Assembly: GCA_903813345.2 (NCBI GenBank)
Contig: CAIIXF020000003.1
Span: forward strand, 1,381,609-1,445,608
Length of the DNA stretch: 64,000 bases
Origin: Owenia fusiformis
Lineage: Eukaryota > Annelida > Polychaeta > Sabellida > Oweniidae
Reading direction: 5' to 3'
The notes under the pieces were generated by a model, which made no database searches, was not told where the DNA came from, and saw only the letters and a program-made list of their open reading frames with translations. The translations under genes were made by a program, and so were the position numbers. This document shows positions 1 through 64,000 of the stretch, in pieces; the stretch's first letter is position 1; each line of letters begins with the position of its first letter.

Positions 1-1560
1 ATACAGAACACCTGTTTATCAGAGCCAATTAGATATCAGTATTTTTTTAATAACTAGGTACTTACTGGAATTGAGATCTTCATCTTCCTTCTCTATATTC
101 ACATCTACAAAACATATCATAATATGTAACTATAATATGTGAAATAAACCTGAGATCTGCCCATAGAGACTGGCCTTTGGAAGCATTTTTGGGCAAGAAC
201 GGAGGCATTTTTCATGTAATGACGACATAACTATACAATTAGATACTTTATATCTATGACGACTTAGATTTGTGTGCAAGTAAAATTTGAGGGAAATGAA
301 ACATGACATCATGATATTGTCACGAAGGTTATTAAATAAAATGGGCAATATCGGTGTAAGCGGGAAATATGAATGGATATAGCCCAATTATTTACCCATT
401 GACTTTCAAATGCATCGCAAGAAATGTAATACTACAGTTGTTACTTTTTGTGTTTTATGCATCTTAAATTATGTCATATATTTTATGAATGTAATTACTG
501 GAAATTCAATTACAAACTCTTTTGAAATTTCATAATATTTGAATTTGGTGCCAAAAACTTTCACTAGACTAGCCAATCAGAGCACTTTTTACTAAAGATT
601 AGGGGTATTTTATTGAATTATTTTATATAAATGTAGAACTAATGTTCTTAGTTATAGGCTAGGCAAATGGAAGTTTAACATCCCAAAAATTGCAACAGTT
701 TTTAAATTAGGCTTATATTGTATATTGATACCAGTTGAAAAACATATCAAAAATATAGAAAAATATATGCAGTGGACAAATATGAAATGTCACATTCTAG
801 GTACCCCCCTTCAAATTTGAGTATGGGATTGTAAATATTTTTTAATTTCAAAATGAAATGCTCTTGTCAACTAAATGAGTAATAATGAGTATAAACTATT
901 TTTAAACAAACAATATTATGATAGTTTACTGACATAAGAGCAACTAGAAATTGTTAACCAACTATTTGAGTGCAATAATTGGCATTTCTAGCCCCAAATA
1001 TCTGAAAATAGGCCATCAAATAGCCCGAATTTAATATAACAATGTATTTATTTCTGTATCAATTCATCAGAATTGCATGAAAAAAATCAAGGAGGTTAAT
1101 GTATACCTAAAAATTGTATTTGATCAGTATCAGGGTCATTAGTTGAATATTGAGGGTGACAATAATCTTTGAAATTTCAATATTTTACCACACCAATCTT
1201 TGGGGTGACCTTACTTTTGTTTAATTACTTCCAAGATATGTAATATTTGAACTCAATAGCACAACTAAATTATTTGTAAAGGCTTATTTTGTCCTGAAAA
1301 CAGTTATTTGATGTTTTCAGGGAAGGATTATGTAAAAAAAAGTAGAAAAAACCGCAAATGCCAGGTGAAATATAGGGGAAGCCCTACTTTTAGTTGATAA
1401 CTGTTATTATTATCAAATGTTTTGCCCTTATTATATTCAATTTGATACATTTTCTGTTAAAACAGAGAACGATTTGTTAGAAATTAAGTACAATCAGTGT
1501 TCTAAAAATATCCTTGAAAAGGCAACAAAATGTCAAATATCCCTGTCCCTGACATCAGGT
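1..1560. other. Gene-free AT-rich DNA
   Basis: No convincing coding sequence is seen. The longest open frame (130-387, minus) has no recognisable motif or splice context and a composition typical of AT-rich noncoding DNA. Confidence 0.6.
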
Positions 1561-1567
1561 TATTATT

Positions 1568-2080
1568 ATGAGCCAAAATAGGTAACCCAACCAAATTTTT
1601 GTTAATAACCCAGTCATTCAGCATGGGTTTGACATCATATTTTGCAGTGTCATTGATCTATCCTGAATAGTCACGATTTTATGGCCATTTACAAAATGTG
1701 CTCAAAATATCGAAATGTGCCTAAATGACTGGACATCAATACCACCAGCTTTTTATCTGTGGACCTATTTTCTATACTAACAACCCTTGAAACATTAAAA
1801 CAAGAGATAAGAATGAAGATGAGAGCCATAACACACGATTTTTATGCTCCTGATTTGAAAAACTAAGCCCGATACGTTCAAGTTGACCTCCAGGCATGAC
1901 GCCCATATTTCATTGCATGGTATAAAATGGCCATAAAATCATGACCACTAGAGATAGACCACTGAGACTAGATTGATAATACATTGACCAAGGCTCAATT
2001 CTGCAAAATATGACACTAAATTCATGCAGAATGACTGGACTGGGTTATTAAGATTTGTTTGGGTTACCTTTTTAGCTCAC
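1568..2080. mobile_element. Inverted-repeat (fold-back/MITE-like) element
   Basis: The left arm (about 1568-1690) is the imperfect reverse complement of the right arm (about 1923-2080). Both ends carry a GAGC(C/T)AAAA..GGTAACCCA block. Both arms then contain an AATAACCCAGTC block, a CATATTTTGCAG block and GATTTTATGGCCATTT in the same order. About 230 bp of unpaired sequence separates the arms, and no coding capacity is seen. The layout fits an old non-autonomous DNA transposon. No target-site duplication could be assigned confidently. Confidence 0.6.
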
Positions 2081-2089
2081 CCTGTATTA

Positions 2090-3880
2090 AGGAAAATTGT
2101 TGCTTTTGACTAAGATGTTCTTAACCACACTGTGATATTGAGAATTGAAATGAAAAAGTTCAACTGTAGAATGTTGGATTTCAAGATGAAATTCAATAAA
2201 AAATGAGGATAAGGTTTCTACGCAAATAAATTATACTGAGTTAACTACACAAGACAAAATCGTGTTTAATAACTTGCAATAAACTGCTTATTACCATCTT
2301 ACTCGGTGCTTAGGTGTCGCTATCCTTGATTATTGATACACTTATTTGGAAGGTTATTTCTGCTTACCCCTAGGTATTGATACACGTATCCGTGGTTTTT
2401 AGGCCCGAATACCGAGGTTTATCTTTTTAATTATCGTGTCTTATTCTATTGCATTAAAATGTTGTTAACTTTAGAACAACGCGCGTGATATGATAGGCCT
2501 AGTCATACATTTATTTGAATATGCTACATGTGTATGCTTGGTTTTTGGACTGACAACGAGTTGTAAGTATCGATGTGTTTAGCTAAATAGAAGCGTGATA
2601 ATCCATAAAGCTAGATAAGGACAATTCGTTTAAAAGAAAGCTACACTTTATAAATCTATTAATAAAAATGTAATATTTTAAGAAAAACAGATTTTTAGAT
2701 TTACCAGACGCCAGCAAGGTGTTGTGGTTTACGATATTAATTGAAATTGCAGATTAAATATTCTTATTTAAAGACGTCTTTATGCAAAAAGTCTGATCTA
2801 TTTAAGACATCAGTATTCTCAGAAATTGGTTATCCGAAGTGGATACCAAGTTCTGACCAGCAGACGAACAATTGGAGACATAAGTTATGTTTGTTTATTT
2901 AACGGTCAGACTTGTTGACTTGCCGATCCGTATTTTCAACTTTGTGCGAACACGTTCTGTTTATTATTCCTTTATACTTTGTATTTGCTGAGCAATGACT
3001 GATTTGATAGTTTTATTCAAAAATTTTATTGTCCATTTTTTATATTTTTAATAAGTGATGTTTGATAAGTAAAAAAAAATTAAGAAATGGTGTAATTCTT
3101 TGTGGTAAATCATAAGATTGATGATGTCTAACCATGAGATAATGAAATGACTGAGGTAAGATATAAGCATTTGTTATGGAAGACATATTATCAATATATC
3201 AGGTATATCACATAGAAAAATAAATACAGCGTTGTTGCAAATTGAGCAATTGTTTTAATAATATAATAAACGGGGCCGTTGGAAGAAACATTAGAACATA
3301 TTGATATTGAGCGTCATGTGTTGTTTGAACTGTCTTGTCGCTCATAATTACATCAGCCAGTTGTCCATAATCCGGCGTTTCTCAGTCTGGTATGCTTTAC
3401 TGATTTTAGGAATGGTTGCAAAACGGCAAGATTTCCCTTTTAATGGCCATTTTGTATGCCTTTTATTTCCACAACATGTTTTGATTTTGCCTTTGTGCTA
3501 TTGTGTCATAGTGTTTTTGCTTTAAAAAAGCAAGAAATATCAACTTTTTAATTAAGAAATGTTGGTTAATCTCTTGTTGTAAATCACATTGTTGATAATG
3601 TTAACGGACCATGAGATAACATATTGTCAGGGGAAAGATATCAATAATATAAAATAAATATTATATATATCAATTGTTTGCACTGAAGTAATGTGACTAT
3701 TCTAGCGAATCAGGTAGATATTTCTACGGTTTTCCGGTTTTTTCCGTAATGAAAGCATTTATTTTTCGTTTCCATTAATTTGACTAGTAGGGTCGTTGAT
3801 AAACACATTAAAACTGTAAAAGTATTTATTGGAAGTACTTGTTTTAACTGTCTTGTCGCCTCTCTTTTTGACTCTCAAAT
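2090..3880. repeat. Gene-free DNA with an old ~0.5-kb tandem duplication
   Basis: No gene is seen. Two related blocks lie in direct order. One runs 3062-3345 and the other 3530-3860. Both contain an AATTAAGAAATG block, a GTAAATCA block, an ACCATGAGATAA block and AACTGTCTTGTCGC in the same sequence, so they are probably a diverged tandem duplication. The 3301-3525 open frame starts at TTG and has no support. Confidence 0.45.
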
Positions 3881-4094
3881 GGCATAGCCGTAGCCAGGGG
3901 GGGTGCGATGCATAACCAATAAAATAGAACAATGAAACAGAAGAAGAGAAAGAAGCTTCTAGCTCAATTTTGAAGGAAGTTGCATCTTTTGGCCTGCTTT
4001 TGCCACGATTGCACCCCTCTCCCGACTGAAAACCGAGATTGTTTTTCTTGGCGATCGTACCCCCCCCCCTGACTGAAAGTTGGCTATGCCCCTG
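3881..4094. mobile_element. 'gcgtagcc' MITE, copy 1
   Basis: The left end is GGCATAGCCGTAGCCAGGGG. The right end is CTGACTGAAAGTTGGCTATG followed by CCCCTG, so the ends are imperfect inverted repeats. The interior includes AGCTTCTAGCTCAATTTTG and GAAGTTGCATCT, which recur in copy 2 at 7841-8128. No ORF is present. The poly-G/poly-C runs just inside the ends vary in length between copies. Confidence 0.7.
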
Positions 4095-4592
4095 AACATG
4101 GATAATAGGGGCACTATTACCCTGCGTACAGAGTCTAGTTATAAACTATAAGAAGACGAAACTCTCTTTTTCATACACATGCCTGCATAACAATCGGAGA
4201 CAGAAGTTTTAAAATTGTCCAACAAAAATAATAAGAATCTAACATTTAATGATAACAAAAGGATTAATTGCTATATAGTCTTTGTTTTTTAACTGCGAAC
4301 ATGTACCAACATCACCTTGATTAGAGAAAAGATTATCTAACAGTCTAGAATTGCTCCTGGGTTTTAATTACAGTTTATGAATAGAGTTATTTTTGCCTCT
4401 ATTCTCATTTTTAAACCGGTCTCTGTTTGCTTATCCATTATTTGTGATAAATTATTTCAGTTAGAGTCGAAATCAAACACCAAATAAACCGGATTAAAAT
4501 AAGCCAGTCTGATTGCGAATTTGCAAATCCTGTAAAAGTAACTTAAAGCCGCCTTTTAATTAGAGAAAACAATAAGCTTATCCATCTGATTA
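4095..4592. other. No gene seen; block shared with 14.98 kb
   Basis: No coding signal was seen. The segment around 4115-4165 (CCCTGCGTACAGAGTCTAG onward) resembles 14978-15035. Both follow a copy of the gcgtagcc MITE, suggesting an old duplication of MITE plus flank. Confidence 0.4.
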
Positions 4593-4854
4593 AGAAGAAA
4601 TCAATGCTATTTGATTTGTGCATTATCTTCAAGCAAGCCAGTAAGACAATCAACGATCTGGCGTTTTGTTAAATCCCCGCCAGTTTAAATTCAATATTGA
4701 CCAATGCATGACTTAATATTTTCAGAAGAAATCAATGCTATTTGATCTGTGCATTATCTTCAAGCAAGCCAGTAAGACAATCAACGATCGGGCGTTTTGT
4801 TAAATCCCCGCCAGTTTAAATTCAATATTGACCAATGCATGACTTAATATTTTC
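4593..4854. repeat. 131-bp tandem duplication, two copies
   Basis: The block beginning AGAAGAAATCAATGCTATTT at 4593 is repeated head to tail at 4724 with only a couple of mismatches (for example gatttg/gatctg and gatctgg/gatcggg). The near identity implies a recent duplication in otherwise diverged surroundings. Confidence 0.9.
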
Positions 4855-7554
4855 ATTCTACAAACATTGCAGTGTTTTAATGATTGTATAAACCACATTG
4901 TTACCATCCCCGATGCACCATCAGGCCTGTCTCTCTGCGCAAAATAAAGCATTCCGACCCAAAGTTGTATATCTGTAATTTGGGGGGGGGGGGGGCGACG
5001 TTCATGTAGAAATATACAATAATTATGTCCGTGTAAAAGCTAAAATTATAAAAAATCTAATTTCAAAGTCATTCTATTCATGGAAGCGTCAAGTTAGGAA
5101 AAACAATGCTAAACACTAAAATAAACAAATCGACTAGATTACTTTTGAAAACTTCCTGAGAGGAAATGGACAAATGTATTTTCCTAACTCATTAGAACGT
5201 CTGTCTGATTGAAATACTATTTTTCTAAATACAATATAAATGAATAAATCTTGGTTGCAAAATAATGCTGAGCCTAATAAAAAATTCAAATACTTTCTTT
5301 TGCAAATTCCTGAAGAAACTAAAGGATTACAGGTTTGGTTAGAATAAACTGCTTAAATTGTACATTTTAAAACTATTAGTGTGATTTGAAACCCGGGATT
5401 TGAAACAATTTTGTATTGAAGGTCTGTTACAGAGGGGGCATACAATGTCCCATTTACTCACCCCTCATCTCCCGTACCCGATCTTATTTATGTCTCCAGT
5501 TTGTTTCTTGTATATTAATATTTGAAATCAAGTCATTAAGAATGCCAGGGGCCAGTTTGGGGGTTTGATTCTAGTTATTTTCCTTTAGTCATCGTCTGAC
5601 TTATTTGAAAATATGGAAATTCGGAAGATACCAATTACCTATTTCAAATGGCCACATAGTGACATTTTAGCACAAGAGCACGAATCAATAGTTTAAAGCA
5701 AAAGCATTTGGATATTGTAATTTAAAGCGTTTAAACTTTCATGAGATTATACTTTTGGTTCCCATGATTTGACATCTTTGATCACCTGCAGTTAAGTATC
5801 TAGAAAAACATTGCTACTGTAATTAACTGTTAGACGCAGACGCTCTTTTTTCCTTCACACAATATACATATTCACAAAAGGCATTCCCAGCTAAATCACA
5901 CGAATTGGTGTGATTGTGTAATTGATGTGTTATAATCTCTTTTTATTGAATAAACCTTAAACTTTTCTTCAAACTTAACACATTGCCCTTGGTATATAAC
6001 CAATATCCCCCGGAACCCCTCTCAATAAATACCCTGCATGATTAAATCGAGTTACAAGCCCTCCTGACAGTTGTTAAAGTGGATTGTACAGGGTCTTGAA
6101 TGACTAGTATGATTTACATGTAAAACTTTGCTGCACAATCATTCCCCGATTCAACAGTGGTGCAAAAAGCCATCCTTTGATCATTTGTTTAATCTAAAGT
6201 TCATGTAATGAGGATTAGAAAAATAATGAAGTCTTAAATAATAATCTCTGCAAAATCAAACCCCGACTCGACATATTTCTAGTGATGCAATGAACGACCT
6301 GCGATTTTTAACAAACGCCAAATCCCAACCGCCGAACGTTAACACTTAATGCTGAATATTAACACATTAAAAAGTGACAAGAAACAAAAGGATTGTCTTC
6401 AAAATGCCAAACAGCCCCTGGAAACAGTCACATGTTTATTTCTATGCTACCGTATATCGATGGAAAATATGTTAAAACTAACTTTAAACAATATCAAGTT
6501 GGTCTATTTTTAAAATTAATAATCTTGCATATAAGTGGCTTATCAGATCAATGATCAATCACTTATTCCATTTTAATCCTACAGGTCGGGAGGGAGCTGT
6601 GGGGGGTTACATATAATGAAATTTCTACATGCAAGATCATTTTCACATGTGCAGATACAATAAAGTCGATGCCATGAGATTTGTGATTGGGTTTTATCGA
6701 AAAGAATATCACCAAAATATTTTATCATCGTGTAGAAAGTCCAATCTAAAATCTGGTAAATGTGTTGCATTTATTGAAGCAACAACACTGTAATTAATAC
6801 CACTGTAAAACTATATTGCAAATGTTTGATATGAAATTCGATTGTCAGGAGTACGAAATACACATCAATACTTTTACATAATATCCAGTGTATTATAATA
6901 AGATGTTATAACAAAGTCAATTGAAAATCTTCAGTTTCAGTAAAACTAGTTGTTAAACTCCCTAAATCTGTTAAAGGGAAGCCCCGGGGGAAGCCTTCAT
7001 TCAAGCACTGACGTTTAAGTTTATGTTTAAGAGGAAGAATTCAGTATCCCGTGTGTTCACTACCCCCCTCCCATCCCCAATTATTTAACTTCATGTATGC
7101 TCCAATGTGTTTCATTTCTGTGATTGATAAATGTAATCAATATGATAGCTCTATATTACTCAATTCTTAAGTCGCCAGGAGGCGTTAATTAAAAGTGCCT
7201 CTTCGTTTCTCAGCCTGAAAAACAATTCCTAGCCGATCTCCTGTAATCAAGTTAAACATTCCCAGTTATGAAAACAATGAAATTGATATCACTGATTGAT
7301 TGGACAAGTATTAGAAATTTGTCTCCAATTGTAATACATACATTTGTATCGTATTTTGAAATCCTGGGGATATGCATTAAGTGAAGCAAATCTGAAAAGT
7401 TTCATCTTAAACATAACCAAAATTAAGCACAGAGCTACAATTTGCACTTTGGAACTTTCAACGTGTATCTAGTTTTTTGAAGCTCCGGCCGCCGTACGAC
7501 CCCCGTAGAGAAAATGTGCGCAAGGTTTAATTTTAATCTTATTGAATTATGTTA
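4855..7554. other. Gene-free AT-rich DNA
   Basis: No exon-like frame was found on either strand. The stretch contains a 14-base poly-G run at about 4981 and simple AT-rich sequence. Part of it (about 5035-5170) resembles 9115-9245, sharing a TTCATGGAAGCGTCAAG-type block followed by AAACACTAA(A/G)ATAAACAA. This indicates another old dispersed repeat. Confidence 0.5.
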
Positions 7555-7830
7555 ATTAGTTGCTTGGATGGTAGATTGTTTGTTTGCTTGCTTATTTGCA
7601 CGATTGATTGCTTGATTGACCGTTTACTTGCTTGCATTCTTTCTTTGTTGCTTAGTTGCTTCCTTGGTTTCTTTGCTGGATTAGAGTTTGATTAGTTACT
7701 TGATTGGTTGGTTTGTCGGTTGTTTGCTTGCTTTATTTGTAAGTTGCATGTTTTTTACTTGCTTAGTTTCCTGCTTGCTTTGATGGTCGTTTGCTTGCTT
7801 GCTTGGTTGCTTGCGCGGTTGGATGCTTAT
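7555..7830 (+). repeat. Degenerate TTGC/TTGA tetranucleotide tract
   Basis: About 270 bp are dominated by imperfect TTGC, TTGA, TTGG and TTTGCTTGC units. The 73-residue open frame overlapping it (7708-7929) is a by-product of the periodic composition and is not a gene. Confidence 0.75.
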
Positions 7831-7840
7831 CTAAATATCC

Positions 7841-8128
7841 ATAGGCTTAGCCAGGGGGGGGGGGGGGTTGCGAATAAGAATAAGACCCTGAGAAAGAGGA
7901 GAAAAAGAACTTTAAAGCTTTTTATTTGAAGCTTCTAGCTCAATTTGGAATGAAGTTGCATCTAATTTTGTAAAATTCAATATAAAAATCATTTTTTTGG
8001 CTGGTTTATGTCACAATCGCACCCCCCGATTATGTCACAATCGCACCCCCCCCCCCCCCCCCCGACTGAAACCCGAAATCTTTTTGGCGATCGCACCCCC
8101 CCCTGACTGAAAGCTGGCTACGCCCCTG
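7841..8128. mobile_element. 'gcgtagcc' MITE, copy 2
   Basis: It has the same ends and interior as the 3.88-kb copy. The left end is ATAGGCTTAGCCAGGGGG, the interior has AGCTTCTAGCTCAATTT, and the right end is CCCTGACTGAAAGCTGGC then TACGCCCCTG. It is longer than copy 1 because the CACAATCGCACCCCCC block is duplicated and the C-run is expanded. Confidence 0.7.
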
Positions 8129-9705
8129 ATATCTGTTATTGGCCATCAATAAAACTATATTTATATTGTGAGCATTTATGGGTTTTGATAATAATTGGCT
8201 TTATACATGTATAATTAATCAAATGGCATATTGTATCATGTTGGCTAAATCGTTTCAAGTGAAATATTTAGAACTGAAATCGGGGTTCGCTTAGTTTGAG
8301 TCAGGGAGCAATCACACAGACGGATTAATTAATATTTGTTTTGATACATGAGTATTATAGGTTATAGGCAGTATCATGAGAACCAAGTAAACGTGTATAG
8401 GATTATTTTTTGTTTATTCGAAATTGAGTGAACCATCTGTAGTTTTAATTAAGGATCAATAAATACATCTAATCAAGATCAAATATTAGAAATCTATGTT
8501 TGACTGGATAAATTTTTGTTCGAATGTCAAACAGAACCTTCACGTTCTTTATTCATTTGGAACTTTGGTTTGAATTATTTCAATCAAATGTGTGTTGATA
8601 CCCCGGGCCAATGCCATTAATTGACAAAATGTTGCAATACATTGCACGCTCGGTCTTAACTGTGTCCATCGACGGGAGCCAAGTGAACGAAGATGGTTGC
8701 AATAGGGGGGGGGGCATTATTGTCTTTATTACAAATTACTTTTATACATTATAACATGCATAGTAAACGCGACCCGATCGGGGAAGGGATTGGGTTTGTG
8801 CACAATTTGCTATCTCTTTATACATGTTTTATTGCCAAATTAATATGAAAACAAGCTGGAGTAACATAAATATTTATTTAGTATTTTGTTACCACACATC
8901 AAAAGGCGTATTTGAAGTTCAGAAAATGCAAGAAGACTTGGCTAGACATTATGTACTTATATATTTATATGTTACGTATTTATTTTGTATTCAATTCGAA
9001 TTCTCGCACTCCTTGAACCACCCCCACCCCTTGGCTACGGGTATAAGAACATTCGGCACACGGAGAGAATAATATTAGACTTCTGCAATGCAACTAATAA
9101 GAGAGACCTAAAATGAAAATAATGTAACAAGTCCATCACAAAGTTCATTTATTTCATGAAAGCGTCAAGGGACAATGCATCTAAACACTAAGATAAACAA
9201 TTAATTAACTTCTGAAGAAACATCCTGTAGTGGAAAAAAAACAAATGGCCTTTCATAACGGATTAGAATAGCCAGTCTGTCTGATTGTATAATATATTAG
9301 ATACATTTTAAATTCCTTGGGAAATGAAAAATAGTTTTTTTTCTGGCTGTTTAATGAAAACATAAAAATAAAAAGATGAAAAATTCCCATTCATTAACAT
9401 CTACATACCCCTAGTGGTCCCAAATAAATAAAGCACACAATTCAAGTGTGACACAAAAAGAGCAAAACAGAAAACCCTTTAACCTATAGTGCCCGACATT
9501 ATGTTAATAAATAATTTCTACATGTTGAAATATATTGCTATTTGATTGAGTTCAAGACAAAACTTTTTGGAATTGTTTCACATAATGTAATATACAGATG
9601 TTTTACAATCAGAGACAAGGGTCTTATACGGGGTATTATATTTGGCAAACCAATCAATAAGTAGTATTAAATTATCACAAGGTAAATAACTTAATCCCTT
9701 TTAAA
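8129..9705. other. Gene-free DNA
   Basis: No supported gene is present. An open frame at 8824-9072 (plus) shows no motif. 9115-9245 is a diverged copy of 5035-5170. Confidence 0.5.
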
Positions 9706-9710
9706 ATAAC

Positions 9711-10143
9711 GCAGATGCGAGTAGGTAGTTACCAGTTTCACCACCAGGTGGCTCGTTCGGGTCAGATAGCATGGCGGGTATAGTAGAAAGTTCCCTTTAA
9801 CTTAAATTACATCTGTTTTAGTGGTTCAATTTTCATATAACCCTTATGTATCTAATAGTTATGCAAATCAAAATATGTCCAGTAAATGAAAATATTATCT
9901 GACCAATATAAGAAAAGATATTTCACTTTTTGCGATTTTGTAACATGGGCTCTATGGAGAATCAACCCGAACTAGAAGTCACACTTTCAAAAATAATTAA
10001 ATTTTCAAACTTGATAAACAATTTTCGAAACCATATTTCTAGATGTACTTTTAGATGTAGATTTCAAATATAACATCGCTTTGACTGAATTTTGAATATT
10101 TAATGGCGTAAATCAAGACTTTTCTACTCGCATCTAGTCTATT
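9711..10143. mobile_element. Dispersed TIR-type repeat, copy A
   Basis: The right end reads CTACTCGCATCTAGTCTATT. The left side has the matching inverse AGATGCGAGTAG at 9713. The sequence 9990-10143 recurs at 17535-17690 in the same orientation. Both the end and the interior (CATGTTACAAAATC.. region) recur in inverse orientation at 11231-11370. This is a non-coding short element family. Confidence 0.6.
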
Positions 10144-11230
10144 GCGGTTAAGTAGCATCTTAATTACAGTAAAGAAAGATCATCTAGGAATTATTTCTGC
10201 CTCTCATTCCTTAAACCGGCTTCGTTAAACAGTGTCAAGATATTTAAGTCAGAGCCAAAAACAAGACTATTTTTATATTTAAATCCCCTCACCTTGTCAA
10301 TGTTTATGTCTGCATCTGGTTTTTCCTACCTTTTGGAGGGAGACAATATACACATAGATTAATTACTGGCCATGGACAGGGGGCACAGAAACGAACATTC
10401 TGGGATCATTAGGGATAATTGGGGAAGGGGGATGGGTGGTGTTGAATAGAAAAGTCCAGGAGTGAAGTTAAGGGGTCCTGAAATCTTCCTTTTGATATTT
10501 AGTGCTTGAATGAAGACTTGTTTCCACTCCACGCACTCTAGTAGAATTTAAATATTTGATCCAAAGGAGTTATCAAAAATCAAAAATGATTAAATGCTTG
10601 CTGCATGCAAACATACTACACTTAAATTGAAATGCTTTACTTAGTTAATTAACGCAGTAGTCACATGACACACGGATAAGACGTACCTGGGCCGAGGATA
10701 AGCAATATTTATCTCTCAATAGGTATGATAAGTGTGAACTTTTTATTCCTGAGAATTAGTAGTTAGTAGTGCTTATTACTTATGGATAAGACATTAAGTA
10801 TTCTTCCTTAGTAGTGCTTAGAAAATAGTGTTTCACGTTGTGCTAGTGTAACGCAAAGTAAATTCCTGGTCTTTATACAGGGCATGGTTCGATTACGTTA
10901 TGTTCATTATCAAAAATGCTGCCTTCATTTTGTAATCTTAACTTACATATATGTGTCTTACTTATAGAGAGCAAAAAATAATGCTGATTAAATAAGCTTA
11001 ATACTTTTATGTTGTAACAACAATCACTTTCAACCTTGCCTATCACCAGCCTTCATTTTTTAGTAATCATTATTTTCGTGATCAGTAATGGAGGTACTTG
11101 CACAAATGCCTTTGCATACCTTACATGCCATAGAACAGTTATTCCATTTTCTGCAAGTACATCTCATAGAAGTTCAATCTGTCTTACACACAAAATGGAT
11201 GATCTCTAAGAGAGGGGAGCTGCAGGTAGG
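10144..11230. other. Gene-free DNA
   Basis: Nothing coding or structural was recognised. 10195-10260 resembles 4370-4500 (AAACCGG..C followed by a GTTA(A/G)AC.. block), another trace of old duplication in the first 20 kb. Confidence 0.45.
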
Positions 11231-11370
11231 CAATAGACTAGATACGAGTAGAAATATTCATTAAATATTCAAAATTCAAAATGATGTTATATTTGAAATA
11301 TTCCCCATAGACCCCATGTTACAAAATCACAAAAATTGAATTATCTTATCTTGTATTGGACAGATAACAT
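11231..11370. mobile_element. Dispersed TIR-type repeat, copy C, inverted and internally deleted
   Basis: It starts AATAGACTAGATACGAGTAG, the reverse complement of the end of copies A and B. It continues with ATTAAATATTCAAAATTCA, then jumps to the block CCCCATGTTACAAAATCAC that lies further in within copy A, so the middle is missing. Confidence 0.6.
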
Positions 11371-11406
11371 TTTCTTTTATTAAGTTAAATTAAGCATATT
11401 TTAACC

Positions 11407-11498
11407 ATGGCCTACGATTCAATTCTTGAGGACACTTTAGCCACAGCCTACGATTTAATTCTTTAGGACACTTTAGCCACAGCCTACAATTTAATTCA
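11407..11498. repeat. ~35-bp tandem repeat, 2.6 units
   Basis: Units of the form CC(A)..GCCTACGATTTAATTC followed by TT(G/T)AGGACACTTTAG are repeated at 11407, 11443 and 11477. It abuts the 3' end of the element-protein remnant on the minus strand. Confidence 0.7.
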
Positions 11499-12120
11499 AA
11501 AGCTTCACTTTACATGTATCAGCTTCTTGGTGGTTGCAGTCAGTCATGATCACTGCCCTGTTACTTGTTACCAAAACTGATTTGTTAGGTTCTACATGTC
11601 CACCGGAAAGTATTAAGTCTTGGTCCTTGTTCAATCCTATATCTGCTTCAGTGTGTTTATGGAGGCATCGGATCAATTCCCCTTTGTTCTTGTCAGAGCT
11701 TTTGAACTTTTTCAAAGGTGGTACCTGTAGGTTATCCGCAATTTTATAGGTTTTATTGCCCTGTCCACTTCTTATAAATCGCTCCATTGACTTGGCAGAA
11801 TGTTCTACATCATACTGTCAGCAACATCAATGATGGTGCTGGCATTGAATAATCCTGCTGCGTGCTGTAAGGAATGTCTGTAACGTTCTGCCATGGCAAT
11901 GAAAAACAAAACTTTTGGATTCCACAGGTAACGAGGTTCGAGTCAAAGTTACTTCAACTTGGCTTAGTATTTTGACAGCAATGTCACCTCTGACCAGGAC
12001 AAGTCCTTGAGTTCCATATCCCAGTATTGACATCTTTAAGTTATCAAAAACTTGTTTGTATGTCCAAATTTCTGCGGTGAGTTGAAAAGAAAAGAGGTGC
12101 CATCAATTTTATTGTAAATA
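11491..12120 (-). pseudogene. Decayed 'HEEADT'-type element protein, C-terminal half
   Basis: Read on the minus strand, 11787-11491 is open for 98 codons. It ends with CNHQEADTCKVKLL, matching the C-[NS]-H-E-E-A-D-T-R-hydrophobic signature of a large family of element-associated proteins in invertebrates. Upstream in the same strand, at 12105-12070, is LMAPLF, the signature that also appears at 22.6 kb and in the 519-bp triplicated unit. Between the two signatures the frame changes at least twice and has stops. The family's biochemical role is unknown to me. It travels with zinc-binding N-terminal domains. The family assignment is from remembered motif order; the decay is directly visible. 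Confidence 0.55.
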
Positions 12121-12179
12121 ATAATTACAACTTGACACACTGTTATCATCAGGGAAACCCAAACTCAGTCACTCATTGT

Positions 12180-12428
12180 TCATAATGTACTGTATTTTTT
12201 ATTAATATATGGCCTGAACACTTTTTTGTTAACGTACAATAGGAGATAAAAGATTGTTGAACTAAATTTGTCTTTTGCTGTTTTTTCATATTTCATGCCA
12301 TGATTAGTGTATTTTGATTTAAATGTACTAATAAACTCCTTGCTAGCTTGTTCTTGTGACCTTTCACCTGAAGTACACACACGTTTAAAATTAGGTGGTG
12401 TAATCCTTTTGCATTGTTCATCTCTCCA
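12180..12428 (-). pseudogene. YqaJ-like nuclease domain fragment
   Basis: An open minus-strand run starts at a tryptophan codon (12428). It contains RITPPNFKRVC, then a spacer, then NHGMKYEKTAKDKFSS. The spacing of R-[IL]-T-x-S-N-F-[GK] and H-G-x(3)-E-x(2)-A is that of the YqaJ/lambda-exonuclease-like recombinase domain (PD-(D/E)XK fold), which cuts or resects double-stranded DNA. Only the N-terminal third is present; the catalytic D and E-x-K parts are not seen. It lies just upstream, on the same strand, of the HEEADT-type remnant, so both may come from one element. Confidence 0.5.
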
Positions 12429-12734
12429 TTATTAACTTGCATTCTGGGTGCGTGTTGACAGTTTGATTTTCAATATTTCCTCCCTTGAAATTGTTGTAAT
12501 ATTTTCCTTCTCAAGAAATGTTACCTCATTTGATTTCTCTAAATAATTATGGTCCATAAATACAGCTTCTGTATCAGCGGAAGCCTGAAGTTGATTTATT
12601 GGCATGTTGGAGCATTGTGCAAAATTGATACATAAGTTTTGGAAATAATCAGGATAACCAGGGTGATTGCATAAATGTTCTGGGCAGGGATCATAAGTAA
12701 AGCTTTTTTCTGTACAATATTGATTGCCATAACA

Positions 12735-13135
12735 TTTGTTATCAATATCTCCGAATCCCTTTTTGCTGACATTTCATTTTAACGGGACATCATCATTTGT
12801 GTAAATATATTTCTGGTCTTCCTTGCAGTTGGTGTGGAGTAAGCATGAAGTGGGAGTGAACTCTTGTCTTTATATGGCTAGTCGTCAAACACCTCGAAGA
12901 TGTAATTTCCTGGATTCTTTATATCCATATTCCAGATGAATTTGTTCTCAATATCTGCGAATCCCTTTTTACTGACATTTCATTTTAGGGGACATCATCA
13001 TTTGTGTAAATATATTCCTGGCCTTCCTTGCAGTTGGTGTAGAGTAAACATGAAGTGGGAGTGAACTAGCTCTGTCTTTATATGGCTAGTTGTCAAACAC
13101 CTTGAAGATGTAATTTCCTGAAGTCTTTATACAAG
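12735..13135. repeat. 206-bp tandem duplication
   Basis: Blocks beginning CGAATCCCTTTTT at 12752 and 12958 are repeated head to tail with about 10 percent divergence. Each carries GACATTTCATTTTA, TTGCAGTTGGTGT and ATATGGCTAGT in the same order. No coding frame survives in both. Confidence 0.8.
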
Positions 13136-13358
13136 GGGCGATCCATATATTCTGATAAAAATGCTCTCATTTTGTGATTATTTCACATATCCCTCTCATT
13201 TTTTCAGAAAATGTAGATTATGTAATTACACATACAATGCTAAAATATTATAGCTATATCTTAAATCATCAATGAGATAAGGCTGCCATGGTAACCTGTA
13301 TTAAGGGTAGGCAGGTCAATTTAATTATGACATATAAATATCAAAATAACTTATTATT

Positions 13359-13824
13359 TTAAACCTGCACATCGCTCCAAAACGCAATATGTTGACATAT
13401 ATCGTTTTTACAGTTTTAAGCTCTAATATAAAGTTTATGTAAATAAGAATTGTTTTTTCTGCGTAATATCAAAGAACAATCATTTAGTTAAAAAATAAAT
13501 AAAAAGGGAAATACGGGATTCGAACCCGGGCCTCCCGCGTGCTAAACGAGAATTCTACCGTAATTATAAGCTACTTATTTTGAATGCTATGATTCGGAAG
13601 TGACGTCACGTTCTTCATTTAGAAACCTTTCCAAAATCATATCGTCGGCGCCGATCGAAGCAATTCAATGAAAAATCTTTGAAATGACACATTTACCGTA
13701 AGTATTTCTACACAAGAGTTGCCCCATTTGTTCATCATTCTATAATCTTTCATTCAGCTCAAAATGATAAAGTTCACCCCCGAAACAACCCAAGATTGCG
13801 TTTTGGAGCGATGTGCAGGTTTAA
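13359..13824. mobile_element. 466-bp DNA element with perfect 30-bp TIRs and internal tRNA-like sequence
   Basis: Positions 13359-13388 (starting TTAAACCTGCACATCGCTCC and ending AAAACGCAAT) are the exact reverse complement of 13795-13824. The five bases outside each end are TTATT (13354-13358 and 13825-13829), a plausible target-site duplication. The interior has no ORF but carries a tRNA-Ala(AGC)-like sequence on the minus strand. Perfect TIRs and an intact duplication suggest recent insertion by a transposase supplied elsewhere. The superfamily is not assignable from the ends alone. Confidence 0.8.
13506..13579 (-). tRNA. tRNA-Ala(AGC)-like pseudogene inside a TIR element
   Basis: The minus strand shows a good T arm with a perfect B box (GGTTCGAATCC, stem CGGG/CCCG). 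It also has an anticodon arm CTCGT-TTAGCAC-GCGGG with anticodon AGC in a 7-base loop, and an oligo-T just past the 3' end. The D arm is degraded. The 5' acceptor bases do not pair with the 3' ATTTCCC, so it is unlikely to make a charged tRNA. It could serve as an internal pol III promoter or be a captured tRNA or tRNA-SINE fragment. Confidence 0.6.
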
Positions 13825-13829
13825 TTATT

Positions 13830-14505
13830 TTAAAGCATGCGGAAATCATGCATTTTTCTGGCTATGAAATATGTCTCTGATATTTATGTATTTCCCGAGA
13901 GAAAATGGGACATTTGCGGGGCCTGATGCAAGACTAGTTATCTGTTTTCCTGGCTTGTTTGAAATGGATAAACTTTGCAATGTCGTATGTTTCAATGAAG
14001 CCCATGTGGGAATGACAGACTGTAGACCTAGAAATCCATATTTATATACTATAGATCGAGATAGAATAGTAATACAAAATATAGTATTCCAATTTCCAGT
14101 ATCATAATAGACACCAACTTTTAAATACTTGTAACAGATTTAGAATTCCTATTTTAAAATCAAGAGTCAGTTTAATCTGGAATTATAAATTCATTGATCA
14201 AATGCGATCGAGATAGACTGGCGGACAGGATGAGCTAGGATGCAATCAGGAAGGCGCTTGGTTGTTTATATTAATTATTGGGTCTTATAACACCTTAGTA
14301 TAGTATACCCCTCCCTTCCAAATCACAACTTCGCAACCATCGTCAATTTTATAATCAAATCCCTTTCCCTCACTAATGCAAATACATGAATAAATATAAT
14401 TGGAGTGAATTGCATGCGTTTCGAATGAAGTTATCTTTGTAGTACTAGTATTAATTTGTTCAAACAAGTTTACAGAAGATAAATGAAAGGGGACAAAGGG
14501 AAACA
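13830..14505. other. No gene seen
   Basis: Two open frames (13871-14107 plus and 14285-14506 minus) have no motif, splice context or repeat counterpart and are not supported as genes. Confidence 0.45.
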
Positions 14506-14610
14506 CAGGGGCGTAGCCAACTTTCAGTCAGGGGGGATGCGATTGCCCCTTAAAATTTCGGTTTTCAATCAGAATGGGGTGGGGGTGCGATTAGCAAGCC
14601 AAAATATTTT
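14506..14610. mobile_element. 'gcgtagcc' MITE, copy 3, truncated and inverted
   Basis: It begins CAGGGGCGTAGCCAACTTTC followed by AGTCAGGGGGG, the reverse complement of the right end of copies 1 and 2. It continues through a TTTCGGTTTTCA block and GGGTGCGATTAGCAAGCC before similarity fades. The other end is not recognised. Confidence 0.6.
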
Positions 14611-17520
14611 TTTAAATAATAAATCAAAACAAAGCTTTTTTTAAATTATGAATGTAAACACTTATCAATATGTATGCAACATGCAAAACCAATAAACTGA
14701 ATACATTTAAAGATTAGACTGCAGCTTCTTGAAAAGAAAGCAGAACGTGTCATCACCACCAACATAGAGAGCAACGTGTACTAATTATAAGTATCTGAAA
14801 GATAACGCAAAAAACTTAATTATTAACTTTCAAGTCTTAACAATTTAACATGTAACTGTAACATGTAACTGTAACATATAACATATATATCGCCTCGAGG
14901 GGTCATTTAGCTTGATGAATAACCCCTCTGGTATTAGAGAGGTTTCGCACAATGGATTAACCTCAACTCGTTTTAGTGCTGTACCCTACGCGCAGAGCCT
15001 AGAAATAAACTACAGAAGATGAAGCTCTCTTTTAATTAAGAAGTGAAGTCGATCGAATGTAAAGGGTAATAAATCTGGTGAACACAACACGTTGAGCTAA
15101 AAACTTGCGAAACCTCTCTATAAACGCATTGTTGAACGCAAATGATCATGTGGATTCTGAATTATATTCAACTGTTTCTGTAAACTTCAACGAATGCATT
15201 TAATCCCATGATGCGTTTCACTCTGGAGTCTGGGAATGCAGACTTGCACCCCGGGACTTGCACCAACCCTTGCCCCTCTTCCACCCCGTGTCATCCTTGA
15301 GGTCCATGCATAGCCAAACACTTCACATGCCTGTATCACCCCGTTAATGGAAACGACCTGTAAAAATGAATATCATATTAAGCAAATGCCTTTTATGGCC
15401 AGGTGACCGAGACATCAAAGTGATATTAAGTAAATTTCCTCCAACTCAAAACGTAATTATATAGATATAAATAACTCTCTTCATAAAATCTAAAGTTCAC
15501 AATCCTTGTCTAAATTGTGTATGAAACAAAACCAGAAGTATGTTATATTATTAGTCTACAAAATGTCCGGTGACTTAACTGTATGGAATTTTGAAACATA
15601 AAATTTTTATTGTAGATATATAACATAAACACATCAACATAGAAAAATTCAATACAGTTATATTGTAACAATATTCATAAATATTAGAGGGACCAAACAC
15701 ATTCGCTATTGCTAAGGTTTCTACGACTTTAACTGTCTTATCAGCATCTTGATCCATCAAGGTATTACAATATTGTATGACTGAAGGAATACACTGGTAT
15801 GCTATGTCAGAGCATGAAATTACAATTACACTATGCTTAATAGGCGGCTTCATACTCCTTACGTCTCAAAATCTCTTAATTTTCAAATGGGAGTATATCA
15901 TTTTCGTGAGCGGGATTTGGCGGGACAATACGATTTTCTTTCGAAATCAAAAATATTCCAATGTGTTATTCATCGGGAAGTAGTATCATGGGATAAATTT
16001 AGATATATCATTGCATCTCACGACCGGTTTGATTATCAATACGCAATCAGTCTGGTACTGGTCAAGCAGTAATAAATAACAGACGCTAATAAGACACAGG
16101 ATGCAATCAGGTTAATTATCGTCTTTTATTGTGCTAAGTCTCAGCCTACCTTGTAAGATAATCATTCCCGTTTGATTTTGTTTGAATCGAAATTAAACGG
16201 AGGAGGGGGGGGGTGAACATTTAAATCTTAATTTTATTCCTTACAATAGTTAAGAAAACAAACCAAAGACCATTCACTAATCCATCAATTTCCGTGCTCT
16301 GCGGATGTTTGGCTACTTTGATTACAGAAAAGTCTAAACATCATCCAGGACTCTGATTGCAGCAGAAGTCGTCTAGGACTCTGATTAAAGAAAATAACGT
16401 CTTAACCTTTGATTACAGAGATCGTCTAGGTTTTAATCTTAAGACCCACCTTGTGGATTGAGTGTATCATGATCACTTCCAGAGTGATGGGGGCAGGGGT
16501 CCACATTAAACAACATTGGTCATCACTTAAGTTAAAAAAAGCTCAGAATGATGAAAAACTGCACGATTTTAAATAAATTTTGGAGAGAGGCGTTCTTGAA
16601 CCCCCCCCCCCCTTCTCTGACTAGGGGTCTGACTTTGTCAAATGTCATGGAAGTCGCAATTATATTCATAGAAAAGCACGTCTTTGCCTCTCTATGTTTG
16701 ATTTTTATTTTCTTATCCTTCAGGAAAAAAACTTAAAATAGAAGGACATGTGAATTGATCGTATATCCTATACCCCCAAAGGTCTCAAAAGTTTTAAATT
16801 ATTTTTGAAAAACCTCTACCACAGAAATAACACCGGAGGAGATGGAAATGACTTTGAAGCCTTACAAATTAATGTTTCAAAAGTACACAAGCGTTTGCGT
16901 GTATACTTCGCGTGGCTAAAGTTCTAAACTAACTGTCAAAACAAAACAAAGAATGCAATTTTATTGGCGATCATGCACATGCTCTCTTCGAGAGCTTTAC
17001 CATACTTAAGTCAATTATCAGCAAACTTTATGAATTAAAATCAATTGTAGGCTATATGGAATTCCTTGTAAGCTAACTCCTGTTAAAGATTAGTATAAAC
17101 AAAACACATAGATAGAACAAAAAGCCCTTTGAAAAGTATATCAAAATGAAAAATGGATTAATAAATATTTCAAACATATAAATCCGCTTATTAAGGAATA
17201 ACAATTAACACAACTGGAAAAAATGTTCATGCCTTATAATCAGCCATCTCGATGCAGATAAAACCGTCTAGATAGAACAAGTAACAATAACGAAAACAAT
17301 TAGCAGATCCATGCCAATTAATTAATAATTATCGGACTTTGGATTTTTCTTAGTTTATACTCGCTTCAACAACTGCGCACCCCTCTCTTGTCAGTAAACA
17401 CAGGTCGGAAGAAATCATCATGAGATTTTGACATTGTACTCGAGGCAATTTTCATAAACTATAACATAAAGACCGGCGTGTTATAATCTTGGCGACTCAT
17501 TTAACCTGCCATATATTGCC
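14611..17520. other. Gene-free DNA with one dispersed repeat
   Basis: No gene is supported. 15245-15375 resembles 60200-60340 in the same orientation, sharing a TCCATGCATA block, a CACATG.C.GT block and a GACCTGTAAAAA/AACCTGTAAAAA block. On the minus strand both copies place a pyrimidine-rich tract and TTTTACAG/TTTTTACAG at the same point, so an old exon edge is possible. A 10-base poly-C lies at about 16600. Confidence 0.4.
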
Positions 17521-17524
17521 CGTG

Positions 17525-17690
17525 TTGTCGTAATTTTCTAATTTGATAAACAATTTTCGAAACCGTATTTTTAGATGTACTTTTTCATGTAGATTTCAAA
17601 TTATGACATCACTTTGACTGAATTTTGAATATTTAATGACGTAAATCAAGATTATTTCTACTCGCATCTAGTCTATTTCAAGGGGAATCT
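17525..17690. mobile_element. Dispersed TIR-type repeat, copy B
   Basis: It is a direct-orientation partner of 9990-10143, running from TTGATAAACAATTTTCGAAA to TACTCGCATCTAGTCTATTT with small indels. The left half present in copy A is absent here. Confidence 0.65.
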
Positions 17691-19429
17691 GTGAAACAGA
17701 ATACAAATATTGTACGATTTATCTTATAGACATTGCTACGTAATATACAGTATGCATGTATGAATCTGGGAAATCTCTCGGTGTATCGAATGTTGCGACG
17801 ATCGGAACATTCACTGGTTTAATCTCCCGACGTGATATACAGCAAGTACTCCCGGGCAAGTACAATCCTACCAAAGCGTTAGATAAAGTGAGACTCTAAT
17901 AGATCAGAATGTCCCGACACGGAAATCAGAATGACAGAAATATAATTTTGAATAATTTTGGGAGGTAGGGAATCGCACAATTTTGTAATTCCAATGCTGC
18001 CCTTTGTGTTTTATCAACGTTATACAACGATGCAAACAAAACAGATCGTATTTAAATCTTATTCTAATTTTAATTCCTACATGAAATCTCAGCCCCCCCC
18101 CCCAAACACTGGTAACATTTTAAAGACTTTATCTAATTCAAACAATCAAATCAAATCAAAATTAAAACATGCAAACAGGTACGTATATCTGCTTATGGAG
18201 CAATATCCGAGGAAATGCGTGACGCTGGTTTTCAGTCCTTAATCGCCGCTTAATACCTGAAAAGCAACTTATCTGCTTATTATAAGTTATCAAATAATTT
18301 AAAAATTAAACAGAAACAATGCATGCCAACCATTTATCTATAATTGTTATATTATGGTTATTTCATAGTTTGCACTTGTATCGAGCAACTGTGTATCAGG
18401 CTGTGTGTACCCCTTTCTCAAACCCAATATGGGATTTAACACGTCACTTGAGGCAAGATTCATAAACTATATCTCCACGGGCTATAATTTGAAGAACGCC
18501 ACTGACGGATCTGTCCCTTTTGGATGGGCCGTATTGTTCATGTGTGTATCTTACCCACGGGAACCTACAAAACAGATATAATTGCATTGTGAAAAGGAAG
18601 TCCTGTCTCTATAAAACTTCCTAGAATAAGATTCGAGCAGTGTAAACATCCATATTTGCAAAAATAACAATAAACCACTGTCATTAAGTAGTTGTAGTAC
18701 CATAATCGTATAGCTTTTGGGAAAGACGATAAAACGCAAAATATGATTGGAATATTTGCTGAAGTCTGGGATCGATGATCTGACAGAAAATTTAAGGAAG
18801 GCGTTGATCATGACTGAGCAAAATGAAAGAGCAAAATAATGATAATTGCAATTCATGTTTATCATTTCAACTATTCCGAGTCAGAGAAAATCAAGAATAA
18901 AAATGAAACTTTCCTGCTTGTTTAAATTTTAACCTATTAAGATCAAAATGGTAAGGTCATATTGACGAATTTCCAAAATGACAAATTATTGTGGTGTGTT
19001 AAATTGGAATATCTTTTGATTCTTTTCCACTGGAGTACGCTAATATCCGATCTTATATCGTACTTCAATATTTTTGTTTGAAAACAAGATCTTTAATGTA
19101 AACATCCGCATTTCAATATATCCTGAGACTATCATAGAATAATTCTGTAAATTCCAAGCACAACCCATTACAATATCAGTCTATAAGTCAATCTGTATTA
19201 CAACAAATGAATAATAATCCCGAAAACAGTTCAACTATATTTGGCTTTGACTTATTTGTTTGAGAGGGACACGAACAATCTACATGTACAGACTTATCTT
19301 ACTAATTTAAATAATCATTTGTCCTCATCGTGATTTGCCCGTCTGATTAGACAGGTTTTACTTTCAATTTAGCCTCACTCAGACACACAAATAAAATGTA
19401 AAATTATAACATCATATTATAAAAACATT
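17691..19429. other. Gene-free DNA with faint ~1-kb duplication
   Basis: No coding signal was identified. 18395-18510 is a weak match to 17375-17510, sharing a GAGGCAA.ATTCATAAACTATA.C block, so an old duplication with a period near 1 kb is likely. The 18551-18865 minus open frame has no motif or splice context. Confidence 0.4.
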
Positions 19430-19995
19430 ATCCAACCTCGAATTAACACTAATGAACACGATGTGATGACTTTATTACTATCTATGAGGAACCATTAAAC
19501 AATTATGAACGAAATCCAGATACGTACAGTTTATTCATGAATTTGGAATATAATGTCGCAATTCATTCTAAATATCTGTTAAATATCGAATCTCTTACAT
19601 TACGAATCTCTTATTAAAATATATATTCTATTTATACAATATTGTTTTTCCCGTCATCCGTGATTTCCACATGTTGATTGTATTCTATTTTATCAAATGA
19701 TCGGAAAGTAATACCATGAAATGAGTAGCACTAGACTCATAGATTATACGCCCTTGAATTACACTTATAAACACGATGTGATGATTGTTTCATTTACTTA
19801 GAGGAACGCATAAACAGATTAATCAATTATGAACGAAATCCAGATACGTACAATGTACGTACAATTTACTAGTGAATTTGGAATATAATTATTAGAAATG
19901 TATTTCTAAAAATCTCTCAAATATCGAATCTCTATTAAATTATATATTTTATTTGTGCAGTAGTGATTTTCCCGTCGTCGTGATTTCAAAATGTA
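19430..19995. repeat. ~315-bp tandem duplication
   Basis: The block with CACGATGTGATGA (19457) recurs at 19772. It is followed in both by AATTATGAACGAAATCCAGA, a TACGTACA block, GAATTTGGAATATAAT and a TTTTCCCGTC.TC block. Divergence and indels are moderate. The second copy runs straight into the palindromic GATGCACC cluster. Confidence 0.75.
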
Positions 19996-20024
19996 ATTAT
20001 TAATGATCGGTAAGTAATAAACAA

Positions 20025-20232
20025 TGTCTATGCACCGATCGATGCAACGAATAGCAAAATGCGCCGGTCGGAGCAACCTTCGATGCACCGACAGATTTGA
20101 CCGTTGCACCGATCGGTGCATCGATCGTTTCTCCAGATGCGCCGGTCGATGCACCGAATTAGATGCGCCGATGCACTGGTAGATGCACCGAAGTTCTGCG
20201 CCGCGGCGCACCGGCGTGTGATGTGGTGCAAG
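20025..20232. repeat. Palindromic GATGCACC/TCGATGCA motif cluster, copy 1
   Basis: A GC-richer island of about 200 bp is built from overlapping, partly self-complementary words such as GATGCACCGATC, TCGATGCA and ATGCGCCGGTCG. It includes the 16-base perfect palindrome TGCACCGATCGGTGCA at about 20103. A related island lies at 62495-62735, and both are followed within about 30 bases by CTGTACTGTAG. Frames through it are open on both strands only because stop codons are rare in these words. Confidence 0.75.
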
Positions 20233-20441
20233 ATCTGTACTGTAGATAAATCCCAAAAAACATTGTATTCTGTTTTCGACTTATTGCGTTCAATTCTGAC
20301 AGTTGGTTGTTCTTTTGGTTGTCCTGTTTATATCTTATATATGGGTATTAATTTTTTCAACAGAAACTTTTTTGGGATCTATTGAAAAAAGAAATTTCCC
20401 AATATAGGCAATCATATTTAGGGATTCTGCTTCTTGTTTAC
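20233..20441. other. No gene seen
   Basis: AT-rich spacer between the palindromic island and the last recognised exon of the coiled-coil fragment. It includes a GGTTGTCCTGTTTATATCTT block resembling the inverted pair at 37.6 and 39.3 kb. Confidence 0.35.
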
Positions 20442-22058
20442 CCCTTTGTATCTGTTTGTAAGGTATGCATTTAGATCAGTAAAGAATTCCTTTGGATGGG
20501 CCTTGAATCCACTTAGGGATTCGTTAACCTCTTTACGTGTTGCATCTTGTTTTTCTTCTTTGGAATACTGTAAAATAGTGTTTACTACAGTGTCCTAAAA
20601 AATATTAATTTTTTTGACTAATTTTGACTTTTCCCCTAAAATGTACTTTGGATACCAAGACAAATCTTTCTTGAATAATTTGACACCATTAGATTCAAAA
20701 TCCATCCATGATTGGCTGCACAGGACAGCTTTTAGTGTCCCCATGGTAAAATCTGACTGGTAAATGTGATTGGATGGACCAAATGACAAAACAAGAAACA
20801 GTTTCTTTAACATTTAACTTTCTCCTGTGTTAAAGTTTGACCTTTAACTAGGTTATCAGTAATTTTCCTATTTGTTAGATCTGATTCTCCCTCTAATATG
20901 AAAATTTTCATAAAGAATCCACTTACAGAAACTTTGGAGGATACCTTACGTCGACAGTTGTTCAATTGAGTAGATATAGCTGGAGGTGTAGTTCTGATAC
21001 GTTTCTCCAATTTGTCCATTCTTCTTTGAAGAGCACTATTGCTTTCACTCAGAGATGAAATATCTTCTGCAGTCTGATTATTTGTCCCCACGAGGGTTGC
21101 CACATCTTTTCCAATTGAAGACATGAACCCTCTCATTGACTGAAGTTAGATTCAGCACCTGAAATCATACAATTTGCTTGGCTAAGAAAGATGTTGCCTT
21201 ATCCTGAGTCCTTGCTCATACAGTATTTTGATGATTCTGTAACATAGTCTACATGAACTAGAAATTACATGGCAAAACTTTGGCCCGTCACCCATTGTCC
21301 AGTGTCTAGTCTGTGAGGAATGTACCACCCAAAGTAAAAAAATTAAAACTCAAAATTCAAAAAATAAAATAAAACATTGGTACATTCCCTCCTGGTTCTG
21401 TACACACTTAGTACATTGGAATTTTTTCTCTACCAATTAGGCTTACAATTACATATGCTTGATTATCATCTAGAAATTTACAGCAGAAATTTCGGAACAG
21501 GCGGTTTCAGATTTCGAAGAGCCTCGTTCTGAAATCTTTCAGTACAGAATTTTATATTTTACTACCCAAAATGGGTTATGGCTATCTAATCGGATAGTAT
21601 GTAATTTGCTCTATGTCCAGAATCAAAACAACCTCTTGTTCAGCTTACTTTCAATCCCGGACTTTCAATAGCAATATTTTAATACACAAGTATGTGTGTA
21701 GGGTGAAAAGCTTAATAACTTACGAGAGCCTCTGTCATGTTGCTGGGTCTGGTTTGGAGGGAACGACTGTCTATCTAAATTGCGCCCATGGGTTGATATT
21801 CTCATATGAGGTGTCGAGCTCTGCATCCGAGAACTGGGACGGGAACAGTCCTCTAATTCAGCTAGCAATGACTGAGCAGGGGGGGGGGTTGTTTTGCAAC
21901 TTGGTGATTTGCGGAGTAGATGTGAACACTGGAATACCTCCCATTTCTTCACTCTCAGACCCTGAACTTCTACATGATGCCATCGATTGATTATTGGAGA
22001 AGTTCACAATACTGTCCAAGACCTCTGGATCATTTATGTTATACCTTGTTAAAGACAT
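20442..22058 (-). CDS. Three-exon gene fragment, coiled-coil protein of unknown function
   Basis: Exon 1 (22058-21724) opens at ATG with MSLTRYNINDPEVLDS. It continues as a Ser/Gln/Pro-rich low-complexity stretch and ends at a consensus donor (CTC|GTAAGT). Its frame is continuous only if the C-run at about 21886 differs by one base. Exon 2 (about 21139-20937) encodes MRGFMSSIGKDVATLVG, then a heptad-like SESNSALQRRMDKLEKRIR helix, and ends at TCT|GTAAGTGG. Exon 3 (20567-20442) follows TTTTACAG, encodes YSKEEKQDATRKEVNESL and FKAHPKEFFTDLNAYL, and ends near a GGG|GTAAAC donor. Domain order (disordered N terminus, short coiled coil, charged helix) suggests an element ORF1/gag-like or regulatory protein. 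I do not recognise the family. Exon edges are inferred. Confidence 0.5.
20595..20890 (-). repeat. Coding-like repeat shared with 59.5 kb
   Basis: It lies between exons 2 and 3 above. The minus-strand frame includes GPSNHIYQSDFTMGTLKAV and FESNGVKLFKKDLS. The segment 59510-59785 is a diverged copy in the same orientation, in which QSDFTMG-like, DFEFDGIKLFQKDLS and GEKSKL pieces survive despite stops. Conservation of protein-level pieces suggests both derive from an element gene. The function is unrecognised. Confidence 0.5.
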
Positions 22059-22069
22059 TGTAATAAGTG

Positions 22070-22499
22070 TCCCTTAAATGTGAGTCATTCGCTTTCATAC
22101 AAGCAAACTTGGTAATATTTTACAGACTATTTCCAAAACGTTGACACTGTGAAAGTCTATTTGTGATATAATAATCGTTTGAACCTCAGATTTACTTACT
22201 TATTTAGATTCTTTATCTACTTTGAGATCCTAACTACATCAGCATATATAGAGGATATCCTATGATTTTTGATTTTAAGAAAATTATAAATGCCTTTGCT
22301 GCTTACTAAGATTGAATGGATTTTCTGGACTTTTACTATTGTATAAGGATCAAAATTTTGATAGAGTATATAATGCTGTGAAAATAAATCCTATTTTACT
22401 ATTGTATAAATTCTAATCCAGGATATATGTATATTTCCGTTTTGCATAGTTTTATTGATTCAAGTATTGTTTGTGTTTATGTTTTTTGAGTAAATATTT
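22070..22499. other. AT-rich spacer upstream of a first exon
   Basis: Nothing recognisable is seen in this stretch. It would contain the promoter of the 22058 start, but no TATA or initiator can be singled out in sequence this AT-rich. Confidence 0.35.
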
Positions 22500-22700
22500 T
22501 TAATAAAAAAATAAATAAAATTGCCGTGCAACATCATTTGGCAGTGTTAGAAGATGGGAAATATGCTGTGGCAAGAGTCTTGCATAGTTATGGGTATCAA
22601 ATGCAGTGAAAAGTGGACATGTGGCTTTTATGGCTGCATTTCTAAGATTCCAGTTGCGTTCACACATTGCAAGGTAGATATTGACATACTTCATTGCATA
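22500..22700 (-). pseudogene. Element-protein fragment (helical domain upstream of HEEADT region)
   Basis: The minus-strand translation has KYVNIYLAMCERNWNLRNA followed by IKATCPLFTAFDTHNYARL and LPQHISHLL. This matches the pattern N-W-x-L-[HR]-x(7)-P-x-F-x-A-x-D-x(2)-N-Y-A-R-x-L-P that in invertebrate element proteins precedes the C-terminal HEEADT region. The same segment, shorter, is present three times in the 519-bp array (26.65-28.2 kb), and its end at 12.1 kb. No stop interrupts this piece, but no flanking coding sequence of the same protein continues it. Confidence 0.55.
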
Positions 22701-22899
22701 CAGGGTGTTCCAAAAGTAACAGGACTGGTGCAGGTATTTTGTTAAATATGCACCAATCGTCGTGATGTATATGGAACAAGCATCTCTGTTGATTCCTCAA
22801 TAAGAGCTGGTTTATGATAAAGAGATGTACAATATTTGGGTTATTTTTGAAGTACCTTCCGCTGTTTTTCGACTGCTGTCAGTCTGTTTATATTTGGTC

Positions 22900-23160
22900 T
22901 TTTGAAATCCTTGGTCGTCTTCCCCTCTTTCTCATTAGTCCTCTTCCTTCTCTCCACTTTCTTCGCTCTCCTGTCTTCTTCACCTCTCCTCCTTTATTCC
23001 TCTTCCTTCTTTTCTTTCTTCTCAACTTTTTTTCGCTCTCCTGTCTTCTTCTTCACCTCTCCTCCTTTTTTCCTCCACCTCTCCTCCTTTTTTCCTCCTT
23101 ACTTCCTCGTCCTTCCTTTCTTTCTTCTCAACTTTTCCACACATTTTTTTTCCGTAACTT
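22900..23160 (+). repeat. Long polypyrimidine tract
   Basis: About 260 bp of nearly pure C/T (CTTC, CTCCTC, TTTCTTC units) on the plus strand. It inflates overlapping Leu/Ser/Phe-rich open frames (22814-23281 and 22902-23195) that are not genes. It lies immediately 3' of the C2H2 exon on the minus strand. Confidence 0.85.
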
Positions 23161-23403
23161 CAGATCTTCATCACTGTTTAGAGTCACAATCTTAATCTTT
23201 TTTTGTAGTAGTGCCAGGATGTGCCCTTGGCATGTGGTCTTTGATAAGATCATAGCACCGACTGAAGCCTCTATTGCATAGTGTACAATAGAACCTCTTT
23301 TTCCATGTACTTTGGACTTATGGGTATTCAGATCCTTTGAGTTGTCAAAGATCTCTCCACATTCATCCACGTGGCAAACATGCAGTGAGCCCATTCCAGC
23401 CAT
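23128..23403 (-). CDS. First exon with N-terminal C2H2 zinc finger
   Basis: It starts at an ATG (23403) with MAGMGSLHVC. The segment CHVDECGEIFDNSKDL then NTHKSKVH gives C-x4-C-x12-H-x4-H, a classical C2H2 finger with the conserved Phe and Leu at the usual core positions. A less ordered tail follows (Lys/Arg-rich, reaching 23128), probably running past the true donor. Upstream lies a CAGCA/AGTAGGTAGA repeat. A single finger at the extreme N terminus is common in element-encoded proteins of marine invertebrates. No downstream exon could be attached. Confidence 0.55.
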   Translation of the reverse strand: MAGMGSLHVCHVDECGEIFDNSKDLNTHKSKVHGKRGSIVHYAIEASVGAMILSKTTCQGHILALLQKKIKIVTLNSDEDLKLRKKNVWKS

Positions 23404-23545
23404 CTTGTATCACAGCAATAATCAATGAATATAACAGCAACAGCAATCAACAGCAATCTACAGGATTATACACAGCAGTACTCAACAACAGTAGGTAGAA
23501 CACAGTAGGTAGAACACAGTAGGTAGAACACAGCAGGAATCTACA
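23404..23545. repeat. CAGCA-rich DNA and 14-bp tandem repeat
   Basis: ACACAGTAGGTAGA is repeated about four times between 23487 and 23537, flanked by CAACAGCAATC units. It occupies the presumed promoter side of the C2H2 exon. Confidence 0.7.
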
Positions 23546-23799
23546 AACCAAACAACAATTCATAATTTAATATATCATTTACCCATCATGTGACCTCCTT
23601 CTCCAATGGATTATTGATCCAAGATGGCGGGTACCGCTAAATCACGACAACACGCTACGACTATCCCATCATGTGAAAACCTCGGACTCGGACTTAAAAC
23701 CACAGCTTTTTTTTATTTTATTAACAACAGTACAATTTGAATTGGAACAAAACATTATTTATTTAATCATTTTATACAATTTCATGACAAAAAGCAATA

Positions 23800-24072
23800 T
23801 TAATAACAACTTTTCAAGTACAAGTCAACACTCATATCTACTTCTTCAGGTGGAAGACCAATCATAACATCCAGAGGCATCTCTATCTCCCTTCCAAGCA
23901 TCATCATATTTGGTGTTAAATGAGTGCTGTCATGTGGAGTAGAACAATATGCCATTGCAATTGTTGGTAAGTATTCATCCCAATCTAGCTGATTCTCTGC
24001 CACGAACATGCTCAACATACTCTCCAAGCTTCGATTAAATCGTTCACACATTCCATCACTTTGGGGCCTATA
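23800..24072 (-). pseudogene. Ty3/gypsy integrase core fragment
   Basis: The minus strand encodes the classic integrase stretch around the catalytic Glu: YRPQSDGMCERFNRSL, then helix residues ending DWDEYLPTIAMAYCSTPHDS and a Thr-Pro / GRE-type block. This is the part after the second Asp of the DDE core, just before the C-terminal domain. The N-terminal HHCC finger and the first two catalytic Asp residues are missing. No LTRs were found nearby, so it is a short orphan fragment. Confidence 0.85.
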
Positions 24073-24145
24073 TGATGATATTCAGTAATCAAAAGTTCTT
24101 CTTTTTTGAAAAGTATAGTGTAGTAAAACCCTAAGGTTCATCTGC

Positions 24146-24400
24146 ATGCCACAGTCAAACTGCTGGACTAAGATTCATTGTTTGTATGAAGGTAGCTTTA
24201 TAGCCATCATAAAATATAGTTCTGTGTCTTTGAACCCCTGTGTTACATCTTTCAATAATACCAGGTCAAATAGTATGTCGCGAAACATCACGGCATATTC
24301 AGATACTTCATTACGTTCATCGGTTTCAAAACATATTCTATATCACCTCCAAATCATTTTTAATGGCTCTAATATAACTCTTTTAAGTTATTGTTGAGAC
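24146..24400 (-). pseudogene. Unrecognised coding-like run
   Basis: One minus frame reads FETDERNEVSEYAVMFRDI then LFDLVLLKDVTQGFKDTEL without stops. Composition is protein-like (acidic/hydrophobic alternation), but no family was recognised. It sits between gypsy integrase and the recombinase-like piece, so it is probably element-derived. Confidence 0.3.
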
Positions 24401-24439
24401 ACCAAAATCCAATCAAGAATATAACTATGTGTTCGTGAC

Positions 24440-24994
24440 ACATTTTATATAGGGTGACCAATGGAATGGTGGACATAATCGATATCTCCCTCAATAATCT
24501 GAGTGCTATCCCATCGCACGGTTCTAGAATTAAAAGAATCCTGCCTCTGTTTTATACAGGAGATGTTCAGATGGTAGTATCTATTACCATCATATGGCGT
24601 GATTTGATCGGTTCCGGGAATTAACTCCCTCTCCTTGTGGCGTACTATAATTCGGTCCTCTTCATGAGCACGGTAGTTGCTCACTGTTTTTGGTCACTCT
24701 GAAAATGACTGAAATTTTTTGTTCACTAGATCATACCATATCATATCATAGGTTCCAAAGGCGCATTTGTTCCTCCAATGAAGCTACCTCTTCAGGTGAT
24801 ATTAGGTTACACCCCAAGTTGAGGAATAGAAGAAATTTAGACATGGACTGGAGGTAGTTCTTCACAGTTATTCTTCTGGACTCATCATTGTCATCCAAAA
24901 ATGTCTCAATCACATTAAATTGTTCTAATAGCTGGTAGATTGAATTTATATCTTCCAGCCCTTCCTCCATTAAACCCAACAAGTAGCCTATCAT
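24440..24994 (-). pseudogene. Possible tyrosine-recombinase core-binding remnant plus unknown ORF
   Basis: 24994-24746 encodes an open stretch with ESRRITVKNYLQSMSKFLLF and ISPEEVASLEEQMRLW. The T-x-x-N-Y-L-x(2)-[LM]-x-x-F-x-x-[FL] spacing resembles the N-terminal SAM-like core-binding domain of tyrosine recombinases. The catalytic R-K-H-R-H-Y part is not present. 24684-24445 is a second open run (NRYYHLNISCIKQRQDSF) that I cannot place. DIRS sequence immediately upstream on the same strand makes a DIRS-type or related recombinase origin plausible. Confidence 0.35.
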
Positions 24995-25229
24995 ATAGGC
25001 TTCCTATTTCGCTAATCTCACTGTTTGCATTCCACCGCTCCTCCCTGTTCACCACTCAACATACTGGGTCTTAATTCTGACTACAATTTCGGGCAATTTT
25101 CTGTTTTTTCTGTAGATTGTTTTGGGATCTTTATAACTATATCTTTGCCCTGCTTCAGGTATGAGATATATGAATCAGAGTTCTGCTGGAGTTTGTGGGT
25201 CCTAGAAAAGTTTACAGTCCACACATTCA

Positions 25230-25760
25230 CACACATATAATTAGCTCAACTGTCATAGACAAAGTAGACCAGGTTTGTGTCTCCGTTCAATGGAATTTTA
25301 CTATTCTTGGGCCGGCAAATATAGGGCGGTTATGGTAGCTATTGCATTTTGATGTATTAAATCCAAAATCCTTGGTATAAATCGGAACAGGGGGTTCACA
25401 AAATTGTTCTCCAATCCCCAGTTTTGATGAGCTAGGGCATCTATACCCTCCAATCCTGGGTCCCAGACCTGCTGTTGTATCGTGGTAGCTGAGCATGTCT
25501 ATGCGGTGTGGGCCCCATACATTGTTGACTACCGTGAATAACTTTCGGTGTAACATCCAGTCTATATTGCTTTGGCGATTTGCGCAAGATACAAACTTGG
25601 CCCACCCTGATTGTTTACATACGCCAGAGCTGTAGTATCGTCTGTCAAGATCTGTATTGAGAGCCCCTTTATGTGAGGTAAAATGTTTGTAGCGCAAGAT
25701 AAATGGCCATAAGCTTCTGGTGATTGGATGACTGCTAGGACATTCTGTTTCACCATAATA
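25230..25760 (-). pseudogene. DIRS-type retroelement RNase H/post-RT fragment
   Basis: Minus-strand pieces in order are ILTDDTTALAYVNNQGG (RNase H-like D-N-T-[TS]-x-x-A-Y-[IV]-N-x-Q-G-G), then KLFTVVNNVWGPHRIDML (the W-G-P-x-x-x-D-x-F/L-A signature) and DPRIGGYRC. In another frame follow ENNFVNPLFRFIPRILDLI and ATITALYLPAQE (N-x-x-x-N-P-P-F-x-L-I-x-x-[IV]-L and the P-x-W/L-P-x-Q block). These are diagnostic of DIRS/Ngaro polyproteins downstream of the reverse transcriptase. The frame switches at least twice. The RT core and split terminal repeats are not seen. Confidence 0.8.
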
Positions 25761-25764
25761 TCAA

Positions 25765-26220
25765 CAAATTAAGAGATGGTCCTTAAATAATTTGTTTGTA
25801 TGTCACAATTTCACTTTAGTTTTCAAATATGTAATCAGATTTTGATAATAATTGAAATTAAAAAAGTTATTAAAGAAAAAGTGACCATTGAACAATTCTG
25901 TCCAGGCTACTAACTAGTAGTAGACTAGACTAGTAGTGTATAACATACACATACTAAGTACTCCTGAGACATCATGTTTTTTTCTTATTGCAGAATGGAA
26001 TACAAATATAAAAAAAATATATGTACAGCAGATCTATTCCTAAGATTATTTTATTGCTCCAGCACTTACTTGCATATTCTCTTAGTTAAATAAAAGATTA
26101 ACTTTCCTCAGTTTTTCACCATGGTGTTTGGCAAACAAGTCAACAGCAACATTTAGGTCAATGGGCTTTCAATAATGGGTGTACATAAGAGCTAGCCCAG
26201 AAAGTCTTTTTATTATATAA
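25765..26220. other. No gene seen
   Basis: AT-rich sequence with no open frame, repeat or splice-bounded exon recognised. Confidence 0.4.
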
Positions 26221-26228
26221 GTTGATAA

Positions 26229-26508
26229 TTACTGTACAAAGGTATGTTTTCCAATTTTCCCAAAACTTTTAATTTTGGAATTGCCTGTGTTCTGAAGTTC
26301 AGAAAGGTTTGATTTGAGGTCAACAAGTTTAGTTTGAGCGACATCGAGGTTTGATTTTTTTAAAGCATCGATCTCTTCTGTGCCCAGCTGCGACTGATCT
26401 TCATGCACTAATGTATCAATAGTGGGAAGAAAAAGCGGTGAGAAAACCATTGTAAATTCAAGATCACTTTTTAATCTAGGTTCAGCAATTTCACTGTCAT
26501 CTGATTCT
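26229..26508 (-). CDS. Candidate terminal exon, acidic then helical
   Basis: The minus frame follows a good acceptor (TCATATCTCCAG|AATCAG). It encodes SDDSEIAEPRLKSDLEF, then a long amphipathic run (GTEEIDALKKSNLDVAQTKL, LKSNLSELQN) and a stop at 26229. An acidic patch followed by a predicted coiled coil resembles the other orphan exons in this region (36.0, 43.1 and 46.8 kb). No known domain was recognised. Confidence 0.4.
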
Positions 26509-26703
26509 GGAGATATGAGAGATATTTGGAATAGACAAAAATGAAACATTCTGGGTCTTTTCAAACTCATAAAATATTTACAGATGATAATTTATACAAA
26601 AGCATACTGTATCATACATAGATCCAAGGATTGTTCACAAATAAGTTTATGTGTGCGGATTTATGAATATTTTCGCCTAAAAGTCACTCTTTTTAGCTAA
26701 TTT

Positions 26704-26817
26704 TTAATGTCCAAATTTCTGCGGTGAGTTGAAAAGAGGTGCCATCAATTTTAAAGCTGCATTTCTAAGGTCTAAGTTCCACTGATGAATTGCCAGATAC
26801 AGATTTATATTTGCCAT
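26704..26817 (-). pseudogene. Element-protein fragment in repeat unit 1
   Basis: ATG at 26817 opens MANINLYLAIHQWNLDLRNA, then AALKLMAPLFNSPQKFGH and stop. It aligns with the 22.6-kb fragment (NIYLAMCERNWNLRNAAIK) and with LMAPLF at 12.1 kb. It ends abruptly, so the unit captured only part of the protein. Confidence 0.55.
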
Positions 26818-27222
26818 CACATCTGGTTTAAGGAATTTGTTCCACATTGGAAACGTAATATTCAAAGGCATCCCCAAACTAAGTCATTTTCAGCAAACTT
26901 TATTTTGAAACAAATGATTCTTCAAAATGTTAGTTCTTGGTTGCAAAGTCCTGTTATATATTTGCAACACTTCCTTCGAGACTCACTAGATCTTAGTGTG
27001 TCTCAAAGCCTATATGTTGCTTGAATGGCCTCAGTTGTTCAAAGTATATTGCTTCCTATGATTGGAGAATAAAAAAGTGAGTTCTCTTAAAATGTTTTGC
27101 AATTTAAAGCAATGTTAAAGATGATCCCTTGTGAATTTTCTTGGCAAATGAATGTACTTTTGTTCTTTTGTGTGCAGATTTATGAATATTTTCGCCTAAA
27201 AGTCACTCTTTTTAGCTAATTT

Positions 27223-27336
27223 TTAATGTCCAAATTTCTGCGGTGAGTTGAAAAGAGGTGCCATCAATTTTAAAGCTGCATTTCTAAGGTCTAAGTTCCA
27301 CTGATGAATTGCCAGATACAGATTTATATTTGCCAT
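27223..27336 (-). pseudogene. Element-protein fragment in repeat unit 2
   Basis: The sequence is identical to the fragment in unit 1, shifted by 519 bases. It carries the same N-x-W-[DN]-L-[DR]-x-R-N-A-A pattern and the same stop. Confidence 0.55.
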
Positions 27337-27741
27337 CACATCTGGTTTAAGGAATTTGTTCCACATTGGAAACGTAATATTCAAAGGCATCCCCAAACTA
27401 AGTCATTTTCAGCAAACTTTATTTTGAAACAAATGATTCTTCAAAATGTTAGTTCTTGGTTGCAAAGTCCTGTTATATATTTGCAACACTTCCTTCGAGA
27501 CTCACTAGATCTTAGTGTGTCTCAAAGCCTATATGTTGCTTGAATGGCCTCAGTTGTTCAAAGTATATTGCTTCCTATGATTGGAGAATAAAAAAGTGAG
27601 TTCTCTTAAAATGTTTTGCAATTTAAAGCAATGTTAAAGATGATCCCTTGTGAATTTTCTTGGCAAATGAATGTACTTTTGTTCTTTTGTGTGCAGATTT
27701 ATGAATATTTTCGCCTAAAAGTCACTCTTTTTAGCTAATTT

Positions 27742-27855
27742 TTAATGTCCAAATTTCTGCGGTGAGTTGAAAAGAGGTGCCATCAATTTTAAAGCTGCAT
27801 TTCTAAGGTCTAAGTTCCACTGATGAATTGCCAGATACAGATTTATATTTGCCAT
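27742..27855 (-). pseudogene. Element-protein fragment in repeat unit 3
   Basis: A third identical copy, 1038 bases from the first. The lack of any difference among copies means the triplication is very young or has been homogenised. Confidence 0.55.
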
Positions 27856-28214
27856 CACATCTGGTTTAAGGAATTTGTTCCACATTGGAAACGTAATATT
27901 CAAAGGCATCCCCAAACTAAGTCATTTTCAGCAAACTTTATTTTGAAACAAATGATTCTTCAAAATGTTAGTTCTTGGTTGCAAAGTCCTGTTATATATT
28001 TGCAACACTTCCTTCGAGACTCACTAGATCTTAGTGTGTCTCAAAGCCTATATGTTGCTTGAATGGCCTCAGTTGTTCAAAGTATATTGCTTCCTATGAT
28101 TGGAGAATAAAAAAGTGAGTTCTCTTAAAATGTTTTGCAATTTAAAGCAATGTTAAAGATGATCCCTTGTGAATTTTCTTGGCAAATGAATGTACTTTTG
28201 TTCTTTGCTGTTTG

Positions 28215-28535
28215 AAAAAGCTATTTAACATGATGTGGGTGGCACTTTCTTGTGTCACCTTGTACCTTTGTCTTCCAAAACTGGTCTTGCTTTGATTACG
28301 TGAGTGTCATTGTGAAATTCCCCCTCACCAGATCCTGATTGTCTTTAACTATTGACAATGATTTCTTTTTCTAAACTATTGACATCTAGAATATCATGTA
28401 TGAAGTACGAAAAACGTACACTATATGACATAAAGAATATTGCTTGCAAATAACGAGCAATTCTAGTGTTTATTTGCTTCGAATTGCATGTTATAACCAG
28501 TAATCATCACTGACAGAACGCAGACAATAACTGCA
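28215..28535. other. No gene seen
   Basis: Spacer between the 519-bp array and the 164-170-bp array. No coding or structural feature was recognised. Confidence 0.35.
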
Positions 28536-28539
28536 TATA

Positions 28540-29000
28540 TGGAACACAAATATATGCAGCTGCATATAACAAACATCCACGGAGAATACTGACTGCATAT
28601 ACGGGTACTGTCACTGAGTATATTTGCTTATATTCAGACATACTTTGCATATTTGCTGTTTACTTGTGATTATATGCAGCGCAGAGACTGCATGTATCTG
28701 CTTATTTGGGACAGACAAATATAAGCAGCTGCATATAACAAACATCCACGGAGAATACTGACTGCATATTTGGGTACTGTCACTGAGTATATTTGCTTAT
28801 ATTCAGACATACTTTGCATATTTGCTGTTTACTTGTGATTATATGCAGCGCAGAAACTGCATATACCTGCTTATTTGGGACAAATATAAGCAGCTGCATA
28901 TAACAAACATCCACGGAGAATACTAACTGCATATACGGGTACTGTCACTGAGTATATTTGCTTATATTCAGACATACTTTGCATATTTGCATATCTCTTG
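28540..29000. repeat. Three diverged ~165-170-bp tandem units rich in AGCTGCATATA
   Basis: AACAAACATCCACGGAGAAT occurs at 28568, 28738 and 28902, with matching flanks ACTGTCACTGAGTATATTTG and CAGACATACTTTGCATATTT. Each unit contains the near-palindrome TATAAGCAGCTGCATATA. Spacing is 170 then 164. Confidence 0.85.
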
Positions 29001-29154
29001 TTGGTAAAAAATGTGAAGATTTTTACTAAAACTTCTGTAGGCATCAGCTCTTACATTCTGAAAAAATGATTAGCACCATATTAAAACCATGCTTTATTAA
29101 TGAGTTGGTTTTGATATAAAGAGAAAATTACCTCTAGGCATCAATTGAAATCTA

Positions 29155-29640
29155 GACGGACCTGTTATGCAATAAGGTTCTATCTCCAACCAGCCCAAGA
29201 TACTGAGGTCCCATCTGTTTTTCTGTTTGTCCACATGCCAAACCTTGGCCATATATACTGAGGTCCCATCTAAATAATGTATTTTTTAATTTATTTCAAA
29301 ATGTCATTCTATAAAACTTCAATTGGCATCAATACTTCAGTTAATGGACATCCTATCAATTTATATTTTATAACTCTTGTATGACACATTCTTTGCGTAC
29401 AGTTTGTATTTCTTTATTGGAAAATACTTCAACAGCAGATCTCTAAAATGCTTTGTTTTCACTGAATCTTTGGTTATTATTTCAAACAATTCTGCCATAA
29501 TATGAAGATCATCACAACAAAGCAAAATGGTGCCATCAGCACTCTTTTGGAACATTTTCAGCCTTCTTTACCAACTCCTCCCACGCCTTTTTTTCTCTGA
29601 AAATCACAGATGTAGATATTGGTATCTAAAAGAAAAACCT
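29155..29640 (-). repeat. Element-gene repeat, copy 1 (partner at 57.6-58.0 kb)
   Basis: It is nearly the same sequence as 57590-58035 in the same orientation, and 29752-29880 is a partial third copy. On the minus strand an acceptor-like GTGATTTTCAG at about 29605 precedes KKAWEELVKKAENV. In a shifted frame follows ILLCCDDLHIMAELFEI then KTKHFRDLLLKYF, so an element exon with a frame break is likely. A short internal duplication (CACATGCCAAACCT.. / GAGGTCCCAT) is present in both copies. Confidence 0.6.
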
Positions 29641-30057
29641 GTATGCACTAAGGTAAAATTATTTTGAGATGGAAGCTTCTATCTACAAATCAACATGAAT
29701 GAATGAGTATTAACACATACATATTCTAATTATTAAGCATTTTCAATATTTCAGGGCTTCATTTGGCATCAATACTTAATCAGTGGACATCCTGTTACAT
29801 GTTATAACTCTTGTATGACACATTCTTTACGTACAGTTTGTATTTCTTTATTGGAAAATATATCAACAGCAGATCTCTAAAGTGAAATATCAAGTTTTAT
29901 AGTATTTTTTCTTTTACTAGACATTTCCCTATAGTTAAATTTACTGTACATATTCTCAATTCTTTAAGTAACAAATTCAAATCAAAATCTAGATATCAAG
30001 TGAATATTTCATTTTAAAAGAGTTTTTGCTATATCTCGAAACTGCTTGGATAAACAT

Positions 30058-30190
30058 TTAGGTAGTCTTCAAATCAAATGACAAATAAAGATTTGATAGA
30101 TTATTATATCTAAGTAGACCTATATCTAATTGTCTCGACAATATTTTGTTTATGACTGAGACTGACTTACGTTTTACTTTATAACTCAGT
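30058..30190. repeat. Dispersed repeat, partner at 50.76 kb
   Basis: CTTCAAATCAAATGACAAAT through TATAACTCAGTAGG recurs at 50764-50900 with about 8 percent differences, in the same orientation. Confidence 0.8.
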
Positions 30191-30430
30191 AGGATAGATT
30201 TTTGTTGACTGAAAATATTATTTAAATACTGTTTATGGCTAACTTTATAGACTAATGTTAATCTGTTCAAATTCATGCACATCATATGAGGTCTCCTGGA
30301 AACTTCTGCTGGGTGAGACTCAAAATTTTATGTAAGTGACATTATTCTTTTCCGATTCAATCAGTTTTTAGATTTCAATGGATCGACCTTGAACTTTGAA
30401 TAAACGAAAATAAATTCAATATAACCTCCA

Positions 30431-30571
30431 TCATTTGAATGTCGAGCCCATCCTCTTCATCACCTGACATCTCTCCCCCACTTCATCCAACTCCAATCCA
30501 GATTGAAAGAAATCAATAGCACGTTGTTTAGCAGCTCTTTTTGACGTTGATTGGGCAGTGTTTTCAGCCAT
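30431..30571 (-). CDS. Candidate first exon, small basic/acidic protein
   Basis: ATG at 30571 opens MAENTAQSTSKKRAAKQRAI then DFFQSGLELDEVG. At a G5 run (about 30473-30477) the frame appears to slip. One extra G would give an in-frame GEMSGDEEDGLDIQMMEV ending at GAG|GTTATA. As written, the uncorrected frame stops at 30431. A basic then acidic N terminus with no further domain is seen. The homopolymer could be a sequencing error or a real frameshift. Confidence 0.4.
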   Translation of the reverse strand: MAENTAQSTSKRAAKQRAIDFFQSGLELDEVGERCQVMKRMGSTFK

Positions 30572-30639
30572 TAGAAAAGGCATGTGCCGAGAGTCTCATG
30601 AAACTTTGTTCTGAAGGTATACAAGTATATATAAGACCC

Positions 30640-31255
30640 TGTATAAATTTCGGTTAAGTCCACAAATCACAATCAACATCAATGTTTTATGAATAGTATC
30701 CACGGGAAATATAATACACTGAATAAAATGGCGCCTCGTAAATTTTTGTGTATTTTGGTAAAAGAGTAATTAATGTTTTTGAAATTGAAGTCATTTATCG
30801 ATGGTTATGTTGATTTGAAAATGAATTTTGAAATTAAGTTAAAAATTATGTTTTTTTGGAGTTTAGATTTTTGAAACTGACAATGATGATATATGTAATA
30901 GTTTTGCAATGAATAGTATTTAAGTGTTTGTGTACTTATCATTAGAAACTAATGTGTAAGGGTTATGATATTCATGATATTTATATTCTTCTGGGGCTTA
31001 TAGTTTGATGACTATGTATGATTGGATATTGATTCTTGAAGATATGTTGTTAAACAATATCTAATGAAGAATTTTTATGATGCTTATTTAATTTCAAAAA
31101 ATCATATCTACAAATGGCTGTTAATTATTAGTCCAATTGGTAGAAATGATCATTTGCCCCAATTGGGGTTTCCTGAAAAGAAGAAAAAATTAATCAATAT
31201 ATAATGTGCAAAATTCATAAATTTGTAAATCTCTTTTTGAAGAATTGGTAGTCCA
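30640..31255. other. No gene seen
   Basis: Very AT-rich with no open frames or recognisable repeats. Confidence 0.4.
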
Positions 31256-31259
31256 TTGT

Positions 31260-31510
31260 TTTTGGTTACAGGTTCATTAGGCCAAGTATTGTATCTTCAA
31301 TGGTGTGTAAGGTGTTGGTGACAGCTTCAATTCTTATTTTAATCTCAACTATCTCTTGTAGTTGATGTTGCAGCTCATGTATCTACTGTTGGATTGTGTT
31401 GAGGCTTGAGGTTGCTTTGCTTTGAGAATTTCTATGTTATGGTCTCTCAGTCTCTGCAGGCCCTCTAAACATTCTTTTAGATATGTTTTTTCTTGTATGA
31501 GATTGTGTAA
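31260..31510 (-). pseudogene. Coiled-coil coding remnant
   Basis: Minus-strand pieces ECLEGLQRLRDHNIEILKAK and, in another frame after a stop, IHELQHQLQEIVEIKIRIEA then NTLHTIEDTILGLMNL-stop. The heptad pattern is clear. A frame change and one stop separate the halves. It was probably an element ORF1-like coiled coil or the end of a small host protein. Two CCAAT-type ATTGG words lie just 5' at 31556-31595. Confidence 0.4.
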
Positions 31511-31689
31511 TAATTGTTCTGTAATTGACTGTTATTATATAGTGATCATGCTGCATTCTGATTGGTTGAAATAATGATCTGTGTGTTGATTGGACAGTAG
31601 CTTTTATATGGTATTTAGTGTCTTGTTGAATGTTTTTATTTTTTGTTTTTATTCTTAAGTGAAAATGAATAATGTTTAACATTCCCCTT

Positions 31690-32870
31690 AACTTTTTCTT
31701 TGAGAACCAATATAATATATATTTCGAAGTTAAAACATGTAATATTATTTTGTATTTAATAAATTATTTAGTTTTTGTTACTTTTGTATTTTTGATGAAA
31801 TTGGTGGTTAAAATTGAATGTTACATTTAAATTAATTTAGAAAAAATATACTTCAGCTAGTGTTGATGAATTCAATTTCAATTTGAGATATTATCACTTG
31901 ATATTATCCCGTAGACAGCAATACAATAAAGACAACATTTTAGTACATGCCCATAGAAACAATGGGTTCATACACAAACAGGGCCTATTGACGAACATAT
32001 AATTATGAGATATTTCCAAAGCTACTACAACACCTAAAGAGGGTGTAGTTGCTGGATAATTGAGGCATTTAAACCTTTTCTAAAGTGTCCAAGTATGTAC
32101 ATCACTTAATGCCTCTTATAAATGAGGTGTGCGTCAATAATTCAACATGTTGAACGCAATGTAGATCCGGCTTCGTTTATTATTTGGATTCCTTAGTAGC
32201 CTTCTATGCAGGGCCATAAGACATGTCATACTTTTACGCTAACTGTTATGCCTAGTGATGTTCCCGGTATTGTTTATACTCAGCCTATTTTTCAGTCCTC
32301 AAACGTTGTGAACAGCTGATCAACTGTGTTTGAGACGAATGTCTCTGATGATCACAATATCATTCTTCCCTAGGTTTTCACCTCGTCGTTTGCTTGTGGA
32401 TAAGAAGTTGTTAAAATGTTCTCTAATGGCAGCTTCTTCTTAATTCATATTGGACTTCCATTATCTACAAATATGTTCGAAAAGAGTGATGATTCTATGA
32501 TAGAATGGTAGATGTGTATATCTCACGACGGATGAACCCCATATCCAAACCGACCGTACATAACTGCTTTATCCTATACCAAGTAAAGTTTTCAGGGGCA
32601 TATGGCCATTTCAATAGTACAAGGTGTAAAAATAAACAAATCATTCATATGCAAAGTCATATTATTGCATTTCCACTTCTAAATTTTAAATACATTGATA
32701 ACTTTTTGAAATACAAAAGTGTTGTTAAACAATGTAGAACTGTCTCTACAACAATACTTGTATAACACTAGATTAACTGTATCTAAAAGTCTAAACATGT
32801 GAAAAGTCAAAATAGAATTTTGATTACTTTGTATCCAAGTAACATGGTATTAATACTCCTGAGACTGTGA
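31690..32870. other. No gene seen
   Basis: AT-rich DNA. The open frame at 32505-32765 (plus) has no motif or splice support. Confidence 0.4.
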
Positions 32871-32874
32871 GCTT

Positions 32875-33436
32875 TCAGATTCTGAGCTGTCGATAGCATT
32901 GATTTTTCAGTTCTTCATGTTGTTTTGGAGTAGGATAGTGAGCTCTGATGAAGAGTCCAGCACATGAAGGTAGGACCATTCTTACTTGGGGACCCAAGAT
33001 ACCCCAAGCAGCTTGAACAAGCTGTCTGTATGCCACATGGCGCTTATGTCGATCAATTGGTCCATTGAATCAATTAGGATATTGCCTTTTATAGCTGCAT
33101 CTAGATTTAGTCTGTTAGTGCATAAACCAAGAAAGCCAGGATTAATAGTGATGCATCTATGAATATGTGGCGTCTCCTTCAGCTGGAAGAACTGTTCATT
33201 AAGGGCCCTTATCTGTGGAAAAGATCTGCAACAAACATTCTCCCTCCTGTCATCCATCGGCAGACAATTGCCACATGTAGAGCATTGTTGTGGAGGATTC
33301 CAAGGCTGCTGATGTGTCGTACGGCATGGATAAAGCAACACAGTTGATGAAGATAGTCTTTGGTTTGTGGGTAATACTCTAGTGGATCAGAAACGGCATG
33401 CCATAGAGACGACTGGATGTGATTGTCGTTCTCCAC
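32875..33436 (-). pseudogene. P2X7 cytoplasmic 'ballast'-like domain protein, copy 1
   Basis: The minus strand encodes, in order: STCGNCLPM, then RRENVCCRS, then HRCITINPGFLGLCTNRL. After a +/-1 frame change near 33060 come DRHKRHVAYRQLVQAAWGIL and VRMVLPSCAGLFIRAHYP, ending at a stop at 32875-32877. Cys spacing (C-x2-C, CC), the C-I-T block, the R-H-x-A-Y-R block and the L-P-S-C-x(4)-I-R-x-x-[FY]-P end match the zinc- and nucleotide-binding C-terminal ballast of vertebrate P2X7. No P2X channel core is present. Such free-standing domains are common in invertebrate genomes as DNA/element-associated proteins. The domain end is intact but the middle is frameshifted. Confidence 0.7.
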
Positions 33437-33559
33437 AAGGTTTGAAACAATTACCTTGGCTTGAACATTGAAAGATATGAGGCGTTGAATATTGATATCA
33501 TGATCATGATTGGTTAAATGAGAGACAATTTCAAAGTCCTAATGAACCCCCCCCCCCAG

Positions 33560-33720
33560 TTTTGCCGGCTTCTTTCCTGCCATCCCTCAACTTTCGAAAT
33601 CGTCTCCGATTTATAGTCATAGTCACATCCTCTATTCTTTGAGGAAACCACTCATTCATGGATTCCTGGGGTTCCATATCTCTTTCAGTCAATTTCTGTT
33701 TTACTGTTTTTGTCTAGTCA
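33560..33720 (-). CDS. Candidate exon, basic segment upstream of the P2X7-like domain
   Basis: An open minus run includes LTERDMEPQESMNEWFPQRI then TINRRRFRKLRDGRKEAGKT, followed by a poly-G run. TAAAACAG at its upstream side could serve as acceptor. The Arg/Lys-rich part would suit nucleic-acid binding. Its position between the HTH and the ballast-like domain suggests one gene. No family recognised. Confidence 0.4.
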
Positions 33721-33762
33721 TTGCTTTTAGCATTTAGATTTTTTACAGTTCCTAAGTTCAGT

Positions 33763-33945
33763 TCAGTTTCTAAATTTCTTAGCCCACCTGTAAATCAAAG
33801 ACTTGTTTGGACCATTTCTCACATGATGCTCTCTTTTAAATGCATATTGTATCTTTTTGAAAGAACCCGTTTTTAAATATTTTTCGACACAATAGGTCCT
33901 GACTTCAGTTGACCATGCCGTATTGTCTACTTATGACTAGCTACA
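33763..33945 (-). pseudogene. DUF4817-like helix-turn-helix domain
   Basis: The minus strand reads NTAWSTEVRTYCVEKYLKTG then SFKKIQYAFKREHHVRNGPN and KSLIYRWAKKFRN-stop. This is the [WY]-[ST]-x-E-x-R-x-[FY]-[CA]-V-E-x-Y, then S-x-[KR]-x-[IV]-Q-x-x-F, then P-x-[KR]-x-x-I-x-x-W-x-x-x-F pattern of the N-terminal HTH that precedes many mariner/IS630-like transposases and related proteins in invertebrates. It would bind transposon-end DNA. No DDE catalytic domain follows; the frame ends at 33763. Confidence 0.7.
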
Positions 33946-33949
33946 GTTA

Positions 33950-34420
33950 TTAATGTTTTCTGGAAGAACATTGAATGGAGTCTTTTCACCTGAAAAATGA
34001 AAAATAAATACTAATATTTACAGGGTTATAACATAAAAGGTGGGTTGTATTTTTTTGAAACACCCTGTATTTCTTAAATTGTATACATGTATACGGTCAT
34101 AATTAAAATGATTTGAAATCTATATAGATCTATATCTTGATAATGTCATTTCGAAGTTTTACTTCCGAATATTCTGTTGCCGTTGTTGCAACTTGTTCCC
34201 CTGGTACAGTTTGATGCAATGTTAATTATCAATATTGTCAATTATGCATTTTCTGGACAGACAGACAGATGGACAGACGTGCCCAGGCCGACAATATGGC
34301 CCCACACTATGTGGTGGGGACATGAAAAGTGGTCTAACTTCACAATAGAAAAAGCAATGAATACAATGTAATTTTGCAAAATAAGGGCCAGTACAAACCC
34401 TAACTTAAATGATTTGTACT
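33950..34420. other. No gene seen; short GACA repeat
   Basis: AT-rich spacer with a (GACA)n-like patch (ACAGACAGACAGATGGACAG) at about 34258. Confidence 0.4.
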
Positions 34421-34423
34421 TAC

Positions 34424-34588
34424 AGGAGAAATGTGCCTATCAATTGTTTAACATAATCGATCCATCGCCGTCTAGCTTGTTTATTTCCTTTGTTGAACAC
34501 ATAGTGAAGGTTGTTTGGGATATTTGTGTTAACAGCATCTGTCAAAGAGCCTGCATCTTGCAACAATTTGTTGGCAATGTAGACAATG
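34424..34588 (-). CDS. Internal exon, conserved-looking, function unknown
   Basis: A 165-bp open minus-strand run is framed by a good acceptor (TTTTTATTTTCAG|C) and a perfect donor (CCT|GTAAGTA). It encodes IVYIANKLLQDAGSLTDAVN, NIPNNLHYVFNKGNKQARRR and WIDYVKQLIGTFLL. No stop or frameshift is present. It lies about 0.5 kb upstream of the HTH on the same strand and may be the preceding exon of the same gene. Family unrecognised; the R-R-R-W-x-x-Y stretch suggests a nucleic-acid-binding helix. Confidence 0.5.
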
Positions 34589-34868
34589 CTGAAAATAAAA
34601 AAGGATATTTTATATCTACTGCCAATTCTTTATTTAACAAAACTATTATTCCGGTAGGAGATCAAAAACATGTAATAAAGGACCCATGTGCCTGTGTTCT
34701 CACAGTAAATTGTTAAAACATTATGTTTGGAAAGGATTAATTTTGTATTGAAAAACTTTCTTTTTGTCCAAATAACATGAATATCTAAGCACAAATGCCA
34801 AATAAAAGGGACCATAATCTATAAAGCTAATTCTACTCTCCAACATGTTTTGTTAAAGAGCAACAATC

Positions 34869-35111
34869 GAAATAAATTAATATCGGATGGAGGGGGGGGG
34901 ATCGGATGGAGGGGGGGATAAACGTGTTTGCAAGACATGCTAGCCTACTTGAATTTATTCTTAGTTTTCCCATTTTTCAATCTCCAGAGATATAATATCC
35001 AGTTTCTAAATGGGGTACAGAGTTTTGTTTTTTTAAATACACAAGTTCTTGTGAATTTGCTCCATCGTAAAGATATATAAATCCCCCCTCCATCCGATAT
35101 TAATTTATTTC
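34869..35111. mobile_element. 243-bp segment with 29-bp terminal inverted repeats
   Basis: GAAATAAATTAATATCGGAT followed by GGAGGGGGG at 34869 is the reverse complement of 35083-35111. The left end is followed by a second GATCGGATGGAGGGGGG. The interior has no ORF of note. It has MITE-like geometry with a G-run next to each TIR, as in the gcgtagcc MITEs. Confidence 0.6.
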
Positions 35112-35114
35112 TTT

Positions 35115-35770
35115 TATTTTTGGAAACGTTATTAGCATGGAAACTAACTTTAAAAGTGAGCAATGTCATTACTATTGTGATAATAATGTACCTTATACCT
35201 ATTTATTACAGGTCGTGTGGACCATTGTTGTTCGATTTATGGCAAAAACAATGCATTGAATGTAACAAAATATGGTGGTATTCCCAAAGTACAAAACTAT
35301 TAAGAAAGAAAACATCACACCATTTCCTTTCTTTTTGACTGCTCCTTGTACCCTCGACTTGGGTTGCTAAGGTTACCATAGAATGCTCAATATTAAAAGT
35401 AACATGTTGACATTTATGTACAGTGTATGTATAATTAGTAAATTAACATTCTGTGAGAAAATATGCCAGATTTATTAATATTTACAAAAATCTTATTATC
35501 TTCTGATTGGTTCATACATTCCCATATGTAAATGATATGTATCTGAATCTGCCAACATATCTACCGACATTCTCTCTCTGTTTTCAATAAAGCATTCTCC
35601 TTCTAAAGGGACGTGTTTGTCACCTTATGCCTATTTAGTTTTGTTTCATTTCTATGTTTGATTGAGCTAACCTACATTTTAATCACTTTCTTTGCTTCAT
35701 CATTCGTTCATGACTTTGACTTACAGTGAATACTTTTCTAGAGCTCACATTTTCAAACCAGTCTTGAGTG
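35115..35770. other. No gene seen
   Basis: No coding frame or element end was recognised. Confidence 0.4.
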
Positions 35771-35772
35771 AT

Positions 35773-35902
35773 ACAAAGCTTGCAGCTTGGTCCAAGAAGG
35801 TATTTCTGGGACCAAGCTGGTTTTTTCTAGAGTACATACAAAGCTTGCAGCTTGGTCCAAGAATATATTTCCGGGACCAAGCTGGTTTTTTCTGGAGTAC
35901 CT
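35773..35902. repeat. 65-bp tandem duplication with internal hairpin
   Basis: ACAAAGCTTGCAGCTTGGTC begins at 35773 and again at 35838. Each unit contains CAGCTTGGTCC and its reverse complement GGACCAAGCTG about 15 bases apart. Four arms can therefore pair in several ways, and both strands stay open as frames. Confidence 0.85.
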
Positions 35903-35934
35903 TGGCCAAGGACTTGCACATGGTTTTCACTGGG

Positions 35935-36052
35935 TTTATATACAAATATAAAAATGATTTAATCCATAATATTGTAAATAAGGGTACATATGATATGTAC
36001 TATAGTTATCTTCATCTTCATCAGTCTCATTCTCTGCAGTATTGGAGCACCT
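35935..36052 (-). CDS. Candidate acidic exon
   Basis: Following TTACATTTTTCAG|G, the minus frame reads CSNTAENETDEDEDNYSTYH then MYPYLQYYGLNHFYI before a stop. It is an acidic Asp/Glu patch then an aromatic stretch. It may belong upstream of the 34588 exon. Function unknown. Confidence 0.35.
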
Positions 36053-36156
36053 GAAAAATGTAACCATACTTTGAACAAATTTTTAATTTATAGCAAACCT
36101 CAGCTTCAGGTAGTCATTTTAAATTTTCTGAGGCATGAATCAGAAAAAAAACAATA

Positions 36157-36859
36157 TTAACCTTTAGCGTGCTGCCGGCGGACTCGTCCGCCGAGACTAA
36201 AATGTCTCTCACAACTGCCGGCGGACCCGTACGCCCGATTTCAAACTTTTAAAAACTTTACTTTTTCGCGCCATTCGTATTGTCCAATTAGATTGCCCGA
36301 TTTATTCAGTGCCTAACATGACTTCCTGTTGACCTAGAAATGGCGATATTTCGAAAAATAATTCTCAATTCAACAATTTAAACAGTGTTTTAGTCGTTTT
36401 TAGTGAACGAATCGTACAAAATGGTGGACAAATACGATCACAACGAAAATGTGGAGGAAATGGATTACGATTTCGAGCTCTTTAGGCTCTTGGAAGCCGA
36501 TAACGGTCATCGAAAATAGAAACTAGAATATTTTCTGAATTGAAAAATTGAACATTCGATCGCTGCAAATTCAGATTTGGATTCTGACCCGACGAAGAGG
36601 CGGAGCGGCGGATTCCGGAGGAGTATTCATGGTATATTTATGCCCAGTCGTGTTAATGTACGAAAAAATTCATGAGAGCATTTTTTTTCATGAGCCAGGC
36701 CACTGTATCTTCCCTTTGTGAAAATTTTATCCAGATTCATTCAGTAGTTATTGAGATATTAATTATTTAGTCCAGGCATATCATTTTTTGCACTCTTTGA
36801 AAAATAAGCCAGTTGCGTGGGATATATTTGCTGAAATAAGGCAGCATGGTAAAGGTTAA
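36157..36859 (+). mobile_element. Non-autonomous piggyBac-type element
   Basis: The element is bounded by TTAA on both sides (36157-36160 and 36856-36859), the piggyBac target. Ends are inverted repeats: left TTAACCTTTAGCGTGCTGCC, right reverse complement TTAACCTTTACCATGCTGCC. Just inside the left end the GCCGGCGGAC(T/C)CGT words are repeated (36173 and 36218). It retains the 5' leader and start of a transposase ORF (next entry) but lacks the DDD catalytic core. Confidence 0.85.
36421..36519 (+). pseudogene. Truncated piggyBac transposase N terminus
   Basis: ATG at 36421 opens a 32-codon frame, MVDKYDHNENVEEMDYDFEL then FRLLEADNGHRK-stop. An acidic, poorly conserved N terminus is usual for piggyBac transposases. 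A following stretch DSDPTKRRSGGFRR lies in another frame. The DDE/D-like domain and the C-terminal Cys-rich finger are absent. Confidence 0.55.
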
Positions 36860-37029
36860 TAGTGATTACTTTAATATTTCTTCAATTTGAGTGTAATACA
36901 GGTCCCGGAGGGTTCACCGTATATAAAACAAAACGGGGGTCCTAGGCTGAAGCCTCAAATATCAATATGTTCCCATACCAATCTGTCAAATTTCAATATG
37001 TTCCCATACCAACCAAAATAACGCCCAAA

Positions 37030-37162
37030 GGCCATACCAAATGTCCAAATATAGGACCAATGCCATAACAAATGTCCAATTATGGGACCAATGCCATACC
37101 AAATGTCAAAATGTAGGACTAATGCCATACCAAATGTCCAAATATGGGACCAGTGGCATACC
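37030..37162. repeat. ~31-bp minisatellite
   Basis: Four to five imperfect units of GCCATACCAAATGTCCAAAT followed by AT(A/G)GGACCAAT. Two shorter ATATGTTCCCATACCAA units precede it at about 36965-37015. Confidence 0.85.
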
Positions 37163-37565
37163 TTAATTCAAAGACTTTCAAGATTTCAAGACTTTTTAAA
37201 GTGGTACATTTAAAAATGAAAAGTGCTCTTACTATTGTAAGCCAGATGACGGACTCAGGAAATCTGATTATGTGATATGACATAAAATATTTGTTCATGA
37301 TATAAATTCCTATGATGTCACTAATCACTATGTCACTGTTATTTATAGCTTAATTGAATACTTGTAGGCCTACATCATAGAGAAATGGAAAAAGAATTTG
37401 ACCTTCCCAACATATAGTGATCGTGTTTTTTTCTTTTTAACCACAACAACATATTTTTTTTTACTCTTATATTAGCACTTGATATTTATTATTACTTATG
37501 ACGGTTTTAAAATATAGATAAATAGAAAATATAGATAAATAGAAAAAAAATGTATCTTGTTTTAG

Positions 37566-37645
37566 ACTGATTGGGTTTAGTTGGTTGTCCTGTTGATTTT
37601 CTCGATATATTGGTCAACCTGTTCATGATTTGGTCTCAAAATATA
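37566..37645 (+). repeat. Arm of a distant inverted pair (partner 39255-39345)
   Basis: GGTTGTCCTGTTGATTTTCT through GGTCTCAAAATATATCTAA matches the reverse complement of 39255-39345 at close to 90 percent. The 1.6 kb between the arms holds two to three minus-strand coding remnants. This could be a TIR pair or two unrelated insertions of one repeat in opposite orientation. Confidence 0.65.
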
Positions 37646-37649
37646 TCTA

Positions 37650-38479
37650 AGGTATGTAAGATGATTAGAGCAATCATATTGGGACATTACGGATTGTCCG
37701 GGATGACCCGATCTCTTTCAATATTTACAATAGTTAGAGCCTGGACAAAACACAAATGTTTAATAACTAGGTGACAGCAACGCCAAAGCACATAGCAAAT
37801 CCAATCAATTAGTCATGGCTGTCATTTTTACAAAATCCTTCTACTACTTTTTCATTAATACCAAAAATCATAAAATGGCACACATAAAAATGGCTACCAT
37901 TTTAAAGTTGGTCGCTCACTGGCCAAATTCTCATAAGAAAGTGTTTTATAAAGTGGGCACATATAAAACTTCCAACAAAAATCACACACATGTATGTTGG
38001 TGGCCATACCTACTAATGAAAGTGTAATAAAACAATGTGCCATGCTAATGAGTATAGTAGTACTATACTATAGTAGTAAAATTGCACATTGGTATACTAC
38101 ATTTTCCTCTCATTTTTTGTTTTTGTTGGCCATTGTCTGCCCAAACACCTTTGAAAGTAGAATGTATTTAATTCTTGTCAATGCACAATTGTTCTCCACT
38201 CATGGCACCACAGTTGAAAACTCTCTTGTTTCTACTTGCTCAAATGATATGCTTCTGATATTGACCAGGTAGATAAATGTAGGCCTACGTCTGAGATAAG
38301 ACTGCAAAGAATTTTAGCCCTGTGCAATGTGAAATGACCATTCCTTGAAGGTGTTGCTTTCCAAAATTGACAGAAGATGTAGGCAGGGGTTCCTTACCAT
38401 ATGGTAAATTATTTCCTCTATCAAATCTTCTTCCCGCTTCCTCTTTTCCGTCTTCTTCTTAGCATCTCTTACACTTACC
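37650..38479. other. No gene seen
   Basis: Several plus-strand open frames (37571, 37815 and 37994) lack motifs and splice support. Otherwise AT-rich DNA. Confidence 0.4.
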
Positions 38480-38800
38480 TTCCTCTCTACTTTCTCCATC
38501 CCCACAGTGTGTCGGACTCCCAACGATAGTAGTTTAACCATTAAATTACTACATTTTTCTTCTTTGTAAAGCATTTTTTGAATCGTTTTCACGCCGAGCA
38601 AAGTTGTTGAGATTTAGAATTTCATCATTGAAGAGAGAAAAGATTACAGTCATGAATTCAAACTGGTCATCTGTCAAAGCTGAACCCTAGGTCTGCAAGC
38701 TGGTTTGAAAGCAACCTCTGGGAATGGTGCATGGTCTTTGTCTGCATAGGTTTGCAAGGGCAGCTGTGTCTTGGCTTTGGTATCCTTATTTTCAAAAGTA
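38480..38800 (-). pseudogene. Exon remnant of a decayed element gene
   Basis: Minus-strand pieces in order are DTKAKTQLPLQTYADKDHAP then FPEVAFKPACRPRV. In the next frame follow LTDDQFEFMTVIFSLFNDEI and LNLNNFARRENDSKNALQRR, then in a third frame LMVKLLSLGVRHTVGMEKVE ending at a perfect donor (AAG|GTAAGTG). Protein-like composition continues across two frame shifts. No known domain was recognised. Confidence 0.4.
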
Positions 38801-39091
38801 ACAAAAATTAAATAACCTTAAATTTTTCAAATTTAAAAATAACCATACAATGATATTATTAAATTATCGTAAGTTAAAAGTGAATAAAATTGATCATTAT
38901 TCTTTCAACCTGTAAAGGCTTCTTTTGTTTTTGAGAGATTTTGTTATATTACCACTTTGTTGAAACGATGAAATATTCTTTTGATGTTTAACATTCAAAG
39001 CACATTAGTTCTAAATTATAATCTTTATAATAAATTCTATCGAAATAAAAAAAAAAAATTAAGATTAATAGTAAATGTACATTCACCTTGG

Positions 39092-39235
39092 ATATGTATG
39101 CTGCATTGACTAGCTGACCCAGTGGGTGATTTTTTATTTAACTTCTCAAATTTCCCACCATTTTCAAATAAAAGTTGAGATTCATTAGAGATCAGACCAT
39201 CCAGATTTTTCTCCTGGGCAATCAGTAATGTCCTT
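39092..39235 (-). pseudogene. Exon remnant of the same decayed gene
   Basis: An uninterrupted minus frame reads TLLIAQEKNLDGLISNESQL then LFENGGKFEKLNKKSPTGSA and SQCSIHIQ, ending at CAAG|GTGAATG. It lies one intron length upstream of the 38.8-kb exon. Confidence 0.4.
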
Positions 39236-39289
39236 ATTTAGATGCTCATATAACTTATATATTTTATTTAGATATATTTTGAGACCTAA

Positions 39290-40020
39290 TCATGAGCACA
39301 GTTTGACCAAGAAATAGAGAAAATCAACAGGACAACCAAAGAATAACCAACTGTCTAGAACACAATAAGTCTTAAAAACAACATAAAACTTTTTTAGCCG
39401 GTTTTTTATTTTCTTCTCAATGTGATGACTTCTAAACGGGTATGTAAGCGTGAATCTAATTGAATCATTTGGACCCTCCTCCTCATCACTCAAAAAGTCT
39501 ATTCCTACATCACCCAAAAATAACTTATCACTCTCAAAACTTGCACTGTTCTTCCTTGATTGTAATTTTCTATGCATCCACTGTATCACATATGAGCAAG
39601 TTTTTCAGAGGTAGCATATTTGTCACCCTCACATTCAGTGGATTCACAACTGTGAATCAGCACTTGGACATCATTCCTAACCTGTAGTAGTACTTCCAAC
39701 CTCCTGGCAGATAATGCATTTTTCAGGGTCAAAATCATTCTTGGTTGTATTGTTTCTTGTATCTCTTGTATTTTTGTTGTATTAATTTCTTGATAAGATT
39801 CTTGTTTTTATTAGTCAAATAACGCGACTTCTCTAACATTTCTTGATATGTTAGCACAGAATAACTGTCATGTTATGCTGATAATCTTTTACTTTAACCA
39901 CTTTTCTTAGTGACTTTCGTTTTGCATCATAATAAGAGCTACAAAGATCTGTTTTAGTAGATTTGGGCACATATTCTTAGTCAGTACTTCTTATACTTGT
40001 TATCTGTGCTATTGTTTCAT
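39290..40020 (-). pseudogene. Zinc-binding (CIICQ) element-protein N-terminal region
   Basis: Minus-strand pieces: KTDLCSSYYDAKRKSLRKVV, LTNKNKNLIKKLIQQKYKRY, then FDPEKCIICQEVGSTTTG. After a frame change come VRNDVQVLIHSCESTEC and then 39589-39290 with DFLSDEEEGPNDS. A C-x2-C of the form [DE]-x-C-I-I-C-[QK] after a basic stretch is typical of N-terminal zinc-binding modules of invertebrate element proteins of the HEEADT type. Several stops and shifts are present. The C-terminal 40 residues overlap the inverted-repeat arm at 39255-39345. Confidence 0.45.
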
Positions 40021-40023
40021 TGA

Positions 40024-40690
40024 TCAGGTTATCGTAGGTTTTGCCCTGGATATTTGTTTAGATTGGAAGTCTTTGACTTTATCTTCATCAGTAATACCTG
40101 GACATATTGCTATACTCTTGATCTTTGGCAAAATCATTTCGGTAATAGCACTTGTGAAGGTTTGTACATTGACTGTTAAATTAGTTGGAATACATAAACT
40201 CTCTATCAGCTTTTGTCTTATCTTTATATCACATTGCCAGGTGGTATTAATATTTTTGATATGTACATTATAAGATGCTAATGTGCCATTTCTGAATTGA
40301 AGTTTAATTTCTGTTCCAGGGCCCAAGGGGTTCTTTCAGAGATGTAATGAGTGCAAATATAACATCAGAGGATTCAAATTGGGTAGGTGCCATTTCTAAA
40401 GAACAAGATTGTTTGCGTAAACTTTCCAATATACCTAATTTCGACTTCAGATGGTACGAGGAGGAGTCAGTCATATTTGGTGTAAATCCAAACACTGTAT
40501 CATTGTTACTTCTCTCCGAATGATTCCTATTGTTGGATTCAGGAGGAACATCTGGACTGGATTGATCAGTTGGAACATGTTTAGCCTCAGTGTGTCTGAG
40601 TTTGAGTTATTTGTTGCATTAGATGACCTCTTTTTGGTAATGATTTATATGAACCTGTATTTAAATGATTGGATGACAAGATAGGTGCTC
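40024..40690 (-). pseudogene. Unrecognised element ORF, two overlapping frames
   Basis: 40495-40304 and 40326-40024 overlap and together read as one protein if one base is gained or lost near 40325 (a GGGCCC-rich spot). Pieces: SNNDTVFGFTPNM, KLGILESLRKQSCSLEM, SSDVIFALITSLKEPLG, then TEIKLQFRNGTLASYNVHIK, IRQKLIESLCIPTNLTVNVQ and KIKSIAICPGITDEDKVKDF. A Ser/Asn/Pro-rich N terminus is followed by an ordered region. Probably the upstream part of the gene continuing at 40.0-38.5 kb. Confidence 0.45.
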
Positions 40691-40699
40691 CTTGGATGG

Positions 40700-41345
40700 A
40701 ATAATGCAACAACAGGAACCTTAATAGATTTCCAGCAATAAGTTTCTTTTGTTAATAACTTTTTAATAACTTGGATCCGAATTGTAGTCCCATGCCTTGA
40801 TTCAAGTTCAGTGCACAGGTTGTTTTCAAATGTCTCTGTTGGTGTACTGGTTGTTTCTCACACCTTGGTTTTTGTAGCCTTGATTGGTAGCTATTGAGTT
40901 TTGCCCTGTCTGTTTAGGTTATTTTCACAAAGGTATGCGATCTTGTGCTGATTTGAGCTTAACTAACCATTGCCGTTTCCTTATAATTCTGTTTACAACT
41001 ATTCCTACGACTGTCGTGGAGTTATGATATCGCAAGTCTACGACATTTCTGGAAACAACTCCCAGCATACCAGTTATAAAAAAAAATTTGTTCAACATTC
41101 AAACTTCTCTGCTCTCTGTCAACTGTAATCATCGCCATTTTGATTGCCTCAATTGCCACTCTCTACTCTAGGCCATACATTACCATAGTTTTGTTTTTAA
41201 CATCTCGTACATTTGTATATTATGTCACCGTTAGGAGAGTGTGACCCCGGGTTGTTACAATTTTATAAAAAACAATGAATAATGTAACTAATTTAAAGAA
41301 ATTCAATTCAACCTATTTTATGATTTACTGTTAATTATTTCCATA
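40700..41345. other. No gene seen
   Basis: No exon was recognised; moderately AT-rich DNA. Confidence 0.35.
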
Positions 41346-41349
41346 CGCT

Positions 41350-41895
41350 TTATATCTTTGCAACATATTTTTTTATAATATCTTGTTCATGGATCATTTG
41401 TCTGTGGAATAAACTTGGAAATGGTCTTTGTAACTTCAATAATAGCACACCTTCAGCAGAAGGAGCAGCAGGCCTCTTTGTGCTAATGGCAATCAATACA
41501 GTCTTGTTAGGCTGAGCCGGTTTAGCAATTATATTGTCCGTAACTTGTTCTAGATTGGATGGTTCTTGGATGACGCTAGGCCGTGTGTTGTAATTAGGCC
41601 CATGTATTGGCTGCCTAGTGGTTATTACTGGTGCCGGAACTGGCATTTTGGAAACTGTGCACCCAAATTGCTTATTTTAATCCGAATACTATCCAATGTA
41701 GGGGTATTAGGTGCTGACCTTGCAGCTGTCAACTCCGCTTGTTTGAGATGTTACGATTGCATTTGAGGTAGATGCACCATCGTCCTCGGGTACTTCTTCT
41801 ACATGCGGTGCACATTCCTATTCCATTTCTAGGAGGCTTATTGAGCACTCAATCTTCGATTAAGTGTCACCAAGAGTTATGATTGGAATTAAAAC
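41350..41895 (-). pseudogene. Pro-rich element ORF, copy 1 (partner 53.02-53.45 kb)
   Basis: Minus-strand pieces: HVEEVPEDDGASTSNAIVTS. With a shift comes LTAARSAPNTPTLDSIRIKI; then from ATG at 41646, MPVPAPVITTRQPIHGPN, SNLEQVTDNIIAKPAQPNKT and so on to 41350. The acidic-then-Pro-rich, intrinsically disordered make-up suits a gag-like or linker region. 41459-41895 recurs at 53023-53450 at roughly 97 percent identity in the same orientation, including the same frame breaks, so decay preceded duplication. Confidence 0.5.
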
Positions 41896-42029
41896 TCAGA
41901 ACCCCATCAAGAAACTGGATATTATATCTCTGGAGAATGAAAAATGGGAAAATTTGGAGTCATAAGAATAAATTCAAGTAGCATGTCTTATCATGTCTTA
42001 TATACATGTTCTTCTTGTTCCTTCCCATT

Positions 42030-42205
42030 GGTAATGAGAGACAGCAGCATGGTTTTCGATTTCATTGATGCCTCTTTTGACTTGGTGTCCTGTTTGACCG
42101 AGGACGTCATCAGAGCCAGGGCTGCCTCAATCCCCTTTTCCAGAGTCACTCTCAAGACCCAAGCCCTGGACTCTGGTGTCACACGCTGGAGTGCTCTTAT
42201 CAACT
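42030..42205 (-). CDS. Exon, helical protein of unknown family
   Basis: After a textbook acceptor (ATATTTTATTTCAG|TTG) the minus frame reads LIRALQRVTPESRAWVLRVT, LEKGIEAALALMTSSVKQDT and MLLSLITNGKEQEEHVYKT before a stop at 41991. Continuous and strongly helical. Probably an exon of the same element gene as 42235-42560. Confidence 0.5.
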
Positions 42206-42234
42206 GAAATAAAATATAAGCTAATTAAAAAAAA

Positions 42235-42560
42235 CTAAGTACATTCCTGGCCAGACCATTTCTCTCCTAATATGGTAGCTATAACTGTATGTCCATCACC
42301 AGTACCAGTTGCTCTGTTGTGGGTTCTGGTTTGCCTGTCCAGTCTGTGACTTCTGGTACTACATTGTCTGGCTATTGTGCTAAAAGGCACATAGTTTTTC
42401 CATATCTTGTAGGAAGGCAATGGTATCCTTCTTGTTGTAACATTGATAAGCTATTTTCAGCTGGTCATCCTTCAACACTATAACGCTCATATTGAAGTTA
42501 GCCTTATTCTTGTTAAATGCATCCAAGAACTTACTTCGAATGTCTGACATATTTGGTTAC
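42235..42560 (-). pseudogene. Exon upstream of 42.2 kb, one frameshift
   Basis: Minus-strand reading: SKFLDAFNKNKANFNMSVIV then LKDDQLKIAYQCYNKKDTIA and FLQDMEKLCAF. In the next frame follow STIARQCSTRSHRLDRQTRT and GDGHTVIATILGEKWSGQ. A single shift near 42392 breaks an otherwise open 100-codon stretch. Family unrecognised. Confidence 0.45.
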
Positions 42561-42971
42561 TTCTGCTTTTGAAATAGTTTCCTAAAACCGATGTTGCATC
42601 AATAGACTCTGCACAAACACTAATGGAACTTTATCTTATCCACTGGACGTAATTAATATTCCCTACACCACTTTTTTCTTCAGATCAATAGCCTCGTTAA
42701 AGGTGGTCCGAGAGTGCTCTGAACTCATGTATCCAATAATTTTATGGCATCAAATGTTTCTATTTTGATGAGAAAGTGGTGTGTGCATATGAAGACACAA
42801 AATGGGATAAATGGAGATCATGTGTATAAGGATAGTCCTGTCAGCCTATTTTTAAATCTTGTTATTAAAAATGTTGGACAATTTTTTCATTTGGGTGACA
42901 CCTCTCTATTATAAGATGAATCAATATACAGGATTACCAGGTTTCTTTTCGTTTTTTGAACTTGTTTTGTT

Positions 42972-43128
42972 ACAGTGTCGCCAATGGAGGACAAAGGTTA
43001 TATCCATTATGTACCTGTTGTTGTCCATCCTGGACTTCATCACCATCTTCATCATGTTCACCATCAATCTTGGGTGCTTGTTCATTTAGTTGTACTTGAG
43101 GAGGCTGGCTATCATCTTCAAAACTAAA
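42972..43128 (-). CDS. Acidic exon
   Basis: Following TTTTGTTTTAG|T, the minus frame reads FEDDSQPPQVQLNEQAPKID then GEHDEDGDEVQDGQQQ. A donor-like CAG|GTACAT lies at 43006; the frame otherwise stops at 42972. A low-complexity acidic segment, one of several such orphan exons on this strand. Confidence 0.45.
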
Positions 43129-43139
43129 ACAAAATTCTA

Positions 43140-43660
43140 ATGGTAATATAATCTCTCAAGATGGAAAAAGCCTTTGTCATGTGTAAAATGTTGCTGTCAC
43201 CTTTTGGATGACATGGATGATCTTTGAATGAATTGCAAACGCGATGTTAACCAATGTATGACATTGTATGGTTATACGATACAACATTTGATATTTATAA
43301 TAAAACATTTGATATTTGTAGACATATGTTTAGCATTAATTTTAACATGTGTAGAAAAGTGATGTCATCCAATTGATATAATATTATCCAAAATCACCTA
43401 TCTAAGTCAATATCTTATCACTGAACTATATTTTAAAGGTTTAGTCCGAATCTGAATCTCTAGGCATGAAACGCTGCAAATCTGATCCATCCATATGAGA
43501 TTTTGCTCTCAAGTAAGCTGTATAAGTGTTTGAAGCTCGTATTACTTATAAACATTAACTGTATGTATGGTGGCACTATTGTTAATTATAGGCAAAATAA
43601 CTGGGGTCTAGATAAGTTGAAAAAGTTATTAGCCAATGTGGCTTATGTTTTCTAAAAAAT
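43140..43660. other. No gene seen
   Basis: AT-rich DNA without recognisable frames. Confidence 0.35.
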
Positions 43661-43664
43661 ATTT

Positions 43665-43870
43665 GAGACTGAATACTCTTTATTTTATGAGTACTAGTAT
43701 CAACAACTACTTTTGATGTTATGAGTATTAACTACCATTTTTTCAATTTTTCTTCAACATGTATTGTAATGACTTCAGTATGAATGAAATGTCCCTTGGT
43801 GTTCTGGTCCTGGATTGTGATATTGGTTCTAGATTGGAGGGGGGAGGGGGATGTTAGACATAGTTTCTTT
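43665..43870. repeat. Dispersed repeat, partner at 50.16-50.39 kb
   Basis: ATTTGAGACTGAATACTCTT through a GGAGGGGGGAGGG run recurs at 50160-50385 at about 90 percent identity in the same orientation. Confidence 0.85.
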
Positions 43871-43989
43871 TCATGTTAGATCATGGTTTTTAAAGCCTAA
43901 CATATCTTTATTTGGACCTCTGGTTTATTCTCACACGTCTGTCTATACGCTGCTATGGCATCCCTATTTGTTCTCTGCTTGATAATATC

Positions 43990-44570
43990 ATTTTGTTTTT
44001 CATGACATGACATGACAATAGCCATGACTCCTGACATGTTCATTTGAATTGATGCTTTTAGTTCCAAACATATTTTAAAAATGTCGTATAGAATTCCAAT
44101 TGTACAAGATAATTTTGTTTCAAGATTTTTAATATGTTGTTTCCAGTCAAGATATTACTCAATTTGAACACCAAGAAAGTTAATTGATTTTACCCTTTCA
44201 ATGTTGATATTATTAATTTTTATATTCACATTTTTATTTGCTTTTCTTCTCTGTTAAAATTATGTTTTTCGTTTTATCATAGTTGAGTGATAGTTTATTT
44301 GATCGAAACCAATCATCCAGGGATAAAAGTTCTTGATTAAGGTTATTAACAAGTAGGTCTATATTAGAGTTATGCGCAAGAATGTTTGTATCATCAGCAA
44401 ATAAAACTGATTTCAAAGTGGGAAATGCCAAATACATATCAATTATGTATGAGATAAATAAGAGTGGCCCTAGAACCCATCCTTGGGGTATTCCATGAGA
44501 TATTGATTCAATTTCAGATGAAGTTCCATTGTAAAATAGCACTTGTTCTCGATACTATAACAATATGCTA
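43990..44570 (-). pseudogene. LINE (Jockey/CR1-like) reverse transcriptase fragment
   Basis: The minus strand encodes the central RT palm: SHGIPQGWVLGPLLFISYI (block with the usual G-[VI]-P-Q-G-[SA]-V-L-G-P-L-L-F), then LKSVLFADDTNILAH (the catalytic F-A-D-D motif), SLDDWFRSNKLSLNYDKTKN, and further on INFLGVQIE followed by a stop and YLDWKQHIKNLETKLS. This order is that of LINE RT domains 4-8. The Ser of PQGS is Trp here. The endonuclease and 3' end are missing and a stop interrupts the thumb, so it is inactive. Confidence 0.9.
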
Positions 44571-44579
44571 CATGTTATA

Positions 44580-46690
44580 TGTATAAGAAAAGTTAGCCAT
44601 TTGAATGGTGTTACCATACACCAGTTGATCCTAATAATAAGGTAAATGTGCTTATAAGTGGATGGAATCTATGGAGGGTGTTGATAATTAAAGTATAAGG
44701 AATCTATCTGAAATAACAAGAGGATGAAACATTTTATCTCCTCAGGATTTTAAATTTACACTGAAGAAAAATACTTTGATATTTGGTAGATACAGCCTCT
44801 TCTGATGATGTATACACGTTTTTTGCTTTTTATAATGGATATTTCAAGAAAAATAGATCAAACATTCAATAAATATATGACATTTTTATTCTTCTGGATA
44901 TGGCACAAATGTAGAAATACAGAAAAGATAATTTAGAACATAAATTCACGCAAAAATTACCCAATAAACGAGATGACTAGGTTAAAATTAGAAGAGGATG
45001 TTTCTCTGGATAATGTGGGATGTGTTCCATCTTGGTCGTCAAGCGCTATGTTACTGAGGTGTTGAATAGTCATATGCACTCTGTGGAACTTGACTGGGAT
45101 CTAGTGGGTAACATAAATAGCCAACATAAATATTGTAGAATGGATATAATTCTTTGATAAGATTGCCTGCTAGATTTGATTCCCCATTTAAAATACAATA
45201 TATAAAGTGTTTTGATATTGAGTTTAAACATTGTGCAGGTAATTACAAAAATGATGTATTACCCTTGATGTATTGACAAAAATAGTCATAAATTTTGGTA
45301 ATATTGTCTTGACTTTTACATGTATAGAAAAAGAGGTGTTTGATAAATTATGTTTCATTGCAGTAAATAGGTTTTCTTCTCAGAATTGGTGTTTACTACG
45401 AACATGTTTCTCTGGACTCAGGTGATCACTTTGCACAGGTATACATTAGAGACAGGTGTTCACTAGAATAAGACATCAACCAGCAAAATTGTATACTGAA
45501 ACTGTAACCGAGAAACCACTGTTGACAGAGACAGACTCCTTCACTTTAGATGATGCTAATTTGTTAATTATATAACATTTGGCACAAAAGTTCTCCACCA
45601 GGTGATTTTCTTCTTCGTTAGGGTTTTTTGAAATGTGTGATTTTGTCCTTTACATGTGCTATTGTTATAATCAACACAATATCAGGACAGTGTCTTTTTG
45701 AAAGGGGATATTGGCATTATGAATCTGGATTTTTAAATGACTTATGTTATCCCCACTCTAGGCTATTCTCGACACCTCAACCTGTTTCTTTACAGAGTAA
45801 ACATGTTTTACTAATCCATTTGATTGCTCATGTGGAATTCTTTTGGCAAGTAAAGCAAAGGAGGAGGGAAATTAGTGCAACTGATTTCGGATAGTCATGT
45901 ACTTTTATTAACTGAGCAGGGTGCAGCTTGTGCTAGTGGTCCATCAGCAGGCTCAACCTGTTGCTTCACACATATATTTATCATTCTAAATTAACACATG
46001 ATATCCTAACAACCAGTCAATCTAATTTGGCATTATAATATCAGTGATTGGAAGTATTGAAATATGAAGCAATGAGGACTTGATGCAGTTTGTGAGAACA
46101 CAGAGGACCCAACAGATAACTGATACTCATCTACTAACAAATATTAGGATTAGGGTCGAAGCTGGATGACACACAACAGTTCAGTTAGCCATCTTTTTAA
46201 GTAACAATATTATGGTTATGTTGCCTTGAAGTTTTCTTAATGAGTAACTACATCTCAGATAAAGTGTGTTACCCAGTCTGGCAACAATAAACACCATAAA
46301 CTGTTAAACATATGAAATTTACCTTGACCTTAGGCTTGATATGAACTTTTGCTAATGTTCACATTGTCTAAAATGCCTACGGAGGCCTCCGTTAGATTGC
46401 TTGCAATCTTAAATTTCTAGTTATTCAATAATCCATTTAATTTGAAAACATATTAATGTCTACTGTTTTAGTCCATGTAAATACAGGTAAATCCACACTT
46501 ATATTTAACGAGCAAACATAGTCATTCAGCAAAATATATTACAATTGGAACAAATGTATTCAAAACACCTATCAGACTCGGCCAAAACCTGAGAAATGCA
46601 ATGAAAATGAAAAACATTCAGGCACTTTAAACATATAATAAAAAGATACCCCCACCATTATAAAAAATATCTATGCAAATTAATAATAAA
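44580..46690. other. No gene seen; one short double palindrome
   Basis: About 2.1 kb without convincing exons. At 46378-46412 two adjacent palindromes occur: CGGAGGCCTCCG, then AGATTGC-TT-GCAATCT. Confidence 0.4.
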
Positions 46691-46699
46691 TTTCAGCAA

Positions 46700-46800
46700 C
46701 AGATCTTGACATGTCGTTCTTGAGTTAAGCACTGTACAGCACTTGCAGTTCCACCTTAAATCTTGTCATGTGCCCATCACATTCAGGTAGGTGGTCCGAA
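46700..46800 (-). CDS. Candidate short exon
   Basis: Following CATTTTAAATTCAG, the minus frame reads MDFGSDSDHLPECDGHMTRF then KVELQVLYSA-stop. A donor-like AAG|GTGGAA lies within. It is in phase with the next exon upstream (47160-47286). Acidic N-terminal part. Confidence 0.35.
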
Positions 46801-47159
46801 TCAGAGCCAAAATCCATCTGAATTTAAAATGTAATCAAATTGAATCAAAAAAGACTTGGTAAAACAATATATTTAAATAGCGCAAATAAAGTCATGACTG
46901 AATCTGATAATGGAAGTAAAAATCATTGGAAAAATAAACCATTTACTTTATTATAATTTGTGTAATCAAGTATATTAATATACCATTAATATATGCTGAC
47001 TGATCTACATTGACTATTCTTTTAATAACCTTTTGAATCATGTTTGCAATTACATATGCCAATATTTTATAGTCATAAATACCTAGAATCTTTGATTTGT
47101 TCCCAAAAAGTTTTATGAAATAAAAAATAATTGTTAATTGTTTATAATAGTCAATTTAC

Positions 47160-47286
47160 CTGGGTAACTTGGTCAAATGTGATATTTGGGTCTCTTTCTC
47201 TTCGAAGCATGGCATCCAGCTCTGCCTGTTCGGCCTCTATTTTCTCATATATCCGTGAGAGGCCCTTCATCTCCTCAGAACTTCAG
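47160..47286 (-). CDS. Internal exon with coiled coil
   Basis: The minus frame EEMKGLSRIYEKIEAEQAEL then DAMLRRERDPNITFDQVTQ is open between an acceptor (ATTTTTCAG, with a nearby alternative AAG) and a good donor (CAG|GTAAAT). Strong heptad pattern. Likely neighbour of the 46.8-kb exon. Confidence 0.5.
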
Positions 47287-47479
47287 CTGAAAAATATGCC
47301 ATAACATGACTAATTAGCTATCTTTCTAATAAATATATAGAAGTTGCGAGTCTTGTCTTTATTTAGTTTTAAATTGGTTTCTTCAAATAAGGGTTACAAT
47401 ACCAAAAGATAAAGAAACAAATGCCTAATGCTCTATTAATTCATGTTTATTTTTCTGCTTCCTGAAACCCTACAAACTG

Positions 47480-47907
47480 AAACAGTCAAATGCCTCTGGT
47501 GGAGGGTAGTGCTAACTTTTGCCCAACGAATCCCCCATGCTGCAAGAGCAAGTTGCTTATAGGCAATGTGCTTCATCTTCCTGGAAGAATCACCTTTGAA
47601 GTCATGGGGATACTGCTTCTTAAATGTCCTCCATGCATTAATAAGCGTCAGTCTATTGATGCATAGCCCGTGGAACCCAGGGTTCAGAGTAATACATCTT
47701 GGAACTGCAAAAAACTTCCTGAAGGAGCATGGGTTGATGATTTAGGCCCATCACCTCAGGGATGCTGTTACAGCACACATTCTCCTCTCGACGGTCCATA
47801 GACTGGCAATTCCCAGATGTGAACTTGGAAGGAAATAGTAAATATTTCCCAAGTTTGAAAAATTCAGTTGCAAAATATATTGGTAATTTTTTGTATCTTC
47901 TGATCAT
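47480..47907 (-). pseudogene. P2X7 ballast-like domain protein, copy 2
   Basis: It has the same architecture as 32.9-33.4 kb. Minus-strand pieces: GNCQSM, RREENVCCNS. After a frame change come RCITLNPGFHGLCINRLTLI, KMKHIAYKQLALAAWGI, and then after another shift a degraded L-P-S-like end. The first Cys of the C-x-C-G-x-C knot is lost (FTSGNC), and the terminal I-R-x-x-[FY]-P is missing, so it is more decayed than copy 1. Lies upstream of a coiled-coil exon on the same strand. Confidence 0.65.
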
Positions 47908-48232
47908 AAACTATGATTACCATTCATGAATATTAAAGGACCTAGAAATAACTTGACAAAACTAAGAATTAGGGCACATAAATTATATATTTATTCAATT
48001 CAAAAAGTATACAGTAGTTACAGTAGTCCCTGCCTAGCGCACTTTGCATTAAAGGCTAGCATTTCAAGTTATACATAAAACAAAAATTAGGGAAGGCGAG
48101 TGAGGAAGTGCCAGTAAGCTTAAATACCAACAGTAAATCTGGAAGAAATGAATTAAATTATACTAGAAACAAATTCAACAAACTTATCTTTTAATTCAGA
48201 ATCCTTGCCAAGTGAAGGGGACTTTTGAATTA

Positions 48233-48789
48233 TTAGAGATTCAATTTTTCTTGTCCATTAAGTGGGGTCCAAAGGTTTTGCTGTTCGAGGGATTCTTCAA
48301 GGTTCTTTCTTTGAGTAGAATGGCGCTTGCAATGCAGAATTAAATGTTTTTGGGTTGCACTCTTACCACAAACACATAGGTTAGATGTGTTAGGAAAATT
48401 ATGGGCAAACTTTTGTAATTCAAAATAAAGTCCACATCTAATTCTGTTTTGGATAATTTCTTGTTTTCGAGACAGATTTAGTTTTGAAGTTGTATTGAAG
48501 TCAGTGTATTTTAAAGTTTTGTTTTTGATTTTACTTTTGACCATTGCGATGGTTCGAATAGACCTATCTTCTGGAGATAACCTATTCCATTCAGAAATTA
48601 ATTGCAATACTGGTGCTTTATTAAGTCCAGTGCTTGATTTTGCGGGTATTTCGAAAGGTCTATGGGTTCTAAGGGCCCTTCTTTGCTCAGATTTATAACG
48701 GTCAAAAAGTTCAATGATATAATCAGGTGCCATATTTTTACAAATCTTAAATATGATAATGCGATCTTTATCTCTTCTTGTGGATTCAA
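48233..48789 (-). pseudogene. LINE ORF2 C-terminal end
   Basis: A 166-codon open minus frame ends with CVCGKSATQKHLILHCKRHS. The C-x-C-G-x(7)-H-x-[IL]-x-x-C block is the C-terminal zinc-knuckle-like element found after the RT/thumb in CR1/Jockey/BovB-type LINEs. Upstream are helical pieces (LISEWNRLSPEDRSIRTIAM and SRKQEIIQNRIRCGLYF) with the W-N-x-L-[PS] signature. The start codon assigned by the frame is arbitrary; the protein would begin far upstream. Confidence 0.65.
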
Positions 48790-49270
48790 GTGGCTTCCAC
48801 TTTAGACAATTAAGATTTTAAGATTAAGATTAGTATTTGATCCGTGTAGAGCTCCTGAGTCTTCCACCCTCATTGGCCATCTTACCCTATTTAGTCCTCT
48901 CTCTAAAAGATAACCAAGATTGTGGTTTAGTCCAAATTTCGGCTTTTCGTCATCACTTGTGTACCTTTGGACACCCTTTTCTAGTAGAAAGAACTTCTCT
49001 ACTTTAAATAAGTCATTTATTTAGTGATAAGTCTTCATTAGCACTAACTTCTCTTGCTGTTAATACAAGATTACCAAGTCTTCTCATGTCAGATCTTGCT
49101 ACTTTATGAATTTCAGGCACTTGAAATAATTTTATAAAGAGTGGCAGTAATGTGATTGTAGGTGCCGATATTACCAGCAATGCATGAACACCAACCAAAG
49201 CATCCTCTGACATTACACTTAAACAGTTTATATGTGTTGCAATCATGATATAAAATTGTCCGTACAAAGT
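48790..49270 (-). pseudogene. Further LINE-like coding remnant
   Basis: Minus-strand pieces such as KVEKFFLLEKGVQRYTSDDE, KPKFGLNHNLGYLLERGLNR and RVEDSGALHGSNTN, plus LGNLVLTAREVSANEDLSL in another frame. Protein-like and upstream of the LINE tail, but no motif allows a firm assignment. Confidence 0.3.
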
Positions 49271-49642
49271 CTGCCAGAGGGAATAAACCTTCTGTTCTTT
49301 GTATTTTTCTATATAGGTACCAAAGTCTTAAGAGTGCAGAGTAGAAGAGAATACTTTTACCAAGTTCAACATTAGGCCAAGATTTGATATTGAGTCATAT
49401 CATAATGAATTTCCAATAAAATACTAGGCTAATCCTGTAGCTGACTGGCCTTTGCTGCACTCATGAATTTGAGGTCAGTTTTAGTTTCTTCTTTAGTTTA
49501 GGAAAATTAGCAAAATATGATTGTGATTGAAACCTTTCAGTATACTCTTAATGGTGGAAGTGGACACATTCATTCTATAACTGTCATCTTTTTTTCATCC
49601 ACAGATGCAGGGTGGGCCATTTTTTCGTTAGATTACTTACCC

Positions 49643-49723
49643 GCAAATTGTTCTTGTTGTTTGACCTCTAAAGAGCATTCTCCTGCTGTTTTGCAACTGG
49701 AAACTCATTTTCAAGAGTCATAG
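49643..49723 (-). CDS. Candidate short first exon
   Basis: ATG at 49723 opens MTLENEFPVAKQQENAL. After one shift follows EVKQQEQFAG, ending at a strong donor (GCGG|GTAAGTAAT). Gln/Glu-rich. It could equally be chance. Confidence 0.25.
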
Positions 49724-49739
49724 CTCAAGACATGATCAC

Positions 49740-50159
49740 CAGCAAAAAAAGATTTGTCTGCTCTATTACTCCTAACCTTGGTTAAGAAACATGCAATGTG
49801 AATAGACGTGACATTCCCTCCTAGGCAAAACCATACAGGTAATCAGAGTGATGAATGTGTCCTTACCTCAAAATGAAGTCATTTACATATATTTTGGTAA
49901 CGTATCTATTTTGAAGGATGTAGGAATGGCATAATTAAATTGGCAATGAACTCACAACTTTTTCACTTGGCACCTTTTGAGGTGGATCCCGGCTATGGCA
50001 TTAATGGTTGAGAAATAGGGATCGAAACCAGCCATAGTTTTCTCCTGATGACCATTGTGAATTGTTGTGTTTTATGGATTATGATGACGGCTTTGCGAAC
50101 GGATGTTGACCCTTTGAATTGCCTATGGACTTCGAGACTGGATTTTATCTATCCCACAT
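49740..50159. other. No gene seen
   Basis: No exon or element end was recognised. Confidence 0.35.
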
Positions 50160-50385
50160 CATTTGAGACTGAATACTCTTTTATGAGTACTAGTATCTAC
50201 AACTATCTTTTTGATGTTATGAGTATTGGCTATCAATTTTTTCAATTTTTCTTCAACATGTATTGTAATGACTTCAGTATGAATGAAATGTCCCTTGGTG
50301 TTCTGGTCCTGGATTGTGATATTGGTTCTCGATTGGAGGGGGGAGGGTGATGTTAGACATTGTTTCTTTTCACGTTAGATTATGG
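50160..50385. repeat. Dispersed repeat, partner at 43.67-43.87 kb
   Basis: Second copy of the ATTTGAGACTGAATACTCTT-to-GGAGGGTGATGTTAGACAT block. The plus-strand open frame crossing it (50048-50350) is not supported by the other copy, where it is broken. Confidence 0.85.
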
Positions 50386-51165
50386 TTTTGGGATATATAG
50401 GGTCTACTTTTCTTATGACAGATTAACACTTACATTTTGCTTTTCTTGTTGGGTTTCTTTAAAGTTTTTAGTCACCCTTCCCTTTGGCATTTGTGCTTAT
50501 ATATTCCTTCTTCGAACCAAATTACCTTTGACATTTTATTCTACATAATTTTGTTGATGCACCTTCCAGTTTAAAAGTCCCCCGTTTGACCTTTCAAAGT
50601 CAAGCATAGAACCATAAGTCTAACAAATGCTGAGGTATTTCATCTTTGTTCAGTGTTATGACAGTATTAGAAGCCTTACTTCATACATAGTGAGTTGCTG
50701 GTGACATCTTCAAGTAAATGTGTACTATTTATACTACATGTACATGGCTAGTTTTCAAGTTCTTCAAATCAAATGACAAATACAGATTTGATAGATTATT
50801 ATTATATCTAAGTAGACGTATATCTAAATGTCTAAATGGGAATATTTTGTTTATGACTGAGACTGACTTACATTTTACTTTATAACTCAGTAGGGGCTGC
50901 TATCTGAAAAATAGAGTAAACAATTATGACATAGGACCATGTACTTTGTAAACTGTTTACGTTTTTGAACTTTACAAAAGCCTTAATGTACTGATTGGAA
51001 TATACATTGCTGCCCCCTGAGGTAGAGAAGCTCATTATCATCTTTGGTTCAAATATACCTCATGTTTCCAACAAGCACAGGGTATCAATTTAAACTACAT
51101 TCATAATACTCAATGTTTTGTAATTTTATAGTAAGAAGCATATTAATATTAAAAAAGCATGTCTT
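50386..51165. repeat. No gene seen; dispersed repeat 50764-50900
   Basis: The only recognised feature is the second copy of the 30.06-kb repeat (TCAAATCAAATGACAAATAC through ATAACTCAGTAGG). Confidence 0.5.
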
Positions 51166-51169
51166 TTCC

Positions 51170-51490
51170 AGTTGCTGCAGGTATTGGGTGGTGTAAGATG
51201 GTCGAACAAGAATGGTTATTTCTTCATTGGTAGCCATGTCAGTGATTTCCAATGAGTGTCCCCACCAACAGCGTTAAGGCATCCCTTGTTTTTGCCAGAC
51301 CGAGATGGTGTTATTCCTCAAGCTGATCATGCAATGTATTGAAGGCAAATACTGAACTCTCAAGAGCACACACGTCTACTTTCTCTAGCCTATGAATGTG
51401 ATCCCAATGATATTTGACCAGAACTTCCTTCTCATGCCGTTGGGTGTTTGGGTCAGGGGTCCTATAAGGTCTACTATCAGGGTACTATCA
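51170..51490 (-). pseudogene. Unrecognised coding run
   Basis: Minus-strand reading: PYRTPDPNTQRHEKEVLVKY then HWDHIHRLEKVDVCALESSV and FAFNTLHDQLEE-stop. After a shift follow ITDMATNEEITILVRPSYTT and QYLQQ. The composition is clearly protein-like, with an acidic/aromatic core. I do not recognise the family. Confidence 0.45.
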
Positions 51491-51784
51491 GGGTTTGGAG
51501 TGAAGTGAAAAGGTTAAAAGCGTTTGGAGTGAAGATCTGTTTTTCTTTGGGGGTATCCTAACATATAGACCTTGTTAGTGATCACTTCCCAAGCTGTGTT
51601 TAGACATTTTGGATGTTGTAGCGCTAAATTTGCCAAATAAAAGTTCAAATTTTTCTAAGAATAACTAAGTAATTTGAATATTTTCTTCTAAATTATGAAC
51701 CACGTAATTTCGATTATAAGCCACCATTTTGTATGCTACCAATGATGCTAAAATCTGTTTGAACTTCTAACCTTCATTGCTTCG

Positions 51785-51990
51785 TAGATTTCCCCTTAGT
51801 GGAGAGGTATTCCCTGATGAGGTCCTTTTTTCGGGGCTTTTACAACCGTCAAACTGTGTGTCCGGACTGGCGCATTATCAGTTTGGCCACTAATTCTAGC
51901 ATAAGGCAATTTATTTTCCCTCAACAATGCACATGCGATAATTCGTGTATTGGAATTTATACCCTGTTTGTTCGGTAGCCATGTTTTCCA
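51785..51990 (-). pseudogene. Unrecognised coding run, probably same gene
   Basis: Uninterrupted minus frame: HWKTWLPNKQGINSNTRIIA then CALLRENKLPYARISGQTDN, APVRTHSLTVVKAPKKGPHQ and GIPLH before a stop. Neither frame nor composition is decayed over about 60 codons, which stands out here. Mixed hydrophobic core then a basic tail. Family unrecognised. Confidence 0.5.
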
Positions 51991-52399
51991 ATGGTCTGCT
52001 TTAACATTCTAGAATGCCATAGCTTGATTCTCTTGTGAGGTAATATAATATGAAGTAAATTGGAATAATTAGAATGACTGAAGAAAAATGGTATCATGTA
52101 GCTACAGTTCAACTGAGCTTTTTTGACATCAGCCTCCTTTGCTATATCATTTAGATTAATGATTATCATATAGCATTGACACTAAAATTCACAATTCTGC
52201 TTGGAATGTTGGCATCAATGTGCCTTTGAATTGTTCTATCAAACTAAGATATACATGTGTCTGTTTGAAGTAAATTAGCCTTCCTCTCGGTTTGTTATAT
52301 AATTATGTTGGTTATATAGTACTTATGTGGGAGACATAGAACACTTCAACATCTGTGTCACTGCTGTGTATAACCATCTGCTGCTTGGATAGAATGGAG

Positions 52400-52520
52400 T
52401 AGCATTCTTATGTCCCCCTTCTCGTAGGAGCATGCCAGCTCTGGAGCTTGTTTTACAATGACCAAGAGTGGATGCAGTTCTGATGTCCTTGGTATGAAAT
52501 ATTTGTTTGCAACAGCTATA
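52400..52520 (-). pseudogene. HEEADT-type region remnant, second locus
   Basis: Minus-strand pieces PELACSYEKGDIRMLLHSIQ and, in a shifted frame, QMVIHSSDTDVEVFYVSHI. This is the order C-x-[HY]-E-[EK]-[AG]-D-[TI]-R-[ML]-L-L-H followed by [IV]-[IV]-x-S-x-D-T-D-V-x-V of the same family as 11.5 kb, and it covers the D-T-D-V part missing there. The acidic and His positions are partly replaced and the frame is broken. Confidence 0.55.
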
Positions 52521-52609
52521 ATATATTATATAATTCTGCTCTTAATATGTTGTGCATTTAAATCAGTACATCAATAAATTATCTTTTTTTCAAAATCCTA
52601 CAATAGATT

Positions 52610-52735
52610 TAAATGACAAAAACATACCCTCTGATGCACATATCTTGGTAAATGCATCTCTGCCTGTCCATTTGAGTTCTTGTTTTATTTGCAACACAAC
52701 CTCATATAAAGGGTCATTTCTGAAATTTGTCTAAT
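52610..52735 (-). pseudogene. Coding remnant upstream of the 52.4-kb HEEADT region
   Basis: Minus frame FRNDPLYEVVLQIKQELKWT then GRDAFTKICASEGMFLSF is open between stops. Protein-like, likely an exon of the same element gene. Confidence 0.4.
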
Positions 52736-53022
52736 GTCATCCTGATTTATTCATTCCCTATAATAATTTTCTGATTGTCATCTGATTCTTAGGATAAGGG
52801 ATCAAGTATTTTCTTAACACGGAGCACCATATGCAAAAATAACTGTCAATTTTTTTACCAGTAGCCATTGAACAACAGGAATTATTGTTCTAATTCAGAT
52901 TCATCAATCTGATTGTTGCACACTCATATAAATGAGTGTTGACAAACCTCAATACATATACATTTCAAACAGAAATTAGAAGCAAACATGTTATTCTATA
53001 TGAAAATGTTAATAGTTTTAAG

Positions 53023-53450
53023 GAGCAGCAGGCCTCTTTGTGCTAATGTCAATCAATCAATACAGTCTTGTTAGGCTGAGCCTGTTTCGCAATTATATTG
53101 TCCGTAACTTGTTCTAGATTGGATGGTTCTTGGATGACGCTAGGCCGTGTGTTGTAATTACACCCATGTATTGGCTGCCTAGTGGTTATTACTGGTGCCG
53201 GAACTGGCATTTTGGAAACTGTGCACCCAAATTGCTTATTATAATCCGAATACTATCCAATGTAGGGGTATTAGGTGCTGACCTTGCAGCTGTCAACTCC
53301 GCTTGTTTGAGATGTTACGAGTGCATTTGAGGTAGATGCACCATCATCCTCGGGTACTTCTTCTACATGCGGTGCACATTCCTACTCAATTTCTAGGAGG
53401 CTTATTGAGCACTCCTTCGATTAAGCGTCACCTAGAGTTATGATTGGAAT
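53023..53450 (-). repeat. Pro-rich element ORF, copy 2 (partner 41.46-41.90 kb)
   Basis: About 97 percent identical to copy 1. It lacks the 3' end of the 41.35-kb ORF and the 42-kb exons, so only the internal segment was copied. A 4-bp AATC insertion (CAATCAATCAATAC) distinguishes it. Confidence 0.85.
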
Positions 53451-53459
53451 TAGAATAGA

Positions 53460-54900
53460 ATTATTGTTACAATGTAGTTGTTATAGTTAATATTGTATGT
53501 TGTTGAGAGTTGACTTGAGTTGACCTGAATTATCTGTATCCACTTGATTTTTCAAAGTTATAATTTAAAAGGAGGCTATTTAAATTTCATTTTTAGTCTT
53601 TAAAGACACTGAATATCCCCATCATGAGTCATGTCTGATAATTCTCATTGTTCTTCATTTCTGTCACATTATCCAATCTTTCATGTTAGTATATATGCCA
53701 GCAATTCATGCAGTCGAACTCATATCTTTCAGATGTTATACTAATAGTTGAGCAGACTGTATGGAAAAATAATTAATTCGAAACAAGTTTCAAGATCTTC
53801 ATTCTTTTCATTTTCTGATAGTGTTCTGTATATTTAAAAGAAATGTAAATAATGACTTCTGTTATTTGGAAATGAGATGACTTGATTCTTCAATATTTGC
53901 AGTCATTATTTTCATTGAATTTGTGGGATAACTTGTTTTGCTACCTTCAGTGCAGCTATTTGTTGAAGTTGCCATTTTGCTCAAAAGTAGTGTGAAGGAA
54001 ATTGAGATATCACACAGTGTGGAAGTTGAGTTTTGGGTTATACTTGCCTGATAGGCAATTGGTATTGGGTTTATACTTGCCTTGCCAATTTTTGGGTTGC
54101 CAACATTTGGCAAGGGCAAATGTTTTTATACTTGTCATTGTAGCCTAATAACTTGCTGTTGCGCATACATAGTATTATAATGAAATTAAACTGACTATCA
54201 TAGTATCTAATCAGCCTCATTTTCTACTAGTACTACATGTATTTGTTCAGGTTCTACTTCTTCTGCAAGAAGGTCATAAAAATACTACATTTATAAGTCA
54301 TCATCCTTATCCATTATTGTCATGATATTCTTTTTTTTCATATTGTCATTGACTTGTTTTTCACTCAGTTCATGGAGACGCTGATGCGTATAGTACATAG
54401 TCCAACTACTTGGGCCATATCAAAACCAATACAAACATACAGAAGGCCTAAACAAAAATTGTTTAAATTTTAGAACAAATGTGTTATTGGTTATATAACA
54501 TGTTACTAGTATAACTGTATAATTCAGTGCAGTGATATTGAATATTGTGTAAATCTGACACACATTCCCACATAGCTAGGTAATGTCTAACAATGGTTAA
54601 AAATATTAGATCAAGAGAGAAATTGCCTGCTGGGAATATGATTAATTTCCAAAGCTATGAATAATGTCATTTTGATTTCAGTTGGACCTTGAAGGGTACC
54701 CATCACTTTGTCCATAATGAGTTCAGGCCTAGTGTACTTGTACTCAGGATGGGATAGTAACTACAATGATAATCAAAGGTACATAATATACACAGTTTTT
54801 GCCAAAGAAAACAAAGAGGAAAACATTTTTTCATGCATCTTTAATATATCTGCACCCCAAATGGCTTCTGGTGTCCATTTTTTAACGAAAAATTATGAAA
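53460..54900. other. Mostly no gene; one possible terminal exon
   Basis: The only candidate is a short minus-strand run at 54258-54205 after ACCTTCTTGCAG, reading EVEPEQIHVVLVENEAD-stop. The 53862-54119 open frame shows no motif. Confidence 0.35.
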
Positions 54901-54929
54901 ATATTAGGTAAATATAAGGTTTTCCCAAC

Positions 54930-55080
54930 TTTTAAATACATGATTTTTGCGTGACATAATCTCAAAATAATGCGTGTTTTGCATGACATTTATCAGTCAC
55001 GCAAAAATTTGTGCGTGACTCCTATTTTTCCAGCAAATTCGTGTCAATCACGCCTAATGCGTGAGGGATGACAGGGCTGG
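54930..55080. repeat. GCGTGAC repeat, copy 1 (partner 63.87-64.0 kb)
   Basis: Spaced GCGTGAC(A/T) words and reverse complements GTCACGC recur, with CAGCAAATTCGTG and GATGACAGGGCTG at the right. The end of the window carries a diverged copy in the same orientation (CAGCAAATGCGTGAC, GTTGACAGGCCTG). Confidence 0.7.
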
Positions 55081-55139
55081 ATCCACCTCCTGATAAAAAT
55101 TAGATTTGCTGTAATAATGAAAACACATGAATCAATTTC

Positions 55140-55493
55140 TTACTTTGATAGGTCCATATTCCAATGGAATAGCTCTGACTTTGCCATGTTGTACAGGTTG
55201 GTTGTTTCATAGTGAAGTCCTTTAGAAACACCGCTGAATGCACTCTGGTATAAAGCCGTTTCAATGGCCTTGATTGACGTTTCATTTATATCTCCTTCAT
55301 TTAATCCATACACTTTAAGATACTTCATGTAGTCTCTAGTAGCAGTTTGAATATATTTTCTATAAGTTTTCACTGCTTTTTTCACATCTTCATCCAGTTT
55401 TGGATACATTTTAAATCTTGAATTTTGGAAATTTTTAACTTTTGCTACTTTATTACCTCCAAATTGGAAGAATTTTGAAGAGTTAAAAAACAT
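55140..55493 (-). CDS. 117-codon ORF, helical, unknown function
   Basis: Opens MFFNSSKFFQFGG, then after a possible GGAG|GTAATA site KMYPKLDEDVKKAVKTYRKY, IQTATRDYMKYLKVYGLNEG and GVSKGLHYETTNLYNMAKSE. It is the longest intact non-repeat frame on this strand outside the LINE. Strongly helical and Lys/Tyr-rich. It directly follows the MULE remnant and could be an element accessory ORF. No known domain recognised. Confidence 0.45.
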   Translation of the reverse strand: MFFNSSKFFQFGGNKVAKVKNFQNSRFKMYPKLDEDVKKAVKTYRKYIQTATRDYMKYLKVYGLNEGDINETSIKAIETALYQSAFSGVSKGLHYETTNLYNMAKSELFHWNMDLSK

Positions 55494-55579
55494 TACCAGG
55501 ATTTAGACAGTGCAATTTGTGACGTTGTTGTCCAGTGTAGTTTGCTACAGCGCACCTAGCGGATGGCGCGTCATATCAA

Positions 55580-56242
55580 TTATTTGCCCGTAGTGTTACG
55601 ATGCCAGCCTTTGACATCATTGTTGGTCCTTATGGCCTGGTTATAGACACTCCAGGCTGATAGTGGCCAGAGGGAGCTGTCTATCCATGTTGACTGTATG
55701 TAATCAACTATTGGTGCAAATTTGGGTGCTGCTTGCTAGGCAAGGGTATTGGATGCCTCTGTGATCTGTTCCTGTGGTAGATAGTGCAGTGTGATCAGTT
55801 GTCGGAGATAACAGCGTGAAGTTGTATCACTGAGATAGGAAGTCTGAAGACCATGTTCCTGGACCTTTCTCCAGAAGGCCTGGACCAAATGAAACACGCA
55901 GCTGGATAACTGGACTTCAGGTAGCTGCTTCTTGAAGGCAACCCACACTGCAGTTTCAAAGTCCAGAACGACCTTCTTCACTCTGTGATTTGGTAGTAAT
56001 CTTGTAACATACTCCAGGATTCACTTGTAGTCCTTTTTTGAACGCCTGGACATAAGGACAAAAAGGAGTGGCTCTTGCTTCACCACTTCTTCTCTATTCT
56101 TGAGGAAGGTGTGTATAGAGAACAGCTGAGTGAACATAATAATAATGTAAATACATATCATTAAATGTAGCGAGTGTTTCTCCCTTGCTTTGGAATAATT
56201 TGAATTCATGAGTACAGAACATGTTGTAAACATCACGACCAT
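55580..56242 (-). pseudogene. MULE-type transposase remnant
   Basis: Read straight through in one frame with two stops: QLFSIHTFLKN, KQEPLLFVLMSRRSKKDYK-stop, VKKVVLDFETAVWVAF (second catalytic Asp), LSSCVFHLVQAFWRKVQEHG (C-x2-H zinc-like pair), stop, IVDYIQSTWI, LWPLSAWSVYNQAIRTNN and DVKGWH. The order matches MULE/FLYWCH-type transposases. The position usually holding the third acidic residue (T-N-N-x-x-E-G-W-H) is Lys here. An inactive, moderately old copy. Confidence 0.85.
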
Positions 56243-56616
56243 TCATTTCACTGATTCTTTATTTATTTCTTTGTAGCAATTGTCCATTTGGATGTGCAAG
56301 GTTTTAGGAGTGAGTCCTTTATCCCTACAAGAATACTGACAAGAATTGACATAGTCAGATTTGCATCATGCGAATATTGCCTGTAACAGATATACACTGA
56401 GGTTGCACACATAAGACACACATGTGAGATAGTTTAAGGGTTTAATAATTTTGTTTTGTATAAAAGTATAAATTATTATTCTTTTCTATTTCCCCATTTC
56501 CAGTTGTATTCTATGGAACATGCGGCATGCGACTGCCATCATGCTGCAGTTTGCTCTATTTAGACGAAAATTACTTACATTAAAGCTATATCAAATCTAA
56601 CTTGTTCCTGATCCTA

Positions 56617-56740
56617 AGCATCCACCATGTTTGCAACTGCAGCCAACTCATTGATGTTGCTGCTTGCTAGTTCAGCTAATTCTTCAGCATATTCTTCAGC
56701 ATTAGCTCCCAATCTTTTTTCAAACAGATCTGCCAAGCTG
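56617..56740 (-). pseudogene. Short helical exon remnant
   Basis: Minus frame SLADLFEKRLGANAEEYAEE then LAELASSNINELAAVANMVD-Ala-stop. Regular Ala/Glu/Leu helix, clearly protein-like. No family recognised. Confidence 0.4.
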
Positions 56741-57051
56741 TCCTGTCAAGCTGTCCTTTAGAGCTTCTCCTTGTAAACCATAAGTTATGTTAGTATGTTT
56801 ATATTCTGAAGGGTTCTTGAAGAAGCCACACCATTTTTCATTACAGAATTCATGGTGTGCAAACATTTACTGCACCATTGCCTTCAAACCATTTCTACAT
56901 CATTGCGATTTTGAGCTACCATGTAAAAGAAGTTTTTCTTTATCACATTACACACATTCTCAGTCAGGGCTTTGTGATCCTTCTTTAGGTTATGGAGATC
57001 AGCATGAACATACTTCATTGTGTGATTGGCATCGGATAACTTCTTTATTGT

Positions 57052-57652
57052 TTAGGGTTTTGATATTGCAGATGTGTCATCATCCCCAAGCTGATGATGA
57101 TGACACATGGGTAGCTGGGTACAAAATATATAAAGGTCATCTATTATCAATTTACTGTTTTGCTTACCATCTTTGCACAAATGTGTTGCAAAAGTTGCAA
57201 TGTTAGGGTAAGCGCCATTACTCTTCACCTTCATCAAGAATATTAACAGGGCATTCATTTTTGAATGAGTTTTTGTGTTCTGAACGTGTGCTAGGTATTT
57301 GGACATGATGGACAGTTTGTCACACATTGCAGGAAAGTGAAACTTGGATCTGTCAACTTGCAACAACACCAATGTCACATAAATCATTAATGATCGGGGT
57401 TGATCTTTTGGCAATATTGAATTGATTCATGGCAACAGTGTCATGCCTCAGTTCTCCATTATTTATCAAGTGGGACTCGAAAATCTTGATGTATGGGTCC
57501 AGCATAACATGATGATGTCGTACCATGTTCAACTGGACCTCACACGACAGTTTGACCATTGGATTCTCCTGTTTGTCTGGTTTGTCCACATGCCAAACCT
57601 CAGCCCAAGATACTGAGGTCCCATCTGTTTGTCTGCTTTGTCCACATGCCAA
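57052..57652 (-). pseudogene. Unrecognised overlapping coding-like frames
   Basis: 57652-57353 and 57414-57052 overlap in different frames. Pieces such as LDPYIKIFESHLINNGELRH, FNIAKRSTPIINDLCD, and SKMNALLIFLMKVKSNGAYP read as protein, so a frameshifted element gene is likely. The 5' part runs into the repeat shared with 29.2 kb. Confidence 0.35.
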
Positions 57653-58035
57653 ACCTTGGCCATATATACCGAGGTCCCATTTAAATAATGTATTTTTTAG
57701 ATTATTTCAAAATGTCATTCTATAAATCTTCAATTGGCATCTATACTTCAGATGATGGACATCCTATCAATTTATATTTTATAACTCTTGTATGACACAT
57801 TCTTTGCCTACAGTTTGTATTTCTTTATTGGAAAATACTTCAACAGCAGATCTCTAAAATGCTTTGTTTTCACTGAATCTTTGATTATTATTTCAAACAA
57901 TTCTGCCACAATATGAAGATCATCACAACAAAGCAAAATGGTGCCATCAGCACTCTTTTGGAACATTTTCAGCCTCTTTTACCAACTCCTCCCACCTTTT
58001 TTTCTGTGAAAATCACAGATGTAGATGTTGGTATC
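57590..58035 (-). repeat. Element-gene repeat, copy 2 (partner 29.16-29.64 kb)
   Basis: Same as 29155-29640 at well above 90 percent identity, direct orientation. Minus-strand frame pieces LHIVAELFEI and KTKHFRDLLLKYF are retained. Confidence 0.85.
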
Positions 58036-58064
58036 TAAAAGAACAAGGCACAGACATGAAGAAT

Positions 58065-58737
58065 ATCGTACCTAAAACACAGCATTGTGGTCTTGTTGAC
58101 CAAGAAAGCAAGATGGCCGCAGAAAAGTTAATCAGCTCTAGAACTTATCAATGTGTAACATATGTAAAAATTTGAACGGTTTGGCTGGACACCTGTATAC
58201 AAGCCTCGATAGACAAGATTTTAGGACGGAAAATCAAAAATGGCCACCTTAAAATTTACCCAGAATGCCCAAAAACCAATCAGTTCTTGACGTTGATATG
58301 TAAAAACATCCCTGGAAATTTCAGATGAATCCCTCAAATGGTTTGGCTGAAAATCTGTAGACAAGTCTTGAAAGTGAAGATTTTAGGACAGAAAATCCAG
58401 AATGCCCAAAAACTAATCAGTTCTTGACATTGATATGTAGAAACATCCCTGAAAATTTCAGATGAATCCCTCAAATGGTTTGGCTGGAAACCTGTAGACA
58501 AGTCTTGAAAGTAAAGATTTTAGGACTGAAAATCCAAAATGGCCACCTTAAAATTTACCCAGAATGCCCAAAAAGTAATCAGTTCTTGACGTTGATATGT
58601 AGAAACATCCCTGAAAATTTCAGATGAATCCCTGAAAATGATTTGGCTGGAAACCTGTAGACAAGCTGAAAAGTGAGACGCCGCCTGCCGCCTGTCAAGC
58701 TGACTACAATATTGTACCTCTTGTTAGGTACGATAAG
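58065..58737. mobile_element. TIR element with internal ~150-bp tandem repeats
   Basis: The left end AATATCGTACCTAA and right end TTAGGTACGATAAG are inverted copies. Inside are three to four diverged units with AGATTTTAGGAC.GAAAATC, CCCAGAATGCCCAAAAA, AATCAGTTCTTGAC and TTTCAGATGAATCCCT in order, and GACGCCGCCTGCCGCCTGTC near the right end. No ORF. A target-site duplication was not assigned. Confidence 0.7.
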
Positions 58738-58739
58738 AA

Positions 58740-59040
58740 TAACAAAATTACAATATATAACTAGTAAATGTACACAAATATGAACAAATCACTCTATTAA
58801 TTTTTAAGTTATAGTAAAAAACATGAAATAACACATGTAAAAGTGGAGGCCATTTTCAAAATTGTAAAATAATGTGTAAAAGCTGCTATTTTTCAGGATA
58901 GTTCAATGTTTCGAAAAACATGAAAGACCTATAAAATTTCAAACAAATTGTTAAAATACTGTTGGAATTATTGTATTTGGGATTCAAAGAATTATTTAAA
59001 AGAATTATATTGGTATAGTCAACTGTAGAGATAACTTAAA
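58740..59040. other. No gene seen
   Basis: AT-rich spacer. Confidence 0.35.
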
Positions 59041-59046
59041 CTGTTT

Positions 59047-59240
59047 TCATCCTTGATAAATTTTGTTTAAGTTTTTAGGTTTAATATTTATCTTACTCTC
59101 TTTAATTTCCTCTACAATGTTACCAGCAATTTGGAATATATAAGATTTTCTAACTACAAATCTATCACTCCATCTCTTTTTAAGAATGAAAAACTCCTCA
59201 CTGTCCATGTTAAGTAACATCCTGAAACAAATAGTAACAA
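59047..59240 (-). CDS. Candidate terminal exon, unknown family
   Basis: After a good acceptor (ACTATTTGTTTCAG|GATG) the minus frame reads LNMDSEEFFILKKRWSDRFV then VRKSYIFQIAGNIVEEIKES, KINIKPKNLNKIYQG-stop. Intact over about 55 codons. Basic. Function unknown. Confidence 0.45.
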
Positions 59241-59509
59241 GAATAGTATCATGAGTACTTGACTGCTTTAAGCTGAGCACCTTAGACATAACGTAAACGT
59301 AAACCTCAAAATGTTTTTTTCCTTTTTCTTTTTTCGTATCATTTTCAAATTTAAAAGTATAACATTACTTTATTGACAAATTGATGAAAGGAGATGTTTC
59401 ACAGCCTGGCAGTATTTTATGACATCTTGAATCTTACAAAATACAACATTTTTATACTACAGTGTGTCTCAAAAAATATGTTACACTTACAAAAAGTTCA
59501 ATATCATTC

Positions 59510-59785
59510 ATAATTTTGACTTTTCCCCTAAAAAAATACTTTTGATACCAAAAGACAAATCTTTCTGGAATAATTTGATACCATCAAATTCAAAATCTGT
59601 CATTGATTGGCTCCACAGGACAGCTTTTAGTATCCCATAGTAAAATCTGACTTGCGCCAACTTCTAAGTGATTGGATGGACCAAATGATAAAATAGGAAT
59701 AGTTTCTTTAATATTTAACTTTCCTCTGAGTAGATGCTTGACCTTGAACTGAGTCATTCTGTAATTTTCCTATTTGTCTTACTAA
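59510..59785 (-). repeat. Partner of the 20.6-20.9 kb coding-like repeat
   Basis: Diverged copy in the same orientation. Pieces DFEFDGIKLFQKDLS and GEKSKL remain readable, with stops between. Confidence 0.65.
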
Positions 59786-59789
59786 TGAT

Positions 59790-60520
59790 CATTGGGTCAA
59801 TCCACATAAACATGTGGTCCCTCAAAATGTTCCCCAAGGCAAATCTGAGGTACCCTTGCCCTTGCGCACATGCATTGTAATATCACACTGATTCCATCAA
59901 TTACTTTTGCAGAAGTTCATTTAGGTCAGTTTGTGATGCTGTAAAGGGCTTTCAGAGTTCCTTCAAAAAATCAAGGGTGTAAAGTGGGATGACCCTGGGG
60001 GCCAATCTGTTGTGTAGTTAAATGCTATCTTCTGATTTCCAAAGAGTTCTACCAAACGATTAGCCACAGGCGTTTTCACCGAAAATTGGACCGAAAATGA
60101 TTTTTATTCAAACATTTCATGTCCTTCTCAAAGAATTCGAAGAGTTTCAGGATTAAAATTGGTTTGAAGAAGTGTGGATGTTTACATAAAAGATTACACC
60201 TTTCCCGAGTGAAGACCCCCCACTTTTCTCTATGTTGTGTCCTCCTCGCATGTGTCCATGCATAACCCCAAAATTCACATGTCCGTCATGTCTGCAGCCT
60301 TCTATTCATTGAAGGAACCTGTAAAAAAAGAATATAATATTTAGGAGATGAGATATCAAATGGTGACTGAGACATCAAATGTTTTAACCACGGACCTAGG
60401 TTAAATATTGTACTTGCTTAAATTATATAAGATGGGGCATGCAGGCTCAATTAATGTTTGACAGGTATTTTAAAATCAATTACAAAAAGTAGCTGTCACA
60501 GTGTCACATTCACTATATGA
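59790..60520. other. No gene; segment shared with 15.3 kb
   Basis: 60200-60340 matches 15245-15375 weakly. On the minus strand TTCTTTTTTTACAG at about 60320 could be an acceptor, as at the other locus, but no clear frame follows. Confidence 0.4.
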
Positions 60521-60529
60521 GCTCACCGT

Positions 60530-61063
60530 TTACCACTGCACTTGTTATCCAGTCGATAACGCTGGTTACCGAAATGGTTCGTTTTAGTAACAAAATGTTG
60601 GAACGTCGAAGGTACGATTTTTCTTTTTTCCTTATTTCACGCGTTGTAGGCGGAATCCCCCTGAAGTTTTTTTCTCACAAACGTAACTGTATCTTATGTT
60701 TTAGAAAATGTTTATGTTTGCGAGAAAATAGCTCAGACAACAGAATCGTCGATTTAATTCCTTATTTAAGTTACATAAAAGGTTTGGGTTAAAAGTGCGG
60801 ATCTTAACTGTTTTTTGAAAAACCGTTTATGTAACTTATGTGAAGAATTAAATCTTCTGAACTATTTGTTCGCACATATGTACATTTTCTTAAACATATG
60901 ATACTGATATGTTTGTGTTAAAAAATGTTGTGGGAATGCTGCCTACAACGTGTGAAATGAGGAAAAGAGAAAAATCGTACCTTCGATGTTCCGACATTTT
61001 GTTACCAAAACAAACCGTTTTGGTAACCAGCATAATCGAGTGGATCACCAGTGCACTGAGTGG
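60530..61063. mobile_element. Fold-back element with ~250-bp arms
   Basis: Left arm 60530-60790 and right arm about 60821-61063 are reverse complements at about 80 percent: CTGGTTACC, TAACAAAATGT.GGAAC, TCGAAGGTACGATTTTTC, TTTCAC.CGTTGTAGGC and AAGTTACATAAA occur in order in both. The loop is about 30 bases. The 91-residue open frame on the left arm has no counterpart on the right arm and is not supported. Confidence 0.85.
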
Positions 61064-61430
61064 TTATTTTTTTAATTAATTATTTTTTAATTTGGTGTTA
61101 CTTGATATATCTAGAGATATTTGTTTTGCCCATCGTGTATACATGCCGTGTCCCGCTGTCTGCCCAAGCAGAGTATTCACACGTTGTCAACGATGAGCCC
61201 TTTTGTCATAAGTGTGATAGCTCCATAATAATAATGGATTGCTTTAAAACGTTAAAAATACTCAAACATTTCTATTATTTCATTATTATGTGGTTAACAT
61301 AATGTTTGAAGTCAAAGAATTCATATTTTCGTATAGTTCTGAAAAGAATATGGAAATGTATCATTGCATTACACAAATGCGTTGCTTGCAAACATAAGTA
61401 AACCTTTACATTCGACTGACAGTTAATTAA
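61064..61430. other. No gene seen
   Basis: AT-rich spacer between two hairpin elements. Confidence 0.35.
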
Positions 61431-61431
61431 G

Positions 61432-61588
61432 GAATAAATAATGATAGGCCATTCAATATGGTGAAATTCAGCACGAGTTGGACAGAATGTTGTACAAAGC
61501 ATGAACCGAAGGTGAGTGCATTTGTACTAACATTCTGTCCAACGAGTGCTGAATTTCACCATATTTAATGGCCTATCCTTATTTATTC
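61432..61588. mobile_element. Near-perfect 157-bp hairpin (MITE-like)
   Basis: GAATAAATAATGATAGGCCA through GTTGTACAAAGCAT (61432-61502) pairs with 61516-61588 with only a few mismatches, leaving a loop of about 13 bases. Central pairing includes GTGAAATTCAGCAC and GTTGGACAGAATGTT. Too short to code. Confidence 0.9.
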
Positions 61589-61904
61589 TGATTCAAACAT
61601 AAAAATTAGTAAAAGCCATGTCTGTGGAACGGGCATGAAGGAAGAATACACATGCTGTCAAGATTCTGAAGTCGGCCGGAAAAATTTTAGAATTTGTTTG
61701 AGCTGTTCTATTTTACTCCCCATTTTAGATTTTATACACACACGTAGCACAAGAGGCTCGGTAACAAGAGTTAACCCCCACTCAGTGTAAGCATTCAAAA
61801 CACACATACACTATCACTATACCTTTTTAAAGCTTGGAAATTACATAAATATTATGTTCTGGCAGTAATTTATAACAACGAGTAGCTTAGTAACTTACCG
61901 GGAC

Positions 61905-62114
61905 AATCTGGTCAATTTTTTCCTGGTCATCGAAATCAGACTCTGAGAGTTCTATGCATTTTAAATCACTCTCTATTGCCCGGGTCATTTCATTTTCCCC
62001 TAATTTTGAAATGAAATATACTTTATATGTTTGGTAATAAGAACACTCCATAATAACTCTTAAATCGTTCTTAAATAAGACTAGTTCACCGACTGCAAAC
62101 TTGAAGTCAGCCAT
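61905..62114 (-). CDS. Intact first exon, small barrel-like N terminus, unknown family
   Basis: ATG at 62114 opens MADFKFAVGELVLFKNDLRV, then IMECSYYQTYKVYFISKLGE, NEMTRAIESDLKCIELSESD and FDDQEKIDQIVP, ending at a strong donor (CCG|GTAAGTTAC). The F-x-V-G-[ED]-L-V-x-F...Y-x-V-Y-F...R-A-I-x-x-D-L pattern looks like a Tudor/chromo-barrel or KOW-type small beta barrel followed by an acidic tail. Codons are clean with no frameshift. The continuation would lie below 61.9 kb but the next exon was not identified. It may be a host gene start or an element ORF. Confidence 0.6.
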
Positions 62115-62494
62115 AGTTAAATAGTTACAGTAGTTACGGAGGGAGTAAAAAAGAACAGCTATCCCCGGACAGAGCCCCAGATGTGCAGCTGAGATGTGAC
62201 ATCACTCAAAACAATGCAAATTGCAGATTGAATAGAGCATGGTCGTGCATCTATGCAGAATTAGAGAACGTTCTATATTGGCTATGCTGCATTCTGATTG
62301 GTTGAGAAATTCGAATAGAGCATGGTCATGTTTGAATTGTTATTTATTGATTTAGGCTTAATCTGTAAAAGCGTCTTGACCCCTGTTCTTTTCTGCGGCA
62401 CGTTTTTGAAGTTTGGTTTCAAGAACTATTAATATTAAATTCATTTATTCGCGTGGGCCTTCTGCATAATAAAACTGTCTTAATATTCTGTCTC
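62115..62494. promoter_or_regulatory. Presumed upstream region of the 62114 start
   Basis: Contains two copies of an AATAGAGCATGGTC(G/A)TG block (62230 and 62314) and one CTGCATTCTGATTGGTTGA block (62287, a CCAAT box on the minus strand). The latter block also occurs at 31551 upstream of the coiled-coil remnant. That sharing suggests a common promoter-proximal sequence. Inferred only. Confidence 0.35.
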
Positions 62495-62735
62495 TATCGA
62501 TGCATTACTCGATCCACCGATGCATGTTGCACGATGCACCGAGGAATGTATCGGTCGGTGAGTTAAGCTTGCCAATCGATGCATCTTTTAAATGCGTCGC
62601 GATGCAGCTCGGTGCACCGATGTCGTACCAATCGCTGCAGCGATCGATGCGTCGTTCGATGCAGCAATCGATGCGTCGTTCGATGCAGCAATCGATGCGT
62701 CGTTCGATGCGTCGTTTGATGCACCGAGGTAAGAT
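62495..62735. repeat. Palindromic GATGCACC/TCGATGCA motif cluster, copy 2
   Basis: ATCGATGCGTCGTTCGATGC units are repeated in tandem (62643-62720), preceded by looser GATGCACCGA and ATGCATGTTGCACGATGCAC words. Flanks resemble copy 1, including CTGTACTGTAG on the right. Both strands are open here for compositional reasons. Confidence 0.75.
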
Positions 62736-62759
62736 CCTTAGCGTGACCTGTACTGTAGT

Positions 62760-63053
62760 TGCAAAATCTTCCTTTCACTTCAACAGTTTTTTTAGATATC
62801 CTTTCTGGTTTCCCCTGCTGTCGTTATCAAAATCTTTGTCCACTGTTACAATCTGATGTGAAGTGGACTGGAAGTTTTCCATTGAGACGTGAATAACTGT
62901 ATATGGATTGACTTGGCTTCCAGATCATTTGACACTGTGACGTACAAGCCATTCCCTTGTGGTAACATCACTTGGCCTCTTTTCAGGTCTCCAGGGGCAG
63001 GGCTATCTTCTTTCATTGTATATGTTGGACAAATGATAGCAAAGTCTCCTGAA
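62760..63053 (-). CDS. Candidate exon, mixed alpha/beta segment, unknown family
   Basis: After a textbook acceptor (TTAATTTGGTTTTCAG|GAG) the minus frame reads DFAIICPTYTMKEDSPAPGD then LKRGQVMLPQGNGLYVTVSN, DLEAKSIHIQLFTSQW. A one-base shift near 62900 would lead into PYTVIHVSMENFQSTSHQIV and DKDFDNDSRGNQKGYLKKLL-stop. Strong protein-like character across both frames. The 3' end abuts the palindromic cluster. Family unrecognised. Confidence 0.45.
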
Positions 63054-63412
63054 AACCAAATTAATTTTTTTTAGACATAGACTAGATTATTTGTTGAAAA
63101 ATGCATGCACTAATTTCAGGCCGCCACATCTAGGGCACTGGTGAATCTGGAAGCTAACAAAGGGGTGCAAAAAATGTTTAAAGGCCTCTTAAACCAAAAA
63201 TGTGGAAGATCCCCCTGGACTCGCCAGTGGGGGGGGGCTCAATGGTTTCAAATACCAAGACCTAATGGTTTTAAATAATGTAGATACTTTAAATTGTTTA
63301 AATTCTGCTGCTAATTTAACCTATTTATTTAATAGTACAATACCAGTAAACTTGAATAGCCAAAATTTATTATCAACGCATGGGCTGTCTCTCGGGGCTG
63401 TCTCCTAATAGT

Positions 63413-63556
63413 GCCGTAGCTAGGATTTCCCAAGGGGGGTGCACTGAGGCAAATTTTCTCTGTATGTAAGGTAAATTTTCTAGGCCTATGCCTAATGGTT
63501 TAAGCTTCGTATATTTACTATTACCGTCTGCCCCCCCCCAGCTACGGCCATTGGGC
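63413..63556. mobile_element. Short element with CCGTAGCT ends
   Basis: The left end GCCGTAGCTAGGATTTCCC then GGGGGGTGCACTGAGG, and the right end CCCCCCCCAGCTACGGCC, are inverted. Similar in style to the gcgtagcc MITEs (G-run next to a CGTAGC end) but with a different interior. Confidence 0.5.
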
Positions 63557-63717
63557 CTAACATTTAGGCTTAGGCTACGATGGTCTCGGGCGTAGGGTAT
63601 CATGATTCATGTTTATTGTAAGCGTATTGTAGAGTGTAGACCTACCTCAATCAGGGCTGTCAACTTGGGACCACCTAATATGAGTGACTTACAAATGTTG
63701 GACACCTAAGTCGAAAT

Positions 63718-63805
63718 CTGAACACTTTTGTCCAAATTTTGAACACCTTTGGCCAACTTTTAAACACCTTTGGCCAAAGTTTGAGCACCTTTGCCAAACT
63801 TTGAT
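63718..63805 (+). repeat. ~20-bp minisatellite
   Basis: Four to five imperfect units of TTTGAACACCTTTGGCCAA. Confidence 0.85.
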
Positions 63806-63859
63806 CACCTCAAATGTTTTACCGTATCGTAAACATATTTTGAAAAATTTTCTACAGAA

Positions 63860-64000
63860 ATATTTTTGCTTGACAATTACCAGGTAAGATGCGTACTATT
63901 TGCGTGACATTTTCTGTCATGCAAAAAAAACTGGCGTGACTTCAAATTCTTCAGCAAATGCGTGACAAATACGCAAATTGCGGGACAGTTGACAGGCCTG
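63860..64000. repeat. GCGTGAC repeat, copy 2 (partner 54.93-55.08 kb)
   Basis: TGCGTGACATTTTCTGTCAT, GGCGTGACTTCAAATTCTTC, CAGCAAATGCGTGACAAATA and GGGACAGTTGACAGGCCTG line up with the 54.9-kb copy. Runs off the window edge. Confidence 0.7.

Follow-up and report, generated by a model that had tools for sequence, protein, structure and literature searches.

Excess substitution in a tRNA-like pol III unit carried by a dispersed TTAA-flanked MITE of Owenia fusiformis

The stretch of Owenia fusiformis DNA analyzed here (the window, 64,000 nucleotides) contains at positions 13359 to 13824 a genuine but decayed copy of a dispersed MITE that carries the remnant of a pol III gene. When copies of this element are aligned they are nearly identical, apart from the pol III unit. 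Parsimony on a tree of 85 copies assigned 346 changes to the 86 sites of a block that holds the unit (4.0 per site) and 257 changes to the 333 sites outside (0.77 per site), an excess that coincides with the predicted transcribed unit, whose ends are likewise predicted. The sequence-only reading of the window had seen the tRNA-like unit, and the hypervariability of the unit went unnoticed. We propose that a TTAA-inserting MITE captured and spread a tRNA-Gly-like pol III gene whose mutation rate is raised by germ-line transcription, a reading whose chances we place just short of even.

The window element is bounded by perfect inverted arms of 30 bp (13359-13388 and 13795-13824, spacing 406 nt). 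These arms had been taken as the inverted ends, but the TIR proper is 26 bp long, because the outermost four bases of each arm are the TTAA target-site duplication, identified from the window sequence and family TTAA counts at 13359-13362 on the left and 13821-13824 on the right. One TIR (ACCTGCACATCGCTCCAAAACGCAAT, 13363-13388, plus strand) was delimited by inverted-arm detection and by genome matches of the end, and the other (26 bp, 13795-13820, minus strand) by inverted-arm detection. A TTATT repeat, formerly considered the target duplication, lies outside the TTAA and is most likely due to chance, since among the 70 copies with TTAA on both sides it was found in one, the window's own.

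Between the TIRs, the copy alignment defined two conserved segments of element body, 13389-13489 (3' of the tRNA-like unit and the right part in tRNA sense) and 13560-13794 (5' of the unit and the left part in tRNA sense). The unit remnant (13503-13559) was delimited on the minus strand by sequence and alignment. That strand carries an A-box remnant, the AGC triplet (13541-13543) in a tRNA-like anticodon loop, a B box (GGTTCGAATCC, 13516-13526) and a T-run, the oligo-T terminator region at 13490-13505, which appears on the plus strand as an A-rich run. The B box, AGC in its tRNA-like loop and the oligo-T run of the earlier description are thus all present, but the tRNA body is not intact: the alignment shows that a loss of 32 bp from the 5' part of the unit has removed the leader together with most of the A box. 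The junction of this private deletion (13559-13560, minus strand), located by copy alignment and junction search, matched one place in the genome at up to 3 mismatches.

The genome searched comprised 498 Mb in 525 contigs. A 27-base element end gave 517 matches at up to 2 mismatches and a 28-base tRNA-like core gave 322 matches at up to 3 mismatches, with 0 matches for either reversed-pattern control. A DNA search, in which 40 of 714 candidates were scored, yielded the window's own copy of 466 bp together with 29 more, which measure 493-506 bp at 87-91% identity; all were cut out. Among 105 loci, 76 copies had both TIRs recognized; TTAA adjoined the TIR on the left (in tRNA sense) in 71, on the right in 75 and on both sides in 70 of the 76, a count biased at one end because many loci were fetched by a pattern containing TTAA there. 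The element consequently displays the features of a MITE, with 26-bp TIRs, a fixed TTAA, a length of about 495 bp and many homogeneous copies. Its termini (AGCTGGAC / ACCTGCAC) follow the form AC...GT. In subfamily A the TIRs match and the left end begins AC, and in subfamily B the left end (AGCTGGACT...) begins AG. Subfamily C is a shortened MITE (about 340 bp in most copies measured) located at one fixed TTAA within another dispersed repeat, the left edge of which lies near GGAATGTACTAAAAACCCTTCGACCC. Its 11 copies (L037, L040, L043, L062, L068, L078, L087, L094, L095, L097 and L103) and the host repeat seem to have spread as a composite.

The tRNA-like unit and the TIRs travel together, because, of 65 loci selected solely by an exact TIR, 59 carry the unit, at least in part, and checks of core matches agree. 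Among the 65, 54 aligned across the unit, five held part of it (L059, L063, L069, L090 and L106) and six did not align across it (L045, L066, L067, L070, L071 and L072). Conversely, 50 core matches were checked, namely those among the matches listed that fall inside the C1-C3 stretch spanned by listed end matches. An exact 3' TIR lay within 250 bp in 38 of them; of the 12 remaining, five had an exact TIR end within 3 kb and seven had none nearby, and these seven, once fetched, all matched the MITE (five full-length and two truncated). No lone unit without the MITE was seen among the 45 core matches resolved of the 50 checked in C1-C3. Both outcomes that could have reduced the association to a chance nested insertion, copies lacking the tRNA-like part and tRNA-like parts lacking TIRs, were examined in part, and within that coverage the association stood. 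Nested insertions were present in MITE copies L031 and L069, L032 and L033 break off within the unit, and in L046 a TIR end adjoins another insertion. The nested insertion of L031 (400-1590, about 1.2 kb) lies just before the tRNA-like unit and has, by eye, inverted ends (GCTCACATGGTG / CACCATGTGAGC) and internal repeats. Locus L046:1-1549 has perfect 38-bp inverted arms (1-38 and 1512-1549), the first of which stops at the start of a MITE TIR; after it comes an element whose inverted ends are of the ATACAGGGTGGGCCAAAA type.

Judged by its sequence elements, the unit is a pol III gene remnant with A box, B box, T-run and AGC triplet in which the acceptor stem is unpaired. In 89 alignment rows, the A-box pattern was recognized in 76 copies, the B-box core (GTTCRA) in 82, AGC in 75 and TTTT in all 89, and 0-4 of the 7 acceptor pairs could form. 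ARAGORN called no tRNA in the window, and when 11 MITE-bearing loci were searched with Rfam at E<=0.05 none matched a tRNA; the tRNA-Gly genes included in that search reached up to 66.7 bits. The alanine identity assigned earlier had been drawn solely from the anticodon and is not sustained, the body of the unit resembling the tRNA-Gly(GCC) genes of this genome, which were found by pattern at 19 places. The unit and these genes have in common most of the 3' side of the D arm, the anticodon stem and the T arm; they differ in the anticodon loop (TTAGCAC with AGC in the MITE unit, CTGCCAC with GCC in the genes) and in the acceptor halves, which are unpaired in the unit. Our best guess is that the unit is of tRNA-Gly origin, the comparison having been made with tRNA-Gly(GCC) genes. 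Two loci (L126:1-5101 and L128:1-2501) are tandem tRNA-Gly(GCC) arrays of 17 and 10 genes (ARAGORN) with several decaying units; in the L126 array, the T loop of three units contains an additional GATC, and two of these three score 28.1 bits (Rfam cut-off 29). A hidden stem pairing the leader with the 3' end of the MITE unit, sought through covariation of the two, was rejected: the helix with a copy's own partner measured 3.99 and the re-paired helix 3.98, and 142 of 300 shuffles did as well.

Structure also favors, between the two origins put forward by the sequence-only reading, the capture of a tRNA by a DNA transposon over the acquisition of TIRs by a tRNA SINE, because the element has TTAA targets and TIRs, and the unit is internal, with no tail and no variable duplication. 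The tRNA-like A box, B box, T-run and many copies are held in common with tRNA-derived SINEs. The MITE differs from them in its TIRs and TTAA, in the internal position of the unit, and in having no tail and no variable target duplication; furthermore, its internal unit would not transcribe the entire element. With TTAA MITEs of the piggyBac and Kolobok types it shares TIRs, a TTAA duplication, a length of about 0.5 kb and hundreds of homogeneous copies, and it departs from them by carrying a pol III unit. The TTAA duplication fits piggyBac and Kolobok alike. Resident piggyBac elements have TTAA-anchored pairs at 7 of 8 loci (one locus has none) that begin CTCATT, CTCTTT, CCTTTA or CCCATT, unlike the MITE, which begins ACCTGC or AGCTGG. 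In the search for an autonomous partner, the 8 best piggyBac loci matched the MITE ends at no more than 12 of 16 bases, and these loci were rejected as the autonomous source, the TIRs not being common to them. Longer copies bounded by the TIRs were inspected as well; those that could be interpreted were nested insertions, and no autonomous partner emerged. The rule 5'-RR...YY-3', given for Kolobok termini in a passage of PMC9587614, is half obeyed: the left AG of subfamily B fits, and the right GT and the left AC of subfamily A do not. In the open-licence literature searched, no earlier account turned up of a tRNA-like unit inside a TIR element, nor of a unit hypervariable in this way.

The hypervariable block is an 86-bp segment that extends from about -17 (before the mature tRNA start) to the T-run. 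It was defined in an alignment of 91 of the 105 loci, the 14 loci without a single match spanning the block being left out (L031-L033, L045, L059, L063, L066, L067, L069-L072, L090 and L106). The 85-copy tree was derived from these rows by omitting L024, which is identical to L023, and the diverged L041, L074, L082, L089 and L096. Changes per site amounted to 7.5 in the leader (-17 to -1), 2.8 in the body, 6.3 in the 3' acceptor and 1.2 in the T-run. None of 20000 site permutations yielded a comparable 86-site window, a tree built without the block gave the same excess (75 full-length copies), and the excess was present in subfamilies A and B separately. Both edges are sharp, with 11 changes at -16 against 0-4 per site at -32 to -17, and, at the other edge, 1-12 changes per site (+60 to +69) dropping to 0-2 (+70 to +74). 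In three 8-bp bins of the leader there were 0.084-0.097 changes per copy-site (82 rows), and the hottest 8-bp bins outside the block had 0.038 and 0.028 (reference-copy starts 399 and 175). In subfamily C, differences from the consensus affected 5.7% of sites in the block, 1.4% in the rest of the MITE and 1.0% in the host repeat (11 copies). The fixed position of this subfamily suggests that it spread together with the carrier repeat, and in that case the excess would be independent of the MITE's own transposition.

Substitutions in the block are recurrent, with all three alternative bases seen at 24 of its 86 sites (3 of 333 outside), and 266 of the 346 changes fall on terminal branches. They also reveal a strand asymmetry that is absent outside, with 70 C>T against 32 G>A and 54 T>C against 24 A>G (p about 0.004 each, changes treated as independent). 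Decay of CpG as sole cause was ruled out by the excess at non-CpG sites (4.10 changes per site in the block versus 0.69 outside); at CpG sites the values were 3.72 and 1.87. An early count of variants found in at most 3 copies had given an excess of about 2-3-fold and was replaced by tree-based counts, because recurrent changes at hot sites were left out of it. A transversion-rich spectrum suggested by that early count was discarded (transitions 200/380 in the block versus 122/267 outside, p 0.09, 82 rows).

Small indels showed no clear excess, with about 27 in the block compared with 16 and 32 in two outside stretches of 85 and 70 sites. The block figure derives from 116 events counted in 90 rows after discounting a private 1-base gap of the reference row, which is why 89 rows show at least one block indel. 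Among the 11 copies of subfamily C, four have lost 5-21 bp within the block, L068, L094 and L103 have larger deletions also outside it, and L087 and L095 lack one 8-bp unit.

The reading that we tentatively favor would unfold as follows. A non-autonomous TTAA-inserting MITE would have captured a pol III gene that resembles tRNA-Gly and has the anticodon AGC, and would have carried it to hundreds of sites, where pol III would transcribe the inserted copies in the germ line. Transcription may cause the transcribed segment to mutate about 5-fold faster, and the leader about 10-fold, while the remaining element would mutate at the neutral rate. Mutation would be highest where the polymerase opens the DNA and where termination occurs, and the unit would then decay, as the window copy may exemplify. 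The persistence of promoter parts in the copies, at the frequencies given above, is in favor of this proposal. According to passages of PMC8113476 that cite Thornlow et al. (2018), tRNA genes undergo transcription-associated mutagenesis and their immediate flanks mutate at raised rates. The excess described there and the one in the MITE both involve a pol III unit together with the sequence directly 5' of it; the former is seen in the flanks, whereas the MITE unit itself shows the excess, presumably because its copies are neutral.

Several results are neutral toward germ-line transcription as the cause or count against it. Leader changes do not follow element age (rho 0.10, p 0.38, 82 copies), whereas body changes do (rho 0.38, p 0.0005, 82 copies). 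Copies with A- or B-box changes have 2.36 leader changes (n=56), versus 1.54 in copies without them (n=26), and these values do not support a self-limiting hypermutation in which the promoter dies and the rate falls. The sense-strand excess is of T>C instead of A>G, which is not the usual transcription-coupled direction. The share of changes on internal branches is higher in the block (80/346) than outside (33/257, p 0.0015). L023 and L024, apparent haplotypes with 98.05% identity across 3.49 kb, do not differ in their element, which has 1 block change and 8 outside, which is uninformative or mildly adverse. Small indels show no clear concentration within the block, and the deletions of at least 5 bp in subfamily C also occur outside it. 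Finally, in the three real tRNA arrays examined the leader excess was mixed in direction, the values at -16 to -1 and at -35 to -17 being 0.059 and 0.020 in 16 Gly units, 0.012 and 0.061 in 10 Gly units, and 0.079 and 0.053 in 8 units of an array called Lys.

The unit could also mutate without being transcribed, if G+C-rich tRNA-like DNA stalled replication or formed hairpins. The highest G+C of the element indeed lies around the unit, and the 5-21 bp block deletions in 4 of 11 subfamily C copies are of the kind expected, although larger ones also occur outside. We nevertheless regard such intrinsic mutability as unlikely: the hottest stretch is the A+T-rich leader, the T-arm and B-box part is the coolest of the block, non-CpG sites in the block are about equally hot at G/C (3.83) and A/T (4.32), the RNA of one copy is predicted to fold no better than shuffles do (z -0.73), and the changes are asymmetric between strands. 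Gene conversion, either homogenizing the flanks ectopically while the block retains old diversity or swapping the block with a tRNA-like pool, appears slightly more doubtful still. Block divergence is about 11% even in the 11 pairs with a mean flank difference of 0.2%, as conversion would produce, but a flat relation between block and flanks is also expected from Poisson noise under a star-like burst. The occurrence of all three alternative bases at many sites and the predominance of terminal-branch changes resemble point mutation, and conversion would need to stop at the same pair of edges in each of three subfamilies. In addition, no block donor outside the MITE was seen among the core matches checked.

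Diversifying selection is improbable. Under this alternative the pol III transcript would be targeted by host small-RNA silencing and lineages with altered leaders would escape, which accords with the high variability of the leader and 3' end, the retention of A and B boxes in most copies, and the 80 block changes assigned to internal branches. The majority of changes lie on terminal branches, however, and the excess is also present in the MITE that is carried inside another repeat. Since the hypervariable segment matches the predicted primary pol III transcript from end to end, it is conceivable that diversity is written by an RNA-templated process and not by passive damage, the transcript being copied back into the element with errors and the unit thereby diversifying itself, though we consider this a distinctly remote prospect. 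An assembly or polishing artefact, for which the near-identity of copies outside the block might be held responsible by making read placement hard, is the least credible cause of all, as errors are not expected to stop at both ends of the unit, the copies lie in different flanks on several contigs, and three subfamilies agree.

Selection on the gene body makes the mutation rates of tRNA genes difficult to measure. In the MITE family a pol III unit is available in hundreds of copies that were placed independently and are presumably neutral, with internal control sequence on both sides. If transcription is the cause of the excess, the family would map pol III-linked mutagenesis at single-base resolution and in different genomic contexts, and its copies may be a natural record of how active transcription damages DNA. 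The family would also illustrate how pol III promoters can be scattered across a genome by a DNA transposon.

Two additional observations were made. Contig C483, which contains locus L029 (G000:C483), looks like an alternative haplotype of part of C2 (G000:C2:17904040-17905756); about 1.96 kb with a MITE copy and a neighboring repeat correspond there to about 194 bp, and no clean empty site was found in this comparison with C2. The window itself holds at 28527-28990 a tandem array with a 169-bp unit, 2.8 copies and 93% matches.
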